Positions 1-64,000 of a stretch of 64,000 bases of DNA are shown here, in pieces (the stretch's first letter is position 1; the number at the start of each line of letters is the position of its first letter). The notes under the pieces are model-generated. The model searched no databases. It was given only the letters and a program-made list of their open reading frames with translations, and was not told the origin of the DNA. The stretch spans positions 3,160,001 through 3,224,000 of the forward strand of contig CAIIXF020000006.1 of the NCBI GenBank assembly GCA_903813345.2, written 5' to 3'. The position numbers and the translations under genes are program-made. The stretch is from Owenia fusiformis (lineage: Eukaryota > Annelida > Polychaeta > Sabellida > Oweniidae).

Positions 1-1336
1 TTTGTATTCTACCGCAGTGTTGCCTTTGTTCACTAGATCGAGTATGTATGCAGACCACATGTCTCATATATATCAAGAATTCTCGTTGAATGGGACAATA
101 GAAGAAAGAAAATACTGGTCGTCAATATAAATCAGTGCATATTATTAAGTTTATTAATTTTGATTCACATATGGCATTGAGAGATGATTTCCTCGCTATT
201 GTTCAATTTGTATGAATTCAAATATTAAATGAGGCGAAAGTTTACATTTAGAGCCACTTTTCAGTGCTATTTAGCTGTCATAAATCCATTCATATTTGAA
301 CTTACAGCTTTTACCCACATGTTTCATGTATCATTATATTTCAGTTAGTAATAGTATGATTTTTATGTCCCCTTGTAATTGCAATTGAAGTATTACATCA
401 TAAAACACTATTGTTTTCCTCTGAATACTCTGGTTGGGGTCCTATACATTAGAATGTGAAGGGGGTTATTCTCTATTTATTGAAATAATGCACCCTTCAA
501 AAATTTGCATGATATTCTCCTCATAAGCGGGAGGATCTGTAATTTGACACACAGTATTGTCCAAGTTGATGGAATTTTGATACAGTAATTCTTCTGGGAG
601 TAGGGACTTTTGAAATGCATATTCCCAGTAATCTAAATTTTGAGGATGCTCAACGAGTTATTATTGCCTGATTAGTGCTCCCAGGGTGGGGAAATTGATT
701 CACTAGGTTGTGCCCAGAATTTTTTCAAATTCCTCATCCCTTCCCACATGTGGGATCTCACGCAAACGTTTATTATTTATTTGAATAGTGTGCAATATGA
801 GCACACTACAAGTTAGTTATTCTGATTCTTTTCAATTTTAAATAACTATGCACATTGTGAGGCCATGTTCAAAGGCATCGATTGTTCATATTTTCTCAGT
901 ACTATCATGGCTTTTCAAAAGTATTTTCTATCCTTTTATATTGTATTGTTTAAATTAATCTGAACATATAATCATTTTTTTAGAGTTGAGAGTCGCATGC
1001 CTGCATGCAGAGAACTTTGAGAAAAGTTTGGGAAATCTCAGCCCTTTCAAATCCTCCAACCCCATCTATTGAATACAAAATGTTTTAATGCACCACGCCA
1101 TCTTTTTATGTTAATTCAATAATTCACTGTTATTCCAACTCTCCAAAATGATTCCAAAGATAAGTGTAAGCCCTGGAGTGTAAAAATAAAAAACTGCTGC
1201 ATGAAGAATCTGTTGTCTCATGTAAAAATTCATAATTTCTCCTAATTCTTTCTGTGGACGTTTACTTGGTAATAGCAATCTTATAAAGTTATTGGAGTTT
1301 ATTCAATGGTTAATCCGACTATGAACTCTATTATTA

Positions 1337-1514
1337 CAGTAAAACCTGTCTTAATGAACACCTCTCTCTAGTGAACACCTGTCCCTAGTGGACACCCTTC
1401 TTACGCACATAGTCCACTGACTTCTGTATAAATTACCCTCTCTCTAGTGAACCCCTACCTACAGTGAACGTTTTTTCTTGGCAAAAAAATGTTCACTATA
1501 CACAAGTTTTACTG
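1337..1514. mobile_element. 178-bp pogo/Tigger-like MITE with TA duplication
   Basis: Ends are CAGTAAAACCTGTC and the inverse ACAAGTTTTACTG, flanked by TA on each side. Inside are repeated GTGAACACC-type words. The ends and TA target fit the pogo branch of Tc1/mariner; there is no coding capacity. Confidence 0.75.
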
Positions 1515-1974
1515 TACAACTCTAATGGCTTTACTAAGTAATTGCTTCTCAGTATAATTAATGGTATTGTTCATTTATTCACAATCATTAATTATTTCAT
1601 GGACCTTCTATTGTCCCAAATATAAAATTTCAAAAGAAATCCTTGATACATTTTTATGTAATGGTTTTGCTATTGAGATAAAAGATTTAGATTTTTTAAG
1701 AATAAAGGATTGGTATCGATATGGAGAACTGAATTCAACAATGTTTTTCTCTTAAACCAATCATTGAAAACATTCTGTAAAAAAAACACGATATTTTATG
1801 TAATGTTGACTGACTGACAACAATTTAATGCACAAATTATTAAGAAATGTTTTATATAACTGTTTTTGTTAACATTTTTTGTTTTTTTAGTACAATTGTT
1901 TTTGCTCCTTTCTACCAATTCTTGAGAATGAAATAAAATGTCTTTCCGAAACTTGTTGGAACAAAATAGCATAT

Positions 1975-2175
1975 ACAACATGTTTTTAGGCCTCTTAATA
2001 TTATAGTTATACAAAGGAATTTTTGGTTGATTTCAAAAAAGTATGCAAAAAATTAGAACAAAAGCCCCCCATAAAAATCAAGATAAACCTTTTATTTCAT
2101 TAACAAGATACTTTTTTAAAATCAACCAAAATTTCCTTTGTACAATTACAATATTGAGAGACCTAAACATGTTGT
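1975..2175. repeat. Palindromic foldback element
   Basis: Arms of about 70 bp (1975-2043 and 2108-2175) are imperfect inverted copies, for example ACAAAGGAATTTTTGG versus CCAAAATTTCCTTTGT, around a 65-bp centre. Confidence 0.75.
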
Positions 2176-3167
2176 GTTTATGTCGTATTGTTCCAATGTA
2201 TTGTATTGTATTCTTTATTTACCTCTTATATAAGAGAGTTACAATTGTACATTAATTGGGAGTTAATACATAAATAAGAAAATAGATAAATGAGGTTCGG
2301 AAAGATGTTTCATTTCACTCTGGAAACATGATACCAAGAACAAAACAAGTGTTTGAAGTGTTTTCTAAAACAATATAGATAAAAGTATATATTTATATTT
2401 CAAATCATATTGTTACTATTCAAAAGATGACCATTAAATTGACGATGTGTTAAATTTTTAGATTTTTTTCATGACTGGTTTAAGAGAAACGGGTGTTCAA
2501 AAAGTTCTCCATATCGATACCACTCCTTTCTTACTGCAGTTGGACTCACTCAAAAGATATTTCAACAATATCAATTTAATCTATTCACCAAATGCAACTC
2601 ACTTAGTGAAAATTGCTTGCAATTATTTCACCTCTATGTTATTTGTCCTTTATTAACACATAGCAAGGTGTGTCTAATTCAAGCCAATCCGAACACAGTA
2701 TTTTTTATAACTGCACTGCATTATATAACCAATAACTCGCCCAAGCTCATCCGTTGAATGGTTGAAAGAGTGACATCTTGACCCTACTGATTGAAATTGA
2801 TGCTTGTGAACTAGACCCTTGCAAAAAGTTTCATTGGAAATATATTTTATGTTATTTCGAAGAAAATAGTTTGCAATGTGTGAAAAGATAGCCAAAGACA
2901 TGATGCATTTGCAACAGTTGGAATAACACCTTTTTGAGGAGTGATTTGGTCCACATTGCATTGAGTCCAGGGCTTAAATTAATGTTTGAAAACACAGATG
3001 ATTAATGGGAACTGAAAGTCATGGAACAAAATTCAACTACTGTGTTTGTTTTGAGTTGACAAGTCTCGCATCATTTAGTCATGCATATCAAGTTTAACCT
3101 GTGATACAAAATTACCAGAGGGTAGGTGAATGTGAGATGCCCTTGAAAGGCAATAAACTAAGCAACA

Positions 3168-3897
3168 CAGTGGCAGATCCAGAAATTAACAGGGAGGGGC
3201 CCAAATTTAATCTGGAAAAAAAATTTGTAATACAGGGTGTTCAAAAAAAAACGCAACCCAAAGAAATCGCTATATCTTGGAAAATACTTATCCAATTGTG
3301 TTCATTTTTTCTGCGTTTTTCGTATCTTTCCAATACTAATGTCTTTTGAGCATTTGTCCAAGGCATCATGTTTTACAGCTAACTAACAACATGAGCTATA
3401 CATACACAGTCTCTTCTTTCCTTCCTGAAAAAATGAACACAATTGGACTAGTATTTTCCAAGATATAGCGATTTCTTTGGGTTGCGTTTTTTTCGAACAC
3501 CCTGTACATGTAATAAAGGCCCATTTTTTAAATTGGCCCAAAATATGCCCAAAAAGGCCCATTTTTTGAGGCCCTACAAAATTTTTGGGCCAAAATCTAA
3601 ACAATTTTTCTGGGTCTACTAAAGGCGGCAAAAAAATTGTGCCCAAAAAAGGCCTTAGGCCCTAAAAAGTGGGTCTCTTTGGTCATTACTGGGCCATTTA
3701 AGGCCTTATTTTTAATTTTAGGCCAACTTTTGAAGAAAATGGGCCTCAAATTTTAAAATTTGGCCTATTTTTGGTTTTAGAGGCCCAAATTTTTTCTGCA
3801 CAAGCACGGAAGCTTTTTTCTCAGACGGGAAATTTGGGCCCCCCTTGTTGGTTCCCAGATCCACCCCTGCCATGCCCCCCCCCTGGATTTGCCACTG
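3168..3897. mobile_element. hAT-type element remnant (CAGTGGC ends)
   Basis: It begins CAGTGGCAGATCCAG and ends GGATTTGCCACTG, an inverted pair typical of hAT MITEs. Matching internal words (GGGGCCCAAATTT) lie further in on each side. No 8-bp target duplication was detected. The interior is rich in GGCCC/TTTTT words and is split by the element at 3233. Confidence 0.6.
3233..3504. mobile_element. 272-bp CAGGGTG-ended element nested in the hAT remnant
   Basis: About 80-bp inverted ends start CAGGGTGTTCAAAAAAA and include AACCCAAAGAAATCGC and TATATCTTGGAAAATAC. TA lies on both sides (3231-3232 and 3505-3506). The short centre has no coding capacity. The ends resemble mariner-type termini. Confidence 0.82.
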
Positions 3898-4411
3898 CGA
3901 CCCAGAGGGACAGAGCTGATTATCCAGATTACAGAGTAGTTGGACCCTGGCCTTATATCCACAAGTAAAAATATAATAGTATTTGTTACATTGGATATTT
4001 ACTCTAGTTTTTACATAGTCTGTCAAACAATTTTTTTAAAATTTCGTTTCACAATATTGAATTGTGCATTCAATTGAGGTTTCAAAACGAGGCAATGACC
4101 TAGTTCCACCAAATTTAAAAATAAAAAATTAGAAAAAATTAGAATTTTATTCATTTACGTTTGATTAGGATGAACAATACAATGTTACTGACAGCATATC
4201 ACGGAGATTTTATACTGAAGAGCTTCACGACTGATGGATTTGAACTAATTTAGTGTAATAAACATTTGATGGGTAATGAAAAAACTGAGATTTTTCAATA
4301 AAATTTTTCGAGTCGATTCGCAGACTGCTGTTCGGAATTGAAGCTTAACTATTATCTGAGATCAGTAAGCTTTGTAAACAGCAATAGATTTTGAGCTTCT
4401 GACCCAGTACA

Positions 4412-4439
4412 ATGCTTTCATCAACTAGTCGAGTAAGAG
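4412..4439 (+). CDS. ARHGEF39: RhoGEF exon 1 (candidate start exon)
   Basis: ATG followed by nine codons (MLSSTSRVR) plus one base, ending in a strong donor AGAG|GTAAGT. The leftover G joins TT at the start of exon 2 to make GTT (Val), keeping frame. It is short and was chosen from its donor and phase, so another upstream start exon is possible. The 5' UTR and promoter were not resolved. Confidence 0.5.
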
Positions 4440-4510
4440 GTAAGTCTGTCTATCACTTTCATTGATTCGGATATCAAAAGGGGGGAAAGTAAGCTTATCG
4501 CAACATATTT

Positions 4511-4903
4511 AGAGTCCATTTCACTGCTTCATTTCGTCAGTAGAACAGCAAAAATCAGAAATTGGGAGACCATTGTGCAATAATATATGGAAAAATATAT
4601 TCATAATGTACATGAATGACATTTGTATATCTTGGATTGCTTCTAGTTTGGCTTATAAAGTGTGTGGCCTCTTATATTTGGATGTTTCTCTGCCATGTTA
4701 TTTTCAATAAGTTTAACATGGCTGAAATTCTTCAAATTACAAGACAGCACAGCCTTATTGCACAAAAAACTAAAAAATCTGAAATATACAAATGTCATTC
4801 ATGTACATTATGAATATACTTTTCCATATATTATTGCACAATGGTCTCCCAATTTCTGATTTTTGCCGTTCTACTGACGAATAGAAGCAGTGAAATGGAC
4901 TCT
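4511..4903. repeat. Large palindrome in RhoGEF intron 1
   Basis: Arms of about 120 bp (4511-4630 and 4784-4903) are nearly perfect inverted copies, starting AGAGTCCATTTCACTGCTTC, around a 153-bp centre. Any open frames over it are shadows. Confidence 0.85.
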
Positions 4904-5083
4904 AGTCTATAATTTTGGACACTCATATGTTGGATTATCTATTTTCTGAGGATTTAAACATGTGCATGTGTTACTTTCATACGACTGAAGAGATAATAAA
5001 CGCTTAAATATAAATTTGACGTAGATATAAACGTTTTTTAAGCGTAAAATCAAAGCACAACCATTAACTTAAAAAATAAAAAA

Positions 5084-5193
5084 GACGATGCCGGGATTTG
5101 AACCCGGACCGTCAGAGTGACAGGCGAGCACTCTGCCACTGTACTAATCAGAGTGACAGGCGAGCACTCTGCCTCTGTTCTAACCAGGCATTA
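5084..5193 (-). pseudogene. tRNA-Asp(GTC)-like sequence with internal 36-bp duplication
   Basis: On the - strand GGTCCGGGTTCAAATCCCGG forms a good T-arm with B box, preceded by GCTCGCCTGTCAC, which carries a GTC anticodon in tRNA-Asp context. The block with D-arm and anticodon region (GTGGCAGAGTGCTCGCCTGT) occurs twice, 36 bases apart, so the full sequence cannot fold as one normal tRNA unless one copy is skipped. The 5' end (AATGCC) can pair partly with 3' GGCATC. I call it a decayed or rearranged tRNA gene; a tRNA-derived SINE head is possible. Confidence 0.55.
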
Positions 5194-6077
5194 GTTATAC
5201 GTGTGCATGGTTTAAGGGTACTTATTTAAACTTCTTTTTAGTTAGTCACGTGACATTCTAAATTTAGAAATCTTTGAAGAAATTTGTTTACCGGCGAACT
5301 TCTGAGTAATTGAATGAACAATCGTCAAAATAACATCTTTATCAGAGTATTTCTTCACAGTATTTGCTCCATTTGTTCATTATTGTATATTTTCTCATTA
5401 AAGCACAAAATATTACCAGGGACCCCGGGAACAACCTAAGATCTGAAGATTGCGCTTCGGAGAGAGGCGCGACTTTAAATTATTGAACCCCGGCTGGAAA
5501 TTTTACAATAGTTCACGATGTTCTTGTTTCTCTCTAGCTCTTTGGACCTTTTCTAGATTGTCAATACCCATATTATAACAAGAGATTCCACACACTATTT
5601 GAGATACGCATTATGAAAGTTGACCTAATATGTAATGGCCAAATTGCTCTAATTATGTGAAGGTAGTCATGAACTACAGTCCCAATTCAAACCTATCCAA
5701 ATTTGCAATTGTAAAAAATTAATTGATTTACAATAATTTTGCAATGCTCCAGATTAACTTTTTGGAATGATCAAGTTTTCTATATTTGTGATTTTGAATA
5801 GTGAGTAACTCTTACAAAATGTTCTCTAATTCAACCCATATTTGCAACCCATTTTGAAAGGATTCTCCAGTCACTGACTTGCATAATGTTAGGCCAAAAA
5901 GTGTAGATTTTGATAAATAGAACAATCTGGTCCCAAGATGTTATAGACTTTAGTTTTTCCCTTTATTTGCTGATTAAAAACATGATCAGTTGAATCTTAC
6001 TTTCAGACTGTCAACACTCAATATAGTTTGGCCAAATCAAAGAAAATGCTTCTTATAAATTTTTATTTTGCACTTAG

Positions 6078-6346
6078 TTTCAGAGTTGACTGCTCTGGCA
6101 GAAGAGGAAGCCATTCGCATAAGCAACAGGAAAAGTTTCAGAAAGTCTCGAAGGTGTATCTCATCAATCAATGAGGAATCTGAGCCTGAAAATGAGGAGA
6201 ATGATGAAAATGATATAAATGTAGAAGGTGCTAAAGAACCAACGGATCCAAAAGTTGCTGCCCAACTTGAACGCAAAGCTAAGATTGCGCAGGAATTGAT
6301 TGATTCAGAGAAAACATACCAACAGCATTTAGAACTTGTTCTTAAG
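6078..6346 (+). CDS. ARHGEF39: RhoGEF exon 2: acidic N-terminus and start of DH domain
   Basis: The acceptor is TTGCACTTAG and the donor CTTAAG|GTAGAA (phase 0). It encodes about residues 10-99: an Arg/Ser segment (RKSFRKSRR), a Glu/Asn-rich linker (EESEPENEENDEND), then the first DH helix with the CR1 signature AQELIDSEKTYQQHLELV. The conserved Glu of CR1, which contacts switch I of the GTPase in this family, is present in DSEKTY. An alternative acceptor six bases downstream (TTTCAG) would also stay in frame and drop two residues. Confidence 0.85.
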
Positions 6347-6639
6347 GTAGAATATCATTTTTCTCCATTATCAACCTTCAAATAAGCTGACATAGATGTT
6401 TTGAATTTAACTAGTACACTTAAATCAAAAATGTCAATGAAAGATGGTGTTCAGATGGTCTTTGTAACAGTGATAAAGAACTTTTTGACTGCATGTTAAA
6501 TTCACCAACAGCTTCTTTCCTTCATCATTGTGATTGATGCTACTGGTGAACCAATACATTTTCAATGAATATTATATAGTGTGTTATGGTGATTGCTGCA
6601 TTATTATACAGCCAAGTTCTTAATAGAAATCCTGTGGAA

Positions 6640-7225
6640 ACCCATTCATTAGTTTTTATGTCACCACCAAAAAGTGACTTATTGTTATGGTCTCCGTTTT
6701 TTGTGATGGCGATTGGTGGGTGGCGGTTGGTGATCAGTGGGTCGCAGTTGCCGTCTGTAACAAATTCTTCCAATAACTTATGACTAAATAATAATAGACT
6801 GACTTTGACAATTTTTTTCAAAACCATCTACAAGTTTTCAGAAGTTCATGTTTGAATTTATATTCATATTTTCAAGGTCAAAAAAAGGTTAACAAAGGTA
6901 AAAAGGGTATTTTTTCAACTTGCTTCAAATTGACCAATTTTTTTTTTAAAAATCATCAGAAGTTCCAATGTGACTTAAGATTTGATAGTTGACCTTCAAT
7001 GACCTTCTCAAGGTAAAAAAAGGTCAAAATGTATTTTTTCAACTTGCTTCAAATTGACCTTTTTTCAAAATCATCTACAAGTTCTCAAAAGTTCAAATCT
7101 GACTATAGATTTGACCTTCAATGACCTTCTCAAGGTCAAAGAGGTCTTTTTTCAACTTGCTTCAAATTGACCAATTTTTTCTCAAAATCATCTACAAGTT
7201 CTAAAAATTCAAACCTGACTTAGTC
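6640..7225. repeat. GACCTT-rich dispersed repeat in RhoGEF intron 2
   Basis: About three degenerate units contain CAACTTGCTTCAAATTGACC, ATCATCTACAAGTTC and GACCTTCAATGACCTTCTC. A flank has GGCGATTGGTGGGTGGCGGT. An inverse copy lies at about 58320-58900. Confidence 0.75.
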
Positions 7226-7272
7226 TCAAAAACAATTAGATACATTAATCACTGTTTATTATTTGCTTGCAG

Positions 7273-7488
7273 TATTTCCAAGAGCCACTTTTGAACAGCA
7301 ACATGCTTCCAAGAAATGTTGTCAGTGTTATTTTTGGCAACATTGAGCAGATTATTGCTGTAAACCGAGCCCTTCATGTTCACCTGGCCCACTTAGATGT
7401 CGGAGAAGCATTCAAGCAATTGATGCCCTTCCTTAAGCTATATTCTATGTATGCAAATGGGCATGAGAGAGCACTGGCAACATTAATG
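7273..7488 (+). CDS. ARHGEF39: RhoGEF exon 3: DH domain middle, ends at first of ~12 repeated donors
   Basis: The acceptor is TTGCTTGCAG and the exon opens with YFQEPLLNS. It encodes residues 100-171 (FGNIEQIIAVNRALHVHL through FLKLYSMYANGHERALATLM), standard DH helices. The first usable donor is ATTAATG|GTAAGT at 7489, phase 0. The last 75 bases of this exon plus GTAAGT are repeated tandemly downstream, so the true 3' end is ambiguous. This end was chosen because the single-copy form joins exon 4 (EWDQKSSEFAAF) with normal DH spacing. Confidence 0.8.
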
Positions 7489-8407
7489 GTAAGTAAGCAA
7501 TTGATGCCCTTCCTTAAGCTATATTCTATGTATGCAAATGGGCATGAGAGAGCACTGGCAACATTAATGGTAAGTAAGCAATTGATGCCCTTCCTTAAGC
7601 TATATTCTATGTATGCAAATGGGCATGAGAGAGCACTGGCAACATTAATGGTAAGTAAGCAATTGATGCCCTTCCTTAAGCTATATTCTATGTATGCAAA
7701 TGGGCATGAGGGAGCACTGGCAACATTTATGGTAAGTAAGCAGTTGGTGCCCTTCCTTAAGCTATATTCTATGTATGCAAATGGGCATGGGAGAGCACTG
7801 GCAACATTAATGGTAAGTAAGCAATTGATGCCCTTCCTTAAGCTATATTCTATGTATGCAAATGGGCATGAGGGAGCACTGGCAACATTAATGGTAAGTA
7901 AACAGTTGATGCCCTTCTTTAAGCTATATTCTATGTATGCAAATGGGCATGAGAGAGCACTGGCAACATTAATGGCAAGTAAGCAGTTGATGCCCTTCTT
8001 TAAGCTATATTCCATGTATGCAAATGGGCATGAGAGAGCACTGGCAACATTAATGGTAAGTAAGCAGTTGATGCCCTTCTTTAAGCTATATTCCATGTAT
8101 GCAAATGGGCATGAGAGAGCACTGGCAACATTAATGGTAACTTGGTAAGTAAGCAATTGGTGCCCTTCCTTAAGCTATATTCTATGTATGCAAATGGGCA
8201 TGAGAGAGCACTGGCAACATTAATGGTAAGTAAGAAGTTGATGCCCTTCCTTAAGCTATATTCTATGTATGCAAATGAGCATGAGAGAGCACTGGCAACA
8301 TTAATGGTAAGTAAGCAATTGATGCCCTTCCTTAAGCTATATTCTATGTATGCAAATGGGCATGAGAGAGCACTGGCAACATTAATGGCAAGTAAGCAGT
8401 TGATGCC
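7414..8407 (+). repeat. 81-bp coding/donor minisatellite (~12 copies) straddling the exon 3 border
   Basis: The period is 81 bp: 75 bp of exon 3 (KQLMPFLKLYSMYANGHERALATLM) plus the donor GTAAGT. Copies end at 7488, 7569, 7650, 7731, 7812, 7893, 7974, 8055, 8136, 8225, 8306 and 8387. An 8-bp insertion (GTAACTTG) after copy 9 shifts frame and brings a TAA. Copies 7 and 12 have GCAAGT donors. A decayed 13th copy with stops follows to about 8470. Each unit is 27 codons, so copies 1-9 form one open frame. Whether any unit beyond the first is translated cannot be told from sequence. Confidence 0.95.
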
Positions 8408-8646
8408 CTCTCTTTAGCTCTATTCTATGTTTGAGCATCAATAGCTCTGGCAACATAAATGCCATGGTAGGTTAGCTATTAAATAGTAGTATATAATTCC
8501 CCTAAAAGATGCAGCAAAATCAAATTAAATTCTCAATTCTACACAATATTTCAAAATTCCTGCAGTCCTCTACTTGACTGGGCAGTCGGCATTGCCATTG
8601 TCTAGAATGTAAAATACATTTACCTATTCTTGTTGATGTTATTCAG

Positions 8647-8765
8647 GAATGGGACCAGAAAAGTTCAGAATTTGCAGCATTCCGACGTAGACAGGAGGAC
8701 TTACCTGAAGTGAAAGGATTGAAGTTAAATGCCCTTCTGATAACACCAGTGCAGAGAATACCCAG
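8647..8765 (+). CDS. ARHGEF39: RhoGEF exon 4: DH domain CR3
   Basis: The acceptor is TGTTATTCAG and the donor ATACCCAG|GTAATC (phase 2). It encodes EWDQKSSEFAAFRRRQEDLPEVKG and LNALLITPVQRIPR, residues 172 to the split Arg at 211. The VQRIPRY block (continued in exon 5) is the hallmark conserved DH helix that packs on the GTPase. Confidence 0.9.
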
Positions 8766-9776
8766 GTAATCCATGATCTGACATTTGAGGATTTTGTTAA
8801 AGTGGCTCAAAGTGTAGTATTGAAATTATTCCATAATGTAAACTTACATATGAAAGCTTAAAAAGACAGTAATTTTGCAAATTTTTCAAGCTTAACCAGG
8901 GTACTCAGCTTTGGTATCAGAACTCAGAACATAATGTCACACTTTTGTCCAAAAACGTAAAATAACATGTACAAAAGTCTGGTGATGGTGCATCCTAATA
9001 GATTGTTTTTAGTTTTGATATGTTATGATCAGAGATATAGGTCGAGTCCTTTTAACATGTTTAATAGCTATAGGTATGAGTCCCTTTAACATTCATTATT
9101 GTCATTCAAGCAGGCAGAAGGTTGAATTGACCAACTATTTTTCTAATATAATCACCCTGCTATTTGCTACAGCAATACTCTATTATTTATATACAAAGTT
9201 AATTACTCAATACTCAGTCCAATGACTTGGCTACATCAACTCTTGGCTGTTGTGTAGAATACAGAAATAAGAATATATTTCATTGTTGTGCAACTGACAT
9301 CTATATAATACAAATACTTTTTTTCTTATGGTTAGTTAAATCTCATCTGTGCATATATTCATTTCCCCAGACAGCCACCAAACGATTTGTTTGTATCGCT
9401 ACCTACCCTTTCTCATTAAACAATTTTTTTTAACTTAGAAAATATCTTACTTAAGTATGTCAAAATTTTTGTTTTTATTTCCTAATTTAATTGCCTATTT
9501 ACACAAAGCAAATTTTAGAGTAACTTCAAAAGTTCATTGTATCACTCCCTGTGTTCATTACATATTTGGTATCAGTTAGAGTTATATATTGTCATTTACA
9601 GATCTATTCATTTAGAAGTATCCTTATGGCCTTATGTCTACGTATGCAATGGGGACAAAAATATAGAAAGTACATATATTTACCAAGTTCCATGCAGAGT
9701 ATAAAAGTTTACACAAACAAATAAAATTATTAATTAATAATTATTAATAATTAATTAAAGTGTGTTTGTGATTTAG

Positions 9777-9847
9777 GTACAAGCTTATGCTGGAGGATCT
9801 GTTAAAGTTCACACCGCAAGACAGTGAAGATTACCCTGCAATTAAAG
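9777..9847 (+). CDS. ARHGEF39: RhoGEF exon 5: DH helix after CR3
   Basis: The acceptor is GTGATTTAG and the donor ATTAAAG|GTATGT. It encodes YKLMLEDLLKFTPQDSED and YPAIK, the C-terminal part of the conserved DH helix. It begins with one base completing the Arg codon from exon 4 and ends with one base of the Asp codon completed 18.7 kb away in exon 6. Confidence 0.9.
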
Positions 9848-9948
9848 GTATGTGTTGAGCTTATGACTCTGTCATCTGATTGAAGCACTGCAGCCATTAG
9901 AAAAGTATATCTTTAGTGGTTGACATGCTTGCTTTTCCCAAAAAGTAT

Positions 9949-10375
9949 AGGCACTGTGTTGACATGTTGTTTTTAGTTCCCATGGCACTAAGTTGTCATG
10001 TTTTTTTTAGTTCCCATGGTGAGCTTTTGTTGTTCCTGAAAATAGTTACCAACATATTTTGATTTATTACCTCATTTATTTGTACAGTACACTGTACAAA
10101 TATAATTTCCAATACCCAAGTTTAAAGAGTGTCATGAGCGACCAAAAAATTATTTACTCTGGATTTCTAGATTGCGGAAAATGGAGGGAAATTTGAAATT
10201 TGGCACCTCAAAAGAGATACATTTATACAAGTATAGCTTATGACTCTGTCCCAAAAGGTAAAGGCACTGTGTTGTCATGTTGTTTTTAGTTCCCATGGTG
10301 AGCTTTTGTTGTTCCTGACAATAGTTACCAACATATTTTGATTTATTACCTCATTTAATTTGTACTGTACAAATA
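9949..10375. repeat. Local duplication around a mariner-like fragment
   Basis: The segment AGGCACTGTGTTGACATGTT to TTGATTTATTACCTCATTTA occurs at about 9950-10095 and again at about 10262-10365. Between them (10117-10230) is a piece containing CATGAGCGACCAAAAAATTA that also occurs at about 10985-11102. Confidence 0.7.
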
Positions 10376-12119
10376 TAATATCTTACTCTACCGAGCTGAC
10401 AGAAGTTCTTGAAGAGAAAAAATCGAGGCCATTTTGACTAAACACCGTGCTGAGTATAATACGCTATATATTTGAATCAATACATAATTTATTTGTTGTT
10501 ACCTTATTTTGCTCCTTCAACAGTCTGTTGTAGTAAATCAATATTCTATTAGACAACAAAACTTTTGAATTTAGATTGCAGCCATTTTAGGTCTCGCAAG
10601 ATCTCGTGACTTTCGAAAGTAAAGGTCTGATACAAAATAGTCACGTGATCTTTTAGCGGCAATGCCCATGCGCATGTAAAGTACAATGTGCATGTGCATG
10701 CATGTGCAAAAGTTAAAAAATGGTGCATACCAGGTCTGGAATTTCTCCACTTTTTTTACACAACAAGTGTCACCACACATCATGAAAAGGGCAAGTTATA
10801 TTCAATTATCTTCTTAAATACCATTACTTATTCCAGCGCGCCTGCTGGAAGTTGGAGAAAACCACCTCACAAAACGGTATATTTGAACGTTCCCTCAGCT
10901 AGCTTTTGAGCCAGCTGTGTTCAGTAAATAATTTCTTATGTTGATTTAAACTTGATGATATATACTACAGGGTGGCCCAAAAACCAGTACCCAAGTTTAA
11001 AGCGTTTCATGAGCGACCAAAAAATTATTCACTCTGGATTTCTAAATTGCAAAAAATGGAGGGAAATTTGGCACCTTCAAAAGAGGTACATTCATACAAG
11101 TATGGTGCATAATTCAGCAATAATACTTATTTATTTTTAATTTAATTAATTATCAACTGTGTATTACTCTTAGATGAATTTATGATGACTCAGTCTATCA
11201 TTTTAGTGCAGTTGTGACTGCAATATGGAGGGAAAGGAGCATGTGGGTTATCGCAAACAATTTCAGAAGGTTATATCTTGGATTATGACTATTGTGGGAA
11301 ATTTAGAAATTCCCCACTTTTTGTTATTTTTAAGGCCATTTTTATTCATAATTAGCACTTCATGTGCTGCTAGTAAGTTAAGGAGTAAACTAAGAGTAAG
11401 TGCAAATCTCAAAGAGTAACTTAGGAGTAAGCTGGGAGTAAGAGTAAGAGTAACCTTACTCTTTGCTTGTGCAGGAACCCTTGTCCTAGAATTGGTCAAC
11501 CTGTAGGAGAAATAGGCCACATGGTTATGAGTCATCGGCAATTAAAGGATCTGTGATTGGCATTGTCATGGTGATTTCCCACAATGCATCACCAAATGGA
11601 GTAAACACACCAGCTTAGTCCAGCTGTAGCCAATCAGATCGCTTCCTTATGCATCTCATTAGTGGGTTGAGATAGCACATGATCTGAACACCCGATGTTA
11701 GTCTGGCTGGAGTAGTTGAAGTGTAAGGACCTGTAGTGTCATTTACAGAAGCTGGCTCAAGAAGTTGATGGAAGATTGTGATTTTCCTGGTGGAATTGAT
11801 GTCAATTCAAGGAGTGTTGAACTCTCAAAAGGAGGATAGAGTTTAACCAAGTGACGGACGGAGTTTATTGGATTATTTCACACTGTTTGTGGCTGAAACA
11901 GACAGTGACACATGGATATTTAGCCATTTGGCCAGAGATGTTATTGGCGTCCAGGGAGAGCTGCTAGGGAGATTGCAGTCTAGAGGCGCTTAGAGGACGT
12001 TTGTCAGAGTTTGTGAGTGTTAATCTAGTTTTATAATTCCTTTTTGTGATAGAATTGAAAGGTTTTAACTTGATTCTTTGTAATTCAGCGTTGATGTTGG
12101 CGGTTGCATCATACAGTTC

Positions 12120-12212
12120 CCACAATCCCTTGAAAGCCCGCCATCTTGGATGACTTCCGGTCCACGTGTAATTCCGCCATCTTGGATGACTTCCGGTCCA
12201 CGTGTAGTTCAA
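12120..12212. repeat. Short tandem duplication
   Basis: CGCCATCTTGGATGACTTCC followed by GGTCCACGTGTA occurs twice with a period of about 37 bp. It lies just before the polypurine array. Confidence 0.7.
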
Positions 12213-12533
12213 GTCTAATCTCACGTTTACTCCTTTGCCTTACGGTATCTACCAGTGAGCTCAGAGTACTTGTTACTCTAAGCAGAACTACCAGAGAGTA
12301 AGGCAAGAGTAATCAGTGAGTTCGGAGAGTAACCTGGACCAGAGGAGTAAATGGCAGTGGCTAGGAGTAAAGAAGAATAGCGGGAGCAAAACCTTAGCAG
12401 ATGACAGACGACTAAATCACGTTTACTCCTTGGCCTTACGGTATCTACCAGTGAGCTCAGAGTACTTGTTACTCTAAGCAGAACTACCAGAGAGTAAGCT
12501 AAGAGTAATCTGTGAGAACGAGGAGTAAAGAAC

Positions 12534-13600
12534 CGTGGTCGGGAGTAAAGAAGAGTAACCCAGGCTGAAGAAGAGTAACCCTGAGTAGAGCAGAGCAGCG
12601 AAGAGTAAAGAAGAGTAACCCAGGCTGAAGAAGAGTAACCCTGAGTAGAGCAGAGCGGCGAAGGGTAAAGAAGAGTAACCCAGGCTGAAGAAGAGTAACC
12701 CTGAGTAGAGCAGAGCGGCGAAGAGTAAAGAAGAGTAACCCAGGCTGGAGAAGAGTAACCCTGAGTAGAGCAGAGCGGCGAAGAGTAAAGAAGAGTAACC
12801 CAGGCTGGAGAAGAGTAACCCTGAGTAGAGCAGAGCGGCGAAGAGTAAAGAAGAGTAACCCAGGCTGAAGAAGAGTAGAACAGAGTAAAGCAGAGCAGAG
12901 CGGAATAAAGAGTAACCAGAGCAGAACAGAGTAAAGCAGAGCAGAGCGGAATAAAGAGTAACCAGAGCAGAACAGAGTAAAGCAGAGCAGAGCAGATAGG
13001 AGTAAAGAGTAACCAGAGCAGAGAAGATAGGAGTAAAGAGTAAGCAGAGCAGATAGGAGTAAAGAGTAACCAGAGCAGAATCTGAGTAAGCAGAGCAGAT
13101 AGGAGTAAAGAGTAAACAGAGCAGAGCAGATAGGAGTAGAGAGTAACCAGAGCAGAATCCTGAGTAAGCAGGGCAGGTAGGAGTAAAGAGTAAGCAGAGC
13201 AGGGCAGATAGGAGTAAAGAGTAAGCAGAGCAGAATCCTGAGTAAGCAGGACAGATAGGAGTAAAGAGTAAGCAGAGCAGAGCAGATAGGAGTAAAGAGT
13301 AAGCAGAACAGAATCCTGAGTAAGCAGGACAGATAGGAGTAAAGAGTAAGCAGAGCAGAGCAGATAGGAGTAAAAAGAGTAAACAGAGCAGAACAGATAG
13401 GAGTAAAGAGTAAGCCGAGCAGAACAGATAGGAGTAAAGAGTAAGCAGAGCAGAATTCTGAAGAAGTAGGGAAGATAGGAGTAAAGAGTAAGCATAGCAC
13501 AGCGGAAAGGAGTAAAGAGTAAGCAGAGCAGAAAGGAATAAAGAGTGAGCAGAGCAGAATAGAGTAAAGCAAAACAGAGTCAAGAGGAAGCAGAACAAAC
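12534..13600. repeat. Polypurine minisatellite (~1.1 kb)
   Basis: Five to six copies of a 60-bp unit (GAAGAGTAACCCAGGCTGAA plus GAGTAGAGCAGAGCGGCG) are followed by many 25-50-bp units of GCAGATAGGAGTAAAGAGTAA. The + strand is overwhelmingly A and G. All three - strand frames stay open for about 400 codons (Leu/Ser/Tyr-rich) simply because the repeat lacks stops. I regard these as non-coding. Confidence 0.9.
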
Positions 13601-15730
13601 AGAGTCGAACATAAAGCACAGCAAATAGCAGAGACGAAACCAAAACAGAATAGAGAGTAAAGTCGAGTAGAGAACAACGAGAGAAGAGCAACAACACAAC
13701 TTACATTTGATTATTATATGGACACTTGTGTTTTATTTGTTTAATCATAGCGTTAATAAATTATAAAAAACCTATATATTTGAATTTTGTATATAAATGT
13801 GTAACCACCTCCCCTTTCAGTGAAAGCAGTACCACCAAACCAGGTCTGCACCCACATAAAACCAGTGAGAATCCCATATTAAATAAATTGTTCGTGACCC
13901 GACCACAACCACACTACCAGAATCTGGCCAGGTCCGACACTATTTTCTGACAATGAAGACAAGTTTATCTTTTAGATCAATTCATTATCTCAATGAAAAT
14001 TATGCACAGTAATAATAAATTCAAACAAACTCGGAGATATTTAACTAGCAATTAACCCATCAACACACTTTTTACCCCATTTTGAAGATGTTGACCCCAT
14101 TTTCACCAAAAATGCAATCATATTTTACAATGTTTAATGCATTACTATTCTTTATTTTGATGTATCAAATAGTTCTTGAAAGAAAAACTTAATTGCATTA
14201 AGATAAGAGTTCCCCATGTTATTTCTCCATTGAAAAATCTCATGCTATCCATTGGTTTCAGTTCATTTTGGTCATCCAAATTGAATATCTTTAAAGTCCC
14301 TGGAGCAATCAAATTTTCCTTTTAGGATATCGAACATGTCTCAAAGCACATTCTAATTATGCATTCAACAATATAATAATAGGTTGCATTTTTGGTGAAA
14401 ATTAGGTCAACATTTTTGAAAAAGTATGTTGATTGGTCCATTGCCCCTTCAATATCACTTAGGTCTGATTAACTAAATTATCATTATATATACTTTTCTT
14501 GAAGATAATGAATGGATCTAAAAGATACACCCATGTTCATGATCAGAAAATATTCATAATTCAAGTTAGAATCGTTTGAAATTGTTTGCGATAACCTACG
14601 TGCTCCTTTGGGAATTTTCATATTTTGATTTTTGGTCGCTCATGCACCCATGGTGTCAATTTCAGTCTCTAACTCCAGGAGAAAACAATGGTTTTTAATT
14701 AGAAGGAGTCATTTTGTTAGGAAATGATTTATCTTTAAAATGATATATAATACATGGCATGGTTTAACATTATATCATATGAATCATATATCTTTAATCT
14801 TGGGATTGTTTTTTTTGGCCCACCCTGTACACGTATATACATGTATATCTTTTATTGACTCAATAATCATGTTATATAAATGGCATATCAGTCACTACAG
14901 TGTACAAATACACATTGTTTAAAACTTGCCAAAACTTGCACCATTTTTCAAATAGACTCGTCTTGAATATACTCAGTCGACCTTTAAGAAAATAATCTTA
15001 AAAAGAACACTGTTAACATACTCATTTTAAATGCTTGAAATAAGGTATCAAAAGTCAAGCATGGTGTCAAACATTGAGTGCCTAGCTTTGTAATACTTTA
15101 ATCTTGGAAAGGTTATTATCTCAACTTTTGATTATGGGACAAAAATCCTTATCTGTAGTTTCAGTGTAGTATCAGTGTCTACAAGTGTGTATAAGTAAGT
15201 GAAATATATTTTCAGCTCATCAGTTAAAAAATAGTGGTAATAGGTATGACAGGTATAAAGAATGAAAATACTTACTATGTGCCACCAAAATATGTTATAT
15301 TTTCTGTAAGTTGTAAAAGTATATTACATGTATTAAAGCCATTATGCGCTGTAAGGCAACAGAACTGCATCTGTGGTCATAACAAGAATGTTTCATAATG
15401 TGTAGAACTTTTTGGTTTGACAGTGTATATTTATTTTCACTAATTTGAAGGCTATAATTGTTGTCAAAATTTGACACCAAGGTTTCCAATGTCTCAACAA
15501 TAAGGTAGTAATTCACTGGCAAATTGTAGTTCCATACAATGTTCATGAGCAATGATTTGACAAGTGTTCCCAATTAGAATATATGTTGAATTTCGCAATT
15601 GTTTTCTGAAAGTATGGCTATATTATACTGTTCTCAAATTTTTGAGTAGATTACAATTATGGTATTGTTTTTCTGATTTGTGCCTCATAAAATTTAAAAT
15701 GGCTGCCTAGAGCACAAATGTTTTGATATT

Positions 15731-15878
15731 ACAAATAGTGACTGCCATTGAGGGCAATAGTGTAAATTATTTCCCTGAGGGGATATCCTCTACAATGTAC
15801 ATAGTAGTACATTGTAGAGGATATTCCCAAGAGGAAATCATTTACACTATTGCTCGAAATTAGGCAGTCACTATTTGT
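15731..15878. repeat. Near-perfect 148-bp palindrome
   Basis: ACAAATAGTGACTGCC at the left is mirrored by GGCAGTCACTATTTGT at the right, with the hairpin tip near TACATAGTAGTACA. Arms of about 70 bp. Confidence 0.85.
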
Positions 15879-16202
15879 TTTATTATATACCCTATACTGA
15901 CTCTTGTTCCGTTTCCTCTGCGAAGGCCAAAAAGTCTTAGAAAGCCCCCTCCCTGGGTCCATTGTTAGCATTATAAGCTGTGACATCATCAGATGCTCAA
16001 CAGAAATTTTTGCCTCTGAGACTCTCACTTGACAAATTCAATCGCATTTAACACGCGGAATAGATTATCATAACACTTGAAATTACACAGACGTATTGAG
16101 CTTAGGGAATTTTATACACGTTGCTTATATTGTATCGTTCACGCACGTCTGTCATGGTGAACGGAGCTGATTTGTGTTTGTGCTCATCCTCCATTTTTAT
16201 CG

Positions 16203-17400
16203 TACCTAACAAAAGGTACGATATTGTAGTCAGCTTGACGGGTGGCGGGCGGGCGGGCGGCGGGCGGGCGGCGTCTCACTTTTCAGCTTGTCTACAGGTT
16301 TCCAGCCAAACCATTTGAGGGATTCAACTGAAATTTTCAGGGATGTTTGTACATATCAACGTCAAGAACTGATTAGTTTTTGGGCATTCTGGGTAAATCT
16401 TAAGGTGGCCATTTTGGATTTTCCGTCCTAAAATCTTCACTTTCAAGACTTGTCTACAGGTTTCCAGCCAAACCATTTGAGGGATTCATCTGAAATTTTC
16501 AGGGATGTTTCTACATATCAACGTCAAGAACTGATCAGTTTTTGGGCATTCTGGGTAAATCTTAAGGTGGCCATTTTGGATTTTCCGTCCTAAAATCGTC
16601 ACTTTCAAGACTTGTCTACAGGTTTCCAGCCAAACCATTTGAGGGATTCATCTGAAATTTTCAGGGATGTTTCTACATATCAGCGTCAAGAACTGATTAG
16701 TTTTTGGGCATTCTGGGTAAATCTTAAGGTGGCCATTTTGGATTTTCCGTCCTAAAATCTTCACTTTCAAGACTTGTCTACAGGTTTCCAGCCAAACTAT
16801 TTGAGGGATTCATCTGAAATTTTCAGGGATGTTTCTACATATCAACGTCAAGAACTGATTAGTTTTTGGGCATTCTGGGTAAATCTTAAGGTGGCCATTT
16901 TGGATTTTCCATCCTAAAATCTTCACTTTCAAGACTTGTCTACAGGTTTCCAGCCAAACCATTTGAGGGATTCATCTGAAATTTTAAGGGATGTTTCTAC
17001 ATATCAACGTCAAGAACTGATTAGTTTTTGGGCATTCTGGGTAAATTTTAAGGTGGCCATTTTGGATTTTCCGTCCTAAAATCTTCACTTTCAATACTTG
17101 TCTACAGGTTTTCAGCCAAACCTTTTGAGGGATTCATCTGAAATTTTCAGGGATGTTTCTACATATCAACGTCAAGAACTGATTAGTTTTTGGGCATTCT
17201 GGCTAAATTTTAAGGTGGCCATTTTGGATTTTCTGTCCTAAAATCTTCACTTTCAAGACTTGTCAACAGGTTTCAGCCAAACCGTTCAAATTTTTACATA
17301 TGTTACACAGTGATAAGTTCTAGAGCTGATTAAGTTTTCTGCGGCCATCTTGCTTTCTTGGTCAACAAGACCACAATGCTGTGTTTCAGGTACGATATTG
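16203..17400. repeat. 162-bp minisatellite with GC-rich head
   Basis: Six full copies and a partial one of a 162-bp unit begin CTTGTCTACAGGTTTCCAGC at 16287, 16449, 16611, 16773, 16935, 17097 and 17259. They are preceded by a (GGGC)n-type run at about 16241-16273. The word GGTACGATATTGT occurs on both sides (16214 and 17389), suggesting one composite element. Confidence 0.9.
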
Positions 17401-17983
17401 TTCACGTCTGCGCAGTGATGATGTGCAGACGTTTCCAAGGGTAATAGAAGTTGCAATCGTGACATCAGCGGGCAATAGTTCAAATGTATATTCCCGCTGA
17501 CGTCACATTTGAGGAAATATAACTTTCCGAGGGAAATAGTAAATCACGTGACTAGGTATTGACCAATCAGGATTAGTGTTACATATTGGGTATATAATAA
17601 GAAATTATATTCACTTCATCATGAAATATTTTTAGGCCTTTACTGTATTACCACCTTAATTTAACAATAGTAAATGTTTAAAGCTTCATTAATGAACCCT
17701 GTGGGAATTAATGGATCACAAATCAATGTATAAGAGAGTAATTTCAATGTTGATACAATATATAAAATGCAGAGAAGTGTTAATTGGTTTTAACAATAAC
17801 CTTATCTAATTATTTGTATTTAATTAAAATGGCTTCATATTTGATTACTTTTGTTGAGTTTAATCACCGTTACCATGGCATAACTGTGAAGTAACGGTGG
17901 ATGAAATGCGATTTTTCTAAAGGAAAAATTCCAGAACAAATTTTGAATCTTTTGATTCTTTGAATTTCACATATAAACGAGCT

Positions 17984-18056
17984 ATGTCTGGAAGAAATTG
18001 TATTGTATTGTTTGGAATGCTGGGAATGTATATGGTTGCAGTGGAATCAGTGTTGG
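17984..18056 (+). CDS. WSC gene 1 exon 1: signal peptide
   Basis: ATGTCTGG start; 24 codons plus one base, ending GTGTTGG|GTAAGT. MSGRNCIVLFGMLGMYMV plus AVESVL is a hydrophobic secretion signal. The copy-2 exon begins with the same MS and ends with the same ESV pattern, supporting the start. Confidence 0.78.
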
Positions 18057-18247
18057 GTAAGTTTCATTTTACTTATTTTTCACATTTTCATACCTTAGAT
18101 CTAGGAAAGCATAATTCATATGTGTTCATGTATCATACGATTATCTAAATTAGGTGAAACAATTGTCAGGTAATAGCATTCCGTTCATAGCAAATCAAAT
18201 TATTTTTTGATATTATTTTGAAAAAATTGATGCATAATTTTTTTCAG

Positions 18248-18370
18248 TTGAAAGTCTTTTTATTGGATGTTATAAAGATAATCCAGATAATCATCCAAAA
18301 AATCGAGATATGCCTGGCCATTGGAGAGTCAGCAACATCGGAGAATGCATCATACTTTGCCATACTAGAG
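18248..18370 (+). CDS. WSC gene 1 exon 2: first half of WSC domain
   Basis: The acceptor is TTTTTTTCAG and the donor ACTAGAG|GTATAT. It encodes VESLFIGCYKDNPDNHPKNR and DMPGHWRVSNIGECIILCH, containing the first three WSC cysteines. It aligns throughout with copy-2 exon 2, but is one codon shorter. Confidence 0.82.
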
Positions 18371-18786
18371 GTATATCAACTCATATTTTGCTCTTGTATT
18401 GTAACAATTCTTTTTTTATTGAACAATTCAATTTTATAGAACAGTCAGTGATACATGTATAGATTATTTCGCATTTCTTAAAAAAAAGATTTTTTGTGTA
18501 GAATGATTTTCTTGAAAGTGTTTAACTTATTGTGTTTACCTTCATATCATTAGTTTGTTAACAGTCCCACCACCAAAAAGGTAACTCAGGTTAAATAATA
18601 ATTTGTAAAAATATGAAATTATTGCTTGATGGATAGGTTTAGTTTAACATATCCTCTGAACATTTCTGAGTAATAAATACAAGCTTTATTAAATTAACAA
18701 AATTAGATTTTCAATGTTGGTTTACGATCACATTGAATTTTGAATATTTACTCCTGTCTTACACGTTAATGAATTATATATTATAG

Positions 18787-18951
18787 GACGTAAATATGCT
18801 GGACTCCAGTACTTTTGGCAGTGTTTTTGTGGTAATAGCTATGGATTGTATGGAGAAGTTGATGGATGTACAGTGAAATGCGATGGTTGCGCTTCACAAA
18901 TATGTGGAGGTTATGCAAGAAATTCAATCTACAATTCCACAAATGTAGCAG
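18787..18951 (+). CDS. WSC gene 1 exon 3: second half of WSC domain
   Basis: The acceptor is TATATTATAG and the donor GTAGCAG|GTATGT; same 165-base length as in copy 2. It encodes YAGLQYFWQCFCGNSYG and VKCDGCASQICGGYARNS, with the CxCG and CGG signatures of WSC. An N-glycosylation sequon (NST) follows. Confidence 0.85.
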
Positions 18952-19907
18952 GTATGTAAAACATTTGTATAGATTTGTGAAGGTGACTTTCACTTCATTG
19001 CTATGGATTTCCTTTTCTCTAAATTAAAGAATCACTGTCAATTATATAAAGGAGTAAACCATTTTGGTGTTTTGGAACCATTTTTCTCTTAGATGCACCT
19101 TAATGTAAGAGTGCCACTTTAAAAAAATGTATATCTAAATGAACAAATAAATAAATATTGCATTGCTCACATTGGGAAATATAATTTATATTAATTCATA
19201 TGTATACCAACCACCAGATTTGCTCACTTTTGCCTCATTAAATTAATGGGAGAATCAGACAAAGGAATTGAGAAAATTGCAAGCAATATTCACCTTCCAA
19301 TGAATCCCTTACCAGCTCAAATATAATATCTCCCAAAAGATAAGTGATATGTTATCAATTGGTGAAGTTATTTAAGATTCTAATATAATATGTGAGGTCA
19401 CAATGCTAGAACAATTGATTTACTGTTAAAATTCATAAATGCAAATACATGGAGTTGTTTTTCTTGTCTGTTTATCATATAAGAGAGACTATACGATATC
19501 AATTTTTAACAATGAACAGAATAAAACTTTCGCCCATATATTGCCCCATAAATCAAAAATCCCGGTCTTTATTCTTTATTACAAAGTTCAAAAATGAAGG
19601 GAAACGTTTAAATTCTCCCAAATAATTAAAATGGCAAAAATATATACAGTATAGGCAATTGTTTGCATTATTGTAAAAATCTTTATTTTTCCTCAAATAA
19701 AATTTATACTTTGGTATTTTTTAGAAAATAGACAAAACAAGGAATATCCAAAATATGCTATAATTGAAACAATTTTGTCAAGATCATGATGACAATAACG
19801 ATGGATACTTGTATATTGCTATATCTGATTCTGCGTTTAATCTGATTGAAGTTTGGACAGGAAGTTTGGTATTGGTGAAGTGATGGATTTCTGAATATAT
19901 TTTGCAG

Positions 19908-20386
19908 GAATAATTGACCAGTGTCCACCAAAAACCTCACCACCAAGTCAGACAACACCAAAGGATGAAGTAGTCACAACTGAAATGACAACATATGTAT
20001 CAGAATATAATGTAACAACTGCACTGTATGTGTCAACAGAGACATTGGATGATCTGACAACAATCTCAACTGAAGCAACAGAAGTACAAAATGATGTGAC
20101 AGCAGTCCTAAATGTAACAGCAGAGGTACTAAATGATGTGACAGCAGTCCAAAATGTAACAACAGACATACCAAATGATGGATCCGAATCTAGCACCTAT
20201 AAGAGACCAAAGCGTTTAGTCCTAGAACCAACTGAGGCGAAATATGCAGCAGTTTTAGGAATTCCTCCATTTTTTATCATAATAGCTATCATCATAATAG
20301 TCGTTAATGCTGATCTTAGAATATTGTATAAGCATACTAGGAAGGGCTTTAATAATATCAAAAAGGGCCTTACAAATTTCAAATAA
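19908..20386 (+). CDS. WSC gene 1 exon 4: stalk, furin-like site, membrane span, tail
   Basis: The acceptor is ATTTTGCAG; it ends in TAA at 20384-20386. It opens IIDQCPPK, then a Thr-rich stalk with short imperfect repeats (VTAVLNVTAEVLND), YKRPKR, and a hydrophobic run around IPPFFIIIAIIIIVV, followed by a basic tail ending KKGLTNFK. Fewer stalk repeats than copy 2 account for most of the length difference. Confidence 0.85.
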
Positions 20387-22433
20387 TACAAGTATGATTT
20401 GTGCCAAAGATCACCCATTGTACTTTCAAAATAAGCACAAAAAGTGAAACATTGAGAATTTCTAAGAAGTGCATGTGGAGACATTGGTGGACATCTTTCG
20501 CCAATTATAAATGGAAAAAAGAGTTCAAAACCATGTAGGAAAGGAAAGATACTCAAGTCTAGGAATCCATTTTATTGTAAACGTCCCATGTAGGTTCTTT
20601 GGGCAATGTGCTCTATATTCCATAAACGATGAAAGATATCTTTGAATGATTTCTAGAGCGTGTACCATAAAGGTCACTTAGTCTTAAGTCTTGCAGAAGT
20701 TACATGGCATCAACATACATGTTACGACATGGATGATGTCCTTAATCAATGCTCTAGGGGTCTGGATAACTGCTACAATGCGAATGTTGAAGTTGTTCAC
20801 TGCTCGTTCCAGCATATTTAGGGGTGTTTTGTAATTCTAAAGCATTTTTCTTTATTTTAAGGAAGGAAAAATTGTTCTACACCCCCAATACGATCAACAT
20901 GGAGTCCCTTTGGATATGTGTGACAATCAAAGTAGATTCCACATGGAATCCACACTATTCCATGTGAATAAACATGGAAAAACTTTCCCAATTTCAAGTT
21001 GATCAACTTGCCTAAAATCCAAGCAGATTTCACATGAAATCCATGTGGGTTTCACAAGGATTCTAGGTGGATCCTCGAGGCACAGGTTCCATGTCGATGT
21101 AGATGGGCTCTGTATTTAATGTTTTTTGAGCAGTAAACAACTTCAACATTCTCATTACAGCAGTTCTCCAGAACTGTGGAACATGGATTGAGCATATCTT
21201 CCATTTATCAGGCATGGCTGTTGATGCCATGTACCTTTTGCAAGACTTAGACTGAGTGACCTTTGTGGTACCCCCAAAAACTTTAGACTTGCCTCTAAAA
21301 CATATGAGAATATTAGCCCATGAATGCAAGATATAACTGAGATATAGCCAATGTTCCAAGGGTTCACCTTTTGGACCACCCTGTGTATTGTCAATTCTTT
21401 GCTTATTTTCCCCAAGTTGAGTAAGGTTTAGAACCTTATTGAAAGAGCTAAATAAAGTTGAACTATTGCTTGGATTGATTCGAAAATTTTCAAATTCTAA
21501 AATGATTGGCTGATTATGTTAAAATCGCTTACCAGCATTGATTGAGCTGCTTCTGTGGACAGTGCCGTTTATCCAATTCTTCAAAAATGTTTAAATCATC
21601 GTTCAATGGAAACTATACCCCATTGACTCTGTAGATTTGACATGTCCTAACGTAAATGTCATTTATCTAGTTACTTGTAAAGGATGTGGTTAAAACTGAA
21701 GACCCTTTTCATGTCTGTATGCCTATGAATGACTTGATTTCATCTATCCCACATATTTTATGAGTACCAGTATCTACAATTATTTTTGATGTCATGTTTA
21801 CATATTTGAGTAAAGAGAGTATTTTTTGTAAAACATAATGATAAAATTAATTAGGAATGGATGTATAAACAAAATTATTATTTTATTGTCCAATGATTGT
21901 ACATTTTACTTCAGTTTGCAAAATAAATTATTGTAGCTTTTTTGTACTTTATTTACATTAGACAGACATGGAGAATTGTTATTAATGAATGCAATAACTA
22001 TGGGGTATCTTGGCTATTTTTTAAATTGAAACACTTGATTCATGTTCTAGGTAGCTTATTTCACAAGCAACAATGAACTTGCCTGCATTTTTTTCCGATG
22101 ATTGACAATTTTCAATGACATCTTATAACATGTTACATAAACATCATCCCCTCTTCCTTCCTCCCTCCCTCTTCCACTTTTTGCATTTTGCCTCTGTTTA
22201 CCAATCAGGGTGCCCCTCCTAATCTTAAACTAGGAATCTGCCCCTGAATAAACAAACACTGAAAAACAGCCTTATGCTATGGCTCTGATATAAATTGTAT
22301 CGAGTTTATTAAGTAGTGTTTAATCTCTGCTAGAATATCTGTGGAGCATCAGTAGGTGACACATGATTTCTGATCAATAAATTCCAAAATAATTTTTAGA
22401 TATTTTGAATTTTATCTGGAAAACAACAATACT
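20387..22433. other. Spacer between the two WSC genes
   Basis: No exon seen. It includes a segment ending GGACCACCCTGTGTA (about 21380), another mariner-type terminus, and a copy of a dispersed repeat (about 21710-21800, TCTATCCCACATATTTTATG) also present near 27060 and 59440. The rest is AT-rich without recognised features. Confidence 0.5.
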
Positions 22434-22515
22434 ATGTCTGAAGGAAATTTGATTATTATGTTGAGAATGTTAGGAATACACATGATGTATATGGTTATTG
22501 CTGAGTCAGTGCAAG
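22434..22515 (+). CDS. WSC gene 2 exon 1: signal peptide
   Basis: 27 codons plus one base from ATGTCTGAAGG to GTGCAAG|GTAAGT. MSEGNLIIMLRMLGIHMM and YMVIAESVQ form a hydrophobic leader. The donor and its flank (GTAAGTTTCATTT) match copy 1, showing the paralogy extends into the intron. Confidence 0.78.
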
Positions 22516-22745
22516 GTAAGTTTCATTTGCTTAATTTTGACATTTTTTATGTTGTTGGTGTATTTTTATAAGATTAATTAAGTTGATTACATCAATGAAA
22601 TGTTACATAATAGCAATTCAAAGTTAGCAATATTGCTAGAATAACAATATTCTAATGTGAAAAATCAATTTTATTTTGTAGCACTTTTAATGTTTTCTTT
22701 ATTTTAGTTATTTAGAATTGTGATGCCTTCAATTATTTTTTTCAG

Positions 22746-22871
22746 TTGAAAGTATTTTTATTGGATGTTATAAAGATAATGGAACAGATCATCCAAAATA
22801 TCGAGATATCAGATATGACTTTTTGAAAGTTAACAACATAGGAGAATGCATCAAAGATTGCCATTTTAAAG
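22746..22871 (+). CDS. WSC gene 2 exon 2: first half of WSC domain
   Basis: The acceptor is TTTTTTTCAG and the donor TTTAAAG|GTAAAT. It encodes VESIFIGCYKDNGTDHPKYR and DFLKVNNIGECIKDCHFK. Cysteines are placed as in the WSC family. Confidence 0.84.
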
Positions 22872-24225
22872 GTAAATTATTGACCTTGTATTTTTGTTAT
22901 TATAATTTCACAATTTACAGTTGAAAAAAGTTGAAACAACATTATGTAGCACCGATCATGTCCATGTTCAGGGAGCAAGGTTCATGCATCCCAAATATTT
23001 TAAACAAATAAAAATGTTCAGAAAAGTAAAACTTTATGTTCAACATAGATTGGTCAGAAAATTGGATTGCTTCTTAATTTATCTTTATTCTCCATTTTAA
23101 TGCAATGGAATGCATATTTAAACATTTTTTAAATGGTTGAGTCAACCAATTAATCAAAAAACCAAATCATGATAAGCATAAGTTTAGAATAGCAAAAATA
23201 AAACCAAATCAGCTTATCTTTTATATTCTGTGGTATTAGAGAATTTGAGATATAATAAAAAGGAGTAAAATGATAACATCACATCCTGCTGAAAATATTT
23301 TATTTTGTTCATTAATTTGATTAAATTACATCTCTATATATTTTTATGTCACCCCTGAATAGCTACTGTGTTTACAGATGATTCAATTTAGAAATTGATG
23401 ATTATACAAAATGCTATGTTATGAATAATTTAATGATTGGTATTTTACCTATTTTTATAGACCCATGTAGGAGCATAATGTAAAACTACATATAGTAGTT
23501 TTTTGATTAATTATAACTACAACGCAGATGTCACTGAGTTCTAATGAATAAAATATTTCAACGGATACCTCATGTTAAGCGGAGATAAAGTCAAATTGAC
23601 ATGACAAAAGCATATTTCATCAGGAATAAAATAGGAAATACATGTACATCATAGAAATAATTCATATTCTTTGATTTAATATTTCTGATTCCTTGTCCTT
23701 CTCTTGTATGTTCTTAATGTCCATCACATCATGCTTTAACATTTATTGGGTATAAACTTTAGTAATGATACCACCTATAACATATATATGTGTTCATTGC
23801 ATACTAATGCTGAATGATAAATTGAATTGAATAAAGTGAGGAACATTGTTCAGTTACTGCTTAACTACAAACAACTCAAAATGCTAGTTAGGTAGTGATT
23901 ACACACATTTTAGAAGCAGGTTTTTGTGTATGTATTTTTAAATAACCAATCTATGGTTGTCAGTATTATGTGTATACACATATTCAGCAATGTTACCAAT
24001 CCATACCCTGCAAATATAATTCATGTATAATTTACAGTGAAGATGAGATATATGTGCACATGTATTTTACAAATATTTAATTCTGCTGAGGTGGATACCT
24101 GTGTATCTTTCACAAGTGATATTCCAGGAGGCCTGAAGGGCTAGTGAAATATCATGTGAAAGTATTACAAGTATTCATCGAAGACACAATGGAATATTTG
24201 TTTAATTGTTGATTATTCACTGCTA

Positions 24226-24465
24226 TATTCCTCACTCACATTAATGGAATAGCTATTGATGTCTAATTAATCATAACAATGTACTGCCGGGTATATATAA
24301 AATTATAATTACACTGGACTAAATTGGACTGGTGAATATCCTTTCATATTCAAAGGAAGTCATGTGACTTCAGGTGAACACCTCTATTTAATTTTTAGTC
24401 ATGTGTAGGACATATTTTTAGTCATGTGTAGGGCCTATCAAAGAGTGAGGAATATGACAGTGATA
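24226..24465. repeat. Foldback element in WSC gene 2 intron 2
   Basis: ATTCACTGCTATATTCCTCACTC at the left is inverted in GAGTGAGGAATATGACAGTG near 24445. The interior has a tandem TTTTTAGTCATGTGTAGG pair. Confidence 0.6.
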
Positions 24466-24665
24466 TAATAGTAATAGTAATTATTCATTTTTGATAACAG
24501 TACAACCTCCATTGACAGCTCCAAGAGCTGTATAAATCTCAAAGCAAGTAAAATTACATGTACTTTCTCAGTCAAATTTTATACAATATTTACAATCAAT
24601 TTTCATATTTAATTATTATACAAAGCATTGCTATCTCATTCATGTTGTCAATCCTTTATTTATAG

Positions 24666-24830
24666 GGTATAAATATGCTGGCCTCCAGTACCTTTGGCAG
24701 TGCTTTTGTGGTGATGACTATGGATCATATGGAGAAGGTGATGGATGTAATTTGAAATGCGATGGTTGCGCTTCACAAATATGTGGAGGTTATGAAAGAA
24801 ATTCCATCTACAACTCAACAAATGTAACAG
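24666..24830 (+). CDS. WSC gene 2 exon 3: second half of WSC domain
   Basis: The acceptor is CTTTATTTATAG and the donor ACAG|GTATGT. It encodes GYKYAGLQYLWQCFCGDDYG, then CNLKCDGCASQICGGYERNS and an NST sequon. Identical in length to the copy 1 exon and very similar in sequence. Confidence 0.86.
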
Positions 24831-25108
24831 GTATGTAAAACTGACTGTCTTCCCTTTATTGCCATGCATCCAAATTTTACTTGACTGATACTCAAACTTT
24901 GAATTGTATTGTTAGCATATTTTTTGTTCTTGATTAGACTGGTATATTGTTTATTATTATGATCTAAATATGGGATTTATTATGATAGATTATGTACAAT
25001 AAAGCATTTTGAATTTATATTGTTGGACTAAAACTGTATTTTATATGAATAGATTCTTAAATCAATGCACATTGCTATTTTTAAATGATGTTTTTAAATA
25101 TTTTACAG

Positions 25109-25866
25109 GAATAATTAACGAGTGTCCACCAATAATTCATCCAGGTTTGATAACACCAAATGATGAAGAAATCACAACTGAAATGACAGCATATGTAACT
25201 GTAGACACATTGGATAATAAAACAACAATTTCAAATGTAGCTGCAGAAGAACTAGATGTTATAACAACAACTCCAAATGTAACTGCAGAAGAACTGAATG
25301 TTATAACAACAATCCCAAATGTAACTGCAGAAGAACTGAATGTTATAACAACAACCCCAAATGTAAATGCAGAAGAACTGAATGTTATAACAACAACCCT
25401 AAATGTAACTGCAGAAGAACTGAATGTTATAACAACAACCCCAAATGTAACTGCAGAAGAACTAAATAATATGTCAGCAACAGCAAATGTAAAAATGACA
25501 ATAACTGAAAATGTAACTGTAGATGCACTGAATGATATAACAACCTCAAATGTAACTGTAGAAGATATGAATGATATTACAGCAACCCCAAATGTAACTG
25601 CAGATGTGCCAGATTTCATTGTAGCAACAGGAGCACCAAATTATGAAGCTGAATCTTACACCTATAAGAGACCAAAACGTTTTGAGCCAGAACCATCTGA
25701 GGCAGAATATGCAGCTGTTTTAGGAACCCCCTTATTTTGTATCATAATAGCTATTATCTTAGTGTTTGTTAATGCAGATCTCCCTATCTTGTATAGGCAC
25801 ATTAGGAAGGGCTTTAGAAATATCAGAGACGTATTCAACCCAAAGTCTGCACTGAACGCTACCTAG
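25109..25866 (+). CDS. WSC gene 2 exon 4: repeat stalk, furin-like site, membrane span, tail
   Basis: The acceptor is ATTTTACAG; it ends in TAG at 25864-25866. About ten units of AEELNVITTTPNVT type follow IINECPPIIHPG. Then come YKRPKRFEPEPSEAEYAAVL, a hydrophobic span and a basic tail with RKGFRNIRD. The 42-bp DNA unit is a coding minisatellite. The - strand open frame over it (25137-25619) is a shadow. Confidence 0.88.
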
Positions 25867-26086
25867 AATTTGCATGGCATTTGTGAAACATTGAGAGTTT
25901 TTATAGAATGTGCTTTTGAAAATCCATTAATAACATGATACCTGAAAAACACTAATGTAATATAAAAAAAAAATATGAACATTTATTGTTGTTGTTGTTT
26001 TCATTATCAAAGTACATTTACAAAGATTTTTTTCGCAAAGCTTCCGAAGCAAACATTATCGGTAACTATACATATAAACATGCTAC

Positions 26087-26092
26087 AATAAA
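26087..26092 (+). terminator. Candidate polyadenylation signal of WSC gene 2
   Basis: AATAAA about 220 bases past the stop of WSC gene 2. If used, it would end the nested transcript inside the host intron, upstream of the Harbinger-type MITE at 26190. Confidence 0.3.
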
Positions 26093-26189
26093 ATTAATAC
26101 AGTGATTGACAGATTATGACAATACAAAAACATGTATCATGATTGAATTCATCGTTTTTGTCATTACTGCCTGTCTAGTAATACTCTAA

Positions 26190-26769
26190 CCCTACTATCA
26201 CACCAAACTAGTTCTCACTACATTCTCGAAAACGGGCTCAAACTGTGCACGAACGGATTTGACGTACTAAGAACCAACTATGAACCTTTCGGGATCTGTT
26301 TACAAACTTCATGAAACTACTAGAACGAGTAAGTCCTCCAGCATTTAGAGCATGCTCAAAATTTTCTTGTGATCGTCAAAACGTTGCCAAATCAGTTTTA
26401 AACTGTGTGCGAACTGAATGAACGTAGCTACAATGTTTTACTGTCTGTTTACGAACTTCATGGACTTTCCCGGACGGGGTATGTGATTTAGAATTTTGAA
26501 TCAATTCAAAATTCGATGGCGACCATACCGTTCTGTAATCAGGTCATGATAACCTTCTAGACTAAGGGACGGTTTACACTATGTTGCACACCGACGTGAT
26601 GCGACCTGAACGAACTGCGAATGAGATGGACGTATTGAAGACTGTTTATGAACGAAGTAGCTAATTATTTTAGACATATATCCCAACCGCAGCCAGATTG
26701 AGCCCGTTTTATGACATTTTCGTAGGACTGGCAAGAACGGGTAAGAACTAGTTTGGTGTGATAGGGGGG
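26190..26769. mobile_element. 580-bp PIF/Harbinger-type MITE with TAA duplication
   Basis: Ends are CCCTACTATCACACCAAACT and the inverse AGTTTGGTGTGATAGGGG, followed inward by inverted AAACGGGCTCAA words. TAA flanks both sides (26187-26189 and 26770-26772). A 3-bp TAA/TWA duplication is typical of PIF/Harbinger. No open frame. Confidence 0.78.
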
Positions 26770-27218
26770 TAAAGCCCCAAAATTACATTATGCTGCATCA
26801 GTAAACCATTTAAAAGCTCACTTATAAGTGCATAAGAATTCAATGATACTCCAATGTTGATATGTTGACTGGAAAAGACTCATTTTATTCTATTTTATCT
26901 CTTAATCAGTTTTTTGCCCACTGTGACTTTATACTCAGGATGTGGTGTTCCTTTATTGAATGGTTTAATTTTCTGAAAAGTATAGGTCATTGATTTCAAG
27001 GTTTCACTCTGTGGGTGGATGTTGACCCTTTTGGTTGCCTGTGGATTTTTGGACTGAATTCTGACTGTCCCACATCATTTGATGTTATGAGTATTGGCTA
27101 TAAATATTTACTTTCTTGTATTATAATGACTTCCCTTGGTATTCTGGTCCTGGATTGTGATATTGGTTCTCAGTTGGAGGGGGTATTCTGGATATTGTTT
27201 TCTTTTCATGTAATACTA

Positions 27219-27350
27219 TATTCAATGATTCGATTGAAATACAGAAAATATTCTTCCCGAGAAGGTCGTATTTCACGATGCGCTAGCAGAGTGAAATACA
27301 GACGTTCAAGGGAAGAATATTTTCTGTATTTCACAAGAAATCATTGAATA
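27219..27350. repeat. 132-bp palindrome
   Basis: TATTCAATGATT and GAAATACAGAAAATATTCTT are mirrored by AAGAATATTTTCTGTATTTC and TCATTGAATA. Confidence 0.8.
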
Positions 27351-28522
27351 ACGTTTTTATTCCATGATTACTCACTACTCAGATAAAACTCCCCCAAATC
27401 AAGTCCATTTCCTTGGCTTGGGACCGGAGAAACAGATCAACCTTCTCACCTCAATAATATTTTACATCGATATTCCTTCTTCAAAATCTTTTCGGCCTTG
27501 TTGTTTTGCTTTTATTGTATTATACGATACGTTTGATTTTCTTCAACATTGTTCTTCAATTTCATCAGCTGGAACAGTGTAACGAAACGTTTTTTCGACT
27601 TTCGTCTGCTATATTCGATTTTTACTAGTTCATGAAAACAATGTGCATGCTTCATACTGATTTTTTATAATTACAGATGAGTGCTTTTTATCCTAAAATA
27701 ATAAATTGTGGTGATCACTGTATCATTTCCTGATATTCAAATCAGATATTTCTAGCAAAATGCAAATATTAGCATGCGTTGGTGTTAACAGATCGCCATT
27801 GATTTTTTCAGTAATAGTCATATCCTGGATGGAAATCTGGGGCGTTGGGATACTGGACCGTATCCCAACGCTGACGTCATTTTCAATCTGTATTCAATGC
27901 TAAGTGGAAAGTGTGTGTAAATACAGGATATATTTAAGTCACATGGACCAATCAGATTGCGGGGAATTTCACCATCATGGAATAAATGTACATACATATG
28001 TTAATAACATGTTTTTATATACTGTATTGTATAGAGAAAGTGTAGTGTAGTTAGATGTATTTCTGTACTGACTAATTTATCATGCCATGACATCTAAAGA
28101 GTCAATAAAAGATATGCTAATTATATATCCATGTAAGTGTGTAGTTATTTATATCAAACCAATTCATGTTTTTTTATCATTTCTCATACTTTCCTTAATA
28201 TTATATCTAAGGAACTGTATCCAAATGTTGAAAGTTTTGAAAAACTAGTTATTTTATTTCATTACAATTCACCACATATTGCTATACAACAAACTTTAGA
28301 AATGTTGATTTGGAATTTTCTTGAATTACAAAATCACAATTCTTAACTAATGAGATGACATTCAGAGAAACAAATTGTCATTACCCACAAAAAATTATTG
28401 GTATGACTTCACAAACATAGCTCTCGCCTCTTTTTTATATGATAGTACAGTGTAATTATCAAAAAAAAATGATGTATTTGTGTTCCACAAATCTCACAAA
28501 CGTTTTGTTTCCTTCTTTGAAG

Positions 28523-28689
28523 ATGCAGCTGGGGAGATGCAAAAGGTGGCGCTACATATCAATGAACATGTTCGCCAGCATGAAAACTTTCAAAAGATGT
28601 TAGCAATCCAGCGTAATCTGGCAGGGGAGGCAGCTCCGAAGATTCTTGCTCCTGGCAGAGTGTTTCTAAAGGAAGGGAACCTTATGAAG
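28523..28689 (+). CDS. ARHGEF39: RhoGEF exon 6: end of DH domain and start of PH domain
   Basis: The acceptor is CTTCTTTGAAG and the donor CTTATGAAG|GTGGGA (phase 0). It encodes residues 235-290: DAAGEMQKVALHINEHVRQH, the last DH helix, then the linker and PH strand 1 (GRVFLKEGNLMK). A second possible acceptor six bases downstream (GATGCAG) is also in frame. Confidence 0.88.
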
Positions 28690-28919
28690 GTGGGATATAT
28701 GTACATAGTTTCTAAATATTGTTTGCACTGATTCATTTGCATAGTTCAGGATTGTAGTTCAATGGGCTTACCTAGATTTCAACGCCTAGTTTGCAAACCT
28801 TAAGTTTGCTGTGATATATTTAGAACTTTCTATTTTTGAAAAAGTTCAATTTCTAATATGTTTGTATCATTCATCCCAGGAAAACAGACCTTAGAATTCT
28901 TTTGTTTTCCCATTTTCAG

Positions 28920-29096
28920 ATACCCAGGAAGGGCTATGGTAAACCTCAGGAGAGAAAGTTTTACCTTTTCTCAGACATGTTGATGTATGCCAAGCCCCGC
29001 CTGCTAGAGAATGACCACAGGTCTCTAACATGTTGCTGTGTATTACCTTTGAAATACTGCGCTGTGGAGAGAACTCTAGGAGAGAAACTTTTCAAG
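28920..29096 (+). CDS. ARHGEF39: RhoGEF exon 7: PH domain core
   Basis: The acceptor is CATTTTCAG and the donor TTCAAG|GTATGT (phase 0 both sides, 59 codons). It encodes PH strands 2-6: a basic beta1-beta2 loop (IPRKGYGKPQERK), then FYLFSDMLMYAKPRL, CCCVLPLKYCAVERTLG and KLFK. The basic loop is where PH domains usually bind phosphoinositides, though specificity cannot be read from sequence. Confidence 0.9.
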
Positions 29097-29875
29097 GTAT
29101 GTTCTTTGTTTTACAATGAATTATATTTAATTGACTGCTTTTTATGTAGGCATCAATGTAGGAACAATATTACTGCATGTCAAACAAAGAGTGAATATTA
29201 TTATATAAGATCATATACCAAGTATTCACTCAATTGTACTTGCAGATTAGTATGATTGGATGATTCTTGTGTGTAGTTTATGGGAGTTTATAGATTTAAG
29301 ATAGTGCCCAAATATATACTGAATACCATTACAGTATACCAGTGCCTAAATATATACAGTATACCATATACCAGTGCATAAATATATACAGTATACCATT
29401 ACAGTATATACCTTGTGTGCCACACTTTATTTATTTGGTTGTATTAATTACAATTTTCTTTCCGCTCATTCAAACCAAAGCATTGTGAATAACACTGGTA
29501 CTCCACTCAATTACGGCAGTTACCGAAACAAAATGTCAGAACCTCAAAAGTATAATTTTTCTTTGTTCCTAATTTAACGCGTTGTAGGCAGAATTCCAAT
29601 GACATTTTTATCACAGACGTGTGGCAGTATACAAATAGTTCAGAAGACAACAGAATCATCTATTTAATACCTCACTATTGTAACGTAAACGGAATGGGTT
29701 AGAAGTGCAGATCTTAACTGTTTTTGAAGTACTTTCTTTTTAAGGTTTAGTTTTATTTCTTTGCATAATTTTATATAACAATATTTAACATACTACTTGT
29801 AGGAAGGCCGAGGTAAAATTACATTGTTGGCCTCCCTTTTTTGAAGTACAGTTTGCTATTATTCTATGTATTCAG

Positions 29876-29964
29876 GTAACATGCAGAGATGAATGTTTGC
29901 TGTTATTCTCTGAAGAGACAAAAGAAGTTGACAACTGGATGTCAGCTCTACAAGATGCCATAAG
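29876..29964 (+). CDS. ARHGEF39: RhoGEF exon 8: PH strand 7 and C-terminal helix
   Basis: The acceptor is GTATTCAG and the donor GCCATAAG|GTAAAG (phase 2). It encodes VTCRDECLLLFSEETKEVDN and WMSALQDAI. The Trp is the near-invariant residue of the PH C-terminal helix. Confidence 0.9.
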
Positions 29965-29994
29965 GTAAAGTTATAGGTGTATTATTTAAGGATT

Positions 29995-30370
29995 TAAGCC
30001 CTGGACATTGTGGACTGAATCATTCCTCTGAAGGTGTTGTTTTCAAATCTTTGCATCACCACACTGCGGGAATGAATCAGCCACAATGCATGAAGTCTTG
30101 GGCTTAAATTCTTTTCACATGTTGCAAAATATTTTCTACAAAATCACCTAAAAGATACAAAATCACTAAAAGAACATATTTTCAATAAAAGTTATTGGAA
30201 GGATCGAGTTGGCAAAGGATCAAATTCAATCTGTAGAGTCAAGTTGTCACCTTGACAACCATTCAACAAATAACCTTATATTGATTATTATATAATGCTG
30301 TGCAGTTATATGAAAAACTGTGTTCGGATTGACTGGAATTAGATAGACCTTGCCTATTGTGAAACATTTA
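29995..30370. repeat. Dispersed repeat in RhoGEF intron 8
   Basis: It carries TTAAGCCCTGGACATTG, GAGTCAAGTTGTCACC and GTGTTCGGATTGACTGG. The reverse orientation of the same words lies at about 2650-2990, and a partial copy at about 30840-31000. Confidence 0.65.
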
Positions 30371-30652
30371 TAAGAGATAGATTTGCCACTTCATGTAGTT
30401 CGTAAATAATATAAACACCAATATCAAACAGCATTGTCCTGCAATCCACTTCACTTTAAATACACTTCTGAACTGGCTTTTGCATACCTCTATCCCAGAA
30501 GAGTCTTGTGGCTATGTGCTTGACAACTTTCCATGATTCATGTCATATTTTGAATTATTTTGAAAATGAGAATTATGCACTTGAGAAAAACAACGAACAC
30601 TAACAGAACACTGGTATTTAAATGTTTTGAATTGTAATTTTATTATTTTAAG

Positions 30653-30764
30653 TGAGTTGAAGTGTGGCAGACAAACATTGAGGAGGTCCAGTAGCAGAGT
30701 TGAACCTATGAGGAGGCATGGATTTGTAAAACAAAAGCGCATGGACAAAAGAAAAAGCCCAAAG
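30653..30764 (+). CDS. ARHGEF39: RhoGEF exon 9: basic post-PH segment
   Basis: The acceptor is TTATTTTAAG and the donor CCAAAG|GTTAGA (phase 0). After completing a Ser codon it encodes ELKCGRQTLRRSSSRVEP and a Lys/Arg-rich stretch (MRRHGFVKQKRMDKRKSPK). The last residues form, with exon 10, an S-P-K-K site. The donor GTTAGA is weaker than its neighbours. Confidence 0.8.
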
Positions 30765-31974
30765 GTTAGAAAATAGTATAGTAGTTTTGGTGGATAGACT
30801 GATAAGACCTTGATGTGCTTTTAATTGTAACGGCTATGAGAAATTCAAGGAAATTCTACAAAATCACCTTAAAGAATCAAAATCACTAAAAGAACATATT
30901 TTAATGAAGCTTTTTGCTAAGGTCAAGTTGGCAAAGCATCAATTTCAATCCTGAGAGTCAAGTTGTCATTTTGACAACCATTCAACAATTTTCTTAAAGT
31001 CCCCGTCTAAAGTTTGAAAATATTTTTTTAAGATTCATTTACTATTTGTCAGGACTTAAAAAGTGATTTTAGAGATTTTTGAACAAAAAATTTTTTTGAA
31101 AAAAAAGTTGTGAGCATTTCATTTCTCAAATATTCAAATTTCCCGCCATTTTTCAAAAAAAGTTGAAATTTCTTAATCATCAAATATTTCTTAATGCATT
31201 TCAAAAAAGATTATATTTTTAACACCAATGCAAAGATTGAACAAAAGACACACTATTTCAATAATAAAATGTCATATTTAATGGGCCACTTCAATGTTTT
31301 AGCTTATCAAAAATATTTTGAAACATTAGTGATGTCACTAAGGTAACAAAAACTTTTTGAAAAAAATTGAATTTTTTTTTTTCGATGTCAATCTTTTCTA
31401 AATATGCTAGACTTTCATAAAAAACCAATGTTGATTGTCTAACCAAGTTAAAAGGAAGAATAAATTATGTTTTAGATATCATTGTACCATTGGTTTCTAT
31501 GTGAACTAAAATTTTGAAATGCATTTTTCTCAGAACCATTTTCATGCACTGATAAGTTCATTTCTCGCTTGTTTATCAACCGATTTTCTTAATTTTTTCG
31601 GCAAAAACAATGGGAGGATGTATGTTATGCATTGGTATGAATTGTGGCTAATTAGAAGATATGAGTGACCTCTAAAAGTTGGTTTTAAATAAATTCACAA
31701 ATTTTGGAACAAAAAGTCTATCAAAAACCACTTTTTGAAATTAAAAAAAAAAGTTTCACATATCACACTTTGATAACATTGGGTAAGACTACAATATAAG
31801 CCAAAGTGGTTTAAACTTTACATGGGGCCTTTAACGATTTTCTGAACTTTGGCCAAAAATTAAGTCTTCAAACAGTCAGACAGTTTCCATAATAACACTT
31901 TGTTGATGCATGATATTCATATTTCATATAATCGAAAATCTAAACAATGTTTACAAATATAACATGCTCTTGTT

Positions 31975-34900
31975 AGTATTATGTTACTTCTAGATCATAT
32001 AGCATTTCCTCATAGCTTCTGTGCTGGTATAGTTCCAAATGTCCAAATGTATGTGTAAAGACAATTATAAAAGATTCACCATGTTTCAGAAAAAGTATTA
32101 TATGTTGCTTCTGGATCATATAGCATTTCCTCATAGCTTCTATGCTGGTCTAGTTCCAAATGTATGTGTAAAGACAAATATAAAAGATTCACCATGTTTC
32201 AGAAAAAGTATTATGTTGCTTCAGGATCATATAGCATTTCCACATAGCTTCTCTGCTGGTCTAGTTCCAAATGTATGTGTAAAGACAAATATAAAAGATT
32301 CGCCATGTTTCAGAAAAAGTATTATGTTGCTTCTGGATCATATAGCATTCCCTCATAGCTTCTCTGCTGGTATAGTTCCAAATGTATGTGTAAAGACAAA
32401 TATAAAAGATTCACCATGTTTCAGAAAAAGTATTATGTTGCTTCTAGATCATATGGCATTCCCTCATACCTTCTGTGCTGGTATAGTTCCAAATGTATGT
32501 GTAAAGACAAATATAAAAGATTCACCATGTTTCAGAAAAAGTATTATGTTGCTTCTAGATCATATAGCATTTCCTCATAGTTTCTCTGCTGACATAGTTC
32601 CAAATGTATGTGTAAAGACAATGTATAAAAGATTCACCATGTTTCAGAAAAAGTATTATGTTGCTTCTAGATCATATAGCATTTCCTCATAGCTTCTGTG
32701 CTGGTATAGTTCCAAATGTATGTGTAAAGACAAATATAAAAGATTCGCCATGTTTCAGAAAAAGTATTATGTTGCTTCTGGATCATATAGCATTTCCTCA
32801 TAGCTTCTGTGCTGGTCTAGTTCCAAATGTATGTGTAAAGACAAATATAAAAGATTCACCATGTTTCAGAAAAAGTATTATGTTGCTTCTAGATCATATA
32901 ACATTTCATCATAGCTTCTGTGCTGTTCAGTTCCAAATGTATGTGTAAAGACAATGTATAAAAGATTCACCATGTTTCAGAAAAAGTATTATGTTGCTTC
33001 TAGATCATATAGCATTTCCTCATAGCTTCTGTGCTGGTCTAGTTCCAAATGTATGTGTAAAGACAAATATAAAAGATTTGCCATGTTTCAGAAAAAGTAT
33101 TATGTTGCTTCTGGATCATATAGCATTTCCTCATAGCTTCTCTGCTGGTCTAGTTCCAAATGTATGTGTAAAGACAAATATAAAAGATTCACCATGTTTC
33201 AGAAAAAGTATTATGTTGCTTCTAGATCATATAGCATTTCCTCATAGCTTCTGTGCTGGTCTAGTTCCAAATGTATGTGTAAAGACAAATATAAAAGATT
33301 CACCATGTTTCAGAAAAAGTAGTTTGTTGCTTCTAGATCATATGGCATTCCCTCATAGCTTCTGTGCTGGTCTAGTTCCAAATGTTTGTGTAAAGTCAAA
33401 TATAAAAGATTCACCATGTTTCAGAAAAAGTATTATGTTGCTTCTGGATCATATGGCATTCCCTCATAGCTTCTATGCTGGTCTAGTTCCAAATGTATGT
33501 GTAAAGACAAATATAAAAGATTCACCATGTTTCAGAAAAAGTATTATGTTGCTTCTAGATCATATAGCATTCCTCATAGCTTCTGTGCTGGTTTAGTTCC
33601 AAATGTATGTGTAAAGACAAATATAAAAGATTCACCATGTTTAAGAAAAAGTATTATGTTGCTTCTGGATCATATGGCATTCCCTCATAGCTTCTATGCT
33701 GGTCTAGTTCCAAATGTATGTGTAAAGACAAATATAAAAGATTCACCATGTTTCAGAAAAAGTATTATGTTGCTTCTGGATCATATGGCATTTCCTCATA
33801 GCTTCTCGGCTGGTATAGTTCCAAATGTATGTGTAAAGACAAATATAAAAGATTCGCCATGTTTCAGAAAAAGTATTATGTTACTTCTAGATCATATGGC
33901 ATTTCCTCATAGCTTCTATGCTGGTCTAGTTCCAAATGTATGTGTAAAGACAAATATAAAAGAATCGCCATGTTTCAGAAAAAGTATTATGTTGCTCCTA
34001 GATCATATAGCATTTCCTCATAGCTTCTGTGCTGGTCTAGTTCCAAATGTATGTGTAAAGACAAATATAAAAGATTCACCATGTTTCAGAAAAAGTATTA
34101 TGTTGCTTCTAGATCATATAGCATTCCTCATAGCTTCTGTGCTGGTTTAGTTCCAAATGTATGTGTAAAGACAATATATAAAAGATTCACCATGTTTCAG
34201 AAAAAGTATTATGTTGCTTCTAGATCATATAGCATTCCTCATAGCTTCTGTGCTGGTTTAGTTCCAAATGTATGTGTAAAGACAATATATAAAAGATTCA
34301 CCATGTTTCAGAAAAAGTATTACCGTATTCTCTGTAATTAGCGCCTAGGGCGTTTAGAAAATTGAAAATACATTATTTAGACCATTCTAATAAGCGCCCA
34401 TGTATGAAAGAAATCAGAAATCCCGAGGAATTTCATGTATGGCAATTTTTCTTGACAAGAATGCATTTTCTTCAACATATTTTTATAATAATATGACAAG
34501 TGCTGTTATTGGAGAGAATACGGTAAAGATCGCTTAGACAATATTGACAGTGGTTGAAGACTATGTCTAATTTATTTCCGGCACGCCCACTTTGTCATTA
34601 TCGCCGATTACCTTCAATATTTCCACTAGAGACTGCTGGATATCGATCTAAAGTTATACATTATTTCTAATTTGATGAGAGATCATCATTATTCGTGCAA
34701 AAGTCGTGTAAAAGTCGAGAAACATTAAAAAGAAACCAGAAAGTTCACGACCTTGACATGCGCAGAACATCTGCGCAGTAGCTTTTGAAATTTCTGAATG
34801 CCGATAAAGAACAATTCCTTCATTCATTATGGACTATTTGGAGACAATATTAGCATGGTATGGTGTGGGAAGCACCCATCGATAGATATGTATCGAGAGA

Positions 34901-37900
34901 TGCATAGAATTACAAAACGCGTCGTGTTTACAGCAGTTTTAGGGTAAGTACTCTATTATCGCCCGCTCCTGGATTTTGAGAAATATTTTTTTCCTGATAT
35001 ATTCTTCAATTCTTGTTGATTCCACGATGTTTCTTGAACTTTGTGAAGCGGGGTGGGCGCTTATTAGAGAGTGGGCGGTAATTACAGAGAATACGGTATG
35101 TTGCTTCTAGATCATATAGCATTTCATTATAGCTTATGTGCTGGTCTAGTTCCAAATGTATGTGTAAAGACAATGTATAAAGGATTCACCATGTTTCAGA
35201 AAAAGTACTATGTTGCTTTTAGATCATATAGCATTTCCTCATAGCTTCTGTGCTGGTATAGTTCCAAATGTATGTGTAAAGACAAATATAAAAGATTCGC
35301 CATGTTTCAGAAAAAGTATTATGTTGCTTCTAGATCATATAGCATTTCCTCATAGCTTCTGTGCTGGTCTAGTTCCAAATGTATGTGTAAAGACAATGTA
35401 TAAAAGATTCACCATGTTTCAGAAAAAGTACTATGTTGCTTCTAGATCATATAGCATTTCCTCATAGCTTCTGTGCTGGTCTAGTTCCAAATGTATGTGT
35501 AAAGACAAATATAAAAGATTCACCATGTTTCAGAAAAAGTATTATTATGCTTCTAGATCATATAGCATTTCATTATAGCTTATGTGCTGGTCTAGTTCCA
35601 AATGTATGTGTAAAGACAATGTATAAAAGATTCACCATGTTTCAGAAAAAGTATTATGTTGCTTCTGGATCATATAGCATTTCCTCATAGCTTCTGTGCT
35701 GGTATAGTTCCAAATGTATGTGTAAAGACAAATATAAAAGATTCGCCATGTTTCAGAAAAAGTATTATGTTGCTTCTAGATCATATAGCATTTCCTCATA
35801 GCTTCTGTGCTGGAATAGTTCCAAATGTATGTGTAAAGACAATGTATAAAAGATTCACCATGTTTCAGAAAAAGTATTATGTTGCTTCTAGATCATATAG
35901 CATTTCCTCATAGCTTCTCTGCTGGTCTAGTTCCAAATGTATGTGTAAAGACAAATATAAAAGATTCGCCATGTTTCAGAAAAAGTATTATGTTGCTTCT
36001 AGATCATATAGCATTTCCTCATAGCTTCTGTGCTGGAATAGTTCCAAATGTATGTGTAAAGACAATGTATAAAAGATTCACCATGTTTCAGAAAAAGTAC
36101 TATGTTGCTTCTAGATCATATAGCATTTCCTCATAGCTTCTGTGCTGGTATAGTTCCAAATGTATGTGTAAAGACAAATATAAAAGATTCACCATGTTTC
36201 AGAAAAAGTATTATGTTGCTTTTAGATCATATAGCATTTCCTCATAGCTTCTCTGCTGGTATAGTTCCAAATATATGTGTAAAGACAAATATAAAAGATT
36301 CGCCATGTTTCAGAAAAAGTACTATGTTGCTTCTAGATCATATAGCATTTCCTCATAGCTTCTGTGCTGGTCTAGTTCCAAATGTATGTGTAAAGACAAA
36401 TATAAAAGATTCGCCATGTTTCAGAAAAAGTATTATGTTGCTTCTAGATCATATAGCATTTCCTCATAGCTTCTCTGCTGGTCTAGTTCCAAATGTATGT
36501 GTAAAGACAAATATAAAAGATTCGCCATGTTTCAGAAAAAGTATTATGTTGCTTCTGGATCATATAGCATTTCCTCATAGCTTCTGTGCTGGTCTAGTTC
36601 CAAATGTATGTGTAAAGACAATTATAAAAGATTCACCATGTTTCAGAAAAAGTATTATGTTGCTTCTAGATCATATAGCATTTCCTCATAGCTTCTCTGC
36701 TGGTCTAGTTCCAAATGTATGTGTAAAGACAAATATAAAAGATTTGCCATGTTTCAGAAAAAGTATTATGTTGCTTCTGGATCATATGGCATTCCCTCAT
36801 ACCTTCTGTGCTGGTCTAGTTCCAAATGTATGTGTAAAGACAAATATAAAAGATTCACCATGTTTCAGAAAAAGTATTATGTTGCTTCTAGATCATATAG
36901 CATTTCCTCATAGCTTCTCTGCTGGTCTAGTTCCAAATGTATGTGTAAAGACAAATATAAAAGATTCACCATGTTTCAGGAAAAGTATTATGTTGCTTCT
37001 AGATCATATGGCATTCCCTCATAGCTTCTGTGCTGGTCTAGTTCCAAATGTATGTGTAAAGACAAATATAAAAGATTCACCATGTTTCAGAAAAGTATTA
37101 TGTTGCTTCTAGATCATATAGCATTTCCTCATAGCTTCTGTGCTGGTCTAGTTCCAAATGTATGTGTAAAGACAAATATAAAAGATTCGCCATGTTTCAG
37201 AAAAAGTATTATGTTGCTTCTAGATCATATAGCATTCCTCATAGCTTCTGTGCTGGTATAGTTCCAAATGTATGTGTAAAGACAAATATAAAAGATTCAC
37301 CATGTTTCAGAAAAAGTATTATGTTGCTTCTGGATCATATAGCATTTCCTCATAGCTTCTGTGCTGGTCTAGTTCCAAATGTATGTGTAAAGACAAATAT
37401 AAAAGATTCACCATGTTTCAGGAAAAGTACTATGTTGCTTCTAGATCATATAGCATTTCCTCATAGCTTCTGTGCTGGTCTAGTTCCAAATGTATGTGTA
37501 AAGACAAATATAAAAGATTCACCATGTTTCAGGAAAAGTACTATGTTGCTTCTAGATCATATAGCATTTCCTCATAGCTTCTGTGCTGGTCTAGTTCCAA
37601 ATGTATGTGTAAAGACAAATATAAAAGATTCACCATGTTTCAGGAAAAGTACTATGTTGCTTCTAGATCATATAGCATTCCCTCATACCTTCTGTGCTGG
37701 TCTAGTTCCAAATGTATGTGTAAAGACAATGTATAAAAGATTCACCATGTTTCAGAAAAAGTACTATGTTCCTTCTAGATCATATAGCATTTCCTCATAG
37801 CTTCTCTGCTGGTATAGTTCCAAATGTATGTGTAAAGACAAATATAAAAGATTCGCCATGTTTCAGAAAAAGTATTATGTTACTTCTAGATCATATAGCA

Positions 37901-37980
37901 TTTCCTCATAGCTTCTGTGCTGGTCTAGTTCCAAATGTATGTGTAAAGACAAATATAAAAGATTCACCATGTTTCAGAAA
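31975..37980 (+). repeat. ~111-bp tandem array (~47 copies) carrying the exon 10 acceptor
   Basis: Near-identical units of 111 bp (with 110- and 112-bp variants) fill intron 9: about 21 copies before and about 26 after a 774-bp insertion at 34323-35096. Each unit ends ACCATGTTTCAG|AAAAAG, the same acceptor and first six bases that begin exon 10 at 37978. Because 111 is a multiple of three, long open frames (up to about 336 codons) appear. The 1-bp variants (GCATTCCTC for GCATTTCCTC, ACAATGTAT for ACAAATAT) break every frame repeatedly, so protein coding is unlikely. Confidence 0.95.
34323..35096. mobile_element. 774-bp TIR element inserted in the 111-bp array, TA duplication
   Basis: It opens CCGTATTCTCTGTAATTAGC and closes with the near-perfect inverse, TAATTACAGAGAATACGG, flanked by TA on both sides. 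Removing it and one TA restores the array sequence GTATTATGTTGC, which proves insertion into an existing unit. An internal copy of the end (AGAGAATACGG, near 34524) makes the left 200 bp look like a shorter MITE within it. No transposase frame was seen, so it is non-autonomous. The TA target fits the Tc1/mariner superfamily, but this is not proof. Confidence 0.85.
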
Positions 37981-38109
37981 AAGCTTGGGGTCTCAGAATG
38001 CACCAGAAGTCCTCTGACACCAATAAGAAGGCTCATAGCTGATAATCTGACCCCACGGAAAAAGCGTAAATTGGAATCAAAGAAGCCAACTATAGGCAGC
38101 CCTATGCAG
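37978..38109 (+). CDS. ARHGEF39: RhoGEF exon 10: phosphosite and basic cluster
   Basis: The acceptor is the last copy of the array's ATGTTTCAG, and the donor is CCTATGCAG|GTAAAC (44 codons, phase 0 both sides). It encodes KKLGVSECTRSPLTPIRRL and IADNLTPRKKRKLESKK. T-P-I-R and T-P-R-K match the full CDK consensus S/T-P-x-K/R, and KKRK resembles a monopartite nuclear localisation signal. Confidence 0.85.
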
Positions 38110-38514
38110 GTAAACTATTGTTAATGCTGGGAATAAAATAGAATCTATTTTACAAATTAATGGCTGAAGAAAACAATGAAATGTTATACTCACCATGACA
38201 AGACACCTTCAACATGCATGTGTTGAGATGTTGATGTATGGTTTCATGCACTGCCATTGCCCATGTCCATCGTGCACGGTTTTTGCTATCCTGAGATGTA
38301 ACACAGAGAACCAACATATAAGATTATATATTTATGTACAAGATTGACAACCATGTATGAAATATTTTCTGATAAATGTAAATTGTAATTTTAAATGAAG
38401 AAACTACATGTTCGAGTAGAAAAAGATTTGAATAAAGAAGTGTGAGAAAAAAGTACAGCCAAATTGATTCTCAGTGATGTGCATGGTGTACTCATTACTC
38501 ACATGTTATTTCAG

Positions 38515-39371
38515 GTGTCTCATTTGGCCAGTGGAGCAACAACATTTAATACACCATCAAAATCATTAAGAATAGATTCTCCCTCTAAAAGCACAAACAG
38601 TGTGCAGATGGACAACAGCGACTGGAAATACCTCACAGCTGCAGATAGTATGGCAAAGGATACATCAAAGGCAGCTGATCGTGATGATTTTCAAAATTTT
38701 GATTTCATTGAATCTGGTCAAGAAAATTTAGGATTTGAGAAGTCTGGGTCACATTCTTGTGACCAGCCACATGGAGATTATAATATTAATGACACACCAC
38801 ATGAAAATATTGTAAGTGGTTCTAACACTACAAATATGTCATTTGATACATCCCAAAATGCCTCTTCTGAATTTGACACCAGTGCCTACACCCAGTCCTA
38901 TGTCCGCAAAACAAAAACATTGATGCATGAATTTAATTGGACACCTGAGAAATCTGCTGAAAGCGAACATATTGAGAAATTCATTGAAGAAACCAACACA
39001 CCGAGAAGACGACCTCGTCGTAGCAGTATACATGAGTACATCGACAATTATGTTATCAGTTCTACTCCAACCATGAAGAGCTCTATACCTCCAATTCTCG
39101 AGAGTCCACCTCCAATTTTAGAGAGCTCAAATGCAATTTGTCATGATCAACGGGACAACATGAGTGTTGAGTCATATTTGTCAAATGATGGTTACCCAGA
39201 ACAATACGGTTCCCTCCAAGAATTTTCTGTGAATTTAGGGGATTTCCCTGGTGATATTGGGGAATTCCCAGCAACTGAGATGTACATTGATCCTTCTGAA
39301 AGTCATCTATCAGATGATGAAGAATCTTCAACCACAAGCAAGCATGATATGAGCAGGTCAAGAATTGCTAG
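38515..39371 (+). CDS. ARHGEF39: RhoGEF exon 11: long Ser/Thr-rich tail
   Basis: The acceptor is GTTATTTCAG and the donor ATTGCTAG|GTAAGT (phase 2). This 857-base exon encodes about residues 461-746, low in predicted structure and rich in Ser, Asp, Glu and Asn. Full S/T-P-x-K/R motifs are seen at TPSK, SPSK, TPEK and TPRR, and there is a basic run TPRRRPRRSS. Proline-rich pieces (IPPILESPPPILESS) and an acidic end (SHLSDDEESS, a casein-kinase-2-like site) follow. No known fold was recognised. Confidence 0.88.
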
Positions 39372-39903
39372 GTAAGTTTAAATTAAGACTTAAAAGATGT
39401 AAGACCAGTGTTTGTGATAGTTATGTCAATTTTTTGTGAAGAGTTCAGTTGCGCTGACCTGATTTAAATATTGGGAGCGATCACTATGACCATGTAATCC
39501 TTTCACCCCTATTCTAAAAATATCTGAAAAATATTTTAGTATTTGATCATATATGGAAAAAGAATGATCGAGACAAGACATATAAAAGACATGTCCAAAT
39601 TCATTAAAATTTTCAGATTACATATTTTCAAAAGAATTTCTGAAATAAAGTTCGAACTCTTGCATTTTTAGAAAATAGGCATGACAAGGAAATGTAAGTT
39701 AACAAGATAATGTAATGATAATCTAGTCTTATGTATTGCTGATCAGCTTCAAATGTGGGTTTAATACAGAAATTTTTTGACAAGTTTTCACATGACATCA
39801 GGTATTTGCAAGCTTTCTTGTCAACGGCTTGACTAATTTATTATAAGGGGAAAAACCCCAGAATTCAAAAATCTTCATGTAAATTGAACATAGAGGTTCA
39901 TGA

Positions 39904-40035
39904 AGATGGGTTGATCTATGAACTCTGGGAATTTTTCTCATCTTATGCAAAGATATGTTGTTCCTCTATGAATTCTGGGAATTTTTCTCATCTTATGCAA
40001 AGATATGTTGTTCATCTGTGAATTCTGGGGTATTT
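39904..40035. repeat. Short tandem repeat in RhoGEF intron 11
   Basis: Two and a half copies of an about 50-bp unit (TCTGGGAATTTTTCTCATCT plus TATGCAAAGATATGTTGTTC). The flanking CCCCAGAATTC and GAATTCTGGGG are inverted. Confidence 0.7.
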
Positions 40036-40530
40036 TCCCTCTCCAGTAATGCTTAATGCCATGAATTTTTCTGGTGTAACCAAATTACTCATTCTGATCT
40101 CCAGCTTTAACCACAAATTGTGCTTAATACTATTTTAATGGTAAAGGAATATAGAAGATATCCTATAATTTTTGAAAAATTTCATTTTGAGTGGAGGCAA
40201 GAGTTGAGTAATATTCTGCTGTTGAAAAAAATTTAGCCTCAGAAAATCATAGGATGTCAAATTGCTTTTTGTTTGCTTTTCAGCCCTCATGAAACTTTAA
40301 AAGCTTTTTTTTATTATACAATTATAGGATATTTATTTCCTCAATTATACTTGAATTGAACCGATAAAATATGAAATTGTTACATGTTTTTATAATATAC
40401 CTGTATTTAGACATCATCATTGTGTTACCAAATTCAAAACCTAACAGTAAAAGTATCAGCTTATGTATACATGTTTTATTTACATATGTAAGAACTATTT
40501 ATTTAATGACCTATATACTTATACTTGCAG

Positions 40531-40639
40531 TTCAGCAAAGAAAACACTTAACTCGATACGACAAGCCCGCGACACAACGGTTGACCCCAAATTTGTGCCT
40601 GGCTATGGGGTCGACCTTTCTACATGCAGCATCTTCTGA
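40531..40639 (+). CDS. ARHGEF39: RhoGEF exon 12: C-terminus with CaaX-like CSIF
   Basis: The acceptor is TATACTTGCAG. After completing a Ser codon the frame runs 35 codons (SAKKTLNSIRQARD, then VPGYGVDLSTCSIF) to TGA at 40637. Cys-Ser-Ile-Phe at the very end fits a CaaX prenylation box with Phe as X, which favours geranylgeranyl transfer. The phase agrees with exon 11, and reading this exon in the other frames breaks the match. Confidence 0.8.
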
Positions 40640-41439
40640 AAATGTCAGCAAACAGCATAGTGCATGGCCCTATGTGGACCAGATTGAGCATAATATAAAA
40701 CAGTTTCCTCAGTTATGTATGGCATGGCCCCATGTGGCCCTGACTGATGATTAAATGTTAATGATTGTAATAGTATTGAAGAGTATATGATCCGACACTC
40801 GTAGACCAGACTCTTAAAAAGAATATCCATCCATCCTTTTCATCTTTTTATAGATGGCATATTTGAAGGAACGAGTCCATGACATGACCATATAAAGCAG
40901 TAATAATGCATGGGAAAACATGTATCCCCATGTAAATGAATACTGTGTAATATCATGCATTATACACTAAACTGATTGGACAAGCAATACATGCAATAGT
41001 TCGTACACTGAACTAATTGTAGAATGATTAAATTATATGAAAATGTCCCTAATCTACAAGAACAATAGATGCTGGTAAATCTCATACACAAGGTGGAATA
41101 TTTTATTGTCTTTACAGCAACACCCATGGATAGGTATGCTCATTTAGTTTTGCATTTTATGAATGAGATATACTCCACACCAAGCTGCTACGTGGGCATG
41201 GAAATTATTTTTTATATATAAAAAAAAAAAATATGTCAGTTTTTTTATCACTTCTTCTTGTATCTATTGATTTTTCAATGTGATATGAAAAAAAACAAAA
41301 TATAGTGCAAAACCTCAGACGTACCTACGTATATAAATCAAAACATGGATGCAATATATTCATCGTATAAGTTTATACAGTTTGTAATTCTAAGCTTAAG
41401 TTTGTAAGCTTAATTGTAATCGGGGTGCACTCTGAATTA

Positions 41440-41445
41440 AATAAA
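41440..41445 (+). terminator. Candidate polyadenylation signal of the RhoGEF gene
   Basis: AATAAA about 800 bases past the TGA at 40639. Other hexamers occur further on (near 42950), so the 3' UTR end is uncertain. Confidence 0.2.
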
Positions 41446-44400
41446 TATTACTTCATCAAGGTAATATGGAATTATATATATTATATCTAGTATGATATTC
41501 AGTACATGCATGGAACCTTAATCAAATGAAAATTATAAGTGCAATTAACACATCAATATTTCGAGCTTACATTAACAAAGTACATGTACCGATATATTTA
41601 TGTCAAGTTCAAACATAACAGATATTTGTATATATGTACATGTAAAACCAATTAATTTATATTGTATATTACCTTTATATATTTTTCTATTAGTGTGTCT
41701 GCATTGTATTCATGTATTACATTATTAACTCTCATCATAAATATAACATTGACGGTGAAATCTTAGAGCAGCAATTAAACGGAGCACAGAAAGGGTGCTC
41801 TTTTTGGCCAACATGAGAGAAAAAGTTGTTTTTGGAAAAAATTAATGGTACATAGTAAAATGACAATGTATGTGTTGAAATACGCAAATCTAAGTTGAAA
41901 TACTACATATTCATTTATTGGTAGAGTCACATGTTAGAATACTTGAATGAAATGTTTCCAGAAATAATACGGTTTAAAACAGTGTATATCATTTCAGTTC
42001 TTGTACAGAATACAATGCACCAATGTCAGATTGAACTGAGAGCATTTGGAATGCGAGATAATGTATTGTTTGATTTTCAATAAGTCAATCTGAAGAATAT
42101 GTTTTGGATGTTCAAAAATCTCAGAATGCAATATTCTAGTTTCAAATATGAGTTTCTTTCTCACATGAGGAAACTTTAATTGAGAAAGTGAGATTGACAT
42201 TGCCATGAGAAATATTAGATCCAGTACTTTAAAAATGAGTAACATGGACTTGTATTCATAATATACACTACTGAGATTATTCTTACTTTTCTTCTCACTT
42301 TTTTTATGATATTCATACTCTGTGATGCGGTATAATGTATTTATTGTAACATGTTAGGTTAATAGTTTGTTCAGTATAAAACTGTAATATTAAGAATTGC
42401 AGTTAGGATAAGCAGAGTAGAATGCCTTATTAAAAAGATATACAAGTTACAGATAATGTTTTGAAAATATGTGTACTTTGATTGAAACGCTATTCTTGAT
42501 CATTTTCTGAACGTAAGAGACACATTATCAGGTTCTTTGAAAATACTGTTCAAGATTGTACTTTTCAACCAACCATTGCTATACATGTTCTGTCATCATG
42601 TTCAATCATATCCCAAAGTTGAACAATTCTGTCTACCTTAACTGTCTTATTAAGATCATCCAAAATATCTGAGTTAAGTTTCATTGGGAGCTCTATGTGT
42701 GATTTGATAATATTGAGTTTAATTTTTATACTTCTTGTTGAGCTGTATACATACATATTTGTAGAACATGTAAATTAATGGTAGAATTTCATGTTTATTT
42801 TTATAAAATTTGATGTAAACCATTTTTAGCTGTTATATTGTACTGAAATATTATGTTAACTTTCATACTATAACCTGTTGATAAATCTGACTTTAATTAT
42901 GCAGGAATCTACAAATGAATATTCCCCAAATGTCTATACATTCCTAAAATAAACCTAAATGCTAATCAAATATTCTATTGTTTTGTAACTATGTTGGCTT
43001 GGAATTTAATTTGGGAGACGATTGTCACCTGGTTAGCTTAAGTTAATGTCACCTTAAAGGCTACATTTGAGTCACACTAAAAATGTCACCTTAAAGGTCA
43101 CATTGATGACATAACAAGCTGAGTGTGACAGTAACTAAATAATGCCAATATTTCTTTCATGAATAGGACTTTTGGGAAATTTAATCTTATTTTAATCTCA
43201 AAATGTCAACTTTTAAGCAAACACATCCACATGTAAGTAGAAAATATTGTCAAAAAGAAACATATTGTATTTCATCCTAGAATTTATCAATCAAAGTATT
43301 CTTGCAACCGCATTCTCTTGTATAGGGATCTGCAATCATCAAATAAGACAACCATTGGTTTGTATAATAAATTTTATTTTCTTATAATTTTTGTATGACA
43401 TATGCCAGCCTCATATTAATAATATAGTAATAGATGAACATCGTTGGCTTACAAAATCTACATAACTTAAGCATGCACTTAGGGTGGCCTATATGATGGA
43501 TGATTTTCAATAATATGATGTCCAGTCAAGACCAACTATAGCTAATTGTATAAGCATTTGGGGGTTTACAACTTCCAAAGAATTCATAATATTTTTACAC
43601 AATTTATTTATGATTTATATACAGTGCACAAAATGAATGTGATACACATTCTGAATTGCTAATGAAAACTATATCTAAAAGTAGTTGGTGAGACACAAAT
43701 CTACTTGAACAAGGTTTCGTTTGAGAAAAACTGCAAAGAACCCCAGGCAAAAACTGCAGAATCTAGTGTGACATCATTTCAATAAACATTAAGTTATTCT
43801 CTGAACATTCAGGTTTACATGACATGCATGTCATTTAAACCAATGTTTTATATTTGAGACATTTCCAATCATCAAATTTCTTCTGCATTTTGTGTACAAT
43901 TTTTTCTGCTTACTCTGGTAATGCATTTTCATGCAAAATCTAGGATCTCAGATTCATTTGTGTAAATACACTGTAGTGCATTTGTATCTGAATTCAGCCA
44001 TAAACTAGAAATCATTTGCACCAATCCCTTTTACTGGTATATATAAGGGTCATGAACAGAAACTGTGTAAAGTTACGAATTCATAAATCAATTGTAACCA
44101 TGGATATAATGATGTCACACTAAGGGAACAATGGTATCCTTGGTATTAGAAATTACATTTTTATGAAAAATTAAGGCCATTTTGAATTTCAGTGGCCATC
44201 TTCATTCGGTGGGATAATAATGTCTAGATAACATGATATGACATATTTGAAAAGATGTTAACCCTAAATGCCCATACATGATAAAATGGTATTGATTGGA
44301 CATCATACTGTAGGGATCTATATGAATACAAGGCCACTTAACACTCTAAGACAGCATATTTTCTCACAGCTATAGCACAAAGCAACACAAAATTATTATT

Positions 44401-44559
44401 CAAATCACTAAATATATATTTCCAAATACTTATTTTAATTTGGGTCTCATAATGATATCAATTTGTTAAAGTTCCTGTAATAGTTAACTGAAAGATCTTT
44501 GTAAAGAGTGCTTATTTGCATTCAGAGAAAATTAATTTAATAGACAATATATTTTATTA

Positions 44560-45075
44560 ACACTGACTAGATTAACATGTTAACACTGACTACACCAGCA
44601 TCTTAAAACTGACAGATCATATCCAAAAAAAGAAATTGCCCCAAAAATAATTGTTTGGCATGTTTTCATTTAGAGATGATATTTGATAAAACATTAAATG
44701 AAGAATACCTAGAACATGTTCTTGTTCTTATACCAAATTCCTGTTTTATCCCTTATAATATAAGATAATTAATATTGATTTAAGGGATGTATTTACACAA
44801 ACAAGATAATAATAAGACAAGCATGTAAACACTGACTTGACTAACGTGTGAATACTGACTTGACTAACATGTCCAACACTGAAAGAACCAATATGTTAAC
44901 ACAGACTTAACTTTGACTAAACTAACATTTTAGTTCTGACTTGACTAAAATGGTTAACTATGACAGGACCAATATGTTAACAATGACAAGACCAATATGT
45001 TAACAGTCACATGATTAAAACTGTCAGAACTAGTGACTGTTCACAATGACAAGACTAGCATGTTAACACTGACAT
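44560..45075. repeat. Degenerate ~20-bp minisatellite
   Basis: Many imperfect copies of words such as ACATGTTAACACTGACT, GACAAGACCAATATGTTAA and TGACTTGACTAA in one orientation. Confidence 0.7.
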
Positions 45076-45835
45076 TGTTATTTGTGACTTTTCTTCACTC
45101 ACTAGTACTATATATCAGTCTCATTTTCATTAGATATCTACATATTCAGATATAAGTAATCAAGTGATCATTGATATGTCACTTGCAACATCTGTATTAT
45201 TTGATGATATTCAATATCCCATTGTACATATACAAAATACTCTTAACGTGATCAAGTATAAAATTATCCAACACTTCACTCATTGACATTCTTCAACATA
45301 TACACTTATAAAGGCGTGAACAATGAACACATATCACTCCTCCCAGTTTTTAATTTACAGAAGCACCCTGACTGGATTTACCTTAGCCCACAGATTTTGT
45401 AACATATTAAATTTCTCACAGAATTAATTGACATAATTTATGAAATCATCTGCAAGCGTATGGTTTCAGTTGGTCTATTTTCTGATAGGATCTATTCCTT
45501 CAGTGTACAAAGACTACTACTGTAAGTGAGTGGCTGTGCTTTGAGCATTATCAGCCACATTGGGACTTCACCCAAAAAAAGCCTCAAAGATATTTCAATT
45601 TGCTTAATGTTATTTTACTTGCTTGATGAGATTACTTCTATGACTGAACAAATGACTTCTACACTATTCTTGCCATATTTGCCTCATTTTCACCTAAGCC
45701 TGTAGAGAAATCCTGCAAAATTCATGTGGAATTGGAGTTTCTTCCTTGCAGAATCCATTATTACAACTTGTATGTGGAAAACTGGAGGAGTGATGAAGTC
45801 TTAACATCATATTAGTTATTCAGTTCTCTGAGAAT

Positions 45836-45841
45836 TTTATT
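45836..45841 (-). terminator. Candidate polyadenylation signal of TP53I11
   Basis: AATAAA on the - strand about 250 bases past the TP53I11 stop codon, the first good hexamer there. In AT-rich DNA such hexamers are frequent, so this is only a candidate. Confidence 0.3.
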
Positions 45842-46088
45842 CTTTGTGATCATTTTTATCATACATTTTTCTCACACTGTTTCATGTTGTAATTCGGTAA
45901 CCAGTCTATGAACATCCATTTTTTGTCATTTTTATGACTTTTACATCCATTATTGATAATATAGCTTCTATTTCATCCACATAAATGTATATTTTGCGTA
46001 CAGCATCTTCATATACGTCTGACGTAAGTATAAAGATTTTGTTTTACTTCTCATATTGACATGTCTTACATAACATTGCCACATGTTC

Positions 46089-46312
46089 TCATTGCACTTT
46101 TTTCTCTGGCGTAGTCTTTTCCTCATTGGTGTGTGATGTGTCCTGGTTTATAGACGGTGAGGTCATATTGACCTTGTGGATGTGCCTGTGTAGGTTATCT
46201 CCAAGCATGAAGTAATAAGTAAAACTGATGCTGGCAAAAATAAGACGGAGGAACAACCATTTCCAGGAAGTATAGCCATTGCTACCGACTACCAACAGAC
46301 CCCATATACTCA
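46089..46312 (-). CDS. TP53I11: TP53I11 exon 6: fourth span and C-terminal tail
   Basis: The acceptor is CTGTTTACAG; it ends in TGA. It encodes SIWGLLVVGSNGYTSWKW, then LFLRLIFASISFTYYFMLGD and a hydrophilic tail rich in Thr/Asn/Glu ending TTPEKKVQ. The open frame alone runs from an ATG in intron sequence, which is not the true start. Confidence 0.85.
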
Positions 46313-47827
46313 CTGTAAACAGAGAATAAAACACATTTAGATACAGTCACATCATAAACTAATTGTACCCATAATATTTCAAATGCTAATGAAATAAGAA
46401 TACAAAAACTTAGACTGACAACAGAAATATAAACCACAGATTTCAGTTTTAGTTTCAGCATTATTTTCAACATTAGCACAATTATTCGGATGTCTAGAAT
46501 TATTCATTATTATTCAATATGACATTATGAATGACTAAAATTGAGTTTTAATAAATTAGTTATCAATTAATAAAAATAAAGAGTATAAAAACAAACAAAA
46601 AAACAACAAAAATGGAAAAGTATTTTGACTAAGCAGAGTGCAGCCATATCAAAAAATGTGTGAAGTACCATAATGCAGTCATAAGTGGGCATCTACTAAA
46701 ATTACAAAAAAAAGAAGGGGCATGCCCAGAAACCCTTGCGTGCACATAACATAGATCCTGCATCCCATTTTTACAGTACATAAAGCTGCATGCGCCTCTT
46801 CATTGCAGATTCCATGAGTATATACAGTACATAGTTCTTGGGGTAAAGTAAATTGTGTGCCATAATCATTGGTATGTAATCTTTTAAAATGAATTCTATA
46901 ACAAGATTCAACTGAAGGGGGGGATGTTCTTTCCTCTGTGTGTTAATGCTATCTAGTGTGCATAATACAATATCGCATGTTAATGTAGTATGTGCCTCAT
47001 CACTATTTAATAACTTATAATTGCTTATGTGCTTATACATATACCACAGGAATAATGATAAAATACCCATATCCAAGTTAATAAAGGATCAAATGTGCAA
47101 AATATGCAGTGTGTAGAGATAAAAAATACAAATGTATAAATTAAATAAATTAAAAAAATAAAAAGTTGAACATCTACTTAATAACAAAAAATGAGTGTTC
47201 ATTTGGAGTTTATTGATTATTTCAAGGAGGAATTGCAACAAAATGTATCGAACCTTTTTTGAAAATCCTACGATCGATGGGGATGCATTTTTGAAGATAG
47301 TATGGGCAAAAAACCTCCCTCCATGGATGTATAGAAATACAACGTAACACATAAGCAACTTAGCCGAACAACCTCACAGATGAGCGCTGTACCATTAAAT
47401 AGACCGCTGTAAAACGGGCATACTGAAAGGCAAAAGAATCATGGGTAGGATTGCATTATGGGTAATAAGTACTGTATTTACAATTACAATAGAAATGCGT
47501 GATGGATAATTTAGTTCACCTGACAAGAGTCGAAAACATGCGAGGAAACAAATTAACAAAACAAGACTGAAGATTTTAACTGAATAGAGAGAAATGAGCG
47601 TACAGGACATAAGAATATGTCTCAAATTTCTTCAAATAATTAAATAATTGCTTGAAGGCATACACCTGCCAAAACACATTCTTGGGAGGACAAAGAAACA
47701 AAATATGCAAACCTCAGAAAATCATTTATGAGAATAAATTGATAAAGCAAAACTAAAGCATGAAAGATAGAAGGAATTCTAATTGGTTTCCATCTTAAAA
47801 AATAAAGTAGTAGTATATCCATATTTA

Positions 47828-48132
47828 TACCACTCTAAGTCCGATTACAGTTGTATAACATTGGTCTATAACAACGATATACAGTGGAGAGTGGTATATC
47901 GTCATCGTATACAACTCCTCCGTATACACTCCAGCGTATACCACTGTAGAAGTGCATTCTGGGAACTAATGAATAAAAAAAATCATGAAAATTTTCATGA
48001 TTTCCTAGAATCAAGTGACGTCATAAATGGTTCGAGATCAACATCAGCATTATTGAGTTGGCTATGGGATATTTTTATGGTTTTTAATCGTTATGATTGT
48101 GTTCGAATCAACTGTAATTGAACTTAGAGTGG
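47828..48132. mobile_element. 305-bp TIR element in TP53I11 intron 5
   Basis: Ends are CCACTCTAAGTCCGATTACA and the inverse TGTAATTGAACTTAGAGTGG. Inside are several GTATACCACT/GGTATATCGT words. No coding capacity. Confidence 0.75.
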
Positions 48133-48142
48133 CATAATAAGA

Positions 48143-48286
48143 TTATATAATGGTTCATTCTGCATATCGTGCATTTTATACTCTCGTGAGAATATAATAT
48201 ATTCACTCGTTCGCTACGCTCACTTGTGAATATATCATATACTCACTCGAGTATAAAAACGATATACAGAAAGAACCATTATATAA
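48143..48286. repeat. 144-bp palindrome next to the TIR element
   Basis: TTATATAATGGTTC at the left is mirrored by GAACCATTATATAA at the right, with TATACTCTCGTGAG/CTCACTCGAGTATA inside. Confidence 0.8.
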
Positions 48287-49333
48287 CCTCATAATATTTC
48301 TTTATCAATATGGCTTAAACTTATTATCATAGTTTGGGTTTAAAAATTGTTTTAAAAATGATATAAAAATCTACTAAGGGTGCCATTTTAAATTTTAATG
48401 ATTCCAAAATGGCCGCCACAATAAACAATGACAGTAATAGAAGAAGACACATGATCTACCATACTTCTTGATGTGGAATCGATTCAATCCTTTCATAATC
48501 ACATGAAAACTCATCATACATTATTAACTTTAATAATAATAGCAACTAAATGCAATCATTTTCCTACATGTAAGTATGGTATTGTATGATATCTGACATT
48601 TGCTTCTATGTCTGTCATGCGAAAGTAAGTTGTTTAATACGCCATTTTGAATTAAAATTACGGCAATATGACATCTTATTTAAGTAAATTGACAAATCCC
48701 ATAGTGATATTAAAATAACGATATAGCGATATTATATAATAATAATATGTTCAGGAACCACTGACATTTTTACATTTTTTAACATGCAATTTTTACGAAT
48801 TGTCTATTTACCTCATGAATATTGTGTTACAAGTCTGAGTGTATATTATCTACAGATTTCATACTAAAAACACTAGAGGACTTTTACTCTTTTAAATCAA
48901 GTTTCGAGACATCAAATGTTATTATCCCAGCTTACTCCAAAACAGACAGACTATAACCATTTTTTGGGGTCACATGGTAAAAATCTATGCTAATAATCAG
49001 CAAGAATGTGATATTCTGACAACAAATGAGCAAATTTCTTCAAATTGTCACAATAACACACTTTAAGTTGAAATCAGGCAGCTACTTGTAACTCTTCACC
49101 TAATGGCCCTATATAATCAGCGGTCAACTGTCCAAATTATTAAGTGGTTACTAATGCGTTCAACAGAGCAAGTAGGGCACCTTAAACTTATAAGAAATAA
49201 ACTTAGAAATCTTTATATAAAAGCAGGTGATTTTTGAAGCGATTAGTAAGTGAATGTAAATTTAGCCTGTTGCTATAGTTACTATGCTAGTTTTATTCTG
49301 TTGGCATAATTACTTTTCACCTGTATTCCTTAC

Positions 49334-49435
49334 CCAGAGTCTGCACTGTAAAATAGATGGCACTTGCCAGCAATGACCACCGTATGACATCTTTATCATT
49401 TGAATGTAAAGTACTCCAGAATATAACAGATAAAC
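49334..49435 (-). CDS. TP53I11: TP53I11 exon 5: second and third spans
   Basis: The acceptor is TTGCTTTCAG and the donor ACTCTGG|GTAAGG. It encodes LSVIFWSTLHSNDKDVIRW and SLLASAIYFTVQTL. The spacing of VIRW between spans matches the family. Confidence 0.88.
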
Positions 49436-49734
49436 CTGAAAGCAAACAAAATGAATCAATATCAAAACAAAAAGACTAATGATGTTTCAGGAATGTAAAC
49501 AGCAAGGATACCCCATATCCAAAACCTTCAATCCTCATGTATCCATTGGCAAATAAACATATCGCTAAAACTAAATATACTTGAGGAACATGTTTATAGA
49601 TCAATAGGGTAGAAAAAAAATTCTATCAACATCTAAAACCAGAACAACGGCAACGCCAAAGCGTAGCGAATCCCATCGAACAGCCATGGATGGCATTTTT
49701 ACAAACAAAGTATATAGCAAAAATGGCAGCCATT

Positions 49735-50600
49735 TTTCAAAATGGCCGCCTTCTACCAAAAGTGTCATTAGACCATGTGCCATGCTTATAGTATTAACAT
49801 ACCAAATATGAACAAAATCGCTCCACTACTTTTCAAGTTACAGTAAAATACGTTAAAATGGCAGCCATTTTTCAAATTTTTGCTCCACTACTTTTCGTGT
49901 TAAAGTAGAATATGTTAAAATCGAGGCCATTTTTCCAAATTTTTTTCAAAATGGCCGCCTTCTACCAAAAGTGTCATAGGACAGTGTGTCATGCTTATAG
50001 TATTCACATACCAAATATGAACAAAATCGCTTCACTACTTTTCGAGTTATAGTAAAATACGTTAAAATGGCGGCCATTTTTCAAATTTTTTTTCAAAATG
50101 GTCGCCTTCTACCAAAAGTGTCATAGGACAGTGTGTCATGCTTATAGTATTCACATACCAAATATGAACAAAATCGCTCCACTACTTTTCGAGTTATAGT
50201 AAAATACGTTAAAATGGTGGCCATTTTTCAAAATGGCGGCCATTTTTCAAAATGGGCGCCTTCTACCAAAAGTGTCTTTAGACAGTGTGCAATGTTTATA
50301 GTATTCATATACCAAATATGAACAAAATCGCTCCACTACTTTTCGAGTTACAGCAAAAATCGTAAAATAACGATTAAAGGCCGCCATTTTTCAAGATGGC
50401 TGCCATGTGCTTCTTTAATATCTACATTTCTAGCTTTATTAATGTCCTATATAATTTTTTTACATCTAAAACATATTGCTATTACAGTTTTACATATTGC
50501 ACCTAAATTACTGTAAATTCGGCTCCAAAATGGCCGCCATTTTGAAGTGAGTGGCCATTTTGAAAATCGGCTTTCGAGCAGAACTTCTACCCCCATAGGG
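49735..50600. repeat. GGCC-rich tandem repeat in TP53I11 intron 4
   Basis: Four to five units of about 150-210 bp carry TTCTACCAAAAGTGTCAT, ACCAAATATGAACAAAATCG, CTCCACTACTTTTCGAGTTA and many AATGGCGGCCATTTTTCAA palindromic words. Confidence 0.85.
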
Positions 50601-50693
50601 TATATGTGTACAAAATATGAACAAAATCGGGGCAACGGTATTTGAGTTATTGCCCGGACGGACGGACGGACGGACGGAGGGACGTACATACGG

Positions 50694-51144
50694 TAGTGGT
50701 GCAACTCACAAGAAAAATGCTACTCGAGTAGAAAGTGTGAAAATGCCACTGTAATCGAGTACCACTCGCAAAAATGAGGGAAAAATTTAAAAAAATAAAA
50801 AACTCACCTAGTCAACTGTTTGAAGACCAAATAGACACAATTTCTTCGTTTCTTCTATATGTTATTGATGTTATATATAGTTTGGAACAATTTAGTGAGA
50901 ATAAATGTAGTTATTCATGCCATAATTGTGTTTGTTTGTTTGTTTGTTTTTAAATATTTTCATTTTGTTTCCGGAATCGATACTTTGTTTCGTTCAGTGC
51001 ATCCAAAAATGATCATTCCCGGGGTATGAGATCGTTGTTTGGGAATTCAATGCCTACTCGAGTTTGAAAAAACGTACTCGAGTAACTATCTTGGACAGGT
51101 TAAACGAGTGAGTGGCGAGTACTGGCATTCGAGTTGCACCACTA
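50694..51144. mobile_element. 451-bp hAT-like MITE inserted in an (ACGG)n run
   Basis: Ends are TAGTGGTGCAACTC and the inverse GAGTTGCACCACTA. Flanks ACATACGG and ATGTACGG agree at 6 of 8 bases, as a decayed 8-bp target duplication. The ACGGACGG run continues on both sides, showing insertion into it. Confidence 0.7.
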
Positions 51145-51528
51145 ATGTACGGACGGACGGACGGAGGCGTTTCCTATATCCCTCCGAACTTCGTTCGATG
51201 GGATAATTAGAAGATATGGGGGCTGATAAAACCATTCACAATTTTCCAAGTAATGTTCTGCTTTTAATTCTAATATGATATCTTATGAAATATATAATAT
51301 ACAGGGTGCCCAGTAAGTATTTTTGCGATTACAATACAACGTCTATGTAAAGTGTAGAGATTTTACTTTATACTATAATATTTTATTACTTTATAATATT
51401 CCTGGTTTTGAAAGATCCATCAAAATCTTACATAAAGCCTTGTATTCCTAGGCTGACCTCTCTGAGAGTTATAGAATGGTGAGGGGTTGGCGGTACATTG
51501 ATTTGAAGCAAGATAACTCAATACTTAC

Positions 51529-51625
51529 TTAGTAATGTTGCACCATAGAGCCTTATAGGTAAAGTTATACCAGTTGTGGCGGATTCTAGTGACAGATCAA
51601 ATAGGCTGCAGGGAAATATGAGAGC
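51529..51625 (-). CDS. TP53I11: TP53I11 exon 4: loop and start of second span
   Basis: The acceptor is TTTTGTTGTAG and the donor CTA|A-GTAAGT (phase 1). It encodes ALIFPCSLFDLSLESATTG and ITLPIRLYGATLL. PIRLYG is shared with human TP53I11. Confidence 0.88.
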
Positions 51626-52127
51626 CTACAACAAAAATATGATCAATTTTTCTTCTACAATTACTCAATGAATTGAATGTGATATCCCTATATATGAAAC
51701 TCAACACTATCATGACAAATATGGAAATGTACTGTAAAAGATATAGGTGTACATATTGAATATATTTTTCATTCTGTAATGATTTATTTTTTGAAATTCA
51801 CACTTTCTATGTTTTTTCTTGATGTTTCTAACTTTTCATGTTTTGATAGTTAAAATTTCAGGTTCAAAATGTAAAACATTCCTGAAGTAAAATCAAAATT
51901 ACAAGAACTTATTGTCCTTTATTAGAACTATACTATTGAAGAAAACCATCACACCCACCATACCCTATATTCAGTGCAAAAAACATTATTATTGATTTGT
52001 TGACAGATATATAATATTTTTATTCATGATATTTTTGTCTTAATGTTTCAAATGCTTTTCTAAAGAGCTTTTATGTCATAACTATTCCATTTGAATTCTC
52101 CCACGAATAAACAAGAGAGGTCCTTAC

Positions 52128-52235
52128 CCATAAGGCAACAAAGGCAAACATGAGACCTGTTACCAACTGCCATATTCTTAGTCCCTTTGGTAATTTAACG
52201 TATAATTGTTCACTGTGGCCTAATATCTGACTCAG
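52128..52235 (-). CDS. TP53I11: TP53I11 exon 3: first membrane span
   Basis: The acceptor is GTTTTTCAG and the donor TTATGG|GTAAGG; 36 codons, phase 0 both sides. It encodes LSQILGHSEQLYVKLPKG then RIWQLVTGLMFAFVALW, corresponding to ISQVLGNEIKF and the RVWQF span of the human protein. Confidence 0.88.
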
Positions 52236-52596
52236 CTGAAAAACATAGTTAAAAACCCTTTAGTGTCAGTTAAGCAGCCTGGGAAATATGCAGTGAAGTG
52301 AATTGATAATAATTTTTATTTCTAATTCAAATCATATTTGACTAGATCTACAGATTTGATTTTCAGCAATGATTTAGTGCCAGTTTAAGCATTGAAACAA
52401 CGCTGTAAATTATCAGTGGTGACATCACTAAATCAGTGCTCATTTAATTTGTATATCAGTGGAAGGGGTACATAATATACCATATTTGAGGCATATTTAA
52501 GGCTCATTCATTCTTTCCTAGGCTGAAGTGAGATGGACATTAGTGGGGGAGGGGGTGTATAATAGGTCATATCTTATATACATATCCTATGCATAC

Positions 52597-52690
52597 CTTA
52601 GATCTGTGAACATCTCCATCATCTGTCTCCCCAACACCTAGAAGTTTCCGAGTTTTAAGACGACTGTGTAGATCCCCGCTGCTGTGTTTC
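52597..52690 (-). CDS. TP53I11: TP53I11 exon 2: conserved N-terminal cytosolic block
   Basis: The acceptor is GTGCTTCCAG and the donor TCTAAG|GTATGC. It encodes [20 protein letters not shown] and [11 protein letters not shown]. This is the most diagnostic segment for TP53I11. Confidence 0.9.
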
Positions 52691-54438
52691 CTGGAAGCAC
52701 ATACATAACCACACTTAAACCTTATTACATGTATTATACAAACATCTATTACTTGTCTAATATACAGGGTGTTCAAGTAAAGTCAAGAGACTGGCAATGG
52801 CATTTTTGAATATACATCTTTGAGGCCAGTATTTTTACAAAATGTGCATAAAACATTACACAGCTGAAAACTAAAGTATTACAGTGATAGCTTCTGAATG
52901 GTTGAAGTTCTAAATACCATAGTAACAACAATCTGTGTAATTGGGGGAGGGGGTACCAAACAGAACTTAGCATATACTATTACTTACTTCATTATGTTTC
53001 ATGGTACCATTGACAATTCCATTGCATGTGCAGTGTAGGATTAAATAACAGTCATTACGTAATAAATCATTTTTGATGCCTTTTGAAGATGCCTCATCCA
53101 AACAAAAACATGCAAACGAAATGTGATACCATTTTCCACATAGTATGTTTACCAATTCTGTTATTTGCAAAGAGCAATCCTCTAAAATTGATGGAAAAAT
53201 GTTTATCTCACTGTTGTGCTTATGGCCCAGAGTAACAGAGTCAAAGAACCATGTATTTATAGATTTATAGGATGTTTAACTTGCTCCTATAATTCTTATG
53301 TTTTGCCACTGGCTGTTTTTGCTTTCCACTAAATGTCAGAATGAAACAGGTAAATAAGATTGTACTACTGCGGTTAAGTACACATATGCTTATAAGTTCT
53401 GTGAATTGATGCCATATGGGTGTATGGATATACAACAAACGCTTTCTTGTAAATTAAGATGGATTTTGAATAGAACCTAGAATCAATTACTAACAATAAA
53501 AGTACGTTAAGTGATCATAAGTACGAAATGTCTTACCAATTATGCCTTATATTTTTACAATTATTTTAAACATCTCTCTATTACTGATTAGTGAGAGAAA
53601 TTATATGAAATGCGTCAGATAGAATGGAAAAATGATGACATGCAAGTATTAATAATCTTCAGTTTCTAAATAATGTAGAGACAATGTTAAGTCTACCATT
53701 CATAAATAAAATATAAATATATGTCATATGTCATCATTTGTATTTCTACACTGATTAAATCATATGTAAAATTGAAATAGGGCAATAATCAATAGTGACC
53801 AAGTCATCGATCACTTTCATAGCATATTGTACATCAAGACCTATATAGATAATTGTTGTTTCCTTATTCATGAAGACATTTAAGTGATATTTACGGCTAA
53901 GTACTCTCAGAAATCCTCCCCACTCCACATTCTTGATGATTTATGATGTTTTCTTCAAATTAACCAATAAAGTACATACTGTTGAAGGTTGTTGTCCTAA
54001 TACAAACCAGATAATGGCAATGCTAAGGTGTTGCAATTCCATTGAACATCCTTTAAGTGTTAGAAATCATTTATTTTCCTCTACTCCCATGTGCAAACTG
54101 CAAATGTGCACAACGTTTGTAAATAGTACAGTTTGATGTTGTTTAGAAACAAGACTTCCTATAAATATGATTTTGGAGGAGTCTTTACAAGGATGAATAA
54201 AATAGGAACAAATTGCAAATAGAGAATGGTCAAAATTAAAGTAGTTTCTGAGCCTTTTTGGGTGTTTATTGCAGACTGTTTGTATACTTGATCATTCGTT
54301 TAGGAATGGTGAGGTTTGTGTCCTACCTCATATTTAGAATGATGAAGCATAAAAGAAAAAACTAGGTCTCAGGAAACAGTAACCAGCTAACTTCCTTAAT
54401 ATGTGTAATGAAATTACCTTATACATGTATATACTTAC

Positions 54439-54461
54439 CAAATCCATGCCGTTATGGACAT
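54439..54461 (-). CDS. TP53I11: TP53I11 exon 1 (candidate start)
   Basis: Seven codons (MSITAWI) plus TG, then donor GGATTTG|GTAAGTAT. The two leftover bases join the G of exon 2 to give Trp, in frame with KHSSGDL. The choice rests on the strong donor and matching phase. A more distant start exon, for example toward 63 kb, cannot be excluded. Confidence 0.4.
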
Positions 54462-55724
54462 ATCTATTTTGTCGTCAATGATCTGTATAATGTATATTTT
54501 TAGTAATCCTTGACTCCTGAATAATCCTCTTAAGTCCTTAATGTAGAGTTCTTTGCCATTGGAATTGCATTGATGAATTGATGACTATCTGGCTTATGCT
54601 AAGGTCACAAGCTTATTTTAACTTACTTATGCTTTCAAACTGCAACAGATTTCAATTCTTAATTCCTTGTTTCATGTTATTTTCGGCATGATGCTGAGTC
54701 AATAATGGGAGTAAATAGACACATTATAATTATATTCCATTTATCCACTGACACTTCTACTTTGCTATTAATTCCGATTAGAGTCGAGAACTTTACCAAT
54801 ACAGATCAACCAAATTTTGAAGCAATGACCTCTCTCTCTCTACCTTTCTATCCTGGATATACATTACTCATATTAACTCATTTACTTCCATCATTTTTAA
54901 CCCGATCTTCTAATGATTGATTCCTCTACAGTTTGTTTACTGATTTCCACCTTCACTACATGATTGAACACGTTGCAGAAGAACTCAATGTTTTTACTTC
55001 TCCTGGCTGCTTTCAAATTAGTTTTCCATTAGCCATCACTCTATCATTTAAGAAAAACACTTTACATGTACACAAGACGATCCAGAAGGAAATTATGTAT
55101 GACAGTTTCACATGTAAGAGTTTTCTTTATATTACATCCTGCTTTAAGTGCGGTGTCAGTTCACTTTTCACTTAGATTTTAAAAAAATATTATTTCTGCA
55201 AAAAGCAAAAGTTTGCTTTACATTAAGAGTATCTAATGACTCCTTACTGCTCAATTAATTTCATGCAAGTTTTAATATATATTTAGACAATCAAAGTTAG
55301 GTATCTAAAGTGACATTAAATGATTAACGAATATTTAAAAGATATTTGCTTTTGGTTTGTTCACCAATTTTGAGTATTTTAATATTAGCAAACGTTTCAA
55401 GCAGTTGAAGATCTGCATCATTCCATTTGATAGATTTTACACAGTAAACTATCATTTCCAAGTCTGGCTTCAAAACATATTTCAGTATAAACATCTTCCA
55501 GGTTTTTATTGATACACTTTCTCAGCATCCTCATTCACTTTTCTAACTAGAAAAACAGCATCTCCACTGAGTAGCAATACCACAATATAAAATATATTGA
55601 AAAAATGGCATTTTGCTTTGAGAGGCCATTTTGAGTAAGAGTGGACAATTAGTACATGTATTGTAGATACACTTAATTTGGCTCTTTTGTCCAATGCACT
55701 TCAGAAATTAAACTCCAGGGGCCA

Positions 55725-56119
55725 AAGGACGATTCTCGGTTTGGAGAACGAAGTTCATAAATCTAAATGACCATTATCCCTGCTTCGGACAAATTTGATT
55801 TTTTTTTACATAATATAGATTTGAATGTCTTCTTTTGAATAGTTATAATTTAATTTGGGTAATATTTCTAGATTTTTCTCAAAAAAATATTAGCGCAGTA
55901 CACTGATGAACTTCTTTCCCTAAATAGAGACTTGTATTTTATTAAAATCGGTCTAATTGAGCGTTATCCCTGCTCCAGACCAATTTGATATTTTTACATC
56001 TTGTAGATTTAAATGTCCTCTTTTGAATATTCATAGTTTAATTTGGGTAATATTTCTATATTTTTCATGAGAAAAAATATTAGCCCGGGAGACTGTTCTC
56101 TAAACCGAGAATCGTCCTT
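55725..56119. mobile_element. 395-bp MITE, copy A
   Basis: Ends are AAGGACGATTCTCGGTTTGG and the inverse CCGAGAATCGTCCTT. The interior has two related halves, each with TTTAATTTGGGTAATATTTC and ATCCCTGCT, so it looks like an internal dimer. No clear target duplication. Confidence 0.78.
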
Positions 56120-56443
56120 TCAAAAAATAGCCACCAATATTTGAAATTGAGCAAATCTGTCAAGTTAAGTTGCATCAAAATAAGTGTATCTACAGTACTT
56201 GGCATGGAAATGGATTAATAAGCTGATTTATATTAGTAACTGAAATATAAGCGTAATGTATCAATTTTATCATATTTCCACTGTCAGTTTAAATCTAACA
56301 GCTCTTTAGCCCATAACCTACTTACTTACATGTACCTCATTTATATTTAAACTTGTATTTCTATTACCCCTGATTCATTTGATAAGATTATCTTACATTC
56401 TAAGATGGAAAATAATTTAACATACATGTACATGTAGGATGTA

Positions 56444-56823
56444 AAGGACGATTCTCAGTTTGGAGAACAGCCTCCTGGGCTAAAAAAAAATTCATGAAAA
56501 ATATAGAAATATTACCCAAATTAAACTATGAATATTCAAAAGAGGACATTTAAATCTACAAGATGTAAAAAATAACAAATTGGTCTGAAGCAGGGATAAT
56601 GCTCAAATAGACCGATTCAATCGATTTTGGTGAAAGAAGTTCATCAGTGTACTGCGCTAATATTTTTTTGCGAAAAATCTAGAAATATTACCCAAATTAA
56701 ATTATGATTATTGAAAAGAAGACATTCAAATCTATATTATGTAAAAAAATCAAATTTGTCCGAAGCAGGGATAATGCTCATTTAGATTGATGAACTTCGT
56801 TCTCCAAACCGAGAATCGTCCTT
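56444..56823. mobile_element. 380-bp MITE, copy B (inverted relative to A), TA duplication
   Basis: Same ends as copy A, with TA on both sides (56442-56443 and 56824-56825). The internal sequence reads as the reverse complement of copy A, so the two form a large inverted pair about 325 bp apart. Confidence 0.82.
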
Positions 56824-58319
56824 TAGACCCCTAAAACTCATATATAAAATTCAAATGAAATATTTCTCAACAATCTAGTCATAAAGAAAACAAACCATGA
56901 TGTGACTTAAAAAGAAACAATGTAATAAACAAACTAACACCCCCTCCCTCCCCATCATTGCAATATAACACAGATGCACAATGATATACCTAAAACTCCT
57001 TTTTAAAATTCAAATGAAATATTGCTCAGCTATCATGTTGAGGTAATAGAGTAATATAATGAGCATCATACAGCTCCTTATCTGCAGATACCTGACTTAA
57101 GTGATGTTTACCTTCCACCTTTCTATCAACTCTCATATCTCATATATCAAATACCTCAACATTAACATATTCAATATCACTAGCAGCTGATACATTATCA
57201 AATTGGCATGATGGATTTTTTGTTACTTGTAACTTGATTATTGTATCTAATATTTGAGTGGTGTTGCCCTTCGCTAATAATTGACCAAAGTGGTATAGGT
57301 GCATGGTACTGTTTATTTGACGCTGTGTGGTGTTGCCTTTCACTTTTAATTGACCAAAGTAAGGGAAAGTGCCAGGAATCAAAATTGGATATCTCCCCCT
57401 GGAATGATCATATGATATCCTAATTAATGGGAAAAATCATCCAGTTAATTAAGCATCTTCCAAGATTTATATCCAGGACCTCTTGATAGCCAGCCGGACA
57501 TGCCAACATTACACCATATAATCAACATAAGAGCCACTAATCAACCAAGATGTACTGAGTCTGACAAACTAGGTCTAAGTATTACTAAAACCTGTTAGCA
57601 AGTTGCATTAATCATTTGATCAATCAACCTCAGTGATATTTTCATGAGTCAAACAAGGCAATAAGATAACAAACTGAAGCATACGGTCAAGGATCCTATC
57701 AATTCAAGAGGCATGGTTTCATAATATACTAATGCTGTAAACTGAACACACAGGGCACCAAAAGGAAAATCGTTTATAAACTCAATTTTATAAATATTAT
57801 TAAGCATCAAATAATGTAATGTGGATTTCCGCAAATCTGTATAAACACGAGCCAAAAAACACCAAATAGCATTTTAATTTTAAGTATATGCAGTAGAAAC
57901 ACCAGAGTGTAAGCAGTCATAAGGAAAATGGTCCCCAATATCCCAAAATATACAGACAAATGATGTCTATAGCATCCCCTTCCATTATCGCAATCCAAAA
58001 AGCACATGATCATGCAATATTTCATTCATTAAAATACTTGTTGAATAACAAAATAAATATTTCCAATAAGTTTGACTTCAAAAATAGTAATATATATAAT
58101 GTATATGAGAATTCAAAAAGAAAAGCATTCAGTCTCAAATAATATGGGACAGAACAAAATTCAGTCTTAAAGTCAATAAGAGCGAACCCAAGTCAATAAG
58201 GTCGAAATCCAATTCAACACCGCTGCCATTTAAAAATATGCTTCTTGCAGTTTTAAGTACATTAACATGACAAAATGTCACCACCTAGTTGCTCACAATA
58301 TTATATTATAGGTTCAATC

Positions 58320-58900
58320 TTAAGTCAGATTTGAATTTCTGAGAACTTGTAGATGATTTTGAAAAAATAAATTGGTCAATTTGAAGCAAGTTGTAAAAAG
58401 ACATTTTTTACCCTGAGAAGGTCATTGATGGTGAAATCTCAAATCTAAAGTCAGATTTGAACTTGATGATTTTGAAAAAAATTGGTCAATTTGAAGCAAG
58501 ATGAACAAAGACCTTTTAGACCTTGAGAAGGTCAATTTTTTTGACCATGAGATGTCATTGAAGGTCAAATCTATAGTCAGATTTGAACTTTTGAAAAAAT
58601 CATAAATTTGAAGCAAGTTGAAAAAATACCTTTTTGCCCTTGAGAAGGTCATTGAAGGTCAAATGTCAAATCTAAGGTCAGATTTGAATTTTTACCTTGA
58701 AAAGATCAAATATTAAATAAAAAGTCATATTTTAACTTCTGAAAACTTGTAGATGATTTTGACAAAAGTTGAAGTCAGTCTAAACAATATTTGTTAAGTT
58801 ATTGGAAGTTGTTACAGACGCCAATCGCCAATCACCAACCACCAACCGCCGTAAAAAAAACGAGACCTTAACAATATGTCACCACTTTTTGGTGGTGATA
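58320..58900. repeat. GACCTT-rich dispersed repeat, inverse copy
   Basis: AAGGTCATTGAAGGTCAAAT, AAATTGGTCAATTTGAAGCA and GCCAATCGCCAATCACCAAC are the reverse complement of words at 6640-7225. Both copies share a flank with ATGTCACCACTTTTTGGTGG-type sequence. Confidence 0.75.
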
Positions 58901-61900
58901 TAATTTACCTTTTTCATCCTTGCCTGATTGTTGAAACAGCCATTTATGATTTTTAACTTGGTGCACACTGTCAGAAAGAAACAATGAATGAAATGACTTG
59001 GATGAGAGTTCTGACGAGGGCCAAGATTACTTGTACTGCCCCCACGAGCTTATAACTAGGTTATCACTAAAAAGAACATTAAGCCCTGCAGTGCAAATTA
59101 CATGCTCAAGTGTAATTTAAAGAAATACTTTCTGGGCTTTGCTGAAAAATACAAATCATTAATTTCGAAGTTTCAAGTTGTACCACTTGAGATGCTGAAG
59201 GATGTAGGAATTGTTTAAGACATTGGCGCTGAACTCACAATATTTTCACTTGGCACCTTTTGAGGTGGATCCCGGCTATGGCATTAATGGTAGAGAAATA
59301 GGGATCGAAACCAGCCAAAGTTTTCTCCTAATGACCCTTGTGAATTATTGTGTTTTATGGATTATGGCGACAGCTTTTGTGAATGGATGTTGACCCTTTG
59401 AAACGCCTATGGACTTGGAGACTGGATTTTATCTATCCCACATCATTTGAGACTGAATGCTCTATCTTGTATGAGTACTTGTATCTACAACTATTTTTAA
59501 GGTTATGAGTATTGGCTATCAATTTCTAATTTTTTCTTCAACATGTATTGTAATGACTTCAGTATGAATGAAATGTCCCTTGGTCTTCTGGTCTTGGATT
59601 GTGATTTTGGTTCTTAGAGTTTGCTTTTTCGCTAAGTTCCATTACAACTTTAACTTTTGGTCCTTTCCCTTTGGCACTAGTGCTTATATATTCTTTATTG
59701 CAATCAAACTCCTGTGATTCACTAGCAACTAAGCAACCCGGTTAGCCAACAAGATTGACACATCGTTCTTAGCGATGAAAGTGCACTTGAATGAACTGTT
59801 TTTGTTGAAAACGTGTGAGCATGTAATTTGCAACACAGGGGGTCATTGTTCTTTTTCATGATACCTCTGGGGAAAACTTATTACATATTATGCAATATAT
59901 ACTTGCGCTGCTGGAAGTTCAAAAAAGCAGTCCAAAATCATTCACAATTGACACCATATAAATACCAAGTATGCCCAAATAGAAAAAGCTGATCAGGTAT
60001 ATTGTGACATAGAATTATGAGCTTTAATACAGAATAGCAGATATCCTGGAAACTATGAAGCCTTGATTACGTAACAACCATCATTTAAAAGGAACATATA
60101 AATCATCAAAGATCCACTTAGATCCTTTTGCTTCAACTTTTTAATCATTTATTTCTAAAATTAAGTTTATGGTAAGTTAATGTTAAACCGGCTAGGTTTG
60201 AACATAAACATTGTTGGCAGTAGGTTAAAAGTAGGTACATAATATCATATAATGGGACAGAAATGTTCCACTTACAGATGTGTTCCACATGTTTTACCAT
60301 ATAAGATACACTGGTCTCATATAATAGAACAGGAGATGAAAAGCAAGACTCTTCTATTTCTGAGAGGGAAGCACCTTATTAGCTTTATCATAGCTACAAA
60401 ATGACATTTAAACCAAGTAGTACTAATTTCGATCGATCCGTATTTATTCAGTTAACAATTTCTGGGGAAATGAGTAACTTCTCTTCAAGTTGAAAATAAA
60501 TCCTACAAATGGAAATTTATTCCCAGGGGAAATACAAAATGTTATGAAGAGGAAAGTAAAATTAATCTTTCTATTTTTAAACCAAGAGCAGCCATGTGAT
60601 AAAATGAAGTATAGATGAACTATAAAGAGCAAAATAAAAATGTCATATATCTTTATGATCACTTAGGTCATCTATCATGACCACATATTCTTCAGAAATG
60701 AAAATATGATAATAAAGTAATAATGGCATGGACAATAGAAACACTGGAAAAAGTCACATTATTTTCCATGTGATTTGTCGTTGAGTTTGACATGCATGTT
60801 CAATACTGTTGATCAGTTGGGTTTGTCAGCTTCATTTAACCAAACACTACATTTTCATCTATTTTGTTGTAGTTTGCTTAATTAAACTCATTCATGTTGT
60901 CAGTGTATGACTAAATGACTTTACAGATCTTTACAAGGTCAATGTGTTCTATGAGAGTTAAATGTAATTTCAAACAGAAGACAATATATACTGCACATTG
61001 CTCCAAAATCCCTGCTAAACCGTACCTTGTTATATATCTAACCTCCATTTTTTACACACGAGGATATACTTTTGACTTTTGAGCTTTTGAAAAGCCCATA
61101 AGAGAGAAAAGCCCTAGTAAAAAAAATATTACACCTGTCCATTGAAATATTTTTATGCTAAACTGACTTTTGTGAAGCTATCTCTGCTATTAGAGCCTTA
61201 AATCACAATCAGGAGTAAAAGTCTCATTCACTGAAGAATGTGAAGGTTTGGCCAATTGAAGCTTACCAATAAACCACAATATAAGCCATTATAGTACTAT
61301 CTATGTCCTGATTCCATGAAATTTCAATTAAGTGTGTGCCATTGTAACACAACTAATGTCAGAACAAGAGAGACATACAACACAATCAATCCATATTCAG
61401 CCAGAATTAAAATTGAAAGCAACATATATTTTCAATTTTCTGTTTATTTATATTTATACAAATACTGGAAAATGCAAGACATTAATCAGTTAACCATCAT
61501 CTTTTTGAAGCATAAGCATTATTTTCACATTGCAACAGCAAGTTCATAACAGCATGGAATTCAAAAGAAGTATTGCGATGATAATAGTGAAAATGTAACA
61601 TGCTTGCAAGAGATGAAAATATTTTGTTTAACTACTAGATTGCGATGACAGAAATCTTTATAGAACAGGTTTTGTACTTGGATGGAGGAACATAAACATT
61701 TCAGTCTTATCAATTCAAGGGTGAAACTGGTTCAAAGAGATATTCACTCCCAGTTAAATGCCATAATATGGTCTACAGGGCCAACTATCAAATGAAATAT
61801 TCATGCCATACAGGAATGGTGGCACAGTCTGTTTTAAAAACACTGTTTAATTCCTATATTGTCATGCTTAATTTCATTAAACCTTCACTCCTTCCAATTT

Positions 61901-63480
61901 TCACTCTTACAAACCCTTCATTAGGAAAATAATAAGACCACAGAGGTATTCCATTCTTGCATAAAGTAAAACCAGCGCCTTAAGGAGGAACACAGAAATA
62001 TATTCCAAAACAACAAAATCAAGAAGAAACATCAAGAGCGGCAAGAATGATAATACATGTAAATCCCAAATATCCCTAACTACAATCTAACACACCAAAA
62101 ACAGTGTCTAACACCCTACATAATTATTTTCAATGAGTCATAATATAAATTGAGCACAATTATCATCTATTGGCTCTGATTAACATGATAGCAATAGGGA
62201 AATCAAATCCAATCATTACCTGTGTTCCACAAGATTAGTTCATACATTTAGCAATCACCTATCATACTATCTTTTAATTAAACATCCCATTGAATGGATC
62301 ATGGATAAGATTCAATTGGGATCATATAGGTTGTGCCAGAAGTCATGCACCTTTTGGAAGAGATGGTTTGTTTTCATTAAGGGTCCTTTTGAAGAATCTG
62401 AATGTTAAACAAAAGCATTTATTAATGACTTCATCAACCAAGATTCATATGGATATTAGTACATAGCTTTTAAGCAAGAGTCTTTGTAGCAACAATAAAT
62501 AAATACTAATAGCAACAGAAGCAATCCTTAAGACTGATATCCCAAAGAAAGCAAACATCTTTTAAGGGTTCTCACTCCTCTCTGATTCTTGGCATTGAAT
62601 AAATGTTATAAACAAACAAAATCTGGCAAACGCAGAACAACTTATTTCATTTTGAGTAATATATAAAGTACAATCATTCCCCTCAAAACTGTAAGTTTGG
62701 TGATATGATTTCCACAAAATGTGTTGAATGGAATACAAGAAAACAATCCATACCACCTGTCCTCCTGAAATGATGTCTCGTGATTTTGGATTTTGTAACA
62801 TAATTTCTTAAACCATGGTAATATTCAAGGGCTTCTTTTTATCCTAATATTTCCCCAGAATAATATCCTAAATATGCTGATAAAGTTTTTAAATTTCAAG
62901 ATCAATCTGTTTACAAATTATTTTTACAACATATTACATGTAAATACTATGAAGCGCACGTACGGTAAATGCTTACATTCCTGAGATACTAGAGACATTA
63001 AGCTGGCACATAAAATCGAAACGCCAACCTGTACGTAAGAAATGGCCCTGTACAAATGCAAGTTTTCTCACATAAATAATCATTCGATTATTAGTGTTTA
63101 CGTAGTCTGTGTCTGAGACTACACGTACACCATTGCGTAATATGCCCACACCGTAGCGTGTTATATGCCATTGGTAGTTATATAGCTGGTTTTCTTTGAT
63201 ACATACATGTATTTCGTAAGATATTTGGAGCTAAATTATTATTATATTATATTATTATATCTTGGTTACCGCCATATTTGGCGAGCAATACCTCATTGGT
63301 ATATTCCGTATTTTACGTATTTTACACTCGAAGACAGAGCCAGAAACCCCTCCTTGGAGGAGCCCTGTGTTCTTTTATGTGCACAGGTACACAGACATAC
63401 ATGTACACACCACAGCCTTTTTATACGAGTCGTGAACCACTCAGTCAAACACCCAGAATTACATAACGCACCGTGACAAA

Positions 63481-63548
63481 CTTGTCTGAATCGAACCCGG
63501 GGCCAAGCGATATTGGTAACCTTGACTCTGCCTCTGAGCCATAGCATG
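63481..63548 (-). other. tRNA-like sequence (A and B boxes)
   Basis: On the - strand TGGCTCAGAGGCAGAG resembles an A box and GGGTTCGATTCAGAC a B box at tRNA spacing. The acceptor ends do not pair, so this is more likely a SINE head or decayed tRNA than a working gene. Confidence 0.3.
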
Positions 63549-64000
63549 TATGGCATACATCATATTCTTCAAAAAGCATTTTAATGTGCATCAAAATCAG
63601 CATAGTATTCAATAGACATGAGTATAATGATTCCCGTTGGCACCAACGTGAAATAGCAAATCTCCCGTTCTAAACACGGAACTGAAGCTGATCGGGTGTC
63701 TGAAGTAGACTAATTAGTGCTTGTTTTGTATGTGCAATATATACATTACTGTATTGATTCATGGACTTTGCGTTTGTGTTTACGTTGTGAAAAATATCGC
63801 CAGCTTAAAGTCTCCAGTATTTGTTAATTGTGCTTTCTAGATGTTATTTTCAGAATTTCAACTAATAACGCAGATGCGAGTAGGTAGTTCCAGTTTCGCC
63901 ACCAGGTGGCTTGTTCGGGTCAGATAACATGGCGGGTATAGTAGAAAGTTCCCTCTAACTTAAATTACATCTGTTTTAGTGGTTCAATTTTTATATAACC

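Follow-up and report, generated by a model that had tools for sequence, protein, structure and literature searches.

A minisatellite across an exon-intron boundary of a RhoGEF gene in Owenia fusiformis, and similar arrays at other exon ends of the genome

The RhoGEF gene and its repeat array

The DNA considered here is a stretch of 64,000 nucleotides of the annelid Owenia fusiformis (contig CAIIXF020000006.1, forward-strand positions 3,160,001 to 3,224,000), which is called the window below. It contains a gene whose spliced model matches PF00621 over the full length (154.5 bits, E 4e-45; Pfam gathering cut-off 27.6) and resembles many solved DH domains in a comparison with the PDB. The identification of the gene as a RhoGEF, made in an earlier note on this DNA, is thus upheld; our impression is that ARHGEF39 is its ortholog. 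A tandem array spans the boundary of exon 3 and intron 3, and a splice signal is present in many, not all, of its units. The features of the locus are as follows.

6084..6346, + strand: exon 2 of the RhoGEF gene; start placed from the frame and TTTCAG, end AAG/GTAGAA
7273..7488, + strand: exon 3 up to donor 1; 216 nt, phase 0, codes for DH residues
7414..7494, + strand: copy 1 of the unit; the last 75 bp of the exon, then GTAAGT; identical to the TRF consensus
7489..7494, + strand: donor 1, ATG/GTAAGT; putatively the donor in regular use
7495..8142, + strand: copies 2-9; in frame with exon 3, proposed to be intronic
8143..8150, + strand: 8 extra bases, TGGTAAGT, after copy 9; a stop at 8146-8148 closes the open frame
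8151..8393, + strand: copies 10-12; out of frame with exon 3
8394..8472 (end approximate), + strand: decayed copy 13; in-frame stops, gaps
8647..8765, + strand: exon 4; the acceptor TTATTCAG ends at 8646, phase matches exon 3
9777..9847, + strand: exon 5; phase consistent
28523..28689 (approximate limits), + strand: exon 6; here DH ends and a PH-like part starts

The exon limits around the array (exon 3 at 7273-7488, exon 4 from 8647, with matching phases) are borne out. We take exon 4 to be conserved region 3 of the DH domain, and any residues encoded by further repeats would come after conserved region 2.

TRF places the tandem repeat at 7414-8430 of the window, with a period of 81, 12.5 copies and a 94% match. 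The description of the 81-bp unit as 75 bp of exon followed by GTAAGT is borne out. The starts of copies 1-9 follow 7414+81k and the final base of copy 9 is 8142, so these copies do share a single frame, with their donors in phase 0, as had been claimed; copies 10, 11, and 12 start at 8151, 8232, and 8313. The roughly 12 successive donors of the earlier description correspond to 12 copies, and the decayed 13th copy after them carries a donor-like GTAGGT at 8467. GTAAGT is retained in nine of the 12 copies (1-6, 8, 10, and 11). The three altered donors are GTAACT in copy 9 and the GC donors of copies 7 and 12, which had been recognized before. The 8-bp insertion, also rightly seen to end the frame after copy 9, creates a second GTAAGT at 8145.

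Copies 1-3 show no differences among themselves, and pairwise differences among copies 1-12 range from 0 to 6. The unit at the far edge (copy 13) has diverged and the unit at the 5' edge has not. A decayed distal copy together with a first copy that equals the consensus is what would be expected if only the first copy were constrained. The word AAGCA, found at the unit start and after the donor, had been suggested as a microhomology seed for the first duplication. This is weak evidence and we reject it as circular, because copy 2 follows donor 1 directly and the AAGCA found there is how that copy begins (its first five bases). A search of one genome assembly (498.3 Mb, with 12 contigs of 32-62 Mb making up 477 Mb) gave one match to the array locus. 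In the same genome the annelid erythrocruorin-linker profile PF16915 has three matches above its cut-off, and in 14 control genomes it has none.

The window holds other repetitive DNA. The long intron after exon 5 includes open frames (16106-25866) that resemble a small gene present twice in tandem, with a Cys-rich stretch, presumably WSC-like, and Thr/Asn-rich repeats; these are probably nested genes. A 6-kb array at 31975-37983 has a 111-bp unit and higher periods of 222 and 333 bp, and a complex nested minisatellite with AGAGTAA-like units and many overlapping periods lies at 12543-13569. With regard to the idea of GC nucleation, GC content in this window alone is 36.2% in the arrays versus 32.7% in the remainder, which we do not count as a result.

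Substitutions and products of the extra copies

Compared with copy 1, copies 2-12 carry 12 distinct changes, of which seven are nonsynonymous, three are synonymous, and two fall in the donor hexamer. Neutral change in the exon part of the unit would give about 69% nonsynonymous, 28% synonymous, and 3% stop changes. Coding constraint was looked for in copies 2-12 and none was found, the ratio of 7 to 3 being like that of non-coding DNA; at this locus alone the test is weak, with 10 exon changes only, and the changes among copies are not independent because of homogenization. Sparing of the donor was likewise sought in copies 2-12. Changed cells amount to 3/66 in the donor hexamer and 19/825 in the exon part (p 0.22, not significant), and hence no excess conservation of the donor was detected.

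The product of donor 1 fills positions 1-180 of PF00621 in one unbroken stretch, and when one or two units are added the match breaks into two. The bit scores do not drop but rise slightly (156.7 for donor 1, 159.3 with one extra unit, 161.9 with two), because the repeated part is matched twice. An AlphaFold2 model of the nine-copy open frame has a pLDDT of 41.5 and is uninformative. Among the scored donors of the gene, pairing with the U1 end is strongest for GTAAGT, at -10.2 kcal/mol; the donors of the other exons reach -6.5 (exon 2), -8.4 (exon 4), and -7.6 (exon 5). Donor strength alone would therefore not prevent the use of downstream donors.

Arrays at other exon ends

Three GGTAAGT words at a spacing of 40-70 occur at 1611 places genome-wide and at a spacing of 71-100 at 1373 places (1253 and 1456 for the reversed word TGAATGG). 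These row counts are not evidence, because long arrays dominate them. The reversed word was rejected as a control for arrays, since simple TGGA repeats inflate it and the two words differ in frequency (56,088 occurrences of GGTAAGT and 96,958 of TGAATGG in the genome).

The array sample consists of 16 distinct places (10 + 6) among the matches listed, all on contig C1, where these matches extend to 48.5 and 58.8 Mb for the two spacings. Among the matches listed, 14 of the 16 arrays start at the end of a coding exon when judged by eye and unblinded. By homology the figure is 10 of 16 among the same matches, and this count is the more trustworthy one; it uses the open frame that runs up to the first donor, with a match to Pfam at E 0.05 or to PDB sequences at E 0.01. 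The exons recognized belong to BLOC1S5/Muted, CTDNEP1, MBT, mTOR, a relative of oxysterol-binding protein, WDR35, GTF2H2, TTI1, a thrombospondin type 1 domain, and a UPRTase domain, the last marginally under the Pfam cut-off. An NCBIfam search of three exon pieces gave no match. In the mTOR case, the exon end and its donor are tandemly repeated with a period of 54 (L013, C1:1050600-1052400).

In a genome-wide sample of single GGTAAGT sites, 7 of 39 lie at an exon end by homology; the 39 are 52 rows minus 12 from one array on contig C4 and one near-copy on C3. The contrast with the 10 of 16 arrays among the matches listed gives a Fisher p of 0.0028 and an odds ratio of 7.6, for arrays from one contig (C1) set against a genome-wide control. 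This control replaced an earlier one from the first 1.5 Mb of C1 (+ strand), in which 39 single sites held one or two host exons, the matches being THOC1 (clear), one weak low-complexity match, and one retroelement; with the replacement the control rate rose to 7/39 and the contrast became lower. The earlier control used 39 of 40 sites, L064 having been dropped as part of the tail of a tetraspanin-like array (L008). One GGTAAGT control site (L059, C1:173851-174078) adjoins the edge of an open frame resembling a retroelement polymerase.

Arrays are also found on the acceptor side. Three TTTCAGG words at a spacing of 40-70 occur at 1574 places, versus 257 for the reversed word; these are row counts without a word-frequency control. 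Among the matches listed, 7 of 12 distinct places on C1 precede an exon start by eye, and a 13th place, on C2, stands outside this count. Pfam recognizes two of the seven exons clearly (P450 and myosin) and a VWA exon below the cut-off (E 0.0009); of the remaining four, two have weak matches (E about 0.015) and two have none. Thus, both 5' and 3' exon boundaries are affected by such arrays in this genome. For example, a ubiquitin-hydrolase exon (PF00443, E 1.3e-8) has arrays on both of its sides (L115 and L118, C4:3647500-3649400), with 16 acceptor words, mostly 81 bp apart, in the stretch examined on the acceptor side and a period of 54 on the donor side.

Shape of the unit and pooled substitutions

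Sixteen donor arrays were pooled, namely the 14 by-eye arrays of C1, the RhoGEF array, and one array on C4. Their repeated units are on average 71% exon and contain a median of 11 bp of intron, and uniform placement of the boundary within the unit is rejected (p 0.01). Copies per array number from 3 to about 39 (TRF). Periods range from 19 to 84 bp; they were set by hand and are ambiguous for two arrays, L014 (36 or 67) and L017 (46 or 100). For L009, 18 exon bp were used versus 61 according to TRF, which biases against the claim that units are rich in exon. Only 6 of the 16 are divisible by three, and in most arrays splicing from a downstream donor would therefore change the reading frame. 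Six of 16 is no more than chance would give, and the frame-keeping period of 81 bp in the RhoGEF gene is therefore probably luck.

In the later copies with an intact GTAAGT, to which the pooled test was confined, the distinct changes in the exon part number 67 nonsynonymous, 29 synonymous, and 2 stops over the 16 arrays, against neutral expectations of 67.9, 27.2, and 2.9. The 12 arrays with a homology-supported frame give 48, 22, and 2 against 49.7, 20.1, and 2.2; the frames of the other four were set by eye. This neutral pattern argues that the copied exon ends behave as intron in this genome.

Proposed origin of the array and alternative explanations

The name mirage was given in amphioxus (Adh3) to exon-intron boundaries that are repeated in tandem. 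The RhoGEF array is most probably a mirage of this kind, the extra copies being intron that is spliced out from donor 1. What is directly observed is its anatomy and phase, the neutral substitutions, the decay of the distal copy, and the recurrence of such arrays at other exon ends. A tandem duplication across the boundary of exon 3 and intron 3 would have given birth to the minisatellite, and unequal exchange or slippage may have made it grow; copy number may vary between individuals. Copy 1 would leave exon 3 and its donor intact, and for this reason the gene would keep working. The spliceosome would define a 216-nt exon from the acceptor ending at 7272 and join donor 1 (7489) to exon 4, and copies 2-13 would make up the initial kilobase of the intron, where changes accumulate under neutrality. 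Where flanking introns are large, splice sites nearest to each other across the exon are preferred (PMC9225289). Such a preference would pick donor 1 in the RhoGEF gene and, in the mirror arrays, the last acceptor, so that arrays of either kind would be harmless.

The earlier note read the array in two parts. The first, a minisatellite that multiplies an exon end and its 5' donor inside the DH domain with copies 1-9 in phase, stands. The second was a role in length variation, with splicing from donor n to exon 4 adding 27x(n-1) residues. Alternative use of donors 1-9 in this manner, which would tune or inactivate the exchange factor, is in our judgement improbable, although minor use of downstream donors may occur. 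It would account for the single open frame of copies 1-9 in phase 0, it would suit donors that pair well with U1, and it has a counterpart in the human IFI6 minisatellite, whose splice donors are cited as the source of three mRNA species (PMC4526556, in the portion of the text available). However, the changes in the extra copies are neutral, both here and pooled over 16 arrays, three of the 12 donors are altered, the periods of the sister arrays are divisible by three at no more than the chance rate, and the insertion of repeats would interrupt an otherwise unbroken DH match. A ladder of DH lengths as the purpose of the array is not supported, given extra copies that are neutral and a donor that is not spared.

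It is very unlikely that splicing inside the array makes mini-exons of its units or gives rise to a new intron. Each unit contains a weak acceptor-like CCCTTCCTTAAG, copy 13 contains CCTCTCTTTAG as read in the sequence, and intron gain from mirages has been proposed for amphioxus globins (PMC3087553). Against this, a donor and the neighbouring acceptor are only 30 nt apart, so that units would have to be skipped, and the reading of copy 13 has stops. It is just as hard to believe that the assembly made the array out of a single or shorter repeat: copies 1-3 are identical and come from a single assembly, but single copies have changes of their own, 8 bp are inserted at one place, the genome has one such locus, and similar arrays with other units lie at other exons. 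The mirage, with splicing from donor 1, is thus the reading that we retain.

Significance in this genome and comparison with known systems

The kind of structure is known; what is new is its recurrence in one annelid genome and the neutral test. By extrapolation from the 14 by-eye cases in the part of C1 covered by the matches listed, there could be about a hundred or more arrays at GGTAAGT donors, in addition to those on the acceptor side. Exon-boundary minisatellites may then be a major genome-wide class here, produced by a process that favours exon ends and makes units that are mostly exon and have one of their breakpoints a few bases into the intron. We consider this a real possibility, held at slightly less than even. 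If it is true, the arrays are a natural experiment on competition, at real exons, among 3 to about 39 near-identical splice sites. Ordinary RNA sequencing would reveal whether the site nearest to the exon always wins, and how often new introns or isoforms are seeded. The arrays are also a warning for gene prediction, as in-frame donor arrays resemble variable exons.

Among systems from other animals, a 1995 study by Turri is said to describe a minisatellite with multiple splice donor sites in human IFI6 (6-16). It is like the arrays described here in that a minisatellite multiplies a splice donor, and differs in that downstream units are cited as used there, with three mRNA species (PMC4526556, available portion), whereas their use is not indicated here.

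Introns derived from tandem arrays were reportedly described by Zhuo in 2007. A model of Rogers, in which introns derive from tandem duplication, is cited in the accessible text of PMC3087553. In such introns, as here, duplication brings splice signals into a gene; the RhoGEF array, in contrast, lengthens an existing intron, and no new intron is shown.

In earthworm metallothionein genes, the first intron contains monomers of minisatellite length, and duplications of the fourth exon, present in one clone, are reported to be missing from the final transcript (PMC12783039). This is again an annelid gene with a minisatellite in an intron; in contrast to the arrays here, the available part of that report makes no statement that the repeats span an exon-intron boundary.

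The closest resemblance is to the mirages of amphioxus, for which no counterpart outside amphioxus was found in the literature searched, a body that lacks most subscription papers. Those of the globins affect both types of boundary and are unstable in copy number, Adh3 data and RT-PCR of the same study suggest regular splicing despite the repeats, and mirages were proposed as an origin of new introns (PMC3087553, as far as its accessible text goes). Troponin C and PGBD5 were added later, and the mirages of Adh and troponin C are stated to generate no aberrant mRNAs (PMC3902484, accessible text). The amphioxus cases (Adh3, the globins BflGb6 and BflGb9, troponin C, and PGBD5) and those in Owenia are alike in being duplications of boundaries at 5' or 3' ends, with many units that carry splice signals and, in the text available, homogenized inner units. 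They differ in that regular splicing is reported in amphioxus, whereas the present arrays are known from genome sequence; the latter are in an annelid, often have more copies (3 to about 39), and have been compared with control sites. The recurrence of mirages in a second lineage suggests that this behaviour of minisatellites at splice junctions is either convergent or ancient.
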